A DNA stretch of 64,000 nt from Anadara kagoshimensis (taxonomy: Eukaryota; Mollusca; Bivalvia; Arcoida; Arcidae). The first letter of the stretch is position 1. The number at the start of each line of letters is the position of its first letter. Where the stretch lies: NCBI GenBank assembly GCA_021292105.1, contig CM037864.1:46884094-46948093 (forward strand), in the 5' to 3' direction. The notes under the pieces were generated by a model. It did not search any database. It was given only the letters and a program-made list of their open reading frames with translations, and was not told the origin of the DNA. The translations under genes were made by a program, and so were the position numbers. Below, one piece after another: positions 1-64,000 of the stretch.

Positions 1-284
1 AAAAATCTAAACATGGTTGTAACAAAAGGTCAGTGATAGAAACTTAGAAATTTTATGAGTAAAGATAGATACTGAACACTAAATTAGATAAGATAAGTGT
101 GTTTTAAAGCATTGCATATAGGGGTGAAGTCACAGTAATTCCTGGAAATCAAATACATAAGGTAAAGTGATGCAGCACAGAGTTTCAGTAATGGTCAAAG
201 AAAGGGCATGTACACATGGCCCTGATAAAGCAGAATAGTTGGCTAATGCCTTATTTGCACTCGCTTACCAACTAGTCTGAATGT

Positions 285-543
285 GTCCATCCATCCATCC
301 ATCCATCCATCCATCCATCCATCCACCCATCCATCCACCCATCCACCCATCCATCCATCCATCCATCTATCCATCCATCCATCCATATCCATCCATCCAT
401 CCATCCATCCATCCATCATCCATCCATCCATCCATCCACCCACCCATCCATCCATCCATCCATCCATCCATCCATCCACCCACCCATCCATCCATCCATC
501 CATATCCATCCATCCATCTATCCATCCATTTATCCATCCATCA
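285..543. repeat. (CCAT)n microsatellite, about 260 bp
   Basis: Nearly uninterrupted CCAT/CATC tetranucleotides with a few CCAC and TATC variants. The open reading frames through it on both strands are repeat artefacts. Confidence 0.97.
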
Positions 544-545
544 AT

Positions 546-2230
546 TGGCCTGTTCTCATACTTAAGTTTTTATCTTTTGTGATTTTCATTAGATTTAATA
601 AAGGTGTTTTAAAATAATGATATTTAACTTTAAGTTCTAAAGTTATGGTTATTATCAGTTCATTAAAACTCCTAATGGGGCATTTTGCATTCTTTGAGTT
701 GATGCTCATTGCAAATGGATGTTACCTATATATATATATATATATATTACCAACTAGGAGTATATTATCCATCTAAGATATTTTTGGATAATTTGTAGAC
801 AGAACAATTTAACTAGCATTACATATACTTAGGCCTAAAAAGTTAAATGTTTATTTTCTACATATCCAATAACTCTATCAAAACATATTTTATGGCCAAC
901 ATTATCACTGTTATTGTCAGTTTTAAATATATTATATTGTCTTATGAGACTACCATAAATTAAAACAAAGTAAAATAAATAAAACAATAATAAAGAGTTT
1001 AAAAAAGATAACTACCCTATTTCTTCGAGATGTCACCAGAAACACATTATTTAGCCTTACACTGTGTAATGGTTGCTATAATTAAATGTGGCTGTTTGTT
1101 GTAGGTTTTAGATAGAACACTTCCTGATTGTGGTATATAAATCAAAATTATAAAGCCATTTTATACAACAGTGCTCTGTTAACCAAATTTTAACTGTAAA
1201 CAGAACCTCAGTAACATTTAAACCTGTATACACACTGATGATACTTGAATTTGTTTTGTCTAAATTATATTCTTCACATGGTTGTTTTTTAAAAATGAAA
1301 TGTTTATTATTCTGGCACATTAACTCTTTTGAGTTATTTTGAGGGGTATTTTCCAGACATTACACAAAAAACTGCCATCTTGTAACTAAAAAAATGACCT
1401 TTCTTAATTTTTCAATTAATCTTTCTGGAAAAGATAGACATGCATTTTGTTTTAACTTATGTTTTAAGAAAAATGTTATTTTTTGGCATGTTCATGTTTT
1501 TGAAAAAAATAAATACATGTACAATATATTAAGTATTTTTAATGCTTGTATTGTTTTGGACAGTAGTATGTTTTAATGTGGCACAGTTGATATAAGTACA
1601 AAGACTATATTTCCAGTTTCACCTATCAATAGATGGAACTATGATTTTATTTATAGCAACAAACAAATAGTTTTATGTGATTGTTTCTTCTAATTTGCCA
1701 GTCCTATATTTTGGCTTCTTACTTATTAGTTTGTTTCAAATTCCAATTGGTAGTAGATCTTAGTGTGAGAAAGTTTAAGCCAGTTTCCTTGACAAAGGTC
1801 AGTGCTTGAGAAAGTTTAAGCCAGTTTCCTTGACAAAGGTCAGTGTTTTTTCCCAAGCACTTTTTTGCCATCAACATCCCTAAACTGACCACTTTGATAT
1901 ATATTGGTAATTGAAAGATTTAACTGACATATAAAATCCCATTACTTGGTTCAACTCCACTCCTTTACTTTGTTCTTGAATTTTTAAAATTTCTTTCTTT
2001 CTGATATAACTGGTTTTACAACATTGCATCCTGAATATATGTCATGAATTTACAAGTTTTGTATGTGACTCCAAACAATCTTATAATCACCCTCTATATC
2101 AATCTCTTTTCTGTGACTGACAATATTTTTTGATGAATGTTTAAAGTATAAATAGTGTTGCAATGACAAATGAAATGTAATAATACTCAAACTCCACAAA
2201 TAGATCGAATTAATAATTCTAATTTCGATT
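546..2230. other. Intergenic, AT-rich, no gene seen
   Basis: No reading frame with coding character on either strand. Contains a short TA run near 728-747 and a 41-bp tandem duplication at about 1763-1845 (GAGAAAGTTTAAGCCAGTTT unit, two copies). Confidence 0.6.
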
Positions 2231-3329
2231 TTTACTGTTCAGTCTGTTATTGGTCCCATTCAAGGGCCTCAGCAGTGAATTGGTCTCATTCAAGGACCTC
2301 AATTTCTTGTGCTCTGAGCCATTACTACCCTAGAAAAACTTGCAGTGAATTGGTCCCATTGAATGGCCTCAGCAGTGAATTGGTCCCATTCAAGGATCTC
2401 AATTTCTTGTGCTCTGAGCCATTACTACCATAGAAAAACTTGCTGTGAATTGGTCCCATTGAATGGCCTCAGCAGTGAATTGGTCTCATTCAAGGACCTC
2501 AATGTCTTGTGCTCTGAGCTATTACTACCATAGAAAAACTTGCTGTGAATTGGTCCCATTTATGGGGCTCAGCAGTGAATTGGTCCCCTTCAAGGATCTC
2601 AATGTCTTGTGCTCTGAGCCATTACTACCATAGAAAAACTTGCTGTGAATTGGTCCCATTGAATGGCCTCAGCAGTGAATTGGTCTCATTCAAGGACCCC
2701 AATTGCTTGTGCTCTGAGCCATTACTACCATAGAAAAACTTGCAGTGAATTGGTCCCATTGAATGGCCTCAGCAGTGAATTGGTCTCATTCAAGGACCTC
2801 AATTTCTTGTGCTCTGAGCCATTACTACCATAGAAAAACTTGCAGTGAATTGGTCCCATTGAATGGCCTCAGCAGTGAATTGGTCCCATTCAAGGATCTC
2901 AATTTCGTGTGCTCTGAGCCATTACTACCATAGAAAAACTTGCTGTGGATTGGTCCCATTCATAGGCCTCAGCAGTGAATTGGTCCCTTCAAGGACCTCA
3001 ATGTCTTGTGCTCTGAGCCATTACTACCCTAGAAAAACTTACAGTGAATTTGTCCCATTCAAGGGCCACATCAGTAAGTTGGTCCCATTGAATGGCCTCA
3101 GCAGTGAATTGATCCCATTCAAGGACCTCAATTCCTTGTGCTCTGAGCCATTACTACCATAGAAAAACTTGCTGTGGATTGGTCCCATTCATGGGCCTCA
3201 GCAGTGAATTGGTCCCATTCAAGGACCCCAATGTCTTGTGCTCTGAGCCATTACTACCCTAGAAAAACTTGCAGTGAATTGGTCCCATTCAAGGACCTTA
3301 ATGTCTTGTGCTCTGAGCCATTACTAAAA
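2231..3329. repeat. Tandem array with 100-bp period, about 11 copies
   Basis: The landmark CTTGTGCTCTGAGCCATTAC recurs at exactly 100-base steps from 2305 to 2905, then with small indels to about 3305. Each unit contains two related half-units starting GTGAATTGGTCCCATT, so it is a higher-order repeat of about 50 bp. Short peptides read through it are repeat artefacts with stops in each copy. Confidence 0.95.
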
Positions 3330-3339
3330 TGGATACAAC

Positions 3340-3900
3340 AACTGTAGAACGACTGCTAAATGTTTGTGGTTATTGAAATATCAAGTACATGTACATACAT
3401 GTATATAGGTTTCTCCTATTGAATTAATACAAAAACGTTACCCATATTGTTATTTCATTTATATTTTTACATGTTGATGGAAATCTGGGTGAAGTAGGTT
3501 CAGCCACCTATGATAGATCTTAAACACTTTATCAGTTTTAATACAAGCCCAGAGAGAAAAAAATGTTCTCCTTTGATATTGGGATACATTAGTCATCATT
3601 AGAAATAAAAACTGAAGAAGGATTACATGAAGAATCTAAAGTTTATTGACATTCTGACCAAACAGGAAGGAACATACCTGGGTATTCGACATAGACACAT
3701 GACTACAGGACAAAGGTCATGACCCTTGAGGTTATAATTAAATTGCTGGCATAGTTTCTATATTAAGTTTTACTTCTTTATGATAGAATTTTTGTTATAA
3801 ATATAATAATGTACATTTTTATGGGCAATGCATTTGACAATAAAACATGTTTTAATGTATATAAAAAGGATGATGATGATGATAGTGGTATGGATTATTG

Positions 3901-3934
<34 letters not shown>

Positions 3935-4240
3935 GACGATGATGATGATGACGATGACGACGACCTCAATGATGACGATGATGACTAAGCTTTAGCTTTG
4001 TTTATTTTATGAAATAACATGATAACTCACTATCATGGTATGGTCCCAGTTTTATACTCACCACACATTGTAATATCCTCGATTTTAATTGTGTCACCCA
4101 GTGGTTTCCAGATTCAAGATGATTATTAAACTTAGGAACAAAGGATTATTTTTTCAAATTTTACCTAGTTGTTTAAGTCTACAAAATATAGATCAAGTTC
4201 AATTTTCATCACCTTTTTCTTATATTTTGTTGAAAAAAGA
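3340..4240. other. Intergenic; GAT/GAC trinucleotide tract
   Basis: A trinucleotide tract of GAT, GAC and AAT spans about 3869-3986. Nothing else recognisable. Confidence 0.6.
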
Positions 4241-4244
4241 TAAT

Positions 4245-4983
4245 TACTAGATGGTCAAAGGTCAAGGTCGCTAAGTACTAAGAATGCTGAAATTATTAAT
4301 TTATTTATCTAGAAAATTGTAACCTTTTTGATTTTGTATAGGTATGTATAATGAAATAATGTATGTATTGACATAATGATCATTTTGATATATAAATGAA
4401 AGTCCAGATTACAGAGGTCAAGGTCATAGATGTATAAGAATACTGACATGGTTAATTATCTGAAAACTATAAACTGTTTGTTTATGCATGTATATTAGAA
4501 TATTGTTTATTTTGATATAACAATCATTATGATGTGTAGATAAAGGACATGGGTTTAAAGGTCAAGGCCCCAGATACTAAAAAATTCTGAAAATAGTTTA
4601 TCATCTGGAAACCTAAACCTTTGTATAGGCATGTAGAGTAGACTACAAAAGTATTATAGGTATTGGCATAATGATCTTTATCATATATAAATGAAGGTCA
4701 TAAGTTTAAAGTTCAAGGTCACAGATGCTAAAGAATACTGAAATAGCCTTTTTTACGTTTGCACTTTTGCTACTGTTATACTGGTAGTTGTTTCTAAATA
4801 TACAATATTTTTTATGAAACATTCTCTGAGACAAGTAATATTTTTTTGCAAATATCTTGACATTGAAGTCAACACTACAGAACACTTTTATGGTCCCTGT
4901 AATTAATTCAATTTTGTTTTTAATTGCTACAGGAGACACATGGCAGCCTCAGGTGAGTAAAAAGGCACATAGGCCTCTTGTTC
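4245..4983 (+). mobile_element. Truncated copy of the hairpin-ended interspersed repeat
   Basis: It shares the internal unit AAGGTCAAGGTCACAGATGC and the end CAGGTGAG...AGGCCTCTTGTT with the fuller copy at 9434-10845. The 5' part with the GCTCACCTGAGCC hairpin is missing. No coding capacity. Confidence 0.75.
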
Positions 4984-5237
4984 AAGCCTATTATATTTTC
5001 TATAATAATTCACTGTCAGAAATACAGTAAACGGATACTCTAGTGAATTTAACTTGTCTAAAGGTTGAGTAATAAGAGTACCGTACCCTAAGTAAAATTG
5101 TGCTGTAAATATTTGGACGCTTTTAATATTTTTTTTGAAGGAGTATGGTTACTTCCTTGTAGGGCTTTCTTTAATATAAGTAAACAAAATTAAACCTCAG
5201 CGTGTATTTGTTGGTTAATGGGATCACTGGTCTCAAG

Positions 5238-5239
5238 GT

Positions 5240-5291
<52 letters not shown>
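5238..5291. repeat. (GT)n microsatellite
   Basis: About 26 GT dinucleotides. A complementary (AC)n run lies at 5960-5992. Confidence 0.95.
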
Positions 5292-5293
<2 letters not shown>

Positions 5294-5384
5294 GTTAAGG
5301 AGAACCATGCACAGACAATAATAGTTTATCCATGTTAAAGGTTGTTCAAACCTTCCTTAAATTACCTTTGACTAAATTAGTTTG

Positions 5385-5660
5385 ATTGAATGGGGTTTTA
5401 GATTCACTAATATTAAGGCATCACCAGCTAAAGCTGAAGTAGCAGAAATTTTTACTTTTACTGTAGGCTCAGGGAAATGTGCAGAAAGGGTTCTTCAGTT
5501 TGCCATGCCTACCATGACACAGGGGTTTGGGTTTTAAGGACTTCTCCATAGGAACCTGCTACTTCCAGTTCTAAATGCTGAGTGGTTGGTGAAGGACAGC
5601 CAGTACCTTTTTCAATTCTGTCCCAAACATTATGGAGTGAACACTTAAGATATCATGAAA
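5385..5660 (-). mobile_element. Degraded SINE-like repeat
   Basis: It contains GAATGGGGTTTTAGATTCAC, TAAGGCATCACCAGCTAAAG and later TTCCAGTTCTAAATGCTGAG, parallel to the better copies at 11300-11670 and 12008-12360. The tRNA-like promoter end is not recognisable here. Confidence 0.55.
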
Positions 5661-5957
5661 TTCATGTAACTTAATCTGTTCACAAACACCCATTTTTGGT
5701 CAAATTAAACTTGCCATTTGCCAAAAATAAACTTCACAAACAAAATTTTATACACTTATAAATGCAGTTTAAAACATAAATGATTTAGAATAGTTGAGTT
5801 TGAGTCTCCATCTTGATTGGGAGGCAGTTTTTTCTTTACCACAAGTCTAACATGTTTTGTTGAGAAGTAGTAACCAAATTGTTGTGATTCTGTAAAATTA
5901 GTCTATCTGTTGTGTGTTTGAAGGGTTGGACTCTACAAATTGTTATCATATTTGCCT

Positions 5958-5995
<38 letters not shown>

Positions 5996-6039
5996 TTATA
6001 ATATGTACATATAAAAAAATCATTGAACATTTATACAAT

Positions 6040-6130
6040 ACAGTTCAAACCTGTCTATAAAGACCACATAAGGGAACCAGTAGAAGTGGCTTTTATGGAC
6101 AGGTTTCCCTTATATACAGGTTCAAACAAC
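6040..6130. mobile_element. MITE-like fragment (AACCTGTCTATAAAG family)
   Basis: ACAGTTCAAACCTGTCTATA and GGACAGGTTTCCCTTATA form imperfect inverted ends. Related sequence occurs at 17010-17095 and 49636-49816. Confidence 0.5.
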
Positions 6131-6332
6131 ATGAATAAAGATTAGTTGTAATAAAGGAAAGAGTTCCATTTGTACCCTCCTCTAAAAATTTAATTTTGAC
6201 TGAAAAAAAGTCTAAAAATGACAGATTCAAGCCCGTTTGAACATTTCTATGACTGTATCTTATGTATAATATACCGGTACATTCATTATTAGTACATATT
6301 CTGTTCCATTTCTCAACTACCATAATAATTAA

Positions 6333-7566
6333 CAGAGGCGTAGCGAGCATATCATTTATCTGTACGCACCAGTGTGTGTCCGATACGCGAAAATTTTTGA
6401 TTTTTAGAGCCTAAATGCTGCGATTTCCTGCACTCTAGACGGATATGTTTAGTAATTTTTTCCCGTTTTTTTTTAGTTCGGTTGGTTAATGGAATGGTGT
6501 TTTACGTCCCAGTCAAGATTATTTCACTAATATCACATCAATTTGAATGATGTTGGGCAACGGAAGCATCGGGGGAAAAAAACCACCGACCTTCCGCGTA
6601 TTTAACCTGACAAAGTTTCTCGAGAGATTTGTACCCAAATTGGTAGTAAAACATGTGTACAACTTTAAAACTTCTAACTGATCCGGATAAGGATAAAAAC
6701 AACAAACCAGCTTGCGATGATAAACCATTTTACAGACGGCCCTTGCAAGACAAAAACTTAAGCAAAGCATTAATTTATCAACTACAAACAGTGAAAGATA
6801 CATTTTATAAATTCAAAATTTCAGTATATGAAATCCATCTTTCGGTTCTTTTTTGCGGCAAACTCGTCGACAACATCTTCAACATTGATATCGATCTCTC
6901 TATGTATGTGCATCAACCCAAGACTAGACAACCTACTTTCGCTCATGGTTGTTCTCAGAAAGTTTTTTATTCGTCGCAAAACACTAAAGGATCTTTCAGC
7001 CGTTGCAGTTGCAACTGGCATTGTTAAAAGAATAAAATGTTCCATATTGAGGGATATAATCCTTTGTTGGTGATAAGAACGGTGTTGCTTAGTGTAGACG
7101 GTTTATCAGCAGCCATCGCCCAACGGGCGATGTATCAGGATTTTTCTGTTCATTTTCTGTTGTTTTATGATGATTCGGCGTTTTATCGACTTGTTGAACT
7201 TTCTTAAAAAAGGACTTAAGTCCAAGTTGTTTAGCCATATTAGTGTGTAGGTCATTGGCGCTAATAAATGATAAACCTTACCGGACGAACGCCGTGTATG
7301 ATAAATAACAAAACGGTTACGACATAAACTTTAAGTCATATTCGGACATCGAGCATAACGTAATTATGTTCAATATTATCTACTACTGAACCTTGGTATC
7401 TCACGATATGCAAACGTAGAGAATCATAACCAGTTAAATAATAGTATACCTGTAAAAAAAGTCATGGTTTTTTTTAAATTTTAATGACAATTTCCAAGAT
7501 TTTTACAATCTCTGTATTTTGATGTGTACGCCCGGGCGTTTTGACGTAATAGGCGCTACGCCACTG
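6333..7566 (-). mobile_element. hAT-family DNA transposon remnant, 1.23 kb
   Basis: The ends are inverted: CAGAGGCGTAGCG at 6333 and CGCTACGCCACTG ending 7566. ATTAA flanks both sides, but a full 8-bp duplication is not clear. On the minus strand, 7045-6821 encodes the C-terminal hAT dimerisation region, recognised by ATAERSFSVLRRIK, MSESRLSSL and a following LMHIHREID. The catalytic N-terminal region was not found, so the element is non-autonomous or deleted. Confidence 0.82.
6821..7045 (-). pseudogene. hAT transposase C-terminal dimerisation fragment
   Basis: A 74-residue open frame matches the hAT C-terminal dimerisation domain (AERSFS...RRIKNFLRTTM...LGLMHIHREI). It begins without the RNase H-like catalytic region and lies inside an element with hAT-type ends, so it is a relic rather than a host gene. 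Confidence 0.8.
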
Positions 7567-9430
7567 ATTAAGTAGATCTTTGTTTTGTATATATTTATTC
7601 ATTGTCATAACCAATTAGCAATATCTGAATTCTAATTTCTATAAATCGTTCTTTGTAACTACATGTCTTCACTTCTTTAACCCTTTAAACCCCTTTAAAT
7701 CCCTTTAAATACTAGTTTTTATGTATAAGGCCAAGCAAAAAACAATTTTGGTTCTAGATACAGTATAGAATAGGTTAGTGTCTATTTCATGCATGTTTTA
7801 TCAAAGATTCAAAATAGGGCATAGTAGAAGAGATTAATTTTATCCCATCAGACATTGAATAATTACATAATTACACCTGAATTAAGATTTAATTGGCCAA
7901 AGGTATGGGAAACACAATTATTTTTTTATGCCTTATGTTATATATATAGGTATATATGGATCGTGTTTTAACTTCCTGATTCAGGATTAACTCACCATGT
8001 ATTTCTTTGTATTAATGTAATATACCCACTGAGCCAGACAAAGAACTCATACCACACTTCATGTATTTGTTACCTAGACATATTCCCTATAGAAATGTCA
8101 ATCATACACTATTTTTTTTTAAACTTTTAAACATTAAGATAAAGTTTGCATACATTTTTAGTGAATTGAAAAGTTCTTTTATTTTATTTTTGCAGGCAAA
8201 GGTTTTGATGGGTCAAAGTGTTTTTGCAGTTTTTGAATTGAGATTTGTTTCTGATAGAATAAAACCATTTGCATAAAAATACCCCCCAAAGGAATCTAGA
8301 TGCATACCTTACCTTTAATAGCAATCATGTTTAATGTACTGAGAACACAAAAATATGCCCTTCTTGTCAAATTTTGACACCTTGAAAATAAATACTTAAA
8401 GTTACTCTTCTTTTTAGTCAGGTCATTGGTGGTTACCATGGTGTTCATATATTGAATACACACATTTTTATTAATTTTAAACACTTTACCATATTTACAA
8501 TTTCTGATATACACCTGGCAACAAGATTACAAGACAGGTGTCACAAATCAGAGTAGTATTTATATCAGTACCTTATCTGCACACAGACACATGTACTTAG
8601 TGCATGTCTCAAAATATTTACTATAACTTACAACTCTAGTTCATGCAATATTGTTTCCATTTGTGGTGACACCATATACAGGGTTTTAAAAATGCAAGAT
8701 CATTTATATACACAGTGTATTTTGTGATATAAATTTAGGTGAATTTTAATCATTATTTACCCTTTGTAAGTCAACATTTAAACTGCATTCATCTTAAGAT
8801 GTTGCAGATTTATTTTGCTTCAAATTACTAGTACTATATATACATGTACTTCAGAGTTGTTTAAAAATGTCTCTGAGACATCTATCATTTTGTTCTGTTT
8901 TTCACTTGCAATTCCCTTAATTTGGAAGGCTAGGGACATGTAGTTGCTTTCTATCAAACTGTTTGTCCATTGAAGATGACATACTGTCAGACTAGATGAA
9001 TAGCTTCAATTAAACTAGCAATGGTAAGTTTTAAATAACTCAAACAATGCTAGTCATTATTTTGTCCCTAGTGTTTGTATTTGTTAGTATTTGTTAGTAT
9101 TTGTTAGTATTTGTTAATAATTCAAACTTGGAAACTTTGACTCTTTCTAGTGAATAACTCAGGAGTTTCAAAGTGTGTTTTTGTCCATAATAGATGTATA
9201 AATAGTATAGCAATGGCCTGACAGAGCAACCAGGAACATTATTACTGACTGTATTTAATCTAGAAGTGGGCCTTGGGCCATTGACCCAAAAATAATGATA
9301 TTGTTCCCAAAAATCAATGTCGATGGGCCAGGGTATTAGTTAAGTTTTCTGTAAATCTAATTTTATCTCTTTCTCATTTATATTGTTATTTGAGTTAATA
9401 AAATTTTATTTCATATATTATTTTCCGGTT
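7567..9430. other. Intergenic, no gene seen
   Basis: AT-rich, with no coding frame supported. A four-copy 10-bp repeat (TATTTGTTAG) lies near 9077-9116. Confidence 0.55.
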
Positions 9431-9433
9431 TTT

Positions 9434-10845
9434 AGCTCACCTGAGCCAAAAGGCTCAGTTGAGCTATTGCAATCTATCACCGTCCGTCATCCGTCGTGCG
9501 CCGTGCGTCGTCCGTCGTGTGTAAACTTTACATTTTAATCTTCTCCTCCAACACTACTGAGTCAAATTTGATGAAACTTCATGATTATCATGCCTGGGTA
9601 ACAGCCTTTTAAAATTGTGTTCGGGGTTTGACCACGCCCAACAATATGGCTGCCGTTACTATAAATAGCCAAAAGACAAAAAAATCTTCTTCTCTGAAAC
9701 CAAAAGGTGCAGACAAATTTTCATTAGATATTTGGATTCAGGATGCCTAGGACCACTAAAATTTTGTTTTTTACGAAAATTGGATGAAAAATAGGTTACG
9801 CGTTTTTTGCGTAAAATTACGTAATTTTTAAAATGAGACATATATTGTTATAACTTCATAACGGCTGAAGATATTTGTATAGAGTTTTCACTGTTGATCT
9901 TGTCTTGCGATTTTCTTCCAATTGATGTCAAGGTCAAAGGTCAAGGTCATGCCCCAGTTTTTGACCTTTGATAAAAAATGCTATTTTTTAAACATTTCTG
10001 GTGATAATGGCATAGGATTTTTAGTTAGTTGTAGGTATTGACATGACCATCATTTTGATACATAGATCAAGGTCATGGGTTCAAAGGTCTGACAAGGTCA
10101 CAGATGTACAAATATACCAAAGTAGTTAATTATCTGCAAAACTATTAACTTTTTGCATAGGCATGTATATTAGAATATTGTAGGTAATGGTCATTTTGAT
10201 ATATGAATAAAGGTCACGGGTTCAAAGGTCAAGGTCACAGATGCAAACAAGTTCTCAAATGGTATAATTTTCTTAAGAACTATAAACATTTTGTATAGGC
10301 ATGTACATTAGAATATTGTAGGTATTGTCCTATTGATCATTTTGATATATGAATGAAGGTCATTGGTTCAAAGGTCAAGGTCACAGATGCAAATAAAAAC
10401 TTAAATGGTTAATTATCTTGAAAACTGTTAACTTTTTGTATATGCATGTATATTAGACTATTGTAGGTATCAACCTAATGACCATTTTGATATATGAATG
10501 AAGGTTATGGGTTAAAAGGTCAAGGTCACAGATGCAAATGAATACTGAAATAGTTAATTATCTGCAAAACTATGAACTTTTTATATAGGCATGTATATTA
10601 GAATATTGTTGGTAATGGCACAATGGTCATTCTGATATATGAATGAACAGCATAGGTTCAAAGGTCAAGGTCACAGATACAAACAAGTACTGAAATGAAT
10701 ATTTATCTTTATAACTATAAACTTTTTGTATAGGCATGATGTATATTAGAATATTGGCCTATTTACCATTTTAATATATGAATGAAGCTCATGGGTTCAA
10801 AGGTCAAGGTCACAGGTGAGCGTTAAGGCCCATGGGCCTCTTGTT
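9434..10845 (+). mobile_element. Hairpin-ended interspersed repeat, 1.4 kb, with internal tandem units
   Basis: It begins with a 14-bp stem hairpin (AGCTCACCTGAGCC, AAAA, GGCTCAGTTGAGCT). A short run of CCGTCCGTC-type repeats follows, then about six copies of a 120-150 bp unit built on GGTCAAGGTCACAGATGCAA and TAGGCATGTATATTAGA. It ends CAGGTGAGCG...GGCCCATGGGCCTCTTGTTT with a second small palindrome. There is no protein of its own. A 5'-truncated relative is at 4245-4983. Similar-looking elements are, to my recollection, very common in bivalve genomes. Confidence 0.75.
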
Positions 10846-11299
10846 TAAATAATGGTCCCTGTTTTTCAAAGCATGGGTCAAATTTACCCCACCAAACACA
10901 TTTCTGGATTGATCCTGTTCTGTGTGTAATCATTATCATAAAATATTTTTCACCTTCAATTACAGTATGTTAACTTATACACGATACCTGTTTATTTGTA
11001 AAGAATTTATCCAGGCTTGTTAAACCATTTTGCACCAGGAAGTCATCATCTTATCTTAATATCGAAAGATCCACCCTAGAAAGTGTTCAGTCAACTTTTA
11101 AAAGTGTCTCACGTTATCAACACACAGACTTTAAACAGCTATATTCTGTAATAAATTAACCAGCAAGTTTTGAATGTCAACATTAAAGCATCTATTATAT
11201 AGTTTTTAAATTGTTATAAAGTTATGCAAACTAAAGTTTCTTTTTTTTAAACGTTTCCTGCTAACCTCTACAATATTTCATTGAAACTTTGTTAGTATA

Positions 11300-11303
<4 letters not shown>

Positions 11304-11345
<42 letters not shown>

Positions 11346-11668
11346 AAAATGGGGTTTTACGTCCTAGTCAAGAATATTTTGCTGATATCAAGACATTGCC
11401 AGCTATAGGTTTTTACCTTTGCAGTGCATCAGGGGAATTATGTAGGTAGGATTTATTCTTTAATGTGTCATGCCTGCCCTGTCATAATACATTGGGTTTT
11501 AAGGTCTCTTCCAAAGGACCCCGTGTCTATCATTTCTTAATGCTGATTGCTTGGCGAAAGAACAGTCACTACCCATTTTCAAGTCTTGGTCAGATGGCAG
11601 GGGTTCAAACCAATGACCTACTACTTATGAAGTGACCACTCTACTAATTGGGATACCTCAGTGGTTTA
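11304..11668 (-). mobile_element. tRNA-derived SINE with (CAAT)n tail
   Basis: The plus strand shows a (TTGA)n run at about 11304-11345, then GATAAAATGGGGTTTTACGTCC, and ends near CACTCTACTAATTGGGATACC. Read on the minus strand this is a decayed tRNA-like head followed by a body and a CAAT-repeat tail, parallel to the copy at 12008-12360. Confidence 0.72.
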
Positions 11669-12007
11669 ATGTTTTGTCTAAGATAACATCCATTATATAG
11701 TGATGGCCTTTAAGGCAGGTTTGACTGTATTCCATTTTAAATTTAAATGACTTTTATTATCTGAGGTTAAAAAATGGCTGTATTATAATAAGTCACTATC
11801 TACTTCTTCATTGTGTGCATCATGACTCTGCAGGGCGTTTCCTACCAAAATTTGAAAGAAACAAAAAATCAAAAAATCTAAACTAGGTCGTTAGTGATTT
11901 AAATTACATGGACAATATACAATATACTATAGTAACAAGAAATTAACTAGAACTAGAAGTTTTATTACAAAAGTTAGCAGAAAATGAAGACATACCATTT
12001 ATGTTGT

Positions 12008-12360
12008 CATTGATTGATTGAATGGGGTTTTACATCCCAGTGAAGAATATTTTAGTGATATTGAGATATCACCATCTATAGGTAAATTAGGTGACAGAAA
12101 TATTGAATTTTGCAGTGCGCTGAGGACAGACACAGTGTACAGGAAGTTTTCTTTACCATGCCACACCAGCCATGACACATGGCGTGGCATCAGTTCTTAA
12201 GGTTCTGAAGGACCCCATGACTTTCATTTTTAAATTCTGAGTGCTTGGCGAAAGAACACTCACTACCTTTTTTCAAATCTTGGTCAGACCCCAGCCGGAG
12301 TTCAAACCCATAACCTCCCACATACCAAGTGAGCACTCTACCTACTGAGCTAGGATAGTG
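12008..12360 (-). mobile_element. tRNA-derived SINE, well preserved copy
   Basis: On the minus strand from 12352 it reads TAGCTCAGTAGGTAGAG (A box) and then GGGTTTGAACTCC (B box), the internal RNA polymerase III promoter of a tRNA-like head. A body of about 250 bp follows, ending in AACCCCATTCAATCAATCAA. The short frames on both strands here are not genes. Confidence 0.82.
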
Positions 12361-12375
12361 GTATATATAATAGTT

Positions 12376-12560
12376 TGACCCTGTTAGCCAGCCAGCTAGG
12401 ACATTCAGTACATGTGTACCTAATTTGGTATTGATTATCTACACATGATCCAATATTATGTTTTAAAGTTTGACCCTGTTAGCCAGCCAGCTAGGACATT
12501 AAGTACATGTGTACTTAATTTGTTATTGATTATCTCCACATGATCCAATATTATGTTTTA
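12376..12560. repeat. Tandem duplication, about 93-bp unit
   Basis: TTTGACCCTGTTAGCCAGCC starts both copies, and each ends near ATCCAATATTATGTTTTAAA. Only a few differences separate the copies, so the duplication is recent. Confidence 0.9.
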
Positions 12561-13733
12561 AACAGTTATACATGTGTTTTGGATAGTAATGTTTTATAAT
12601 ATAATTGATAAATATTGATGATATATCACAAATGTGTACATACACAGTCACACACATGTGATTTAAGTTTCATATAACTCAACATCCTGATTATAACAAT
12701 AAAGACAATTCTGATTGGTTAAATCTACCAGGAATGAATTCTTCTGATTGGTTAAATAATACAATATGTCTAACCATTTCCTGATTCCTTATCGAGTGTA
12801 AATTTACACGAAATGTAGAACAGAATATCCTAATAACCTTAAACTTTAGTTAAAAAACACTTAAAACCCAAGACGTACTGACTTCTAATTAGATTAAAAA
12901 AAGTTGGGGAGTACTTGGCCTACACAGTAACTTTGTTTTCCCTTTTTTGAGTTCCAGAAATAATTGTCTTTCAACAACTGATTAAATGAATTATATTGCC
13001 TTATTATATATACATGTGTATCTGTACAACATTAAAGGTTTTATCACTTTAAGAAGAAAGAAATCTAGCTGAAGTTTTAATTGTTTCTGAACAATCAATT
13101 TATGAATACTTTGTATGAAAAATGATATATTATTGTTTTAATTGAGCAAAGTTTTTGCATTTTGCAGTTTATGTTTTTCTCCACAAAATTTAAAAATAGC
13201 ATTAAAATGTTTTTCTTATCTACTTTCACAATATACTACCGGGTTCCAAAAAACAAATTAAATAAATAATAATAATAAAAAAACAACAACAACATTGTAA
13301 CAATGTTAATTGATAATATCTTAAAATTTGGAATGATTAAATTTGCAGGTTTTTCTTTCACTTTCAGTGGGTAAAATTTTTGCTAAAATCTCAAGGATCA
13401 TTTAGTTGATTATGAGGGTTGCTTGCTTCATTTAATAATTTAGAGCTACAAGATCTCTGGATATTTCTCATAGGCTGTAGTGTGGTATGTTCCTGGTCCA
13501 ATACTGTATTTTTACCTGATGAAACCCTTCATATTGAATTTCCCCTTCCGGTTACACAACAACATTTTGCTCATTCCCTTTCTCCCACCATTTGACAGTC
13601 ACTGCATTTCTTTTATCAGGGGTTCAAAATTTTGTCTTGTAATGGAAAATCCAGGTTCTTTTGCAATATCAGCACTTAAAGTTGAATATGCAGTTATGTT
13701 ATCATAAAGAAAGATCGGTATTATCATGGTAAG
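12561..13733. other. Intergenic, no gene seen
   Basis: AT-rich sequence without recognisable coding exons or repeats beyond short A and T runs. Confidence 0.5.
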
Positions 13734-14011
13734 AAATGGCAGGTCCATCAGACTTTTACAGATAAATATCAATGGGGTTTGCCGCTGTACCACATGATAC
13801 CCTCTAACATTTGTGCTGAATACTAACTTATTTCCAATGGATATTGAATTGCCGAAGATGACGTTTTCCTGTAAAATGACGTCATTCTGGGAATTGTGAC
13901 CTTGGCGATTTCCAAAACATTCTGCACAAACATTAAGAGGTATTGATCACATGGTACGGCGGCGAACCCCATTGATATTTAATCTGTAAAACTCTGATGG
14001 ACCTGCCATTT
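13734..14011. mobile_element. MITE with about 65-bp terminal inverted repeats
   Basis: The left end AAATGGCAGGTCCATCAGA mirrors the right end CTGATGGACCTGCCATTT, and pairing continues inward through ATATCAATGGGG and the GTACCACATGATACC segment. The middle holds TGACGTCA. No coding content. Confidence 0.85.
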
Positions 14012-14144
14012 TTATGGTCTAAATGTAAAATTAATAGGTCCAGAATCTCGTACTTGCAGAATTTTGAACTCTTGTTTCATATACATTGCGAGTGAGTAAG
14101 GGCCTTAGTATACTGCATAATAACATCAATAATTTTCAGCCTAA

Positions 14145-14400
14145 GCCCATTTGGTAGAGTGTCAAACTCCAGATCCAAGTGTTGTTGGTTCATATCTTGA
14201 CTGGGGCATGTTACTTCGTTTCACATTGCTGCTGATTTAAAGGATAATGGACCTGTTTGGAAGCAACCCCTGCAAGTGCTGTCTCAGTGAGCTATATTAT
14301 TCTCACTACCAGTCATGGTCACGTTGGGGTAGCAAAACTTTGTAAGTGTGGGACTGCCAATATACTTGAGGCCAAATGCGATGATTGTGTGACAACAACA
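14145..14400 (+). mobile_element. Degraded SINE-like repeat
   Basis: TTTGGTAGAGTGTCAAACTCC followed by TTGGTTCATATCTTGACTGG resembles a decayed tRNA-type A box and B box. The downstream body is not matched elsewhere in the window. Confidence 0.4.
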
Positions 14401-15712
14401 ATTCTGATGACTTTTATCTAGTGAGCTAAAAACTGATTTTTCAAAGCAGACAGATTTACATGTATATGAATGGGGTACTTAAATATCAGGATTTTTTATC
14501 ATTACATGAAGCATGACATGATGTGCCTTATTTAGACATAATTACCTTAAGATCTGTAGTTTAAATGCATATATAGTGACATTGCATACAGATGAATACT
14601 TAAATAATTGAAAATGATAGCTTTTTGTAAATGGCTATTTAAAAAAATATAAAAAACCTTGTACTTTGAATTTTAAATACTTCCTGCTTCTCCAGAATTG
14701 TAAATGTTTACATTATATGTATATTTGTAGCATTTTAGTGAATATGGTAAAATGAAAACTGCAGACTAATAATGGAAAACTTTTATAAAGTTTATAAATT
14801 AAGGTATTTTTGGTAATTATGTAGGTTAACCTGAAATGCTATTGTTATATTATTAGTTATTTATATGTTGGCCCTATTTTTTCAACAGTAATCTTATACA
14901 TGTATTGAGTGAGATATGCTTATAGACCAGGAAGTTATGGCACAGTTTTTATCATCGGTGGGGATATCTCATGTATAAAGTCATGGATGACATTTTTAGG
15001 AGTGATGTTATTTGTTGTGTTAAAAATATTTACAAAATATTGGAAAACTTAAATTTAAATTAGAAAAAAGTAAGTAATTAGTAATTAGAAATTTACAACA
15101 AGTGCTTTAAAAAATATTATAGTATTTACAAATATTGTTGAAAATGTTATTGGTAATTGCAAAACAATGATTATATTAAAAGCTGTAGTTGTCTGATGAT
15201 AAATAACATTTATTATTTTATTATTCAGTTATGCAAATTTTAGAATTTATTTTAAATGTAAAGAGATCTTAACTTTTAAAATTTTGATCAACCATATATT
15301 ATAAATTTATATTAGAAATAAAATAATTAGAATGCATGCATGCACATTCAAAGTTTAAATCATGAACTAGAATAAAAACATTTTGTAAAAGAAAAAAACA
15401 ACAACATATTTTTATGATTTTTTTTTTTACCAAACTGCAAAATGAAGTTAGATACATAAATATAAATTATAAATGTACTGTGTGAGTTACATATACAAAT
15501 AAATCTCTATCAGCTGATATGGACTTAGTATTGGGGGTTTTATTGTATCAAACTAAGATATATACGGTATATAAAACTTTTAAATTAAGGAAGTGTATAT
15601 ATATAGTTCAGATAAATAATGTATATGTATTGGCAGAGATAAGAGGTAGTAGTACTGTTTAAAACTTATCAGGATTTAAATGTAGAAAATTTAAATTGAT
15701 TTTAACATATAA
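14401..15712. other. Intergenic, strongly AT-rich, no gene seen
   Basis: Long A/T-rich stretches without a coding frame or a recognisable element. Confidence 0.5.
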
Positions 15713-16196
15713 CAATTTACATACCTGGACTAGGTGCAGCAAAGGCCATGTTTTGCCTATATCTATAGAATTAGAATAAAGAAAATTAAAAAGCCAATAA
15801 CAATTTACATACCTATACACATCGAAGGACTAGGTGCAGCAAAGGCCATGTTTTGCCTATATCTATAGAATTAGAATAAAGAAAATTAAAAAGCCAATAA
15901 CAATTTACATACCTATACACATTGAAGGACTAGGTGCAGCAAAGGCCATGTTTTGCCTATATCTATAGAATTAGAATAAAGAAAATTAAAAAGCCAATAA
16001 CAATTTACATACCTATACACATTGAAGGACTAGGTGCAGCAAAGGCCATGTTTTGCCTATATCTATAGAATTAGAATAAAGAAAATTAAAAAGCCAATAA
16101 CAATTTACATACCTATACACATTGAAGGACTAGGTGCAGCAAAGGCCATGTTTTGCCTATATCTATAGAATTAGAATAAAGAAAATTAAAAAGCCA
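15713..16196. repeat. Tandem array, 100-bp period, 4.9 copies
   Basis: CAATTTACATACC recurs at 15713, 15801, 15901, 16001 and 16101. The first copy lacks 12 bp, and the others are nearly identical, differing at a single CATCGAAGG/CATTGAAGG position. Diverged echoes (GAAGGCCATGTCTTACC) continue to about 16320. Confidence 0.95.
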
Positions 16197-16199
16197 TTA

Positions 16200-17143
16200 T
16201 TAACTTGGCAAATATAGTTTGATTTCTTGCCTAGGTGCATTGAAGGCCATGTCTTACCTACTATTGGTATTAAAATTTAAAAAAAGTAAAAAATTCAAAG
16301 GCCATTATTTACTTGTAAAATATGCCAGTTTATTTATTTACCGATGATTGTCATTTATTTTTTAAACATTAAAATGGCCATCTCTTGCCTTTCAATGCCT
16401 AACAGACATTGGATATAATGATGGCTATTCAAAAAGGACCAGTTATGTGAATAGCCTATTCTTGCCCATATCAAGATTACTTCAAATACTTGAACAAATG
16501 GACATATTTCTCTCCTTAACCACTAGACATTAAAATGATCATTTCTCACCTGTGTTAAAGGACATGTTAGTTATGTTGTAAAAGGTGATAACTGATTTAG
16601 GATAATAAAAATAAAACACAAATAAGCACTGAACTGTTAAAAAAAGGTTAATTATAATCATATAACTGAAACAGTTATAAGCCACGCAATGCAACAGACA
16701 TGCTGCTTACAAATTCACATGATCACATATGTGACAATTTTTGCTATAAGTTGGTATGACATGATTGTATTAATTATGTCATATTTGTCGGTTGTGTACT
16801 GACATGGTAATTATGGCCTGATAATGTGATAAGGTTATATTACAAAGGTAATGGGAGAATAAACACACAATAAATTAAATTGTCACACATGTCAGCTCTA
16901 TAATTTCAACATCTATGAATGGATTTTGATCACGTAATGTACCAAAATGTGGTGTGTTGATCAACTGGCAAAGTCTTGAGGTCAAATCTAAACCTATAAT
17001 TTTTAAATAATATAGTCAAATAGGCCATGCAATAGAACCAGTGAAAGTGGTCCATATAGACAGGTGGCCCCTATAACATGAATAAAGATGGGATAAAATT
17101 TTACTTCACTATACTTTATAGTTATAATGATTTGTATTTTCAG
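16200..17143. other. Upstream region of the TRAF6-like gene
   Basis: No coding exon seen. A MITE-like fragment (CCAGTGAAAGTGGTCC...AGACAGGTGGCC) lies at about 17010-17095. The acceptor of the first coding exon is at 17142-17143, so the 5' UTR exon and promoter lie further upstream in unassigned sequence. Confidence 0.5.
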
Positions 17144-20100
17144 GTGATGACTATCAGGCTTACCTCCCCTGGATTGTGTAATTCTGACTGTGATAAAGCA
17201 AGTTACCTCACCATTATATATGGCTGCTTCGCCCAATCAGTCATCAGGCCAGTTTGACAGTTCTGGTAGTCCAATATATAATATCCCAGACAATAATGGT
17301 TCTATAAGACAACGGGATAGTCCAGGAATTTCTGAACAATTGTTACGTCAAAGTAATAATGACTCTGACAATACGACACAACCATTCAATATAAGTCCAT
17401 CGGGCAATTTTTTAAGAACATTTGAAGGTAGTGGAAGTTGTGAACAAATATTTATCCCTGGAAATCAGCCAGGATCAGGTGGAAGTTTTAATTCAGGTAG
17501 CGACTCTGGATACCATTTTGTGCAGCCAAATGAGGGATATGATTTAGACTTTGTTGATCCTAAAGATGATAAATACATGTGTCCCATATGTCTGCTGGTG
17601 CTAAGGGAACCATTACAAACAGAATGTGGACATCGATTCTGTCGAGTCTGTATTTCAAGATGGCTCAGGTAAAATTCAAACTTTTGGTAAGACCATGTGA
17701 TGTATTGGTGAATTGTACTGTTTGTTAGACTATACAGTTCATTGGCAAACAGGATTAGTATTGTGGTACATCATTTATAAAAATGAGTTATTGGTATTCT
17801 TTCAGATAAAACCCTTTAACATTGGCGGTAAAGTGCACATGCACTTTTTCATTGTGACGTCACGTCATGTCAAATGTCATAACATAGTTCAGTGGTTTTC
17901 TGTGGTAAAATGTAATTTTTTCACATAAAGTATTGTTTTTTTATTATTTTAAATAACCTAATTGTAAATGTTAGATAAAAATATCATATACACAGTGTGT
18001 ATGTACAACCCTTCGTATCAGGTCTCGTCCTTTTTTTGTAGCTGTATCACTACTTGTCGCGCAAGCGTGACTCGTAGTGATACGGCTACGAAAAAAGGAC
18101 TCGACCTGATACTGAGGGCTGTACATACACACTGTATATAATATGTATTTATATTAACAGAATAGCTAATACTTTTGTTGCAAGGCTTTAATAGTCATTG
18201 CAATTTACTAATTTAGCATTCCAGGCAGCTAAAACAGTTCAGATGTTTTGAAAATCAGACTTACTATTAAAAAATGTAACATGTCATAATTATAATGACC
18301 AATATTCACCTGTGTCATCTTGAATTTTAATTTATTTTCAGTAAAAAAATTACTTTGTGGTATAAAGTAAAGCTATGGTGATACATTTTGTGTTAAAACC
18401 ATGTATCACACCTTCTTTGAGATACTCATACCTAATGAATTTATTATTGTTTGTCTTTTATACTTAAAAACAACCATTTTCTAAAAATGCTATATTATCA
18501 TTTTGTTTTTCATAAAAATAACCACAACATATGTGTTTAAAAACAAAAATACTAACAAGGAAAAATACATAAAAATCTATATCATTGTATTATTTTTGTA
18601 TATAGAGAAAAAAATCTGCAAATTTACAAATGTCATCACTTGTCTAAGAACTAAAACACCCGTTTTGGACCCCATGTTTTAAAGTTAATATTCACGCCTG
18701 GATCTTGCATGTATCATAGGCTAAAGCAGTTTGTCAACTTTCAAAAACAAGGGTGTTAAAAGTGATATGCATTTTAATTGGTGACCTTTGTTGAACCTTT
18801 TAATATATGCATATTGGGTCACTAAGGGAACCTACTATAGCTAATGTAAATTTAATGTAAATTTTTCTCTATGTAGGAGAATAACGGAAAAAGTAAATAC
18901 AAAACTAAAAATATTTTTTGATGCGCTTTTTATCTTCAAAAAAAAATATGAATGTTAGGTTTAAAAAATTTAAAAGGCATAATAGTTATTTATACAAAAA
19001 GCTGTCTCTAAATATTATAGATGAACAATGAGTGCAGTGATTTTTATTTTAAGGGTAGTTTTTTGATGGACTAGATGTAAGCTACTCTGCTTTTCGGCAG
19101 TACAGGTTCCAAATCTGAATTTCATTTGTTTTTAACATGTCTTCCAGTATAGTAAAGCGTTTGCATTTTTGATTTTCAGGGATTCAGAAGGGAGATGCCC
19201 GGTAGATAATGAACGTCTTCAAGAGCATCAACTATTTCCAGATAATTTTGCTAAACGAGAAATCCTTTTATTAAAAGTTAAATGTCCCAATGTCAAAGAA
19301 GGCTGTGATTGCGTATTTATACTTAAACAATTAACGGTAAGTTTATTAAGGAATTTTAGAATTTTGTTATTGGGAAGCAGGAGTGGGAAGGGTGGGTTTA
19401 GGGATATGGGGAGGATATTAAGAGATAATCTCTGGGAAGCAGGAGTGGGAGGAGTGGGGTTAGGGTTGTGGGAGGATATTAAGAGATAATCTCTGGAAAG
19501 CAGGAGTGGAAGGGGTGGGGTTAAGGTTGTGGGGAGGATATTAAGGGATAATCTCTGGGAAGCAGGAGTGGGAGAGGTGGGGTTAGGGTTATGGGGAGGA
19601 TATTAAGAGATAATCTCTGGGAAGCAGGAGTGGGAGGAGTGGGGTTAGGGTTGTGGGAGGATATTAAGAGATAATCTCTGGGAAAGGAGTGGGAGGCGTG
19701 GGGTTAGGTTATGGGGAGGGTATTAAGAGATAATCTCTGGGAAGCAGGAGTGGAAGGGGTGGGGTTAAGGTTATGGGGAGGATATTAAGAGATAATCTCT
19801 GGGAAGCAGGAGTGGGAGGGTGGGGTTAGGGTTATGGGGAGGATATTAAGAGATAATCTCTGGGAAGCAGGAGTGGGAAGGTTGGGGTTAGGGGTATGGG
19901 GAGGATATTAAGAGATAATCTCTGGGAAGCAGGAGTAGAAGGGGTGGGGTTAGGGTTATGGGGAGGATATTAAGATAATCTCTGGAAAGCAGGAGTGGGA
20001 GGGTTGGGGTTAGGGTTATGTGGAGGATATTAAGAGATAATCTCTTGGAAGCAGGAGTGGGAGGGGTGGGGTTAGGCTTATGGGGAGGGTATAAGAATAA

Positions 20101-23100
20101 TCTCTGGGAAGCAGGAGTAGAAGGGGTGGGGTTAGGTTATGGGGAGGATATTAAGAGATAATCTCTGGGAAGCAGGAGTGGGAGGGTTGGGGTTATGGGG
20201 AGGATATAAAGAAATAATCTCTGGGAAGCAGGAGTGAGAAGGGTGGGGTTAGGGATATGGGGAAGATATTAAGAGATAATCTGTGGGAAGCAGGAGTGGA
20301 AGGGGTGGAGTTAGGGTTATAGGGAGGGTATTAAGAGATAATCTCTGGGAAGCAGGAGTGGGAGGGTTGGGGTTAGGGTTATGGGGAGGATATTGCGAGA
20401 TAATCTCATTTTCAGAAGTTTTCTAATCATTTACAATCTAAAGCAATCCTTGTAAAGTGTGAAACACCATGAATGCAAAGTCTTCATTGGAATTTTTTTA
20501 TTTGTTATCCCAAAACATTAATACTTGTTTGTTATAGAAACATAACTCTCAGCTTTAATAAAAACTTATATAGACTGGTCTTAATGAGGTTATCTAACAC
20601 AGTTGGCATCTTTTTCAAGGACAAATATTTTAAAAGTTTTTCATTTAAGTATTATGATAGATGTGTAGGCAAGACAAATTATGTTGTTCTGCTGTGTCAC
20701 ACTGTATCAGATATAATATTCTATAAGATAAGAAAAAGGAAAGGATGATACCTGATGATATCCTGCTGGGATCTCAGGTGTTATATGGCTACTATTATAC
20801 CCGACACATTTCAGGTGTGAAGCTTAATAAAACAAATCCTGTAATTATTGGAAATAAAGTGTTAGTTGTCAGACTTTGAAGTTTTGTCTATTGTAGTTTA
20901 CTTTAGACATCATGTATATATGGTGGAATCTATGAAAACAGAGACCAGGTTTAACCTATAAATCTGTCTAAATTGAGCTTTGCCACTAGGTCACATTTTT
21001 AAATTTATTTGTGAAAACATAACCTGTTAAATCCAAACTATTATCGGTATGCAATGTTTTCAGTTTAGATAGGTGTTACTGTATTTTTACAGTAAATGAG
21101 CAGGTCATATCATTGGACACAAAAACGTTGAAATTTTGGATACAACATATATGAATGATTCATAAACAGGTATATTTATTTATATATTTTTGATTTATTT
21201 ATTTGATTTATTTTACAGAAACATTTAGAAAAGTGTGATTATGTGTCTATTCCTTGTCCAAACAAATGTACAGATATATTACTAAGAAAAGACTTGGATC
21301 AACATTTAACTAAGATCTGTCAGAAACGATTAATACCCTGTCCTCAGTGTCATGTGGATATTTTAGCTGTAGAATTTAAGGTGAGTATATATTTTAATTT
21401 CAATTAGAGATGCATTCAACAGCATGCCATCTTGTACCTCATAACTATTTATTTGCATTGTTCTGGTACATGGAATTACATGAGAATTCATTACATATAG
21501 GTAAATCTTAGAAACTTTGTCAGTTTGTTGCCAAAGTTTAGTGGTTTTCTTATGGTGCTAAAGATTCCACAACTTATCTCTTCAATATAGGTACCTTGGG
21601 TAAAAAAAACCACCATTACTCTTAATGAACAGCTGGTATGTTTAAATTTATGCTGAAATAACAGCTGTATAATAGATGACTATTTGAACTTTGAAAAACT
21701 GAGACCTGGTGTCAACTTCCCTGGTGTTAAGGTAGAGTTACTGTAATGAGAAAAGGGTAAAAATGTTGGTGCTGTGTAGCTGTCAAGCTGAGACATAGAC
21801 CTTCTCATGTTACGACTGATTGAGCTTAATGACCACCTTTTGATTATTGCCTGTTGCATGGTTTTCACATTATACTGTCATGTTCAGTATATCATGATAA
21901 AGGTAAGTGAATCCAATTTCCTACATAGCATATTATCAGCTATTTGGTGAAATACAGTGTTAACAAACTTAAATTTATATTTTATAGTCACACGAGGACA
22001 TATGTCCGCTAGCTATGGTTGATTGTCACTTCTGTGGGTACTCACTCATGAGAGAACAAGTAAGTTACATTAAAAATTACAATTAAAAATTGCCAATTTA
22101 TTTCGTGTTTAGTTTTAATTTGACCCTTCAACATTAAAAGTATTATGATTGACTAAATATTCAGACAGTGTCTCTGACAGTGTTTTTCATTTACTTTTGG
22201 ACAAGACCCTTTTATTGTATTCCAAAATTATTTTGTGCGCAAGATATGATTTAACAGTGTTTTTGATCACTTTTACTTTTATCAACTTCTTGAACAATAA
22301 CAATGGAGCATCTATGATTGTCATTAGCTAAACTGGCTATATGTATATATATATATTTATATAACAGGTTTTACTGAAACATTTATCATTTGTAATTAGT
22401 TGAGTATGGAATTAACATATGTAAAATAGTAAGTACATAACCAACATTGATAATGTCTGAAAACAGAACCGTGTGTCATACACAGCAAAGTCAGCTAGCT
22501 TTGATTTTATAGTCAGTTTCATAAATTTGGGAATATAACACCTACCGAAAAGGTTGGAAATTAAAGATACAGGGAAAATTTTATACCATTAAATTAAGCA
22601 CATTTCCAGTTACTCCACAACTTAAGAAACAGGTGCTATATTGAAATCAAATTGTAGAATTGAACTCTGTTAATAATACAATCAAAAATAAAAAAAATAT
22701 TCATAATGACCTGTTTTCCATGCACTAGATCATATGTTAAAATACACAACAACATTCAATTTTCTCTTACAGTTGGCTAGACATGTTGATCATGATTGTC
22801 CGAAGGCTATTGTATGTTGTGATTTTATGGCTGTTGGTTGCAATGAAAAGGCAAGTATTTTTGTAAATTTTCCAATAAAATCTAGTCACACAGATTTTAC
22901 TTGCATACTTAATACTTCCCAGTAAAATAAGTGTATACACGCAGTTATGCTGTAAAACAGAAGAGTGGATTGAGTGAAGTAATGTATTCAAATCTCAGTC
23001 TGGCTCATCTTAGAAAGTCTTACAGAAGGCTGGTGGTAAGCTTTTAGTACTAAGATTTCCTCTATGTACATAAAATTTCTACAGTACAATCTTGACTGGG

Positions 23101-26100
23101 GAATACTGTAAATGCCATTACTCAACTTCAATTCTACAGCTGATATATTAACAAAAGACCATATTAAATGGATTCTGCCAAAATATCGCAGGTAATCTTC
23201 TTCTACAAGTTTTTATAGCCATGAAAGTATCATGTTGTTGCCCTTACACAGTAATGCTGATGATTGTACCATAAACACTTTATCATGGACTTGTATCTAT
23301 TTTATACTTGCAGGTAGAAAGAAATGAAATGGCAAGGCATATGAATGAATCAACACAACTACATCTAAGACTAATGTTATCTCTTTGTTAAGTTTTTTCA
23401 ATTTTTTCGGTGTAAATCCACGGACAATTTTAGAGAGGCATGTACAATCACATCCACAGAGTCAGTCACTGCCAACTCAGAGTTTGCCTACACAATTTAA
23501 TTTTTCGGCATATACAGGTCAAAATGCCCAATCAATCAATAATTTAATGGCAGAACTAAGTATCGGTGGGTTTCCAGGGGGTGCTTTAATGCAAAATATT
23601 CCCAGAGCACCTGTTCCAGAGCCAAATCATCCTGTTTTACAAGGAAATATGAGCCAAGAGCTTTCTGTGACTTCGTCACCAAATAGAAACCTGGATAGAA
23701 CAGTCAGTAATCAAACACAATCTGGATCAGAGTTAAGTTATACTTCAAAACCGTCTGGAGAAGGTGATAAACTGGCACCAGGTGTCCCTGATAAAGAATT
23801 CCAGTCTCTTAAAATCCAGTTTGCATCTCAAGATGAGAGTTTAGCTCGACATGAACATTATATTGCAAGTTTAAACAAAGAAACGAATATTTAGAATCAG
23901 CAAACCGTGAATTAAAAAGCAAAGTAAAATTTAGAAAGTGTTGTCACAAATTTTGAAGGAAGATCTTGTAATGGACTATATGTGTGGAAAGTGACTAATT
24001 ATGCAATTAAACGAAGAGAAGCAGAAATAGGAGATAATACAGCAATACATAGCCCACCATTTTATTCTAGTTGCTATGGTTACAGACTTTGTTTAAGAGC
24101 AAATTTAAATGGGGTTGATACAGCCCGAGGAACACATTTATCAATATTTATTCATTTTATGCAAGGTGAATATGATGACGTTTTAGAATGGCCCTTCAGT
24201 GGAAGAATTATATTGACTGTAATTGATCAAAATCCAGTTTGTGAATTGAGACATCATGTTGTGGAAACACTCCTAGCTAAACCTAACCTTGCTGCTTTTC
24301 AGAGACCTGCAACCCCGAGAAACCACAAAGGGTTTGGGTATATGGAATTTTTACCTTTAGGAATATTGGATAATTCATCTTACATTAGAAATGACACTTT
24401 GATTATAAAGGCACATGTTATACCAACAGGGTGAGTCTATGATCACAGACTAACATTGTACATGGTAAAGTTACTGACTCTGTGAACACAGGCAAATAGG
24501 ATTTCAGAATGATCATATTAAAATTGGTTGCAAATCTGTTTTCAATATCGATCTGAAAAAATAGAGCAACCAGTTTTGGAAATTGGGCTTAACGTCTGCT
24601 GCTTATTGAAGGTGCATTTAGAGTACAACTTCTAGGAAATAAAGAAGATACATGTCCGAATCACCAGATATTGGTTAGTGGTTACTGTGTCTGCTACTAA
24701 ATCACCGCAGAAAAATAGATCCAGATGGTGTTTCCCTTTAACCTCTTAAAAAGAGATTTGTGTTTGGAACCTCCTGTTATAGGTAGCCTACAAGTGATGT
24801 GTCCTGCATGTATCTATCAATAAAATCAGAGAACTACTGGTTAATTAACAGTCATGTCAAATGCTATCATCTTCACTTGATGGAATCGATTTTGGTACTA
24901 TGTACTATGAAATCATTGATTTCTATGGTGTCTTTGTTTTGTTTTCTTTACATGTCAATGAAAAAGCACATTTTACAATCTTACTTAAAATATTAACTAC
25001 AATCACAAATTTATTACTCCATTTTGGTGCAAAAAGTCAAATTAACCACTACTTGTTCTTCAAGATAAAAAGTTAAATAATACTGCTTCTGCTTGAGATT
25101 TATTTAATTAAATCTGTTACCATAAGTGGTGATCCATTCTTTTAATGCAATGTAGAGAGTTTACTGCAAATTGAATTCCAACAACACATATGACAGCTAT
25201 ATCAAGAGAACTCTAAATTGTAGACATGTGATACCTTCAGGAGTACCTGACCTCACTTTCTTGGTGGAAGTTCACACCTATAACCTAGTTTGTCAGGTTC
25301 AAAATTCTTACTGTACTTTGGGATTTTGGTTTGGACATGAATTGGTATGTTTGTTTTTTTTGATTGATACTCTATGTCATAAGGTATATTCAGAACTTGT
25401 GTAATGGCTGGCATCATTTGCTTTCCCAAAATCTGTGTAATTACCATACATAACAATCTCTTAATATTTGAAAATACAAACAGTGTTACAAAAAATTCTT
25501 TGCATTTCGAATAACAGTTGTTATAGATGTCGATTTACTTAAAATGGAGTATTTTGAAGTTTGTTTTACTCTTTGATGGTTTTGTAGCCAGGTGCATGTT
25601 TTTCATTTACAAAATTCTCTATATTTTAAACAACTTTTATTTTCTTTCCATTGAAACAAAATGTTTCACTCTATATTATGTTGAGAATGTTTTGCTTGTC
25701 TATGAAGCACATGATATCTACATAACCTTGGATATTCAGTTCCAAAATGGAATGAAACCTGTTGCTAGGTATGTCATGATTTTACTTGGGATTGTCGTAT
25801 TGAAGGAAACACTATCAGTGACAATCTTCTCAAATAAATACCTTTTCATTTATATATGCATATGCAATACTAGCCAAGTGGGAAGTTAGAAAAGTCTCAT
25901 AATCAAAAAGAAAAATATGTCAAAAATTTATCTTGTTTTAAAGTACAGAATTGAGCATACTGTGGACATTATACAATGTATATTTGAATGCATGTTGATG
26001 AATTGATATTATAATCGAGTTGATATCATCATTGTCAGTGAAATGTGTTAAAGAAGTTATGTGTATGTAGGAAATCGCTATGTTAATTACACAAAAAACA

Positions 26101-26300
26101 GACCCTAGTTCGTCTTTCAATAAGTAAGATTTTCCTTTATATAATTTTACAAATTGAAAATCTTGTTTATTGTTTTAATTTTCAGGAATTTAAGGCGTCT
26201 TTTTGACCATCACTTCAAGCTTATAACATTTGTATTAATTTTTGTCAAAAATGTTAAATTGCAGGCAGTTATGAAAAATAATTTGCTAAATTTAAGTTAA
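17144..26300 (+). CDS. TRAF6: TRAF6-like RING/TRAF E3 ubiquitin ligase gene (multi-exon)
   Basis: Exons read by eye: 17144-17668 (ATG at 17220), 19180-19336, 21219-21380, 21988-22059, 22773-22850, 23314-24430 and probably 26186-26300. Phases agree at every junction. The protein is about 715 aa, longer than vertebrate TRAF6 (522 aa) because of a Ser/Asn/Gln-rich N-terminus and a low-complexity linker. Order: disordered 1-105, RING about 121-159, TRAF zinc fingers, linker with a short coiled coil, MATH domain. Family-specific strings such as [20 protein letters not shown] and GFGY point to TRAF6 rather than TRAF2, 3 or 4. In known animals TRAF6 acts in the cytoplasm as a Lys63 ubiquitin ligase downstream of MyD88/IRAK and activates NF-kB and MAPK. 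Three single-base breaks lie in the exon from 23314, so the locus is either a recent pseudogene or, more likely, carries base-calling errors. An upstream UTR exon is implied by the acceptor at 17142-17143 but was not located. Confidence 0.93.
17220..17668 (+). CDS. TRAF6: TRAF6-like coding exon 1: disordered N-terminus and first part of RING
   Basis: The start was set at the ATG at 17220. The frame is open back to a GTG at 17190, but that is not a eukaryotic start, and an intron acceptor (TTTTCAG) ends at 17143. Residues 1-105 are rich in Ser, Gly, Asn and Gln. [10 protein letters not shown] segment precedes the RING, as in TRAF6 orthologues. The RING begins with CPIC at residue 121 and continues through CGHRFC and a further Cys-x2-Cys. 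The exon stops at the donor CAG|GTAAAA in phase 2, splitting an Arg codon. Confidence 0.92.
17988..18144. mobile_element. Hairpin MITE in TRAF6-like intron
   Basis: Two arms of about 66 bp, complementary with a handful of mismatches, surround a short GC-rich loop (TTGTCGCGCAAGCGTGACT). The outer ends read ACACAGTGTGTATGTACA and TGTACATACACACTGT. Confidence 0.85.
19180..19336 (+). CDS. TRAF6: TRAF6-like exon 2: end of RING and start of zinc-finger region
   Basis: The acceptor GATTTTCAG is followed by one base that completes the split Arg, then [11 protein letters not shown]. The Cys-Pro-x-Asp supplies the last zinc ligands of the RING; the Asp is typical of TRAF6. [17 protein letters not shown] follows and closely matches TRAF6 orthologues. 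The donor ACG|GTAAGT is in phase 0. A G-rich minisatellite starts about 35 bp into the next intron. Confidence 0.93.
19372..20405. repeat. G-rich intronic minisatellite, about 60-bp unit, 17 copies
   Basis: The unit contains GGGAAGCAGGAGTGGG, GGGGTTAGGGTTATGGGGAG and ATATTAAGAGATAATCTCT. The latter includes the small palindrome AGAGATAATCTCT. Copies differ by small indels. It begins about 35 bp after the donor at 19337. Confidence 0.96.
21219..22850 (+). CDS. TRAF6: TRAF6-like exons 3-5: TRAF-type zinc fingers
   Basis: Three phase-0 exons lie here: 21219-21380 (54 codons), 21988-22059 (24 codons) and 22773-22850 (26 codons). They carry regularly spaced Cys/His pairs ([50 protein letters not shown]) as in TRAF zinc fingers 1-4. 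All splice sites are GT-AG except the donor after 22850, which reads AAG|GCAAGT and is a strong GC-type donor. All exons here are free of stops and frame breaks. Confidence 0.92.
23314..24430 (+). CDS. TRAF6: TRAF6-like exon 6: last zinc finger, linker, coiled coil, MATH domain (three frame breaks)
   Basis: The exon starts [14 protein letters not shown], the tail of the last zinc finger. A low-complexity linker (about 23393-23800) and a short Glu/Lys/Leu-rich coiled coil follow. The MATH domain spans about 23974-24419, from GLYVWKV to IKAHVI. Reading stays in frame only if three one-base slips are allowed: near 23383-23387 (a T run, one base short), near 23885-23890 (an A run, one short) and near 23928-23933 (an A run, one extra). 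The exon ends ACAGG|GTGAGT, a consensus donor; if it is not used, a TGA follows at once at 24432-24434. Confidence 0.88.
25220..25365 (+). mobile_element. Retroelement 3' tail fragment
   Basis: Segment with GTGGAAGTTCACACCTATAA, then TTTGTCAGGTTCAAAATTCT and TTTGGACATGAATTGG, matching the tail downstream of the YIDD reverse-transcriptase copy at 58795-59527. It lies in the last intron of the TRAF6-like gene. Confidence 0.65.
26186..26300 (+). CDS. TRAF6: Probable TRAF6-like terminal exon
   Basis: The acceptor TTAATTTTCAG is followed by one base completing the split Gly codon from 24430, then [11 protein letters not shown] and a stop at 26298-26300 (37 residues). TRAF6 orthologues have a Gly-x-Leu-Arg-Arg motif just after the MATH domain, which the joined Gly-Asn-Leu-Arg-Arg would reproduce. 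AATAAA at 26427-26432 is a candidate polyadenylation signal. The rest of the short tail is hydrophobic and not recognised, so the exon is tentative. Confidence 0.5.
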
Positions 26301-26432
26301 AGAAAATCATAAACACCAAAAATGATAAATGTTCAATGTGTTCAAGTTGTGCTATGCAGTGTACTTCGGTAATTTCTCTAGAAAACCGTTTGTTTTGGAA
26401 TTGTTTGAATGCAATGTTTTAGATTAAATAAA

Positions 26433-27060
26433 CCAATAATCCAGCTCTTGTATGCTCATATCTGTTACAATAGACATTCTGATGAGCTAATTGAAGTCAT
26501 TTCTTTAGAAACAGTATTTGTTTTGTGTAAAGATTGTGTTTAATATTGATATCAGCAATAACAATAATGAAACAGCACTTTATAAAATGATGTATTAATG
26601 ACAAAATTTACACTTACGTGAAATGTTTGTTCGTTTCTTGACAACTGTTTTTTTCCCCACAATAATTGCCATTCTTTAAACTTTTAACAGTTGAGTTGCT
26701 TTAGAAGTAGTAACAAGTTTGCAAAGAAAAACATTGCTTGAATAAGACTTCAATACTATGGTCTAATTAAAAAATGAATTGAAGTAGTTTATAAAAATGT
26801 AGACCGCATGACAGAATAAAAAGTTACTTTAGCAAGCTTTAATTTTAATTTACTCCCAGTTCATCTATGTATTAAATGTTACAATTCTTCAAAAAGCTAA
26901 GCTATACTTAATCGTTCAAAGTTTTTAACTTGGTGGATTTGGTAACATAAGTTTTCTCATTTCAACATCTTAATTTAAATATTTGGATTTCTACATTTTC
27001 GGTTCTAGTACTACTGATTAGGAATTCCATCCCAAAATTAAAACAGGTTTAGGAACATGT
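26433..27060. other. Downstream of TRAF6-like gene, no gene seen
   Basis: AT-rich sequence after the candidate polyadenylation signal. About 27000-27040 resembles the segment at 44910-44950. Confidence 0.45.
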
Positions 27061-27081
27061 ACATGTATTTCATTAGAATTC

Positions 27082-27376
27082 GTGGAAGCGCGTGGCCTAG
27101 TGGTGAAGGCGTTGGACTCATGATTCGAAGGTCATGGGTTTGATTCCTGGACAGGGCGATGTGTTGTGTCCTTGAGCAAGACACTTAATTTCACGTTGTT
27201 CCAGTTCACTCAGCTGAAAAATAAATGAGTACCAGCAAAATGCTGGGGGTTAACCCTGCGATGGACCGGCGTCCCATTCAGGGGAGAGTCTTGTACTCTC
27301 AGTCGCTTAACGCCACCGAAACCGGGATAAGCTCCGGCCTGATGGGCCTAATGGCTCGGGACAGACTTTAACTTTA
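27082..27376 (+). mobile_element. tRNA-derived SINE with target-site duplication
   Basis: The head reads GTGGCCTAGTGGTGAAGGCG (A box region) and then GGGTTTGATTCCTGG (B box). A conserved-looking body follows (GTGTCCTTGAGCAAGACACT, AACCCTGCGATGGACCGGCG, CTCAGTCGCTTAACGCC) and the end is GACAGACTTTAACTTTA. Near-identical 21-22 bp direct repeats (ACATGTATTTC...TTAGAATTC) flank it at 27061-27081 and 27377-27398, showing an intact LINE-driven insertion. Confidence 0.88.
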
Positions 27377-28009
27377 ACATGTATTTCCGTTAGAATTCAG
27401 CAACTAATCCCCAGTTCTATTAAAAAATATCAGTATCGATAGCTGGTTAGGATCTTATGTGGAAGGTCGCAAATGATAATAAATATAGATTGTAATCTAG
27501 TTATAAATTAAGTAACCTTTATAATATTTTATAACAATTAGTATTATTACGGTATTTATCTCTTTAAATTAAAGCAAACTATGTATCGGAACCACATATG
27601 TATTGGCTAAGTGTTAACAGTTTTAAGAGTATATATGAGAAATAAGTGTTTTCCATGTCAAATAATTTGCACGCAAAGATTTGTTATGAAAAATCAGTTT
27701 TAACAGTATTGCAGATAATAAAAGTTAATTTTAAAATTATTGGTTTTGTAGTTTTTATGATATACAAGAGTAAATCGATAGATAACCAACTTATCCCATT
27801 TCCGATTGTCCGACACGTTCATGAGTTTCGTGCCTTGTTCCAATACATGTTTTATACCTGGATACAAAATTGCACGCGTATGGAGTCATATTGAATATCA
27901 ACCATGGCTAATGGTGCAAAGGCATGTTTTATATTTAAAGTTGAATACCGTGCTGTGATTTTGTTCTTGTTTTTAAAAGTTAAAACAGGCAAGGGAATGC
28001 AAAATGTTT

Positions 28010-28610
28010 ATTGATCTTCTGCGCCATGTTATGCTCAGGTTAAATTCTGAGTAGGGGAATTCAAAGCTGTAAAACTTCTTAAGAAGATGAACCCAGGTCT
28101 GGGCGCCCACTGGATGCCACCGAAATGTGTAACGAAGTTCGGAATCTAGTATACTTTGATAGGCAAATTCAGTTGGAAGAAATGGCACAGGCATTAGACA
28201 TTTCACATCGTAGCAATCTTACGTGATTGTTTAAGAATGCAAAAGCTAGCAGACTGTTTGATCCCAAAATATTTTGGAGATGAGCAAATAACAACCAGAT
28301 CACAAGTATATAGTGCCTTGCTGAAGGGTTGTAAGTCAAGATGATTTTCGTTTTGCGTCTGGTGACTGTAGATGAGACCGGTTCATTATTATGAGTCGGA
28401 AAATAAAGCTCCAAGTCGTCAGTGAGTAGGGCCTGGGTCCCCGAGCCAAAGAAGTTCAAGACGCAACCATCTGCTTGTAAAATGATGGTCACAATGATTT
28501 GGGACGCAAAAGGTGTTATATTTGACCCAAGAGAAGTACAATAACTGGGTTGTACTAAGCAAATTTGCTAGAACCGCCATCCAAGAAAACCGCCGAGGTA
28601 AACTGTCTTC
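28010..28610 (+). pseudogene. mariner-like transposase remnant
   Basis: Across changing frames one reads EDEPRSGRP, LDISH, LVTVDET, then PKKFKTQPSA and MIWDAKGVIF, in the order seen in mariner transposases. Two of the catalytic Asp contexts (VDET and WDAKG) are visible. Many frameshifts and stops break it. Confidence 0.75.
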
Positions 28611-28769
28611 AAATGTTAGAGATAATAATAAACAATATATGTGCTGTGTTTGTAATGTAATTTTCCAGCAAACTGCACTATTGCTTGCTGATTTGTTTCT
28701 TTATTTGCACGAATCTGCATTTATGCATAATCTTAATGATGATTGCATTTCTCTCTTATTAATCCTAAA

Positions 28770-29075
28770 TTTATAGACTGTGAATGTCATCTACCCTAGT
28801 GAGCTTGGAATAATAGATGCGACTGATTCTTTAAGTCTTGCTTTATATATTGATGAGATAACGATGGCTTTAATTTTTCTATTGTCAACTTTTCCCTCCG
28901 CAGGAATATACCTGGTTTTCCTGCCTATGGTGTATTTTTGCAACCATTTCTACGCTACGGTATAGCTTGTTCCCACGACGGGAGGTGGCCAACCCTTCCG
29001 GAGCACCCGGCCTCGGACCTTGCTTCCCCTGTGTTTAATCTAATTTGTCAGATTAGTATGTTTGTTTTTTATTCA
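28770..29075 (+). pseudogene. Degenerate YIDD-family reverse-transcriptase fragment plus tail
   Basis: VNVIYPSELGIIDATDSLS matches VNVIYPSELEIKDTTDSSS of the copy at 58991-59527. Further on, CCAACCCTTCCGGAGCACCC and TTAATCTAATTTGTCAGATT match the shared 3' tail. The internal part is rearranged. Confidence 0.68.
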
Positions 29076-29079
29076 TCCA

Positions 29080-30353
29080 TTGGAGCCTCAAAGGTACCAA
29101 TGTGTCTCTTGTCAGCGTGGTTGTTGTCGATACCAGATACGATATGCATATATAAAATGACAAGTCAGTTTAAATGAATCCATTTTCCCTACACTAAACT
29201 TAGAATTTTAAAAAAAATCTTTCATTAATTCCATTGTGATTGAATAAATCTTGTGTTTAGTTTTTGAACACGATCGTTGACTTTAAAAACAGAAATAAAA
29301 TTGTCTGGGCCCTGTATGACGTAATATCAGTACCAGAGGTAATGAATCTTTCATTTTTTATTTAAATGTATTTTTAAAAATATCAATTGTGAATAAAAAA
29401 ATCAAGTGTTTTTTACAATTTTTATCAATGTTTCCGGATGAAAAAGTAAATGATGATGATACCTATATGCAACATATTTTTGTTATATTACATAGTCATT
29501 CGAAAACATCTGCTGCATTCTCGAACATTCTGTTGATTATTTGGTCAAGAATCATACATTTTGTTATTTTATTATTTATTAATAATTTATTGTTGCTATT
29601 ATTATTATTACTAGAGCTTGTGTTATTATTAATATTATGAATCCAATTTAAAACCCAGTTAATGATACTATCTGTGCCAACTCGGCTTATTCCATGACGT
29701 TACCCGACGTTCCTCTCTATGCTGTCGTAATCTCACAATTAAAAAATCGTCTTGTCATTTGTATTAATGGGTCAGTTGAAAAAAATTGCATTCGATTTTT
29801 AGACACATAAATTGTCTATATACTTGAAAACAGAACTATTTGTAAATTGGCGTAAAATGTAACATGAGTTTGTTACTGAATGTGAAGCATTTTACAGTGT
29901 AGGCACATATCTAACACAAAGTAGATCCGATACTAGAATGAGAATTACTAATCTAAATGAAGTTTACTCAAAGCTCCTTCACTCCATCCAACTGGTGACA
30001 GCCAAAGTGCATGATCTATTTAAATGAAATGACTATATGCATGTAATATTTTGGCAAGAATGTGTGACAATTTTTCACTAAAAGAAGTACATGTACATAT
30101 AATCCTGAAGAAAGTGCCTTGATGTTGTTTCCTGTTTGATATTTCACACTGACAGAGAAAGATAATGTTTTGTTTCAATATTTCTTCTCCTCATATTTTG
30201 TTTAAAACGGTTTAAATGGTAAGAAACATATAAAGTAACCAATTTAAGCTTTATCCGATGTATATGGTTGTGAAACACTTGCTTGGTATCTGAAGTGTTT
30301 AAGTAACCAATGGCATCACTTCTAACATTGTATTTGGTTGCTTGGATCCTGTT
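29080..30353. other. 3' flank of receptor A, no gene seen
   Basis: AT-rich, with no supported coding exon. A run of TTA/ATT triplets spans about 29570-29640. Confidence 0.5.
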
Positions 30354-31826
30354 TTATTTATTATGAACCGCAGAGTCATACATATTATCCGTTCTAGCCG
30401 TATGATCATAAGTGTCGTCTGCTGTGTATGATCGTTGATTATGTACCATCACATCGTAGTCACCGTCTTGATCAGTATAAGAAGTGTTCAAATGACCATA
30501 CATATTACTTTGATTGTCGTTGCTATGGTACATTGACTCCGATGACGTGTTTCTATGATTGAGTTTGTTATATAAGTCATCAGCAGAGTCCACATCTGTT
30601 TTAAAGGCACTGTTCGCATATGTTTTTTTATTTGCCATTTGTTTTGTTTTTGGCATATTTGCCATTTCATATGTCTGAGACTGAGGTACTTTGGCCTTTT
30701 CATATGTTGCAGGTATATTTGCCTTGTCGTATGTCGGAGACACCCTTGCTTTTTCATATGCTTCGGGTAACTTTGCCTTGTCATGTGTTTTGGGAACCTT
30801 TGCCTTTTCATATAATTGATCTATGAAGAAACATATTAAGACATTTCAATCATTACTGAATTTTTATGTAAATATTTGAAGTGTTTTTGATAATTTACAT
30901 TCCTTTAAATGGACATACATTGTATTCACATATGTGTACTTATAATCTATCAAACATATAATCTATCAAACATATTTCCGTTCAAGTCTTACATGTCATA
31001 TTTATCTGGACAGCAATTAAAGTTATCAGATATTAAACAAAGAAATGAAGCGTATCACTTGAACCTAAGTCAAACTGTGCACAGTGGTTTTTCAAAATGA
31101 CACATGACTTTGTCATGGGAGGTTATTTAAGATGGTTAATTATATAATTAATAAATTAATGTCTTGAATGTAATGCCAAGTATGCATATAATCACCGATA
31201 TTGTAAAAAATATTGGGGGGATTTAAAGAAAGTTGGCAATAAGGAAATTCATGTTTTATGTGTTTGCTTGCAGTCTGTATGGTGCAAGGTATTACATTTT
31301 TAAACATTTATTTGATATTTATATGTTATCTTTAAAAGCGTATTAAGGACACTAGAGAAGTACAATTAAGTAATTAATCTACTAATAAAAAAATTTAATC
31401 TGATCAATTTAATTATTAATTAATATTATATCTTTCGTTTCCTAAATACGCGTCCGTATTTAAAAGGTATGCTTGTACAAATTCATTCTTAAAATATTGA
31501 CGGTGAAGCTGGACATTATTTGACTTATGACAATTGTTCTATATATTCACAAATTAACTCTTCAAAATTGATACCCAAGCACAATTTAAAAAAATAACCG
31601 AGCGTCATTGTTAATTACTTTTTTGTGAGGATATGTTCTTGTCTTATTTAGTTGTCAAAAATATTTGTTACTCGATTACATATTTGTTGTATGCTATCAA
31701 TATTAAGAAATATAATAGCAATGGGACTTGTATGTACACCGTTGAAATAGTTTTAGAAAATACAAACCATTCGTGTTAAGTGAGTCAGAAAATACAGGAT
31801 CAGTTACCGACCCAGGCTTTTCCTCC
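30354..31826 (-). CDS. Receptor A exons 12-13: tyrosine-rich cytoplasmic tail with 9-residue repeats
   Basis: Exon 31826-31768 (59 nt) encodes a juxtamembrane piece with VTDPVFSDS, which aligns with VNNPMYNLT of receptor B, so the NPxY tyrosine is replaced by Phe. Exon 30820-30354 encodes the rest. Residues 476-531 are six tandem copies of Y-[E/D]-K-A-x-[V/I/L]-P-x-[T/A], with His in place of Tyr in copy 2 and an 11-residue copy 5. Downstream are YxxL motifs (YNKL, YGHL) and a C-terminal block with YDVM and DDTYDHT that receptor B shares. The tyrosines are plausible SH2 or PTB docking sites once phosphorylated; this is inference. The TAA stop lies in AATAAATAA, so an AATAAA overlaps the end of the reading frame. 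Confidence 0.88.
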
Positions 31827-34708
31827 CTGGAATAGAAATTTAAACAACAATCAAAACCACAACAAACGTTATGACTGCGACCACGCAGAAACTTTTAGAT
31901 TTTTTTAAATGGTGGCAGGCCTCATGACTTTTAGAAATAAGGAGAAAATCCGTATATTAAATTTTTAGATAATTATGCTATTTTACTTTAAAGAATAAGG
32001 AGTATAAAATAGAAAACAAGTCTCATATTCCATTATGCACTATAGACGATAATAAAAGCAAAGATTATATGGTACTTGTGAAAAAATGGACTTTGGAAAA
32101 GGGAACTTCATTTCAGCTTTAAACCATTCCCGATCGATAATGCAGTTGAAAAAACGATTGATTCTGTCAAACGTTTCAAGGCATTCCCCCCCCCCCCCAA
32201 TAGATTGCCATTTTAGTAGAATATACATTGTGTTACTTGTTTCCATTATATATGATCATGATATATATCATTATGATTTTAGCTAAGATGGGAAGTTTAG
32301 TAATATTTTGCAAAAGTTTTCAGCAAAAGGGTATTATTTTTTATAATTGAATATAATTAAACTTACTGTTTCTTACAAGTCGTTTTTCTAAATAGAACCA
32401 ATACCACTATAATTACTATGACAACTACCACCGTTACAGATCCAATTACTGAGCCGATAATTACAGTTTTGTTATCCTTGCCTGAAGACTTAGCGGCGGT
32501 TGTCTCGGGACTGGATACCACTGAAAATGTAAGTAAATCAAAATAACCAACAACAAACTTATTTTCATGTGGAAAAATGGAATACTAATATAAAACGGAT
32601 GGCTTCATGGAAAGGAGTAACGATAATTAACGCCCGGGCACGGGTCTTATACTGATGCATCCAGTTAAAGGATGGTGGGGTAAACAGGAACAGGAGTAGT
32701 CCGAGAAAGCAACCGAACCTCCACATATGGACTAATCGAACTTCCCCTTGCTTTAAATTACCAAAGTGAGATCCGAAGCTAGTTGGCTATAGGCGTGCGC
32801 TTTAGATGAAATAACCATCCTGATTCAATGTAAGTATTAAAATGCATCTCGAGATAAACATCTATCTGACCGATACACTTCCGTAGAATTTAAGTTTTGA
32901 TCTGTCATTGATTTGGTCCAGTATTACCAGTCAGCGTGCAAGTTTTAGACTGGTAACAGGTAAGACAAGATAGTACATAGTGGTGTTGGGATTCCAATAC
33001 TTTTGAACTGTCTTTAAGATGTAACAAATTACACATGTACCTTTTAAAAAGAAGAGAGCAAATTGTTAACAACAAAAATGTACAGGAAAATAGCCAAGAA
33101 AATGAAACAAAAAAAAAAAAAGAGTACGCAATATAAATTTAGAGAACAAGTAAAGGTTGTGCAAATTAGCTTAGCATGCATAGCATTCAATAAAATACGA
33201 ATACAAATACAATACTTTTTAAGACCGTTTCATTTATCATTTTGTGCATTTTGAAGAAAGTGGTTGATATTACTTATATTCCTCTTTATTACAAGTACCT
33301 AGATGACCATTAACACCACACAATTTAAGTAGTATCATGCAAGATACTAAAGCTAAGTTTACAGATATTTTTGAAGATCGTACATTATGCCATTGGTAAC
33401 AACGAAACAATACAAGAGAAAAGAGCACGCAATTACAGACTGCATGTGGCCAACAATAGGTTGTAAATTGGACACAAGAAAACCGGAAGAAAGGTACCGT
33501 GCAGCATGGGCGAACGCAAATTTATTTAGGAAGTGAGTACATGTATTAAAAAAAATTAAGTAGTGTGTTTGAATGTGCCAAAATATTGATCAAAACTGTC
33601 TGCGGACACCAGATTGAAAGCGTAGAAAAGGGGAAAACGGGTAAATGCTGCCACCAACCCACTAATGTCGCAATGACAGTGAGTAAGTAAGGTTTATGTT
33701 TAATCTTTTATCATATTTTTGTACGTCCACACTTAAGAAAATTTAAAAGCCTGATATTAGATTAATCACGCACGTTTGAAATTTGTGAACGTTATAAACT
33801 CAAGTTGTCTGTTGAGGAATCGGAATGCGAATATCATTTCTTCAGATTCATCAAGTCGTTAAAAATTTGGTTAAGAAACAGAACAAAAACACAGAGGACG
33901 TCCGTATTTAAATAACTATTTAACGAGACAGGCCTAGTTAAAATGCCGAACTTTGCTTTCGGATTGTGCTTTTGGACATGAATTGATATCTTTGTTTTTG
34001 ACTTAATCAGGAAAAAGTTATAGTAGCAAGCATCAGTTAAATATTACTTGTACTTTATCTTCACACACACACACTGTTTAATCCTAGCTTGAGTAGGCTC
34101 ATCCTGTTCGTTATGCATTTTTGCTAATATGGACACTGATATGTATTGTGAAACTGGTATTAAATGAATAAAAGAACTTTATCAGGCAGTCAATTTTCAG
34201 ATTGCTGCAGGTCACGTGCTCAATCATGATTTTGCACGTAATTTCTATTTTCTTTTCAGGAGTTTATGATACGGTTTGTGGTCAGAAAATAAAATACTGT
34301 AAACTTTAATTGTAAACTTTATTTTCTTTGGGACGTCTAGTTACTTATTGTGAAGGGGACTTTGTGCCATACTGAACAATTTGGCATTACCAAACTTCAT
34401 AAATATCTCCAAACAAACCTAATTTGATAATGCTTTGGTCGATTTTTGTGGAAAGTTACGATTAGCAATTGTTTCTTAACTTTCTCTTTCTCTTTTCTTA
34501 TATGTTCACTATTTATGGTAAATTAATGCACTATCAAGGGTTATATCTGTAAATAATTTGTACCGAGGTTTGTTCCTATCTTACTGTCGCTGCACCATTG
34601 TCCTGTATATCCAGGTTTACATATACATGTACCGTTATTGGGAACACAGACAGTGCCAGAGGTCTTCTTACAGGCACATGTATCGACAATAGTCTCTTAA
34701 AATAAATA

Positions 34709-34768
<60 letters not shown>

Positions 34769-37700
34769 ATGTATGTCGTTTAAAAGAATTTAAAAAAAAA
34801 CGACGAATCAAACAATTACTTTGATATAAAGCAGATAAAATTATCGATGATTTTGTTTTGTAAACGTAACTTGTATTATTGTAGATGTATCAGATAGATA
34901 GATAAATTAAACAAAAGTTCTGTATCAGTCACTTGGAACATTCTCTATTTTACATGTTTTTTTATTTCGTTCAAACTTTATCTTATTTATTGATGTATTG
35001 TTACTTTTAGCAGATATGGTTACATTTTTGAATATCTATACACGGACTTCAACAAAATATGTATATCATTTAACATTTGTGCTTTTTAAAGTAATAAAAT
35101 CCGTCTTTGATTTCAGACAGACATGTCGGATACAATGTTATCTCTATCACCTAGGGGAATTTTATACTAAATTTTATATAAATTGACCCAGTACTGTAAC
35201 GAAAAGAATTTCACACGTTTAAAGGTAATATTACTCTTCATTTGCATTTTGCGTAAACATAAAGGAAGGTAAAAGTTTACAATTGCACGCGCGCTTCATC
35301 CAGTCTCATGACTGTGAGCTAACAGGATAAAAGACTGAACAGAAACTCACAGGGATGTACTTACATTGGCAAATACATAAAGTATAAACAAGCGACAATA
35401 AATACCATTATCCATGTGAAATCTGTCATGGAAAAAGTTGGTTGAATTACACTGTTGACTACTCGATTGTTTGCACGTACAGTCGTCATAATGTTCATCA
35501 CAATTTTCTGTTCCGCTTCTAGCACAAAAACACACTTAATAATAGATAAATAAGTTAATCAAAAACAAACATGCTAATCCATGTCCGAATCACAACCCAG
35601 AAGCAAAGTAAAAACTTTGGAACTGACAAGTTGAATTAATAATAACACATTTCAATAAAAACTTTATTTGAAAATGATTTTTTAAAAATGTGAACGACAA
35701 AAGACAAAACATTGTATAAAATATATTTCCAAACGTTTTCTCCATAAGCAATGTCATTGATTGTGTTTAAGTAAGACGAATGGGAATGCTTTTCATCATG
35801 TGATTTTGATTAAAGTCCATAGTTTAACAATTGATATCGATATTAAAATAAGACAATCATCTTCTACTCTATGTTGATAGATCACTAACAAAGTTTTTAT
35901 ATCACAATTAACTTACTACTCAAACATCGTCCATCCAGTGGTCGACAGTATTCCTGGTCACTGTTACAGGAACAATTGTTTTTACATCCGTCCCCATATG
36001 TTCCAAAATGACATTCTGTGACAACAATGAAATTAATTAAGAATATTGTTTACATGAAATAATATAAGATGTTGAAATTCCAGTATTATTTTCAAATTTC
36101 ATGATGGTGTATTTTACGCCTCGCAGGAAATTTCCACAAAGATACGGAGTAAACTTTAGGGCTCAACCGAAAGAAGAAGAATAGCATCATCAGCGTACCT
36201 ATTGTATTAATTTTTTTCGAAATCAACATAAAATCGAAAAGGTAGAAAAACCACCGTCTATGTTGACGCTATTTCGGGTAATTGGTATTGAATTGTTTTC
36301 CAAACAAACGGTAATGATCTCATGACACTAGCAATGAAGCCATAGTAGACCGTATGGCGAAAGAAGAGTCCCAACCCATGAAAAAATTAAGCTAGTTAGC
36401 ATTAACACTTATGAAAATGCTACTTCTTTTCATTTAGCTTACAATTTTTAGTTGTTCCTAGCTGTTATTTGTAAGAAACAATGCGTTCCAAAACATAGTG
36501 GTACTAGATACTTCTGTTGGTCGGTGACTGATTTTATTGTATGCCAACGCCATCCCATATAATAATAACTAACGCATGGAATGCTTTCAAGTTTAAATCA
36601 CTAAAAACAAATAATCAAACAATTTTTCTATTCATCTTGGGTTTTTATTTGATAACATTATATATAACAATGGTTTGTCACAACCTTGTTTATTTCTATC
36701 CGATCGAGTCCAGATGAAACAACTCTAAATTCAGCGGCCTGTTTCAATGCTTACCATATTCACATTTAATTCCAGTTTTTCCAGGTCTGCAATAACATAA
36801 CCCATTTACAGGATCACAACTGTTCGTTCCATCTTTATCACAATTGCATTCGTTTGAACAATCACGTCCATATGTTCCGTTACTACAAACTTAACACAAA
36901 ACAAAACATCATCTAAACTATATACATAATACAAGTATAACTAGAACTTCTCTTTAGACCCAAATACCCCCGCCCAAATATTTGAAGTTTTTCCGCGACC
37001 TTGACCTTTCCGATATGACCTTGCTTCAAGGCCATGGCACACCTTTACAACAATGCAGATTAATCATGTGAAGTTTCATGAGAGTCGTCCAAAGCATTGA
37101 TGGGGTATGGCCCGGATACGATTTTACACGGACAAACGGACGGACAGATAGACATTGCGATTCCTATATAACCCCCTCAAACTAGTTTGCGGAGAGTGTA
37201 ACAATTGACACTGCAATATACAAAGACAAAGACATACATACAAATTAACCTATTGTCATATCTCTATTGTCTTTCAATAGTTGCAAAAAATTATGATTGC
37301 TATCTACATTGTATTTGTTTATGTTTAGTTACTGAAAGAGAAAGGGATGATTAGGAAAAACTTAAAGGGAATACGATCATAGTGAATTCCGTTTAATGGG
37401 AGATGAAATCTTCAATATAACACAAGGTCTACATTTGACTAGACACTGCATGACACTACATTGTACGCGGCATTATAAAGGATAAAGCATAAAATAAAAT
37501 AAAGTTACTGAACACACCGTATAATATAATGTTGACAAGACAGAATATCGAATAAATCATTAATATAAAAAACAAACATCCTAATCCATGTTAAAATTTA
37601 ATTACAAAGCAAGATAAAACACTCCACTGGCAAATTAAGTTAATCACGTGAACTTACACCAGGGACGGAAGTGAGGCCGAGTGCTTACAGAGGAAAGCAC

Positions 37701-40700
37701 ACGTAAGAAGACCCCGTATACAGAACACGGCTATACAAAACCTGGTATTATGTTTACCTTTAGTACAATTTATTCCTGTTAATCCAGCTTTACACGCACA
37801 TTCTCCAGTACGTCTATCACATGTCTCATTTACGTTACAGCTGCAAGTATTTGAACAATTGTATCCATATGTCCCTAATAGGCATTCTGAAGTAAAAAAA
37901 CGGTTTGATGACAATAAAGGTTTATATAAATCGATTATAGAAAACAAATAAAATGGTGTAAAGATATCAAATTACATATACGTGTCTTTGGCAAAATACA
38001 AGCAACAAGAGATAATAAAAAATGTCGTAAAATAAAACGATTTGAAAATGAAGTAGCAAATAAACCCATGAATGGTTTTTTATTTTCATTTATGGATGGC
38101 ACCCCAGTTTCTCGACAGTGTTTCACTAATCAGTTGCAATCGTCCCTCATCTGGTTGGGCTTACAGTCCCAACGGTATATACGTCACATAGTTTTCGAAT
38201 TGGAGGTGCGACTTGTGCCGCCATGATGGGTATTTCTGAGGACAAAATCCGACAGATGGGCCGTTGGCATTCTCGGTCTTTTAAAAAGATATTAGGATTC
38301 CTTGTATGCACTTATGATTTCAATTTATGCCCTACGTTTATCGTAATGTCGTCTTCTCAGTGGCACCATGTCAAACTTGTACTCATTCCCTGTTCTCATT
38401 ATTGGATTATGTTCGGTCGATAATAACGGAAGTCCGTGCTGCCCACCGTATCAATTTTGTTTACAATTATTGTAGTAGGCAGGACATTTATACTCTTTTT
38501 GTCATTGCAGTGATAAAATTTTTACTATAACCCGTATTGGAATGGGGCATCTTGCCCTTGATTATAAACCCATTTGGTTGCCATTTGATACGTCAAATAG
38601 CTACTCACATACTCTATTTATTTGTGTATTATTTTACACATTATACCAATGCTCATTTGTAGCAGATCATATTACTGTATAATTGTCACGTTGTATGTCA
38701 ATTTTCTTATGAGTTGTCACATGCGACTGTTCTACGGTTGTTGTGCATTTTTCACAACTTATATATTTGGTCAGTTGTACCGAATAAGTATAGTCGGTAT
38801 GTTGGTATATTAGTTCTCTTTCACCACATATTTTCTAGTGTCGTTTTCAATTTTTATGCAGTTTTTAGCACGAGTTTGCCATGTGATCTTTGTTTTTCTT
38901 GTCTTTTCATATATCTTTATGAACGTGAGGTTTGTTTGTTCATTGTTCACTCAATTCCTTTCCTTCAACCGGTTGTGGATGGGGATAGTATTGTGTTGCC
39001 ACAATACTGTAGCGGAATTTTGTCCCCATCTTTGATGGTGGAATGGATTACATATGATTATGCAATGGTATGTAATATTTGTATAACTGTCATTTAATAA
39101 TAAATGGCCTTTTCAAAGTTCAAACATGTGTTTGATCTTATTTACTAATTCCCCACCATCAAACTGAGCACAACCTTGTATATGCTGCCATAAATACACA
39201 TTTATAAATCCCATTTATAAATAGATTTATGGCAGATTGCCTCCTGTCCTAACAGTGGTAATTAACATTTTTGCCTGTTGCTATACAGGATTCGCGCATG
39301 CGTTAGAACAAATTTTTAACAGCATCTTTTAGCTTACACAATTTTTTTAATAATCTGAATTTTCAGATACTATAAAAAGTGTTTACCCTCCCACCCACCC
39401 AGGTTTTGGTATTGTATTTAAGTTCTTATATACTTTTATGATTTCGTCGATTACAGTATGTAGACGGTGTTATTACGTTAAGCGCGATAATATATTGGTT
39501 TGAGACCTTCGTTCTATCTTAGAGCACTTGTTTGTATTGCGCTGTAGTTATTACTATGTTGTTATTACATTTCCTTGCTGTATGGAAATATCATTACTTT
39601 GTTTATGTTCACCTTAATAGTTCCTTGATACAATGATTTGAGGACATTTTGTCTTCTGTTTTTCGTTTGTTGTATGGGTATCCTAATGTAGTTTAAGCAT
39701 TTAGTTCTTTTTATGTGATGTAATTATTTTGTTATTTTTAGGTAATTACATGTAGTTGCTATATCTGGTCATATAATTATTTTGTATTCTGTTCAACGTA
39801 AGCTCGTTGATTCTATGATTTGAGGGCCTTTTGTCCTCTGTTTTACAGCGTTTGTTATATGGTTGTACCATATGTAGTTTTCGCTTTTCGTTATAATTTG
39901 TGTGTGTGTGTGCGTGTGATGTAATTATTTTTCTTACTATGAGGATGTTGTTACATTTTGTTGCTATATCTAGTGATATGATTGTTTGTGTTACACTTTA
40001 TAGTTTGTGGTTACAGTGAATTGGGGACCTTTTGTCCTCTGTTTTTACACCGTTTGTTATATGGTTGTATCCTAATGTAGTTTTAGCTTTTTGTTATTAG
40101 ACTTTTGATATAATTATTTGTGTTACTTTGATGCTGTTATTACATTTAGTTGCTATATATAGTTATAGGTATATAATTATTTTGTTTTGTTTTCAACTTA
40201 ATAGTTTGTTGATACATTGGTTTTAGGACCTTTTATCCTCTATTTTACATCGACTTATATATATTGTTGTATCTAGATTTAGTTTTAGCTTTTCGTTAAT
40301 AATTTTTGTAATACCGTCGATGGCGGAATTTTGTCCCCATCTTTGATGGTGGAATGGATTACATATGATTATGCAATGGTATGTAATATTTGTATAACTG
40401 TCATTTAATAATAAATGGCCTTTGGCGGAATTTTGTCCCCATCTTTGATGGTGGAATGGATTACATATGATTATGCAATGGTATGTAATATTTGTATAAC
40501 TGTCATTTAATAATAAATGGCCTTTTCAAAGTTCAAACATGTGTTTGATCTTATTTACTAATTCCCCACCATCAAACTGAGCACAACCTTGTATATGCTG
40601 CCATAAAACGATTTGAAAATGAAGTAGCAAATAAAAACTATCAATTTTATTAGAACCATTTGCTATATATAAATGGACCTTAAAAGTTAGTTACAGTACT

Positions 40701-41832
40701 TTCGGTACATAAAAATCCTTCATTCCACATTTGTATTTTGTATTCCTTCTCCAAACCCAAAGCCTAAATGTATTTAAAATTATAAGCCCTGTTGAACCCG
40801 ATAATGTAATAAATTCCCGATAATGTTACATCAACCGATATTGTCATAAAAATTCACCGATATAGTAATAACAACCGATAATGTAACAAAATTTAACCGA
40901 TAATGTAATAAATTTTCTAACCGATAATGTTATTGCAGTTAACCGATAATGTTTAAAAAAAAATCTAACCGATAATGTAACACGCACTTCCCGATAATGT
41001 ATTAACTTTTTTTTCAACCGATAATGTAATAAAATTTAACCGATAGTGTTACACGCAACACAACAGAGACTGAGTAATAAGGTACAATATATATTTATTT
41101 TTTATTTATAAAAAATTCTTGTCGGGATCCTGTTTTGTACCTGTCCGTCCGTTCGTCACCCCTTCCGTCCTTCCGGCTTTGTGTGTGTTCGTAACATTCC
41201 TTGTACCAGTGCGCACTTACGGCGACTTTTATAGTGCTGGTTCACTGACACACAATTTCGTACACCTCTGCCACTCGGTCACATTATACTGACACAGAGC
41301 CAACCAGTAAGGACCAACGGGAAGCAAAAACACCTTTCCCACATGTGGACACGATGTGAGACCTTGGGTGTAAAGGCAAACGCCTTAATCACTCGGCCAC
41401 CGCGGCCTCTCTCTCTCTCTCTCTCTCTCTCCATTTTAAACCAGAAAATGCAGCAAAGCTGCGTGAATAAGTTTTTTTTTTCAATACCACCGATGTGCGC
41501 ACACCCACTTCTCTACCTGTATTTTTAAAATATTAGTTACCTAAAAGAAAATTTTACCAGCAATCTTGATCTCTGTGAATAATTAATTTTTTTAACTAAT
41601 AAAATTCGCTGATATCAAATTTGTCCATACGTATTTTTATTTATTTATTTATTTATTTATTTTGCAATCATGACATTTTGACATTATTTCACGTCTTTGT
41701 CAAGTGTGGTAATTTATGTGGTAGCTATTATCACCAAGGCAAGCTCTTCACCATTCTTTAGTGTTTTTAATATCATTTTTGTTTTCATATTCACAATTTT
41801 TATCACCGTTCATGTAAATCAGTTGCCTCCAC

Positions 41833-41875
<43 letters not shown>

Positions 41876-41913
41876 AATCCAAATTGATATTAAAAATATC
41901 CTTTGTGTGAGGA

Positions 41914-41945
<32 letters not shown>

Positions 41946-44086
41946 ACAAAGACTTTGATTTTCATAGGTTTCGTCTATTTGACTACCAGTTAAAATGACA
42001 ATTTTACGTAGACGTAAATTACAATGGAAAAACGACTGACGTAACAGCAAATAGAAATTACTTACTGAAAAAGCGCTAAATTTGACGTTAAATGTTGTAA
42101 ATATGACAATTGTGCTATGAACAAGGATACATTTTTGAGCTTAAAGATAACAAATGAAAACGTCTACGAATTTAGTCCGAGGCTTTAAATTTCTTAATCC
42201 AAAAGGCTTCAGGCTTTACCCTACGCATAATTTCACCTCCAGAAATATTTTCAATTCCAATAACATATAAGTTATCAGCTTTGTGACCGTTACGATTAAA
42301 GTGACTTGCGACAGGATCGTTATTTTTACGAGTTCTTCAAGTATTTTAGAGAAATTCAGTAACATTCTTTGATAAAATGTATTACCAGTTTGCCCGGTGC
42401 ACATTGTGTTTTTAGACTTTGTACCAAATATACTATGCAAAAGCACTATGAATCCTGTATCCTTTATGCACAACTGCAACCGTTGTTTTCAAGGTAGAAC
42501 ATTATTTTTTTGTGTATCAAAATATCCTAGAATTTTTGTCTCTGCTGTAAGCAATTAAGGATGGCTTTGTGAATATCCTCTTTAAGAGGACCTTTCCGTA
42601 AAGTGTTGTCGGAGGTCTTTTTACGGTGCACACCGGAAGTGCCTTCGAAAAGGTTAAAACAAGTGGAACCATATCCGTATCTTTTTTGTTATCTTTATGC
42701 TTTAGGAGATTTTCACGTTTTAAGTTAGCAACTTTATTTAACTGTTTCCTCCACTTGTGTTTTCCATACTCAGGTTATTTTTCAATTACCCGCACGTGAA
42801 CACCGGTGCATATCTAACAAATACCGTGTTTCGGTATTCGTTCTATTGTATTTTTTCTGTCTATAGATCTACACGTATATAAAAACTGAATAAGCTAAGG
42901 GTAATTTTTTTTGTGTATATGCGTATTAAAATCAATTCATATAATGAAATGTGTAGAACTTCCAAGAGACAATATCTCGATTAAACGGCCTGAAAATTTT
43001 TTCCACGATATGGGTTACTTTCCTTTGTCGCATGACGACAGTTGTTGTTGTTGTTGTTGTAATTGTGTTTTACGTCGCATCAGCAATTTTTCAGCCATTC
43101 GCGACGAGAGCAAGGTTTAAACAAATACAAAAGTTCATTTGGTGCGGTGCAGTGCAGATGATTTAATGTTGTGTGTGTATTTTGTGGTCTGCCTTGTACT
43201 AGCGTGCACTCAGGGCAACTTTAAGGTGCTAGTTCACCGGAACAGTAGTTGCAGACACATACCATTCCACCCGGTCCATTATACTGACAACGGGTAAGCC
43301 AGTCGTTTTCTCTATCCCCTTAATGCCGAGCGCCAGGCGAGAAATTTTCAAAGTTTCATGTCTGTATAGAAAACAATGCAGGAGAAATGGCCCACAGAAA
43401 AGTGATTTTATATTTTTGTTAATTTCAACCAATCGAAATGCAGCGATTAAACCACATGACAATATAACACGTAACATATATAATGTTCCCGGGAACATAG
43501 TATCTACAAGTAAAGTGTCAAGACTCTAGCTGTAATAGCTGATTTTTAAAAAAATTATTTTGACCAATGACATATCGTTATGTAGTCAAATGACGTTTGA
43601 CCGCCAATAAAAAAGATCAAAATACACAACTACATGTAGTACAGAATAAGTGTATGAGGTTCGAACTTAATCAGACCACCCGCACTGCTTAAATTTACAA
43701 GAAACTTGGCAGAAGAAGAAGAAGAAGAGGAAAAGAAGACAAAGAAGAAGAATGACAATCTCAATAAGTTAACCCGGCGGCTGGGGTTACTTTTTAACCA
43801 ATAAAAACGTTCGATTTCTTGAAAATTTAATTACCTATTATAATTGTTATTGTTATTATCATTATTATTATTGTTTTTATTTGGATAGAATAAACCGTAA
43901 TAAGACCTAAAATTAGAATAGGAGTTCTATACCTAGACAATTTGTTTTCAGCCATATGCTCTCACTCATAAAAATAAAATCAGTAATTGGCTAAGAAACA
44001 GCAAAATTTGTAATTGCAGTTGAGCTTAAATTCGTCCATGCCGGAGTTGCTTTTGTCCGGGCCTGAGGCGTAGCAAGGTCTTTGAT

Positions 44087-44121
<35 letters not shown>

Positions 44122-44276
44122 CTATATGCCGAACTTGCCTTAAAGGCCGCCTCTGCATAAGGGCCAACTGGCTGTACAGACCGCTTATGTCTGGCCATAA
44201 TTACTACATAACATTGTTATCTGAACTTCTTTATAAAGGTCATCTGCTTATAAAGGCCACTTTTTCTGGTTCTCTT

Positions 44277-44333
<57 letters not shown>

Positions 44334-44417
44334 TCGTGCTGGTAGTTCGCGTGTCTCAAATTTGTCTATTTCTCTGTTTCTTTGGACATTCGTTTAGCCC
44401 AACGCATTGGTACTTTT

Positions 44418-44467
<50 letters not shown>

Positions 44468-47400
44468 ATAAATATATACTGTACCTTATGACTCAAAACC
44501 TGTAAGAGATTCTTTCTTGTGTTGTATATAACACTATCGGTTAAATTTTATTACATTATCGGTTGAAAAAAAAGTTAATACATTATCGGGAAGTGCGTGT
44601 TACATTATCGGTTAGAAATTTTTTTTTAACATTATCGGTTAACTGCAATTACATTATCGGTTAGAACATTTATTACATTATCGGTTAAATTTTGTTACAT
44701 TATCGGTTGTTATTACTATATCGGTGAATTCTTATGACAATATCGGTTGATGTAACATTATCGGGAATTTATTACATTATCGGGTTCAACAAGCCCCCAA
44801 ACTTTGATTTTTTAATTTAAAAAAAATCTTATTGTATTACTTACTAAAAGAAACTGTTAAAAACTCCCGACAGTGTGGTTACATATATGTTAATTTAAGA
44901 TCACTAAACGGCCGTTTCGGAATACAATTCCCTATCAGTAGTGCTTGGACCAAAATTGTGAAACCAAATTTTTCCAATGTGTTGGGAAAAAAATCCAAAA
45001 AAATGTAAATAACAAAATTTAGCTACGGAAATACTTTGAATGAGGGAGTATACCTAATTTTTTTTAAGATTTCCAAATTTTAGGTAGCAACAAATTTAGA
45101 CAGTGATATATATCTGACATTACAAAAAGTATTGCTTATGGGTATAAATGTATAAATACTTTGATCTTTAACAAAGGTCGTTAAGACGTGCGCGTAAAGA
45201 ATTATGTAAAAAATCAAGTGTTGTCTAATGCAATGGAATTTATAATCAGACCACTTGAGATTTTGCAATATAGTACCAAAATTAACAATTTGGGTTAAGA
45301 AGTAGTACGAATCGTGACTTTACACATTTAACACACAATAGACAGGAAACTTCCGCATTTAAATTCATTTTATCTAATGTAACTCGCATCATTCACGTGT
45401 ACATGTATTGTTAACCTGCCGATAAATAAGCTTGTATGATTTAATATGAGAAGGATAGGACTGTAATGGTCTTAATACCATTACCCAAATATATACTAGT
45501 AAATAGAACATTACAATACAAATGTGGTCAAAACAAACAAGAACATGACATAATAGCCGAACAAAATTAGAAAACTAGATCTATTAAAAGCAAACATTCT
45601 AATCTATGTCTGAATGACAATCCCGAAGCATTGTAAATAATCTGAAACTGACAAATTAAATTAAACACGTTCATTATCACCAGGGAAGTGACGATGGTGC
45701 TCCGGAAGCGTAAGCACCTTCTGTTTTAACTAGCTATTCCCGTCACATGTGAAATGAAAAATTGAATGAAATTTACATTGAACATTGGACGTCAAATATA
45801 TCCAGGGCAATTCTAGATGCAGATACATCACACTTATCAACATTTCTGTGATGACGGCTATAAACTTCCTGAGGGTCCTGAAAAGCCAAGGCTTACAATA
45901 TCCCTGGTTTCACAATTTTAGTACAAGCACTGCTGATTAGGAATTGTATTCCGAAATGGCTGTCTATTGCTGTTAAATTAACACTGGTATACAATTAAAA
46001 CGGGCACATGGTATCTACGTAATATAAGTAAATAAATACCTTGGTCACAGTTTATCCCAGTCCAACCAGGATCTGTACAATTACATGAACCATTTACTGG
46101 ATCACATGAAGAAATATTCTGGCAAGAACAGACGCTACTACAGTTAGAACCGAAGTATCCTTTGGGGCATTCTGAAAAATATTAAGATCATCCTTAACGA
46201 TTTTGCCAAATGTATATAATTGATATTCTGTACTTGCATCTATTTCCCTTTTACCGCTAAACGTCGCGTGACTTTATGTATCCCGGCAGATTTCCAAACA
46301 TAAATCTATGTACCTCGGCAAGTTAACCAATCACTATTCGAGAAATTTCTTTAAAGGATGACAAAGTTCTATGTACCCCGGTAAGTTAACCAATCAATAT
46401 GCGAGAAATTTCTTTAAAGGATGACAAGAATAGCTACGGAAGCGCAGTAATTATAGTAGTTGGTTAACATCTTACATTTGAAAAGGGCATTATAGTTTTG
46501 CTTGTGTTAACCCTTTTCTTGCTTTTAAGGCAGACTCTGTAAATATGGTGCTTTGAATGATCAAATTGGGAAAATGAATATTTAATTTCAACTGTACACC
46601 TGTAATGAACCAATCAAAAGTCAATGTCCCATAACTTTTTCGATCTAAGGTTTACAACCAATCCTTAAAAGCTACCTAAAATCATCAGAGTTAAAATCTT
46701 TATAATTTTATTAGTTTTCAAACAACTTAGGAATTTCAGGTGTATAAGCTGGTAATATTGAAGGTGTATTTTACTTTTGTAAAAAAATGTGAAAACAGTG
46801 CCAAAATGATTTTAATGATGGCTAAATTTAATCAAGATCATAGTATAAATCATTGTTAAATCAGTCCAAAGTTTTACCATAAAATTTCGCATTAAAACAA
46901 ACATATCGGTCCATGTTCCAAATCATAATCCTGAAGCAAAGTAAAGATAACTTGCAAAATCAAATGAAACACCTCAACATTCAACAGGAAAATGAGGTCG
47001 GGTGCTCCCGAAGGGTAACCACATCCCTCTGTTTATTTAGCTGTAGTCGCTAGTGTAAAATCGAAATTAAAAATGAAATAAACACATAACAATGGCATAT
47101 CAAATATATCCAACATCATTAATGTAAATATTTTGTAAATAACGAGAAACCAAATACCTGCTTTTGTATGATCAATACTTATGAATTCTGTAATGGTTCA
47201 GTATTTTATTCGGGTGAGGCGATACTTGCAAATATGTTAACTTAAATAACATGTTGCACTCAGGTCTTCATGTCATTCTTATTTCATCGCTGGTATACTT
47301 TTAGATAGTGGTAAAATCCATCTATCGAATTTTAAACCAAATATATTTTTCATATTAGGACATTACCGATACTGCAGTTTACTCCTGTCCAGCCTTCCTT

Positions 47401-50123
47401 GCAGACACAGGTACCATCGTGATAGTTACACTGTTCATAAGCGTTTGTTGGACAATTACATTTATATGAGCAATTATGACCATAATTATTGTTGGAGCAT
47501 CCTGAAAAAAGAGTGTTTAAATAATTAAAACAAATTAAATACAGTGATGTATAATTGTTTCAGAATACAATTCGTCAGCAGCAGTGATCGGGCTAAAATT
47601 GTAAAACCAAAATTTTTAAGAAGTTAAAAAATATCTGAAGGAGCGAAATATGTTTTCCGAATTAAGCTGAGGGAATACTTTGCATGACGGAATATATTAA
47701 TTTTTGAGGTTTTTTACATGAATTAAGAAAATATACCTTCAATACATTGCAAACCCTCGTCTACTGATTCGTTTCTAAAGAAACCAGGGCAGCAATATTG
47801 TTCAAGTCTATACTGTGTTTCATCTACAGTTCTGTTCTTCATACATTCTCTATACCTATGTTAAATAAAGAAAGATGACTAACACATCAGTCGCAAAGAA
47901 ATTTCATATATTGCTAAAATGATTGCAAGAACATTGCATTTCGAGTTTTATTTTAGCAGAATGTTTTACTCTGGTTTAAGTACATCGTAGCCATACTAAA
48001 ACAGTCATAAATGATATATTTGATTGTCATTGTTCTATAGTATAGTGAACTAAACTGTGACAGGTACTTAATAAACGAAGAAATATATTCACCCTACATC
48101 TGACTAAATTCTAGGAAAGTGGTTAGCTAAAATGAATACCATGACCAGCCCAGTATCATTCCGTACATACCCGTAAACGCAAAAATACTGGGTCAGTGAA
48201 GATCATACCGGGTGGGTTAGAGAAATTACTCCCCCGTCGCCAAAAACGTTAACCAAAATGGGGAATGTAAATAAACGATGTGTGGGATATAATGCTGAAG
48301 ATATTGACTTTGAACGCATGAAAGTATCAGTGTGAGACATTGAACAAAATTGCTTCTAGACTCCTTATTAAGTATGCTAAAATTAGTATCCGTTTATCTT
48401 GTAGTATTTTATTACAGTAAGATAATTTTGGGCTCATGCCTCACCCGGTATCTCCTGTTTTTAGTGGCAACCATCAACAAGTTGATAATTCTGCCACTTA
48501 CTGACCCTGTATCAACCCTTACCGACATTTACAAACCATGTACCTTATAATACTTACACTGTATTGTCTCGACACCAACGAATAATCCACAATCCGTGGC
48601 ATGTATGTACCTGTTTTTTACACGTTGTTGTATACTGTATAGTTTTAGAAGTCTTGGTTCTTGAAAAAAAAAAAACAATAATACAATAAAGCCTTTAGCA
48701 TACTAACAAGGTTATCACGGTTTAATGAGTGTTTCTGACTATACATTGCAGAAAACAAGATTAAAGATCATGAAGACAGAATTGGAATTTAGATGTATTG
48801 AATGACAGCCATGATTTTCAATATTTCATAAAGTATTTTTACAACTCAATATGTTAATCTAACAATAATGTATCACAGTGGGTTAAAGAATGTATTCTTT
48901 TGATATTCGTTGAAATCTTATATCTAAAACTACCATAGATTCTAATACACCAGAATATAAGCTTACTGCTATCATCATGGATATTGCTTTAAACAGATTA
49001 TTTAAAGAAATTATTCACTTGTCTTTCTTTTACAAAAACTTTTTTTGTCTTGCTTTTTAAAAAAAAAATTATATTATATTATATTATATTATATTATATT
49101 ATATTATATTATATTATATTATATTATATTATATTATTTATAATTGTTGACTCAGGGATATTGCAAGCCTAGGCTTATCAAGACCCTCAAAAAGTCTTAT
49201 GGCCATCATCACAGTATTGTTGATAAGTTTGATGTCTCTGTGTCCAGGATTGCCCTGGATATATTTCACGTCTCATACTTCCATGTTCCTTTCACACAAT
49301 TTTGATTACACGCGTGGCGGTTGTAGCTAGCTAAAAAGGAGGTACTGACCCTTCCGGAGCACACGGCCTCACTTCCCTGGTGGAAGTTCACGTGTCTAAC
49401 CTAACTTGTCAGTTCCAAAGTTTTTACTTTGCTTCTGGATTGTGATTCGGACATGTTTTTAATTATATGGTTCTGTGCACTGAAATAGGAGATAAAGCGT
49501 ATAAATAATTCAGCAGCTGATTGTAAAAGTCACGTAACAAACAGCATGACGACCTACAATGTGCATTGCAATTGAATGAACAACCGCCTAAAATGACTTT
49601 CATATTAAACAACATATAAGGTAAATTAACGTGTGCAGTCCAATCTGTCTTAAAGGGCACTTTTATATTATAAGGGCCAAGTCTTATAAAGGCCAGTAGA
49701 ATTGCATCCCAACTGTTCTTTATTCATATTATGTAAACCTGTATATAAAGGCAACGTGCCCATAAAGGACAATTTTACTGGTTTCCTCGGGTGGCCTTTA
49801 TAGACAGATTTCACTGTACTTTATTTTATTAAAGATGATGTCATTGTGCATATTGCAGTTGATAGTGTTTACAACTTATTGATCCCTAGTTATCTCTCTG
49901 ACTATTCGGATAACTATTTTTTTATGTTTAATGTTCTATTTCCTTTAAGTTTTTTCGGACACTTGAAAATGAAATACATGTATAAAAATATGTCCGAAAA
50001 CTTGAACGGTTCAAGGTACGAAAAAGATGTCTAACTTTTAATTTCAATCAGGTTAAATAAATAAACAAATACTAAATAAATAAATACTAGTAAGTAAAAT
50101 CGCAGTTATTAAACAACAAAAGC

Positions 50124-50163
<40 letters not shown>

Positions 50164-50308
50164 ATGGTTCTAATGTTTTTACACTAAAAACTTACGCCAC
50201 TAGTCTGGTACAAACTCCGCTTGTTGATTCATCAGACTGTACATATACAACGAACGTTATAATAACTCCAACAATGAGACATAATGACAGGTTCTTCTCC
50301 AACTGCAT
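30354..50308 (-). CDS. EMI/EGF single-pass receptor A (MEGF10/Draper/CED-1-like), complete
   Basis: Thirteen exons on the minus strand: 50308-50196, 48659-48558, 47855-47737, 47501-47367, 46171-46040, 37886-37758, 36889-36755, 36015-35917, 35534-35406, 34695-34585, 32520-32367, 31826-31768 and 30820-30354. All junctions are GT-AG with agreeing phases, mostly phase 1 between EGF modules. Lengths sum to 1884 nt: 627 aa plus stop. Order: signal peptide 1-25, EMI about 33-111, EGF-like modules about 112-401, transmembrane helix about 421-445, cytoplasmic tail 446-627 with 14 tyrosines in its last exon. Receptors of this layout bind dying cells, debris or microbes at the phagocyte surface and signal through tail tyrosines; the ligand here cannot be told. 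A shorter SREC-type scavenger receptor is an alternative name. A partial paralogue lies directly upstream. The 8.2-kb intron between 46040 and 37886 has been invaded by two large insertions. Confidence 0.9.
32367..32520 (-). CDS. Receptor A exon 11: stalk and transmembrane helix
   Basis: A Ser/Thr/Lys stalk leads into about 25 uninterrupted hydrophobic residues starting VIIGSVIGSV, followed by the basic stop-transfer RKTTCKK. This gives a type I orientation with the EGF region outside. The exon ends AAACA|GTAAGT in phase 2 and matches the receptor B exon at 58771-58615 in position and length (154 against 157 nt). Confidence 0.88.
34585..37886 (-). CDS. Receptor A exons 6-10: EGF-like and half-EGF modules
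   Basis: Exons 37886-37758 and 36889-36755 are full EGF-like modules (CLLGTYGYNC... and CSNGTYGRDC...). Exon 36015-35917 is a 33-codon half module (ECHFGTYGDGC...) ending AGTA|GTAAGT. Exon 35534-35406 carries a short CFC...CTC...QCN module; its donor AATG|GTATTT was chosen over a stronger GTAAGT site at 35364 because only it keeps phase 1 and because receptor B has a matching 132-nt exon. Exon 34695-34585 closes the ectodomain with DTCACKK and CKPGYTGQWC. Exon lengths 135, 99, 129, 111 parallel 135, 99, 132, 123 in receptor B. Confidence 0.83.
34710..34767. repeat. (AT)n microsatellite next to a splice acceptor
   Basis: About 28 AT dinucleotides. Its near edge is about 16 bp from the start of receptor A exon 34695-34585 (minus strand). 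Confidence 0.95.
35560..35635 (-). mobile_element. Retroelement 3' tail fragment
   Basis: AAAACAAACATGCTAATCCA and CAGAAGCAAAGTAAAAACTT match the terminal part of the copy at 58795-59527. A similar fragment is at about 37570-37650. Confidence 0.65.
36935..37205 (-). mobile_element. Interspersed repeat with CGGACGGACAG motif
   Basis: It contains CCGCGACCTTGACCTTTCCG, CACGGACAAACGGACGGACA and CCTATATAACCCCC. The last part of the inverted-repeat element near 63850-63910 carries the same ACGGACGGAC style. It lies in a receptor A intron. Confidence 0.5.
38065..40602 (+). mobile_element. 5'-truncated tyrosine-recombinase element flanked by 33-bp direct repeats
   Basis: An identical 33-bp sequence (ending GAAGTAGCAAATAAA) sits at 38032-38064 and 40603-40635, bracketing a 2.54-kb insert. 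The insert opens with the C-terminal part of a tyrosine recombinase. It then has about four diverged copies of a 180-200 bp unit (landmark CCTTTTGTCCTCTG at about 39650, 39825, 40025, 40225) and ends with copies of a 3' module (GGCGGAATTTTGTCCCCATC ... TTGTATATGCTGCC) also present at about 39010-39190. The flanking repeats look like a long target-site duplication. Confidence 0.78.
38080..38320 (+). pseudogene. Tyrosine recombinase C-terminal fragment
   Basis: Reads PVSRQCFTNQLQSSLIWLGL, then after a small frame break SHSFRIGGATCAAMMG, then SEDKIRQMGRWHSRSFKKI. HSFRIGG carries the H-x-x-R box and GRWHS the next conserved box of tyrosine recombinases, as in DIRS-like and Crypton-like elements. 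The N-terminal half is absent. Confidence 0.78.
41110..41408 (-). mobile_element. tRNA-derived repeat inside the 4-kb element
   Basis: The minus strand from 41408 reads GGCCGCGGTGGCCGAGTGATT then AAGGCGTTTGCC, a tRNA-Ser/Leu-like head. A body follows with CATTATACTGACAC (plus-strand sense) that is shared with 43140-43330. Confidence 0.6.
42190..42740 (-). pseudogene. Penelope-like retroelement 3' end with GIY-YIG-type endonuclease remnant
   Basis: On the minus strand, across frame breaks, one reads MVPLVLTFSKALPV, then CTGQTGNTFYQRM, then SHFNRNGHKADNLYVIGIEN and EAFWIKKF. The order (VP-L-TF-LP linker, G-TG-x5-RM, HFN-GH, ESFWI-like end) is that of Penelope-like elements. Stops and frameshifts show it is dead, and the upstream reverse-transcriptase core was not recognised. 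Confidence 0.68.
43140..43330 (-). mobile_element. Interspersed repeat inside the 4-kb element
   Basis: GTGCTAGTTCACCGGAACAG, CCCGGTCCATTATACTGACA and AACGGGTAAGCCAGTCG parallel the segment at 41230-41320. Confidence 0.5.
44281..44461. repeat. Two (GA)n runs
   Basis: GA dinucleotides at about 44281-44325 and 44422-44461, separated by about 95 bp of non-repeat sequence. The reading frame joining them is an artefact. Confidence 0.93.
44895..45070. repeat. Segment duplicated at 47545-47720
   Basis: GGAATACAATTC, CCAAAATTGTGAAACCAA, AGCTACGGAAATACTTTGAA and TATACCTAATTTTT recur in order at 47545-47720 with divergence. An inverted piece is at about 45905-45960. Both lie in receptor A introns. 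Confidence 0.65.
45585..45915 (-). mobile_element. YIDD-family retroelement 3' end copy
   Basis: It carries ATCAAACTT-like coding remnants (ACACTTATCAACATTTCTGT, GATGACGGCTATAAA) and the tail with CACCAGGGAAGTGA and GAAGCATTGTAAATAATCTG. It corresponds to 58795-59120. Confidence 0.68.
46040..47501 (-). CDS. Receptor A exons 4-5: first two EGF-like modules
   Basis: Exon 47501-47367 (45 codons) and exon 46171-46040 (44 codons) are both phase 1-1. Each follows C-x5-7-Y/F-G-x2-C-x3-C-x-C with a closing G-W-T-G-x-N-C, the laminin-like EGF form found in MEGF and SREC proteins. Eight cysteines are visible per module. The intron between them contains a diverged 65-bp tandem duplication (about 46295-46430) and a minus-strand retroelement tail (about 46900-47040). 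Confidence 0.87.
47737..48659 (-). CDS. Receptor A exons 2-3: EMI domain
   Basis: Exon 48659-48558 gives a Thr/Lys-rich stretch ending in HTCHGLWIIRWCRDNT. Exon 47855-47737 gives YRECMKNRTVDETQYRLEQY, then CCPGFF and GLQCIE. The Cys spacing and the YR....CCPGF ending are the signature of EMI domains as in emilins, MEGF10 and Draper. Exon 2 begins after a poly-T tract and ends with donor AGT|GTAAGT; exon 3 ends in phase 1 and so sets the phase for the EGF exons that follow. Confidence 0.87.
49071..49137. repeat. (ATATT)n microsatellite
   Basis: About 13 pentanucleotide units, directly adjacent to the retroelement copy at 49142-49460. Confidence 0.95.
49142..49460 (+). mobile_element. YIDD-family retroelement 3' end copy
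   Basis: It starts TTGTTGACTCAGGGATATTG, continues through the remnant coding end (GGCTTATCAAGACCCTCAAA) and ends with the shared tail (TGGTGGAAGTTCACGTGTCT ... GTGATTCGGACATG). Confidence 0.75.
49636..49816. mobile_element. MITE, 181 bp, inverted ends
   Basis: CAGTCCAATCTGTCTTAAAG at the left mirrors CTTTATAGACAGATTTCACTG at the right. A TA dinucleotide follows the right end, but the left flank is TG. Confidence 0.68.
50196..50308 (-). CDS. Receptor A exon 1: signal peptide
   Basis: ATG at 50308-50306 opens MQLEKNLSLC followed by a long hydrophobic stretch ending near YVQS, a clear secretory signal with likely cleavage around residue 25. The exon ends in VCTRLV, the first Cys of the EMI domain, at donor GTGGC|GTAAGT (phase 2). 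No in-frame ATG lies between this one and the intronic-looking sequence upstream. A CA microsatellite (about 50127-50162) follows some 30 bp into the intron. Confidence 0.88.
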
Positions 50309-50509
50309 GGCTTACAGAAAATACCCACTGATAAAAATAAATAATAAAAATGAATTATTTTAGATATAAATTATCTTTGTGAAAGATAATATATGATTAC
50401 ACGGAATAAAGTTATCAAAGTACGGAAATATAAAAAAAAATAAACATATTTGCCAATTTTATGAAAAGAAAATTGTCAAAATTCAAATATTACCCAAAAT
50501 GCTCTGAAT

Positions 50510-51510
50510 GATGACGTGATGTTTTTACGTCTTGAACTTTATTTAGGGCAACATTTAAAGATAACGTCATTATCTTACGTCAGCGACTCTATTTAGATTT
50601 ACATTTAAACGCGGCATAATGAATTTACGTTAGGAACTCTATTTAAGATTACATGTTAAGATGTCGAGATATGTTTACGTTAGGGGCTCTATTTGATCAC
50701 GAGCTACAGGTAAAGATGACGCCATGGTCTTATGTCAGGGACATGTGAAGGCAGTGTAATGCCGTGATAATTGTACGTTAGGAACACTATTTAGAGTTAC
50801 AGATAAAGGTGAAGTAATGATGTTACGTTTGGGTATCTTTTTCAGGTTTACAGGTCAAGATAACGTAATGATTTACAAAAGGTTTCAGGGAAAATGGCGT
50901 GATGACTTAACGTTGGTTCTCTATAAAGAATTACATGTTAAAACGACGTTTGATGATGTTACGTCAAGGGGCTTTATTAAGGGTTACAGAGAATTCGAAG
51001 GTGACATGATGATTTTACGTCAGGGGCTTTATTTAGGACTACAAGTAAATATGACGTGATTTTTTTGTCAGAGGCTGCATTTAGAATATAAGTGATTGTT
51101 TAAAATGGCGTGAGAATTTTACGTTAAGGGGTCAATTTAGGATATAAAATGAACTTTATGAAAGTTTTACGTAAAAGTGGGGTAATGATTTTACGTCAGG
51201 AGCACTTTTTTCGATTACAGGTAAAAGTGTAATTAATAATTTTACGTTAGGGACTCTATCTAGGGTTCCAGGTAAAGGTGGCGATTATATTTTATGTAAA
51301 GGGCTCTATTATGTTTAAGGTGGCGTAATGATTATACGTTAGAAACAATATTTAGGGTTTTAGGTAAAGAATACGTTAGATTTTACGCCAGGGGCTCTTA
51401 TTAGAGTTACATATTAAGGCGGCGTATTGATTTTACGTCAGGACCTCTATTTAGAATTACAGGTAAAGGTGGCACAATGATTTTACGTCAGGGACTCTAT
51501 TTAGTGACTG
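50510..51510. promoter_or_regulatory. Diverged tandem array of TTACGTCA-like sites upstream of receptor A
   Basis: About 18 units of 50-60 bp run GATTTTACGTCAGGGGCTCT, ATTTAG, TTACAGGTAAAGGTGGCGTAA. Exact TTACGTCA (reverse complement TGACGTAA, a CRE/ATF-type site) occurs at least six times; others are TTACGTTA variants. The array begins about 200 bp 5' of the receptor A start codon. A regulatory role is an inference from the motif and position, and the array may be only a minisatellite. Confidence 0.55.
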
Positions 51511-52480
51511 TTTATTAAACGTGTTGTCAGAAAACATAATCAACCTACACAGTCATGATTGTATAAGTACCATAATGACAACAAAGCGGATGTAAGTTAA
51601 AACTATCAAAATATTTCTTGGCTGTGTACGTTTGAATAATTGTGTATCTGTTCTTACCTTGCATAACTATAACAATTTGTTTACCTGACAACATTTGGGA
51701 AATCCCCATGACCTAGATTCATATCGATAGTTCGTCACATGCTATTGACATTTTAAATAACCAACATGATATCCTATTCTATCGTTATGTTGAAATTTTA
51801 AATTTTAAAGATTTTTTTGTCGCATTATATATAAATATATACAAATTTTAAAGAAAGAAATTCTTGACACATTATGTATACATACAAACTCTACTATTCT
51901 GCTCGACTGAGCAGGTACCTTATGTGTTGCCTTGTATATCCATGGCGATGTAATGATTATAATATATACTAGTTATTTAACAAATGCCCAAAACTACGTT
52001 TAAATGCATATAGAATTATGCAGGTAGCATATGGAAGTGGACAACAACTAACTATTTATACGGTCGGTGAGTTTAAAAATGGATACACCCTAAAAGTTAA
52101 AATTTGATATCCACAAAATCCTGTTTAAATTTATAATAAAATAAAATAAAACAATAATACTTACTACATACCTGCAACAATAGATCTCAAACTAAAACTT
52201 AAATAGGGTATTCCCCTGGATAAAACTATCTCGATAATGCATGATAAACAACAGTGGCACCTTAGTTGACAGTGACGAGTATCTTTACTTACAACACGTA
52301 TTTGATAACTATGTAAACATAAACCCAATCTCATACAAAAACAAGGATTTTTATACCCATTCAAAAATCATATGATCGTGATTTTAATCTGTATTACGTA
52401 ACCTAAACGTCTGATTCAAATATTGATTTATTGAATAATACTTTATGTCCCTGTCTTGAATATTAATATTTAACATATAT
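51511..52480. other. Intergenic, no gene seen
   Basis: AT-rich sequence with no supported exon or element. Confidence 0.45.
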
Positions 52481-52850
52481 CGGGACGTCACCAGCTACAG
52501 GTGAAGTTGAAGAAATTTTGACTGTTGCAGTGATCTCAGCCCAAGACACTGAGCGAGGAGAGATCTATAACGTGTCATACCTGTCGGGACACGCGGAATG
52601 TCATACCTGTCGGGACACACGGCATGTCATACCTGTCGGGACACGCGGCATGTCATACTTGTCGGGACATGCGACATCGGTTTTTAAGGTCTCTTCCGAA
52701 GGACCACGTGACTTATTTCTAAATGTCGAGTGCTTGTTGAAAAAAGTCACTACCTCTTTTATGTCTTTGTCAGACATCAGCCGGGTCTCGATTCCACGAC
52801 CTCCCACATACGAAGCGACCACTATACCAACTGAGCTACCGTAGTGATCT
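52480..52850 (-). mobile_element. tRNA-derived SINE copy with internal tandem expansion
   Basis: The plus strand carries GGGACGTCACCAGCTACAGG, then four or five copies of a 26-27 bp unit (GTCATACCTGTCGGGACACG) at about 52573-52677, then TTGTCAGACATCAGCCGGGTC and CCACTATACCAACTGAGCTACC. The last part is the inverted tRNA-like head. It is related to the copies at 11304 and 12008. Confidence 0.75.
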
Positions 52851-53094
52851 GATTAATAAACAATACCCACGTTTTGCCCATGAAGTTGGAAATTATAATA
52901 AAGAATCAATACTGCATATATCAATGGAAAAAGTTGTGAGACAATTCACCATTTTGTATATAAACGAGTTCAAATAACTTTGTAGTGACTTATTGATTAT
53001 TGGTCCTCTGCATTTAAAATCTGAAAAAAAAACTTAGTGAACAAGCAATTTAGCACACACACAGTAAATTCAAATCACACGCATACATATGGGA

Positions 53095-53218
53095 AAGTTT
53101 GTCAGTCAGTTGGTCGAAGGTAGGTGGTTTCCTGGGCCCTCCACTTTCCTCTACATCACAGACCTTCATATAGTGCGAGAATCTTGACATGGGTGTGGAA
53201 CTCAACATTCCACCTTTA
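53095..53218. repeat. Short interspersed repeat, class unclear
   Basis: GTTTGTCAGTCAGTTGGTCG and GGTTTCCTGGGCCCTCCACT look like a dispersed repeat that I associate with mollusc genomes. No second copy was found in this window. Confidence 0.3.
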
Positions 53219-54420
53219 CCTTAAAACAAAAGTCATAACACGGTCATTCTCACTTAACACTTCAAATTTGAAGAAATGAAAATTAAAATGCGTGTTTGAC
53301 AAAAATAACTTCTCGATGTTAAAAAAAAAGTTAATGTAAAATCCTAAACTAGTTTTTTTCAAAACGCCACACGTAAAGTTTCGGAGATATAGCAAGTTTA
53401 AAAAAAATCCCACTTACTTACAGAATTACATAATACGCCAAATATATGAAAATTAAAGTGAAAATTATAACGTTAGGAAACGTTTTACAATTTTAATTGT
53501 TATCATATTATATAATAGCTAATTTTAACTTCTTACTATGTTTTTAAATCATCGAATTTGTACAGCATTTCTAAAACTTGAAATAAAATTAGTTATACCT
53601 TCAATCTCTTTTGAGCGCCAGCTCAATCCCGTGATCGTTATCAATTTCGACGTAATTTAAACGCTTTACGTCAAATTTGTTACATAGGAAACTTTTTACA
53701 TCATTTCTGAATCTGTCGGAAAAATTGATTATTCCCCCATTTTCTTTATCTAGTCACCAATACCTATCGTGTGTAGCATTTTCGACTTTTTAAATCAATG
53801 TTTTATGAACATAATTTGCGATACGTAGGACACTTTTTCTAAGTGTACGATAAACCCCATACATTTTATTCTGATGCCATTGCTTTCGATTATGCAGAAA
53901 CCACCCTAAGTTAAAACGACTTTTAGCGTGAGGCATAGCATTGGATAAATGCTTCACTGAGAATTTTATTTTAATTGTAGTACTAAAATTGCAGTGTGAA
54001 TGCTGTGTTACGTAGGACACATCACACGATTGGACAAAATGAAAAACCTCGTTGCTAGGCAACGCATTTGTAGAAATTAATAATTTATTGGTTGGTTTGA
54101 AAGGCCTTCGGTTCATTCATAAGATAATTGCAAAATTTTGAGAATTTAAGTTATGAAACATTCGAAAAATCAAAGCGAATCACCAACATACCAGCGTTAG
54201 ACAGCGTGATTTTATCATTGAGCTCGTGTTTTGAGCATGCGCAATACAAATTGCAAGGGTATTTTTGATAAAATTATAGCTTGCAATTTTCATAAATGTT
54301 TATCCACTAAGTAGTGCATTAATAAGTCTTTAACTCTGTAAGGAAACAGGTTAATATAAGCCATTCTGGCTTGTTCCTGAATCCTGTTCTATATTTCTAT
54401 ATGTTTGTATATTGAATTAC

Positions 54421-54607
54421 AGTGAAACCCCGACTCATCGCCACCATTTGTTCAGTCAAATTTTGTCGTTATAAAGGGGTTTGGCGATAAATTGAGGGAG
54501 GCGGATAAAGAAAAACATAAACAAATAGGATTTTAGGACTTCAAAATAGTGTGGCGATAAGCGAGGTGGCAAAGTTATCGAGGGGTATTATAACAAGGTT
54601 TTACTGT
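54421..54607. mobile_element. MITE, 187 bp, pogo/Tc1-like ends, TA flanks
   Basis: CAGTGAAACCCCG at the left mirrors ACAAGGTTTTACTG at the right. TA lies immediately outside the right end and TTA outside the left, which suits a TA target. The interior repeats GGCGATAA motifs. Confidence 0.68.
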
Positions 54608-54754
54608 ATATGTTGTATATATTGTTTTTGGAGAATAAAATATTGTTTAAACTAACTCTGTAAGATTTGCCTGCAAATGTACACGATAAGCGAGAATGAC
54701 TAACATGTTTATTTGGAAAAAATATTTCAGATAAAATTTTGTTCATAGTGGTAG

Positions 54755-54957
54755 TAGAGCTTGTTCCCACAATACGAGAACTTCGTACAACGAAGCAGGC
54801 AAATAGTGTTGACCAGGGTTATTGTAAGCCTAGGCTTATCAAGGCCCTCAAAAAGTTTTATGGCTGTCATCACAGTATTATTGATAAGTTTGATGTCTCT
54901 GTGTCCAGGATTGCCCTAGATATATTTGACGTCCCATAGTTCCATGATTTCAGTTAT
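54755..54957 (+). mobile_element. YIDD-family retroelement 3' coding-end copy
   Basis: GAGCTTGTTCCCACAATACG and then GGCTTATCAAGGCCCTCAAA and GGATTGCCCTAGATATATTT match the end of the reverse-transcriptase frame at 58991-59200 in opposite orientation. Confidence 0.72.
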
Positions 54958-54959
54958 AA

Positions 54960-56955
54960 CTTGCTGACCTTACCATTAGCAAAAGCATATTGTTCAGATA
55001 CAAGTTTCTGTTTCGTAATTTTTAGCGTGAGACTCTATTAGTTTTTGGGCTACTAGGAAAATGTATGTAGTCAATGATATTTAAAATTTGGTTATGTTGT
55101 CGACAACTTTTGATCTGTTTTCTAAAGGGGAACACCAAATGACAAAACACCACATAAAATAAATCCATATTTATTCAACTAAAACAGGGAGAGCATTTAC
55201 AAATAAACAACAATAAGTTTACCACGCATGTACTCTTCATTTTGAACATTACAAAGTTCACAATACTAACAACAATACAAATAGATATATATACATCAAA
55301 TACTAAAACATATTATACTCATTAGAGAAATTAACAAATCAACACCACTTATTATAATACACATCCTTATCATTTGGAAGAAAGATAAAATAAAAAACAT
55401 TTTTCTCAACCTCAACAAATTAAAGGAATTAAGGTACAAACTAGAAGCAGGGATAATACCTTCAATTGGCAGTTTTTATAGTCGCTCATCTCATGTCGAC
55501 TTTTCATTATCATTTACCCATAATTAAGAATGGCTTGTACTCAGATTAACGAATATAACTTTTCAACTACTTAACAACTGGTGAAACATATTTAAGAAGA
55601 GATGGTCTATTCAGCATATATTTGATATTTTTTAGTATTTTCCCACTGTTTTAACATTGAAAAAATAAAGTACGATTTCTATTTCCCAATTTCTTTCATT
55701 TGCCTCAATTTTTTGTAACATGGTGCAAATAATGATCTACACCTCTAAATAATCCATTGGAGAAAAGAAGAAATCTAAAAACTGTCTTCTTTTTTCATGT
55801 TTATGGCAAATAGAAGATATTGAAAAATATTCGGAATACCCACCTTTTTGAATAAGTAGTAAAATTTGGAAAAAATACATTCAGATCAGGCTGTCACTAC
55901 TTAAACACATTTTACCAGGTTTCCATGTTACATTTTTTTTAATTTTCATAGATTTCAGGAAAACGCCGTGTGTAATGTATTATGATTTTAATGATACAGC
56001 ATGAAGAAGATTGTATTTATATCCTGCTCACCATACATATCTCATAATAACAGGATTCAATATTTTGCTTCATTTTGATACTACTAGCATTTAAAAAGAA
56101 ACAATAATTATGAAACAGCAACATTACTATTTACATCATCTGATTGATCCGAACAATATCGGTATTTTGTTTTATATTATTTTTTTACTGCAAAAATATC
56201 GATTTTTATGTTTAAAAAATTGAAAAATCTAATATACATGTACAATAATTTTTTTGATTATTTTATCGCGGTATGACATGTAAATGCGGTGCCTTTATGC
56301 GTAATTCACTGCATTATTTAAAGACCCAAGATCATTTTTCTTTATACCTTCTTAGTAGAACTAAATCATATTTTCATAGAATATCGATTCATATCAACCT
56401 TATGGCTAATATATAGACTTCATGTTCAGTTAATTTGAATGTGATCGCGTATCAGATATTTATATAAGAGGACCAACGACATGCAAGTTATGGTTTATTA
56501 TCTTTTGCTATTTACAATTATTGTTTGTTATGTTTTTATTTACAATTATTGTTTATTATCCATTATTACTTTCAAATATTTACAATCGTTAGTTTTTTTC
56601 TTACATTAAATTATAACGCCAAGAATATTGTTTTTATTTCACTAAATTAGCATGACCTGTCAAACTATCGTTAAGTCTGAATTGGGGTTGGGTTTTTTAT
56701 TATGACGTCAAAGAATTCGGGCTGAATGCACTGAAAGGATGAAATGACGTCAAAGAAGGCAGGCCTGGATGCTTTGAAATGATTAACGGCGCTGTTCAAT
56801 TCACTGACAAAATGACAAAAACAGGTAATAAGAAATGAAAACCGGTATTTCGTTATACTAAAATGATTGACCTTTTGCAAATTTTAAGCAGTAATGTCAA
56901 CGTATTATATAATTAAATATAAGAAATAACTATTTTATTGTGCTTTGCGTAGTAT
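54960..56955. other. Intergenic, AT-rich, no gene seen
   Basis: No coding exon is supported. ATTTACAATTATTGTTTATT-type short repeats occur at 56505-56570 and again at 57150-57230. Confidence 0.5.
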
Positions 56956-57076
56956 TGTCATGTGCTGTTTTTGAATTTCTATTAAAATAATGCATTCAAA
57001 AACAGTTGTCATGTTGTTGTCATGTGCTGTTTTTGAATGCATTATTTTAATAGAAATTCAAAAACAGCACATGACA
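56956..57076. repeat. Perfect 50-bp inverted repeat with 21-nt spacer
   Basis: The left arm 56956-57005 (TGTCATGTGCTGTTTTTGAA...) is the exact reverse complement of the right arm 57027-57076. Each arm itself starts and ends with a smaller CTGTTTTTGAAT / ATTCAAAAACAG pair. It lies about 160 bp past the stop codon of receptor B, in its likely 3' UTR or flank. Confidence 0.93.
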
Positions 57077-57238
57077 GTATAAACAAGATTTAGGAAGTAG
57101 CAATTCTATCGTAAATTGCATCGAAAAAATCTAAATAATTGTATATTATCAACTGTTATTTACAATTATTGTTTATTATCAATATTGTTATTTACAATTA
57201 ATGTTTATCATCAACTGTTATTTACAATTATTCCTTTT

Positions 57239-58241
57239 TTATTCTTTGTTATTTACAATGTCATATTCACTATCCATATTAAGCGTATGATCATATGTGT
57301 CGTCTTGTGTGTCCTTATGTTTGTTATGTTCCATTATATCATAGGTTTCATCAATGTTAACACCATCTTGTTTTCCAATTTGTGTATGAGAATAGAAATT
57401 CTGTGTCTCATCATCATCATCAGACTGATGTTCGTCCCTGTTTGTTTTATTGTATAGTTCTTCGTCTGTGTTGTTCAGGAAACTTGTTTCTTTTTCACTG
57501 CCATTCGGCTTATCATAAATAGTTCCATTCGTACCCTCAGTATTCGCTTCCAAGTTTGTGGCTTGACTATATAAATTGTTCTGACTGTGTTGGAGGTTTG
57601 TTTCCGTTTCAGATTTAATACCATTATCTGTGAAAATAAAATCAGTATATACATGTATGTGATAGGTTTTATTACCGGAATAAGAATTGGCAAGAACCCC
57701 CTTTAGATGACTTAAAATAAAACAATTTACCAGTACCTCCCGTCAACTATCTCGTACTGATTCGAACCTTTGGTTAAATCTGTATATCGATTAACTGTTA
57801 AAACTTAAGTATGCCTGATTTATCTTGAACTTTATGTTTATCTTTTATAAACCAACTAATGTCGTTAACAGATATAAATCTCGGGGACTCCCTGGATGAA
57901 ACAGATTAAAAGATCACACAAATCAACCTTGGCATCCAAGACGGCCTTTTGAAATTTCTATTCGTTCCAGTCAGAAAAAGGCATACCAATCCATGTGAAA
58001 CCACAATCCCAAAGCAAAGTGAAAACTTTGAAGCTAATTACTTGAAAATCGACCAGGAAAGTGAGGCCGGGTTGATACCGGGAGCCCTCTCCGTTTATTG
58101 TCTACGAATAAAGATCGATCTTTTGAAAGCTTTAGTCGATGGGAGGCATTATACCGTATTAAACAGTTAGGGGTTTGGTACGTACCGTGTTTATTGGTTA
58201 GGTTGTACATGGGATTGTTAACACTTTGCGTCATTTTCTTT
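57239..58241 (-). CDS. Receptor B cytoplasmic tail exons with NPMY and repeated Tyr motifs
   Basis: Exon 58241-58186 reads KKMTQSVNNPMYNLTNKH and so contains an NPxY motif (PTB-domain docking type), which CED-1/Draper-class receptors use in known species. Exon 57627-57239 is rich in Asn, Asp and Glu and holds further tyrosines: YSQA, YDKP, YNKT, YSHT, YDIM, YDHT and YDIV. The last block, DETYDIMEHN and then DDTYDHT, is shared with receptor A. It lacks the 9-residue tandem repeat of receptor A. The stop is at 57241-57239. Confidence 0.86.
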
Positions 58242-60683
58242 CTACAAAAGAAACAACATCTATTTAACGAATAAATTCTGAAATATTGAAATAAGTGTTA
58301 ACTAGAATTTTACGTTATATAATTTTATATGGTACACATACATGTGCTTTCCTTTTAAATCTCCGAATTGAAGTCTTTTCAGTGTGAGGTGAGGTAAATA
58401 TCAATATAAATAATTATCAAGAACACTAGACAAGAAAATATAAACTCCTATCGAAACAACTAATTACAAATTTGCCTACTTTGGAGGGCACTGTGATAAA
58501 TGTCCAGTATCGTGATTTTAGTACTATATATTAGAGGGTCCTCAGTCATCCCATATTCTTTACACAATGGTTCACACAACACACACCTGATTTAATTATC
58601 CAATATTTACCCACCTTCTTATGCGACAGAATATACCGGTAACAACTAAAACCAACACAAAGATCACCACAGCTGCAATAATCACACCTATAATTACGGA
58701 TTGTGTCCCTTTATCATATACATTGCTCCCTTTATCATCACCGTTTGATTGCCCTTTAGGATTAGATACAGCTGAAACAAGAAGAATGATTATCAAAAAC
58801 AAACATACTTATCCATTTCCGAATCACAATCCAGAAGCAAAGTAAAAACTTTGGAACTGACAAGTTAGGTTAGACACGTGAACTTCCACCAGGGAAGTGA
58901 GGCCGGGTGCTCCGGAAGGGTAAGCACCTCCTGTTTAGCTAGCTACACCCGCCACGTGTGTAATCAAAATTGTGTGAAAGGAACATGGAACTATGAGACG
59001 TCAAATATATCCAAGGCAATCCTGGACACAGAGACATCAAACTTATCAACAATACTGTGATGACGGCCATAAAACTTTTTGAGGGCCTTGATAAGCCTAG
59101 GCTTGCAATATCCCTGAGTCAACAATTTATTTGCAAGCAGCCTACTTCGTTGTACAAAGTCCCCGTAGTGGGAACAAGCTCTACCATAGCGTAATAATTG
59201 GGAAACAAATACACCATAAGCAGGAGAAGCAGGTATATTGCTGCATAAAAAAGGAAAGTTGACAATAGAAAAATTGAAGTCATCACGTTTGTCATAAAGT
59301 TTCAAATGTAGCCTTTCCTGTGCGTCATATTTGAGGTATAAGTCTAAATATGAAGCAGAACTTGAGGAATCAGTCGTGTCTTTTATTTCAAGCTCACTAG
59401 GATAGATGACATTTACATAGTCTCCAAATTTAGGATTGTTAAGAGACAGAACGTCATCTATATATCTGTATGTTGAGTTGAATGATTTGGCGACAGTTTT
59501 TTCTCCAGATTTAACAATTATGTTAGATCATGTCCAATTGATATCTTGGATAAAAAGCTAACGTATTAGTCAAGTTTAATCCAACTTGACTATTTAAAAA
59601 AACATTTATTTTTATCCTTTCCCTTTTCGAGATAATAATTATCGGTCTCAATTCTCCAATTTAGTTGAAGTTCATATTTTTAACCTAATTTGCCAGCTTC
59701 AATGTTTTTACTTTGCTTTGGGATTGTGGTTTGGACATGGATTGGTATGTTTGTTTTTGGATTATGATGAAATTAATCTACAATTTATGTATATAAGTGA
59801 CATCATGTGTAATAATTCATATGTACAAATTCGTACACGTTCCCCTAAATTGCACACTGGTCTATACGAGTTTATTTTAAATTCGATTTAAGCCAAATAG
59901 ATAATTTAATATGAACATTTTATGTTTGTTTATTTCTTATTTCCTTGATGGTTCGCTTGATGTCGCTTTATTTCTTTGGAGGCTTCGTTTGATGTCGCCT
60001 TATTTCGTTGGCGGTTCGTGTGATGTCGTCTTATTTCATTTTTCATTCGTGTGAAGTCGTCTTATTTCGTTGGCCGTTCGTTTGATGTCGCCTTATTTCG
60101 TTGGAAGTTCGTTTGATGTAGTATTTCTGTTCGTTTTTTGCTATTGTCTTGTCATGATTTAAATGTGCCCTATGTATATTATCAAGTACATGTTACTTAG
60201 CTGTTATTTTTACATTCACGTTTGTGACCTGAGTACTAAAAATAAATCTATACCTGCTCTTTTACTAGTTCTGCAATTCTGTCCGTTGTAGCCAGGTTTA
60301 CATACACAGCTGTTGTTGGTAGGAACACACAATTGATCTCCATCAAATCTACATGCGCACAAGTCCAATATATTTGCTAAAACATGCAAATATTATAAAT
60401 CCATAATTATAAAATCACTAAAGACAGTTTTGAGGTTTTGTGTTTTTGATATGGAAATGCACCCCATACAAAATTTAGATTTTTGGCATAAAGAAAGATT
60501 AAGTAATCATCCAGCGATCTATTACTACTTCTTTTCAAAACGCTTTAGTCTTGCTTGGTAAGCAAACTACTTTTCAAAGGTTATTATGTCTTTGTCTGCA
60601 GTTCATTTAATAGATTCAAAATGATCGCCTCAATCCATTTTGAATGCTTTAATAGTTGCATGGTAATTGTTCATTTCGATAGT

Positions 60684-60743
<60 letters not shown>

Positions 60744-60813
60744 TTGCCGCGAAACAGCTTAAATCAATTGTAGCGTGCATGGTAAGATTGATTTCAATAT
60801 TTTGTTGAAAAAT

Positions 60814-60866
<53 letters not shown>

Positions 60867-62430
60867 CCATCAGCCAGCTTATATCGTTGATAGTGTGAAG
60901 TGTGGGTTTGGTTACATTGCTTTTCGTCCAATACTTTGTTAGGACACGTACAATTCTTGTCTTCACAATTGGTAGTACCCTCTTTGTTACAAAAGCACTC
61001 TGAAAATACAGTGTTACATCTAAACCTGACCTTTTATCATTTATAACTAATTCACTTTAAATTCACGAATTTCGCAAAATTTGTCTGTATTGTGTTGTGT
61101 TATATTAAAAATGCAAAAATCAACAATGAGGGTTACGGGACATAGGTGTAAAATATTTACATACAAAAACATGTAGTCTATCCGTTCATTACCGTACTAT
61201 AGACTATAGTAACTGTTTTTTTTGTTCGTATGAGGGCAATTTGGCGATAACTCGTGATCACACCCCATATTGAACTTGGAGTTTACAATTTAAAATTAAA
61301 AAAATAAATAATCGCAAATGAAATAAAAACAACAAAGAACTCGCACTTTTGAAAATTGTAAACAGCAAACGTAACTGAATCTACAAGATAAGTCAACTGA
61401 ATAGAATAAAATGAATAAATGTGTCCTTACTGCTCATGCATTGTCCATTGACTGGGTTACAATATTCATTTTCTGTACTACAGTTACATAAAGCCTGACA
61501 TCCTTCACCATACCGCCCATGTGTACAATCTATAAAATGAAATAATTTTAATTTACTTGTTTAATGTAGTTTTAACTACTGTCCACATTTAGGGTCTTTG
61601 TACCACAAAACACCATACCAGGCATCATGGTAAACATGGCTATAAGCGTATTGCAATGCAACTTCACACACAGGCTTTTGAATGTTCGACTTATTAAAAC
61701 TTCACTACCTTAATGTAAAATTCCATTCCATACATTCAATACATTCATTCTTATGACACCAAGGTGACCATGATAGGTTTGCGGTTACTTCCCTTTTTGT
61801 TTTATGTCACATGTTGCATCGCAAATTGTAGTGTTTTCAATGGTTGATCTAAATCACAGATCCCGTCAATTGTATTAGTTCAGAAACAACCGGTATATGT
61901 ATGGTTTGACCTCAAAAATAAATTTTAGAAATAAAATTCAAAATAGATATTTTAGTTATATGTTTTTTCTTATTTCAAACTGAATATATACAAAATATCC
62001 TGATGCTTATTGCAAGTCTATGCTTATCAATGCCCTGAGAGTTTTACAGCCATCGTCACAATATTGTTGATAAGTATGATGCCTCACTCTCTATCAATAT
62101 TATTCTGGATATGTATGACGTTCCGTGTTTCTTCTGCCTTATAATTCCAACAAAATATATATCTTGAGTGGTACCGTATACTTTTGAATTGTTCCATTAT
62201 CTGCAACAAACTCTCTATGAAAATCAGATAAAGTAAAAGCCGTTTCTGAGCGTTTGATTTTCTTTTGGTAAGAGAGATAAATCATGTAAAACAAATTTGC
62301 TCATTCTTTAATTGGAGGTTGGTCCCCTACAATTGTATTGTTTTTTAAAATCATTTATTAAATGGGAGACTTATCGTGCCTTTTAACAATAAACCACTCT
62401 TTAATATAAATAACAAAATAAATAACAAAA

Positions 62431-62469
<39 letters not shown>

Positions 62470-62697
62470 GATCGATCGCGATGACAGAAAAGGCGTTCCG
62501 GGAAAAGCGCTATTTACTACTCTCAAGATCACAAAGGCGACAAAAACAATTATGTTACTTACAGCGGTAACAATAAGGCCCGGATCTTCCAGGTAAACAC
62601 TCACAGGTACCATTCTCAGGATTGCAATATCTGGTTCCATTCAGATGACAATGACAATCGTGTTTACAATCAGGTCCGAAAGTGTTGTTTCTACAAA
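57239..62697 (-). CDS. EGF-like receptor B (MEGF10/Draper-like), 3' part; 5' exons beyond the window
   Basis: Seven exons on the minus strand: 62697-62563, 61529-61431, 60999-60868, 60376-60254, 58771-58615, 58241-58186 and 57627-57239. All junctions are GT-AG with agreeing phases; after the two bases that complete the incoming phase-1 codon, 1089 nt give 362 residues plus stop. Order: four EGF or half-EGF modules, stalk, transmembrane helix, tyrosine-rich tail. Every exon has a counterpart of similar length and content in receptor A, in the same order, so the two are tandem duplicates. The signal peptide, EMI domain and first EGF exons are expected upstream, past 64000. Expected role as for receptor A: a phagocytic or adhesion receptor at the cell surface. 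Confidence 0.87.
57935..58095 (-). mobile_element. Retroelement 3' tail fragment in receptor B intron
   Basis: CATACCAATCCATGTGAAAC, CAATCCCAAAGCAAAGTGAA and AGTGAGGCCGGGT match the shared tail of the YIDD family. Confidence 0.6.
58615..58771 (-). CDS. Receptor B stalk and transmembrane exon
   Basis: A short polar stalk (SNPKGQSNGDDKG) leads into a long hydrophobic helix beginning VIIGVIIAAVVIFVLV and then CRIRR. The donor is best placed at AAGAAG|GTGGGT, which joins Arg to the Lys-Lys of the next exon and completes a basic stop-transfer. A near-identical stretch of this exon occurs in the opposite orientation at about 63069-63120. Confidence 0.86.
58795..59527 (-). mobile_element. Truncated YIDD-type reverse-transcriptase element, 3' end
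   Basis: An open frame of 178 codons runs from 59527 to a stop at 58991 (minus strand) with no start. It contains YRYIDDVLSLNN, the reverse-transcriptase active-site motif, then VIYPSELEIKD, SASYLDLYL, KLYDKRDDFNF, PAYGVFVSQLLRYGRAC and LIKALKKFYGRHHSIVD. About 195 bp of non-coding tail follow to about 58795. The 5' part is missing. Ten or so shorter copies of its 3' end are scattered in the window. The exact clade of retroelement was not decided. Confidence 0.82.
59640..59765 (+). mobile_element. Retroelement 3' tail fragment, opposite orientation
   Basis: TTGAAGTTCATATTTTTAAC, TTTGCTTTGGGATTGTGGTT and GACATGGATTGGTATGTTTG match the common tail. It sits about 110 bp from the minus-strand copy, giving a head-to-head pair. 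Confidence 0.65.
60254..62697 (-). CDS. Receptor B ectodomain exons: EGF-like modules
   Basis: Exon 62697-62563 reads CRNNTFGPDC...CLPGRSGPYC. Exon 61529-61431 reads DCTHGRYGEGC and ends AGCA|GTAAGG. Exon 60999-60868 reads CFCNKEGTTNCEDKNCTC and then QCNQTH. Exon 60376-60254 reads DLCACRFDGDQLC...CKPGYNGQNC. All are phase 1-1. The 132-nt exon is flanked on its intron side by a CT-dinucleotide run starting about six bases after the donor. Confidence 0.86.
60688..60866. repeat. Two (GA)n runs beside a receptor B splice donor
   Basis: GA runs at about 60688-60734 (followed by nine G) and 60817-60862. On the gene strand the second is a CT run that starts about 6 nt after the donor at 60867. Confidence 0.94.
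61996..62130 (+). mobile_element. YIDD-family retroelement coding-end fragment
   Basis: CTTATTGCAAGTCTATGCTT, ATCAATGCCCTGAGAGTTTT and GTTGATAAGTATGATGCCTC match the LIKALKKFYGRHH-encoding end in diverged form. Confidence 0.6.
62405..62470. repeat. (AAAT)n microsatellite
   Basis: AAAT/AATA units, about 14 copies, in a receptor B intron. Confidence 0.93.
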
Positions 62698-63068
62698 CTT
62701 ATAAAAATGATACTTATTACACATGTGACAAAGATATAATTACATTTGTGATGTTTTTTTTAACTTTTAATGTAATTAAACTCAGTTTGAAACCAAATGG
62801 TAATTATAGGGGCTAATTGAACGTCAATCGTCTTTTTTTTAATTTCCACACGCGTGGCATCATTAATTGGCTGTTCTAGCGATTGGGAATGTAACTTGTA
62901 CATAACGGTGTTTTGACGTTATTTCATGATTAAATACAAAACAAGATTTTCAAAAAATGAAAAATGTAAATTTAACCATTTAACTTGAAATGGTGATTAT
63001 AGTGCTATAACTTCTATTTCCTTTCATCGCATACTATCACAACATAGATATGTTAGCGCAGGTTAATT
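62698..63068. other. Receptor B intron or upstream sequence, no exon seen
   Basis: AT-rich; the next upstream receptor B exon was not found before the window edge. Confidence 0.45.
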
Positions 63069-63120
63069 AGTAATTATAGGTGTGATTATTGCAGCTGTGA
63101 TGATCTTTTTATGGGTTTTA
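63069..63120 (+). pseudogene. Stray inverted copy of the receptor B transmembrane segment
   Basis: GTAATTATAGGTGTGATTAT and what follows encodes VIIGVIIAAVMIF, the same as the receptor B transmembrane exon (VIIGVIIAAVVIF) but on the opposite strand. The first 30 bases are identical. No matching stalk, acceptor or donor was recognised, so it is more likely a displaced exon fragment than a used exon. Confidence 0.75.
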
Positions 63121-63591
63121 TTCTTTGACCATCAATGAAAGTTAAAGCACTATTAACATGTTTAAGTATTATAACGTGATAATTTTACGTCGATCTCTTT
63201 TTTCAACTGTAAACATAAACGGAAATACATTGTAGTGTAGGTATTTTTTTAAAATGTAAAACGTTTATTAACAGAGATATAAGTAATAGCGAAATTATTC
63301 AATGAGAAACAGGATTTTTTTTATTCGCCTGGAACATATTCCTTGTAGACCGAATCATGGTGGGGTTTTGGTAGAAATTTTATAAACAGTTTAAGTTACG
63401 AGAAGGGAGGTAAATCTAACAGATAGCAAAGTAGAGAAGTGTCGTGTTAAAATACTGTGCAGTATATACAATAAAATAAAATAACAGTTACACAGTTACA
63501 CAGTTACCTAATTAGCAGGATCGACAGTGAATCTCGTTTTAGCTTTGAAAAAAACCCACAACATTTTTTGTAACAAGAATAGAATTCTTGG

Positions 63592-63957
63592 GTCCCCCGC
63601 CGGTCAAGCAGTATACTGGTATACTGTATATAAAATTGCAATATGTTCAAATATTCAGGGCTGTTCCAGATTTAAATGTGTGGGGAGGTCGGGAGGAACA
63701 TTTTTTACCCCCACCACGGAGTCATTATTGTGGTCAAAGTCCCATAGCTCCAACAAAAAATATCGACCAAGGCTGATTTTCGAACTTGACCAAGATATTA
63801 GTGGTATAAACATTTGGTATAAATTTAATGGAAATCCGTCAAAATTTGTAGGCATGAGAGCGCTTACAAAGTCAAGTTTGACGGACGGACGCACGGACAC
63901 ACGGACGGGCGGACGCCCGGCATTTCTATGTCCCCGCTCCGCGTTGCGGCGGGGGAC
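63592..63957. mobile_element. Inverted-repeat-ended element, 366 bp
   Basis: GTCCCCCGCCG at 63592 mirrors CGGCGGGGGAC ending 63957. The interior has CACGGACACACGGACGGGCG near the right end. The overlapping frames on both strands carry no recognised domain. Confidence 0.68.
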
Positions 63958-64000
63958 AAAAATACGTCAAAAATGTAGAAATGAAAGCACTTTCTAGGTC

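Follow-up and report, generated by a model that had tools for sequence, protein, structure and literature searches.

The window analysed here, a stretch of 64,000 nucleotides from Anadara kagoshimensis (contig CM037864.1), contains a 4-kb segment in which a short word is repeated twelve times at each inverted end, which raises the questions of what kind of element this is, what moves it and what the repeated words do. A sequence-only reading had proposed a transposon at 40790-44791, flanked by the target duplication AGCCC and bounded by inverted ends of about 310 bp. The two arms were found, and the coordinates were exact to the base: the element begins with the T of TGTTGAACCC at 40790 and ends with the final A of GGGTTCAACA at 44791. 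The features of the element were as follows.

40790..44791, plus strand: complete non-autonomous element, 4002 bp (from the sequence, the arm comparison and the table of target site duplications)
40785..40789, no strand: left 5-bp target site duplication AGCCC (from the sequence and the duplication table)
44792..44796, no strand: right 5-bp target site duplication AGCCC (from the same two sources)
40790..41103, plus strand: left (L-type) terminal inverted repeat, 12 iterons
44463..44791, minus strand: right (R-type) terminal inverted repeat, 12 iterons
40798..41049, plus strand: left iteron array, 10-mers CCGATAATGT and variants
40798, 40817, 40835, 40857, 40875, 40897, 40921, 40943, 40969, 40991, 41018, 41040: left iteron starts
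44531..44783, minus strand: right iteron array, read inwards from 44791
41104..44462, no strand: interior, without a transposase frame

The window element and its copies in the genome

The tips of the element are TGTTGAAC..GTTCAACA (the former also written TGTTGAACCCGATAATG..), and its inverted arms fall in three blocks. Since arms of about 300 bp enclose an interior of 3.4 kb, the fold-back, or hairpin, structure that had been offered as an alternative was not needed. Parts of the interior were common to between 4 and 21 of the other copies compared. A GIY-YIG/Penelope fragment guessed by eye in the interior (42172-42488, minus strand) was rejected; its two pieces gave no Pfam match at E≤1.

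The genome (1,115,223,567 bases in 36 contigs) was searched with the 17-base tip, which gave 78 matches with at most one mismatch, while the reversed control gave none. Three of the one-mismatch matches (L051-L053) did not continue as members of the family, hereafter family A. Thirty-two copies with two tips, 144 to 12,872 bp in length, were read; this set does not include four copies listed with a single tip, nor the single-tip loci L040, L049-L057 and L059. An exact 5-bp target site duplication (TSD) flanked 26 of the 32 copies, with 6 bp in two (C7_9.9, which lies in a G run, and L042), 3 bp in one and no duplication in three. The TSD sequences were varied and the target was weakly palindromic: next to the TSD, 14 of the 28 sites had G and 17 had C. 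The pairs L042/L043 and L040/L041 probably represent segmental duplications rather than independent insertions, since the right flank was common to the first pair and one flank to the second. The many copies, their TSDs and their ends, which coincide with 40790 and 44791, confirmed that the window element is a non-autonomous DNA transposon with subterminal iterons, as had been suggested.

Movement of family A was recent, as the ends of young copies differed by 1.2-1.5% on average. An empty site, another of the suggested checks, was not found in a single genome search with the window copy's two flanks joined together; among the best 40 of 531 candidates, the matches were to the copy's own two places and to a common repeat at 233-300. 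R-type ends were present on both sides in two of 24 copies (23 typed at both ends), and one of these R..R copies, C16, had a perfect TSD; either the left end type is dispensable or a later conversion replaced it.

The autonomous copy and its transposase

An autonomous relative with the same ends, which the sequence-only reading had proposed to look for, was found at C9:32219120-32227685 (L011; TSD AATGT). The window copy has its ends in common with this copy (element positions 1-383 and 3492-4002) and otherwise shares patches. Between the family A ends of L011 lies a 951-aa frame without stops, and this frame was the only unbroken full-length match among the best 48 of 1698 candidates when the genome was searched with the protein. 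Pfam analysis detected the integrase core, rve (7.5e-11), and, at the C-terminus, an OTU protease domain (6.8e-6, above the cut-off), and the best PDB match was a foamy-virus integrase (2e-13). Residues D114, D177 and E212 are at the expected D,D,E motifs. A short upstream frame (L011:1228-1542) resembled, by eye, the N-terminus of related proteins, and an intron in the transposase gene is therefore likely. No relatives of the transposase were found in IMG/VR, where there were two pattern matches.

We regard as probable a cut-and-paste, integrase-like family in which the iterons are transposase sites and mobility is supplied in trans by a D,D,E transposase carrying an OTU domain at its C-terminus. 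The autonomous copy would make the transposase for the gene-less copies with the same ends. The enzyme would bind the iterons, perhaps through a region that takes the place of the H2C2 finger of integrases; the outermost iteron pair (bases 9-18 and 27/28-36/37) would position the catalytic subunits on the TG/CA tip, and the inner iterons would recruit additional subunits and promote pairing between the ends. Strand transfer 5 bp apart would then produce the TSD. The OTU domain might shield the transposase from ubiquitin-dependent decay, which is a guess. A different role, as origins from which an excised form would replicate itself, is suggested for the iterons only by analogy with their name, and we consider it extremely improbable, as the autonomous copy had no second long frame (the Pfam scan covered two of its frames); the next longest, of 167 aa, was antisense to the transposase gene.

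Iteron arrays within and between families

A sliding count of the window copy found 12 matches to CCGATAATGT (at most two mismatches) in each 300-bp end, all directly oriented, in agreement with the twelve per end that had been claimed. Random first-order Markov sequences (300 per end) contained on average 0.4 matches and never more than 2. Measured from the left tip, the iterons begin at 9, 28, 46, 68, 86, 108, 132, 154, 180, 202, 229 and 251, and the positions at the right end were identical or shifted by +1. The mirrored order that had been pointed out was thus borne out, and it is no second surprise, because it is expected of any inverted repeat. There was no match to CCGATAATGT on the opposite strand of the two ends, and the exact word was absent from the rest of the window outside the element ends. 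The two ends of this copy differed from each other in a few spacer bases.

Sequence constraint on the iterons within family A was weak. Across 44 ends, a set without the 408-bp copy, three one-tip copies and, for both R..R copies, the 5' end, substitutions from the consensus were found at 21 of 5268 iteron positions and 52 of 5814 spacer positions (p = 0.0014, shared ancestry ignored); when A/T runs were removed from the spacers the latter count was 38 of 4339 (p = 0.0036, ancestry again ignored). Counted as distinct variants, there were 18 in 120 iteron columns and 31 in 133 spacer columns (p = 0.14). Circular shifts of the iteron mask gave a value as low as that observed in 10 of 252 cases, and all 12 iterons matched the consensus in 26 of the 44 ends. 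The family-wide L and R consensus sequences were identical across the array, and a comparison between them was therefore uninformative. In the six ends of three old copies, iterons (128/720 substituted) and spacers (132/798) were equally eroded, as is expected of dead copies.

The genome search with the L011 protein led to three more families whose ends were located, designated B, C and D. The identity of the transposase core to that of family A was 45-49% for B, 35% for C and 37% for D; the corresponding values for two H2C2 integrases encoded in this genome were 23-24%. Family B (L061, C9:34227485-34232919) had 153 tip matches in the genome, and its iteron CGCATAATGT occurred 12 and 10 times per end in two copies (at most two mismatches); an exact 5-bp TSD was present in nine of 12 pairs, with 4 bp in one and none in two. 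The one copy of family C that was read (C8:1345944-1353726) had the 5-bp TSD GGGGA. Its iteron CCACAAATGT was found 15 and 5 times per end with at most two mismatches (random means 1.2 and 0.2), and the 16-mer CCACAAATGTAGTAAC 17 and 7 times with at most four (random 0.2 and 0.04). Family D (L060) had the iteron CGCATTTGGT and the 6-bp TSD TAGCTT. The array of family A had been described as having unusually many sites; its relatives in the genome proved to be alike in this respect, with 10-12 per end in the four ends of family B that were read and 15 and 5 in family C. A candidate F-box at the transposase C-terminus, noticed by eye, was rejected (Pfam 0.24, in family D only). Two further families, those of L092 and L094, are represented here by their proteins alone.

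All four families had TG..CA tips, and the sequences up to base 18 were TGTTGAACCCGATAATGT in A, TGTACAAACTGATAATGT in B, TGTGGGACCCCTATATGT in C and TGTTACAACGCATTTGGT in D. Base 9 is where the first iteron begins in every family, and the second follows at base 27 or 28. The first iteron differed from the family word by two mismatches in B and three in C, and an equally good match at place 9 arose by chance in 0 of 5000 trials for A and D and at frequencies of 0.002 for B and 0.014 for C. As four families with different iterons have the same first two positions, the iteron array belongs to the lineage. Families A and C were alike further inwards, at 9, 28/27, 46/45, 68/67, 86/86, 108/110 and 132/137 (A/C); these seven positions agree within 5 bp (permutation p = 0.02-0.03), a common layout that may reflect plain descent. 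Beyond the second iteron, the layouts of B (9, 28, 55, 97, 116 ...) and D (9, 27, 171 ...) differed from those of A and C.

These layouts bear on whether the whole array is functional. It could have arisen passively, through tandem duplication within the inverted repeats and conversion from one end to the other, with only the outermost one or two iterons at work. The 5' array of family C would fit such an origin, as its block at 9, 27, 45, 67 and 86 is followed by a second block with like spacing (160, 178, 196, 218 and 237); so would the subterminal array of family D, which is a long satellite of units of about 178 bp, and the fact that all four families agree in no more than the first two positions. 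Six short copies of family A (144-408 bp) with a 5-bp TSD point the same way, as each has one arm of one to three iterons; if they moved as such, 12 iterons are not needed. All six are of different length, however, and may be deletions that arose after insertion, so that they say nothing certain about the minimum number of iterons. Given that uneven spacings were kept between A and C and that an array was present in each of the four families whose ends were found, we consider a passive array rather unlikely.

Alternatively, the iterons could bind a host or element-encoded regulator, as promoter, repressor or silencing sites, and not the transposase as a structural part. The long inverted repeats of Mutator-like elements are said, in the part of the literature available to us, to hold promoters in addition to transposase sites, and by position one of the two arrays in the autonomous copy is upstream of the gene. 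This role seems quite improbable, because the arrays are at both ends, also in gene-less copies, and because the first iteron is equally far from the tip in four families. Binding of the transposase is most likely, judging from the sequences, and fits best: the outer pair is kept by the cut, the word varies with the transposase, and gene-less copies have arrays at both ends.

Arrays of short sites near the tips that work alike are found in CACTA, Ac/Ds and Mutator elements, the transposases and TSDs of which are unrelated to those of family A. The usual view of retroviral integrases is that they recognise no more than the terminal 15-20 bp of their DNA ends. Here a relative of these enzymes is accompanied by twelve spaced sites at each end. 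With four families in one genome, each a natural transposase/word pair, both the recognition of the ends and its co-evolution can be put to a direct test.

Relationship to known integrase-like transposons

The family had not been recognised from the window sequence. It has now been assigned to a lineage of IS481/Ginger-like integrase transposons with an OTU domain, although no named family was reached. Bacterial IS481 was the best NCBIfam model for the core (3.4e-27), yet its score of 95.7 was far below the cut-off of 224. Eukaryotic IS481EU elements are described, in the part of the source available, as having inverted repeats mostly shorter than 50 bp and TSDs of about 4, 15 or 25 bp, and as confined to parabasalids (Kojima and Bao 2023, PMC10045372); the TSDs of family A are of other lengths.

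As far as the available text describes them, Ginger1 elements have an integrase-like transposase, in some families with a C-terminal OTU domain, TGT..ACA tips and inverted repeats of about 40-270 bp, together with an H2C2 finger, YPYY and GPY/F motifs and a 4-bp CCGG/CCGT TSD (Bao, Kapitonov and Jurka 2010, PMC2836005). Family A resembles Ginger1 in its transposase and tips, and its OTU agrees with the OTU or Ulp1 C-terminal domain of that group; it differs in the varied 5-bp TSD, the iteron arrays and the lack of H2C2. H2C2 models gave no match to the transposase (P0001) at E≤10, or at E≤1 to its relatives L060, L062, pieces of L061, L092 and L094, whereas the same scan found the controls L089 (2.1e-6, above the cut-off) and L093 (2.8e-5, just under it) in the same genome. 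Neither GPY/F nor YPYY was seen when the alignment was inspected by eye. Ginger2/Tdd elements, in the descriptions available, lack GPY/F and have TGT.. tips with a TSD of 4 bp in animal families and 5 bp in TDD-4/5. Family A, with 5 bp and TGTTG, falls within the Ginger2/Tdd pattern of a 4- or 5-bp TSD and TGTNR tips, and the family B tip, TGTAC, falls outside it. Unlike family A, Ginger2 has H2C2 and an AT-rich target, and those descriptions mention no OTU for it. Whether these are ordinary Ginger1 or Ginger2 elements concerns classification and does not conflict with the mechanism proposed above; the TGT..ACA tips, long inverted repeats and OTU speak for membership, and the H2C2 result and the 5-bp TSD of varied sequence make it doubtful.

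IS3EU/GingerRoot elements are, like the lineage of families A-D, integrase-related and without HHCC, and have TA..TA tips (GingerRoot occasionally TG..CA) and a 6-bp TSD, according to the available part of their description (PMC10045372). The TG..CA tips of all four families and the 5-bp TSD of A, B and C differ from this pattern; family D agrees with it in its 6-bp TSD. The lineage resembles Ginger and IS481 yet lacks features that the published descriptions give for Ginger1, Ginger2 and IS3EU, and it is perhaps an undescribed one. We propose tentatively, as a possibility short of a probable one, that it is of superfamily level (no zinc finger, OTU, TG..CA tips and a 5-6-bp TSD), with multi-iteron ends and a fixed outer pair as the ancestral state, a word that co-evolved with the transposase and, in one branch, an array that grew into a long satellite. 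The word 'subterminal' has no occurrence in the Ginger paper (PMC2836005), and in literature searches no title or abstract opening among those listed described iterons in such elements. These families could help to place integrase transposons between IS481 and LTR elements.

Family-A ends and their flanks

Two copies of the integrase-type family A carried an R-type end on either side, one without a target-site duplication (L034, C7:12651296-12655504) and one with such a duplication (C16:10416626-10422287). The hexamer GACGTC was found to adjoin the ends at five further loci of this family (L042, L043, L049, L050 and L055, the last three with one tip only), and at L042 it was duplicated as a 6-bp sequence. 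Since longer flanks were common to L042 and L043, and also to L049 and L055, the GACGTC flanking is probably in part attributable to segment duplication.

Paired elements and end satellite of family D

Two adjoining elements of the related family D, about 14.3 and 16.9 kb long, were observed at G000:C1:43553293-43584527 (loci L085, L086 and L088). Their transposase genes were in opposite orientation and the 6-bp sequence TAGCTT was present three times, at the left edge, at the junction between the elements and at the right edge; these three target copies look as if they arose by a double insertion into one site.

The family-D element end consisted of a satellite with a unit of about 178 bp, in which most units carried two iterons (L060:6834-7991). 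This satellite was also found in arrays elsewhere, which comprised most of 105 matches; transposon ends may in this way give rise to satellite DNA.

Family C, transposase C-termini and other frames

In the related family C, a second array of GATAGAAGTGACTTTTAACGC-like repeats of about 20 bp was seen by eye (L062:6650-6991), within the right end of the element.

An LPPE-like, F-box-like motif was seen by eye next to the OTU protease at the C-termini of the family-A transposase (P0001) and the proteins of L060 (family D), L062 (family C) and L095; among these C-termini, Pfam matched an F-box for L060 alone, at only 0.24.

Two other frames in the window were noticed by eye:
17151-17672, + strand, RING-finger frame resembling the start of a TRAF-type gene
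58991-59527, - strand, frame resembling a piece of a Penelope-like reverse transcriptase
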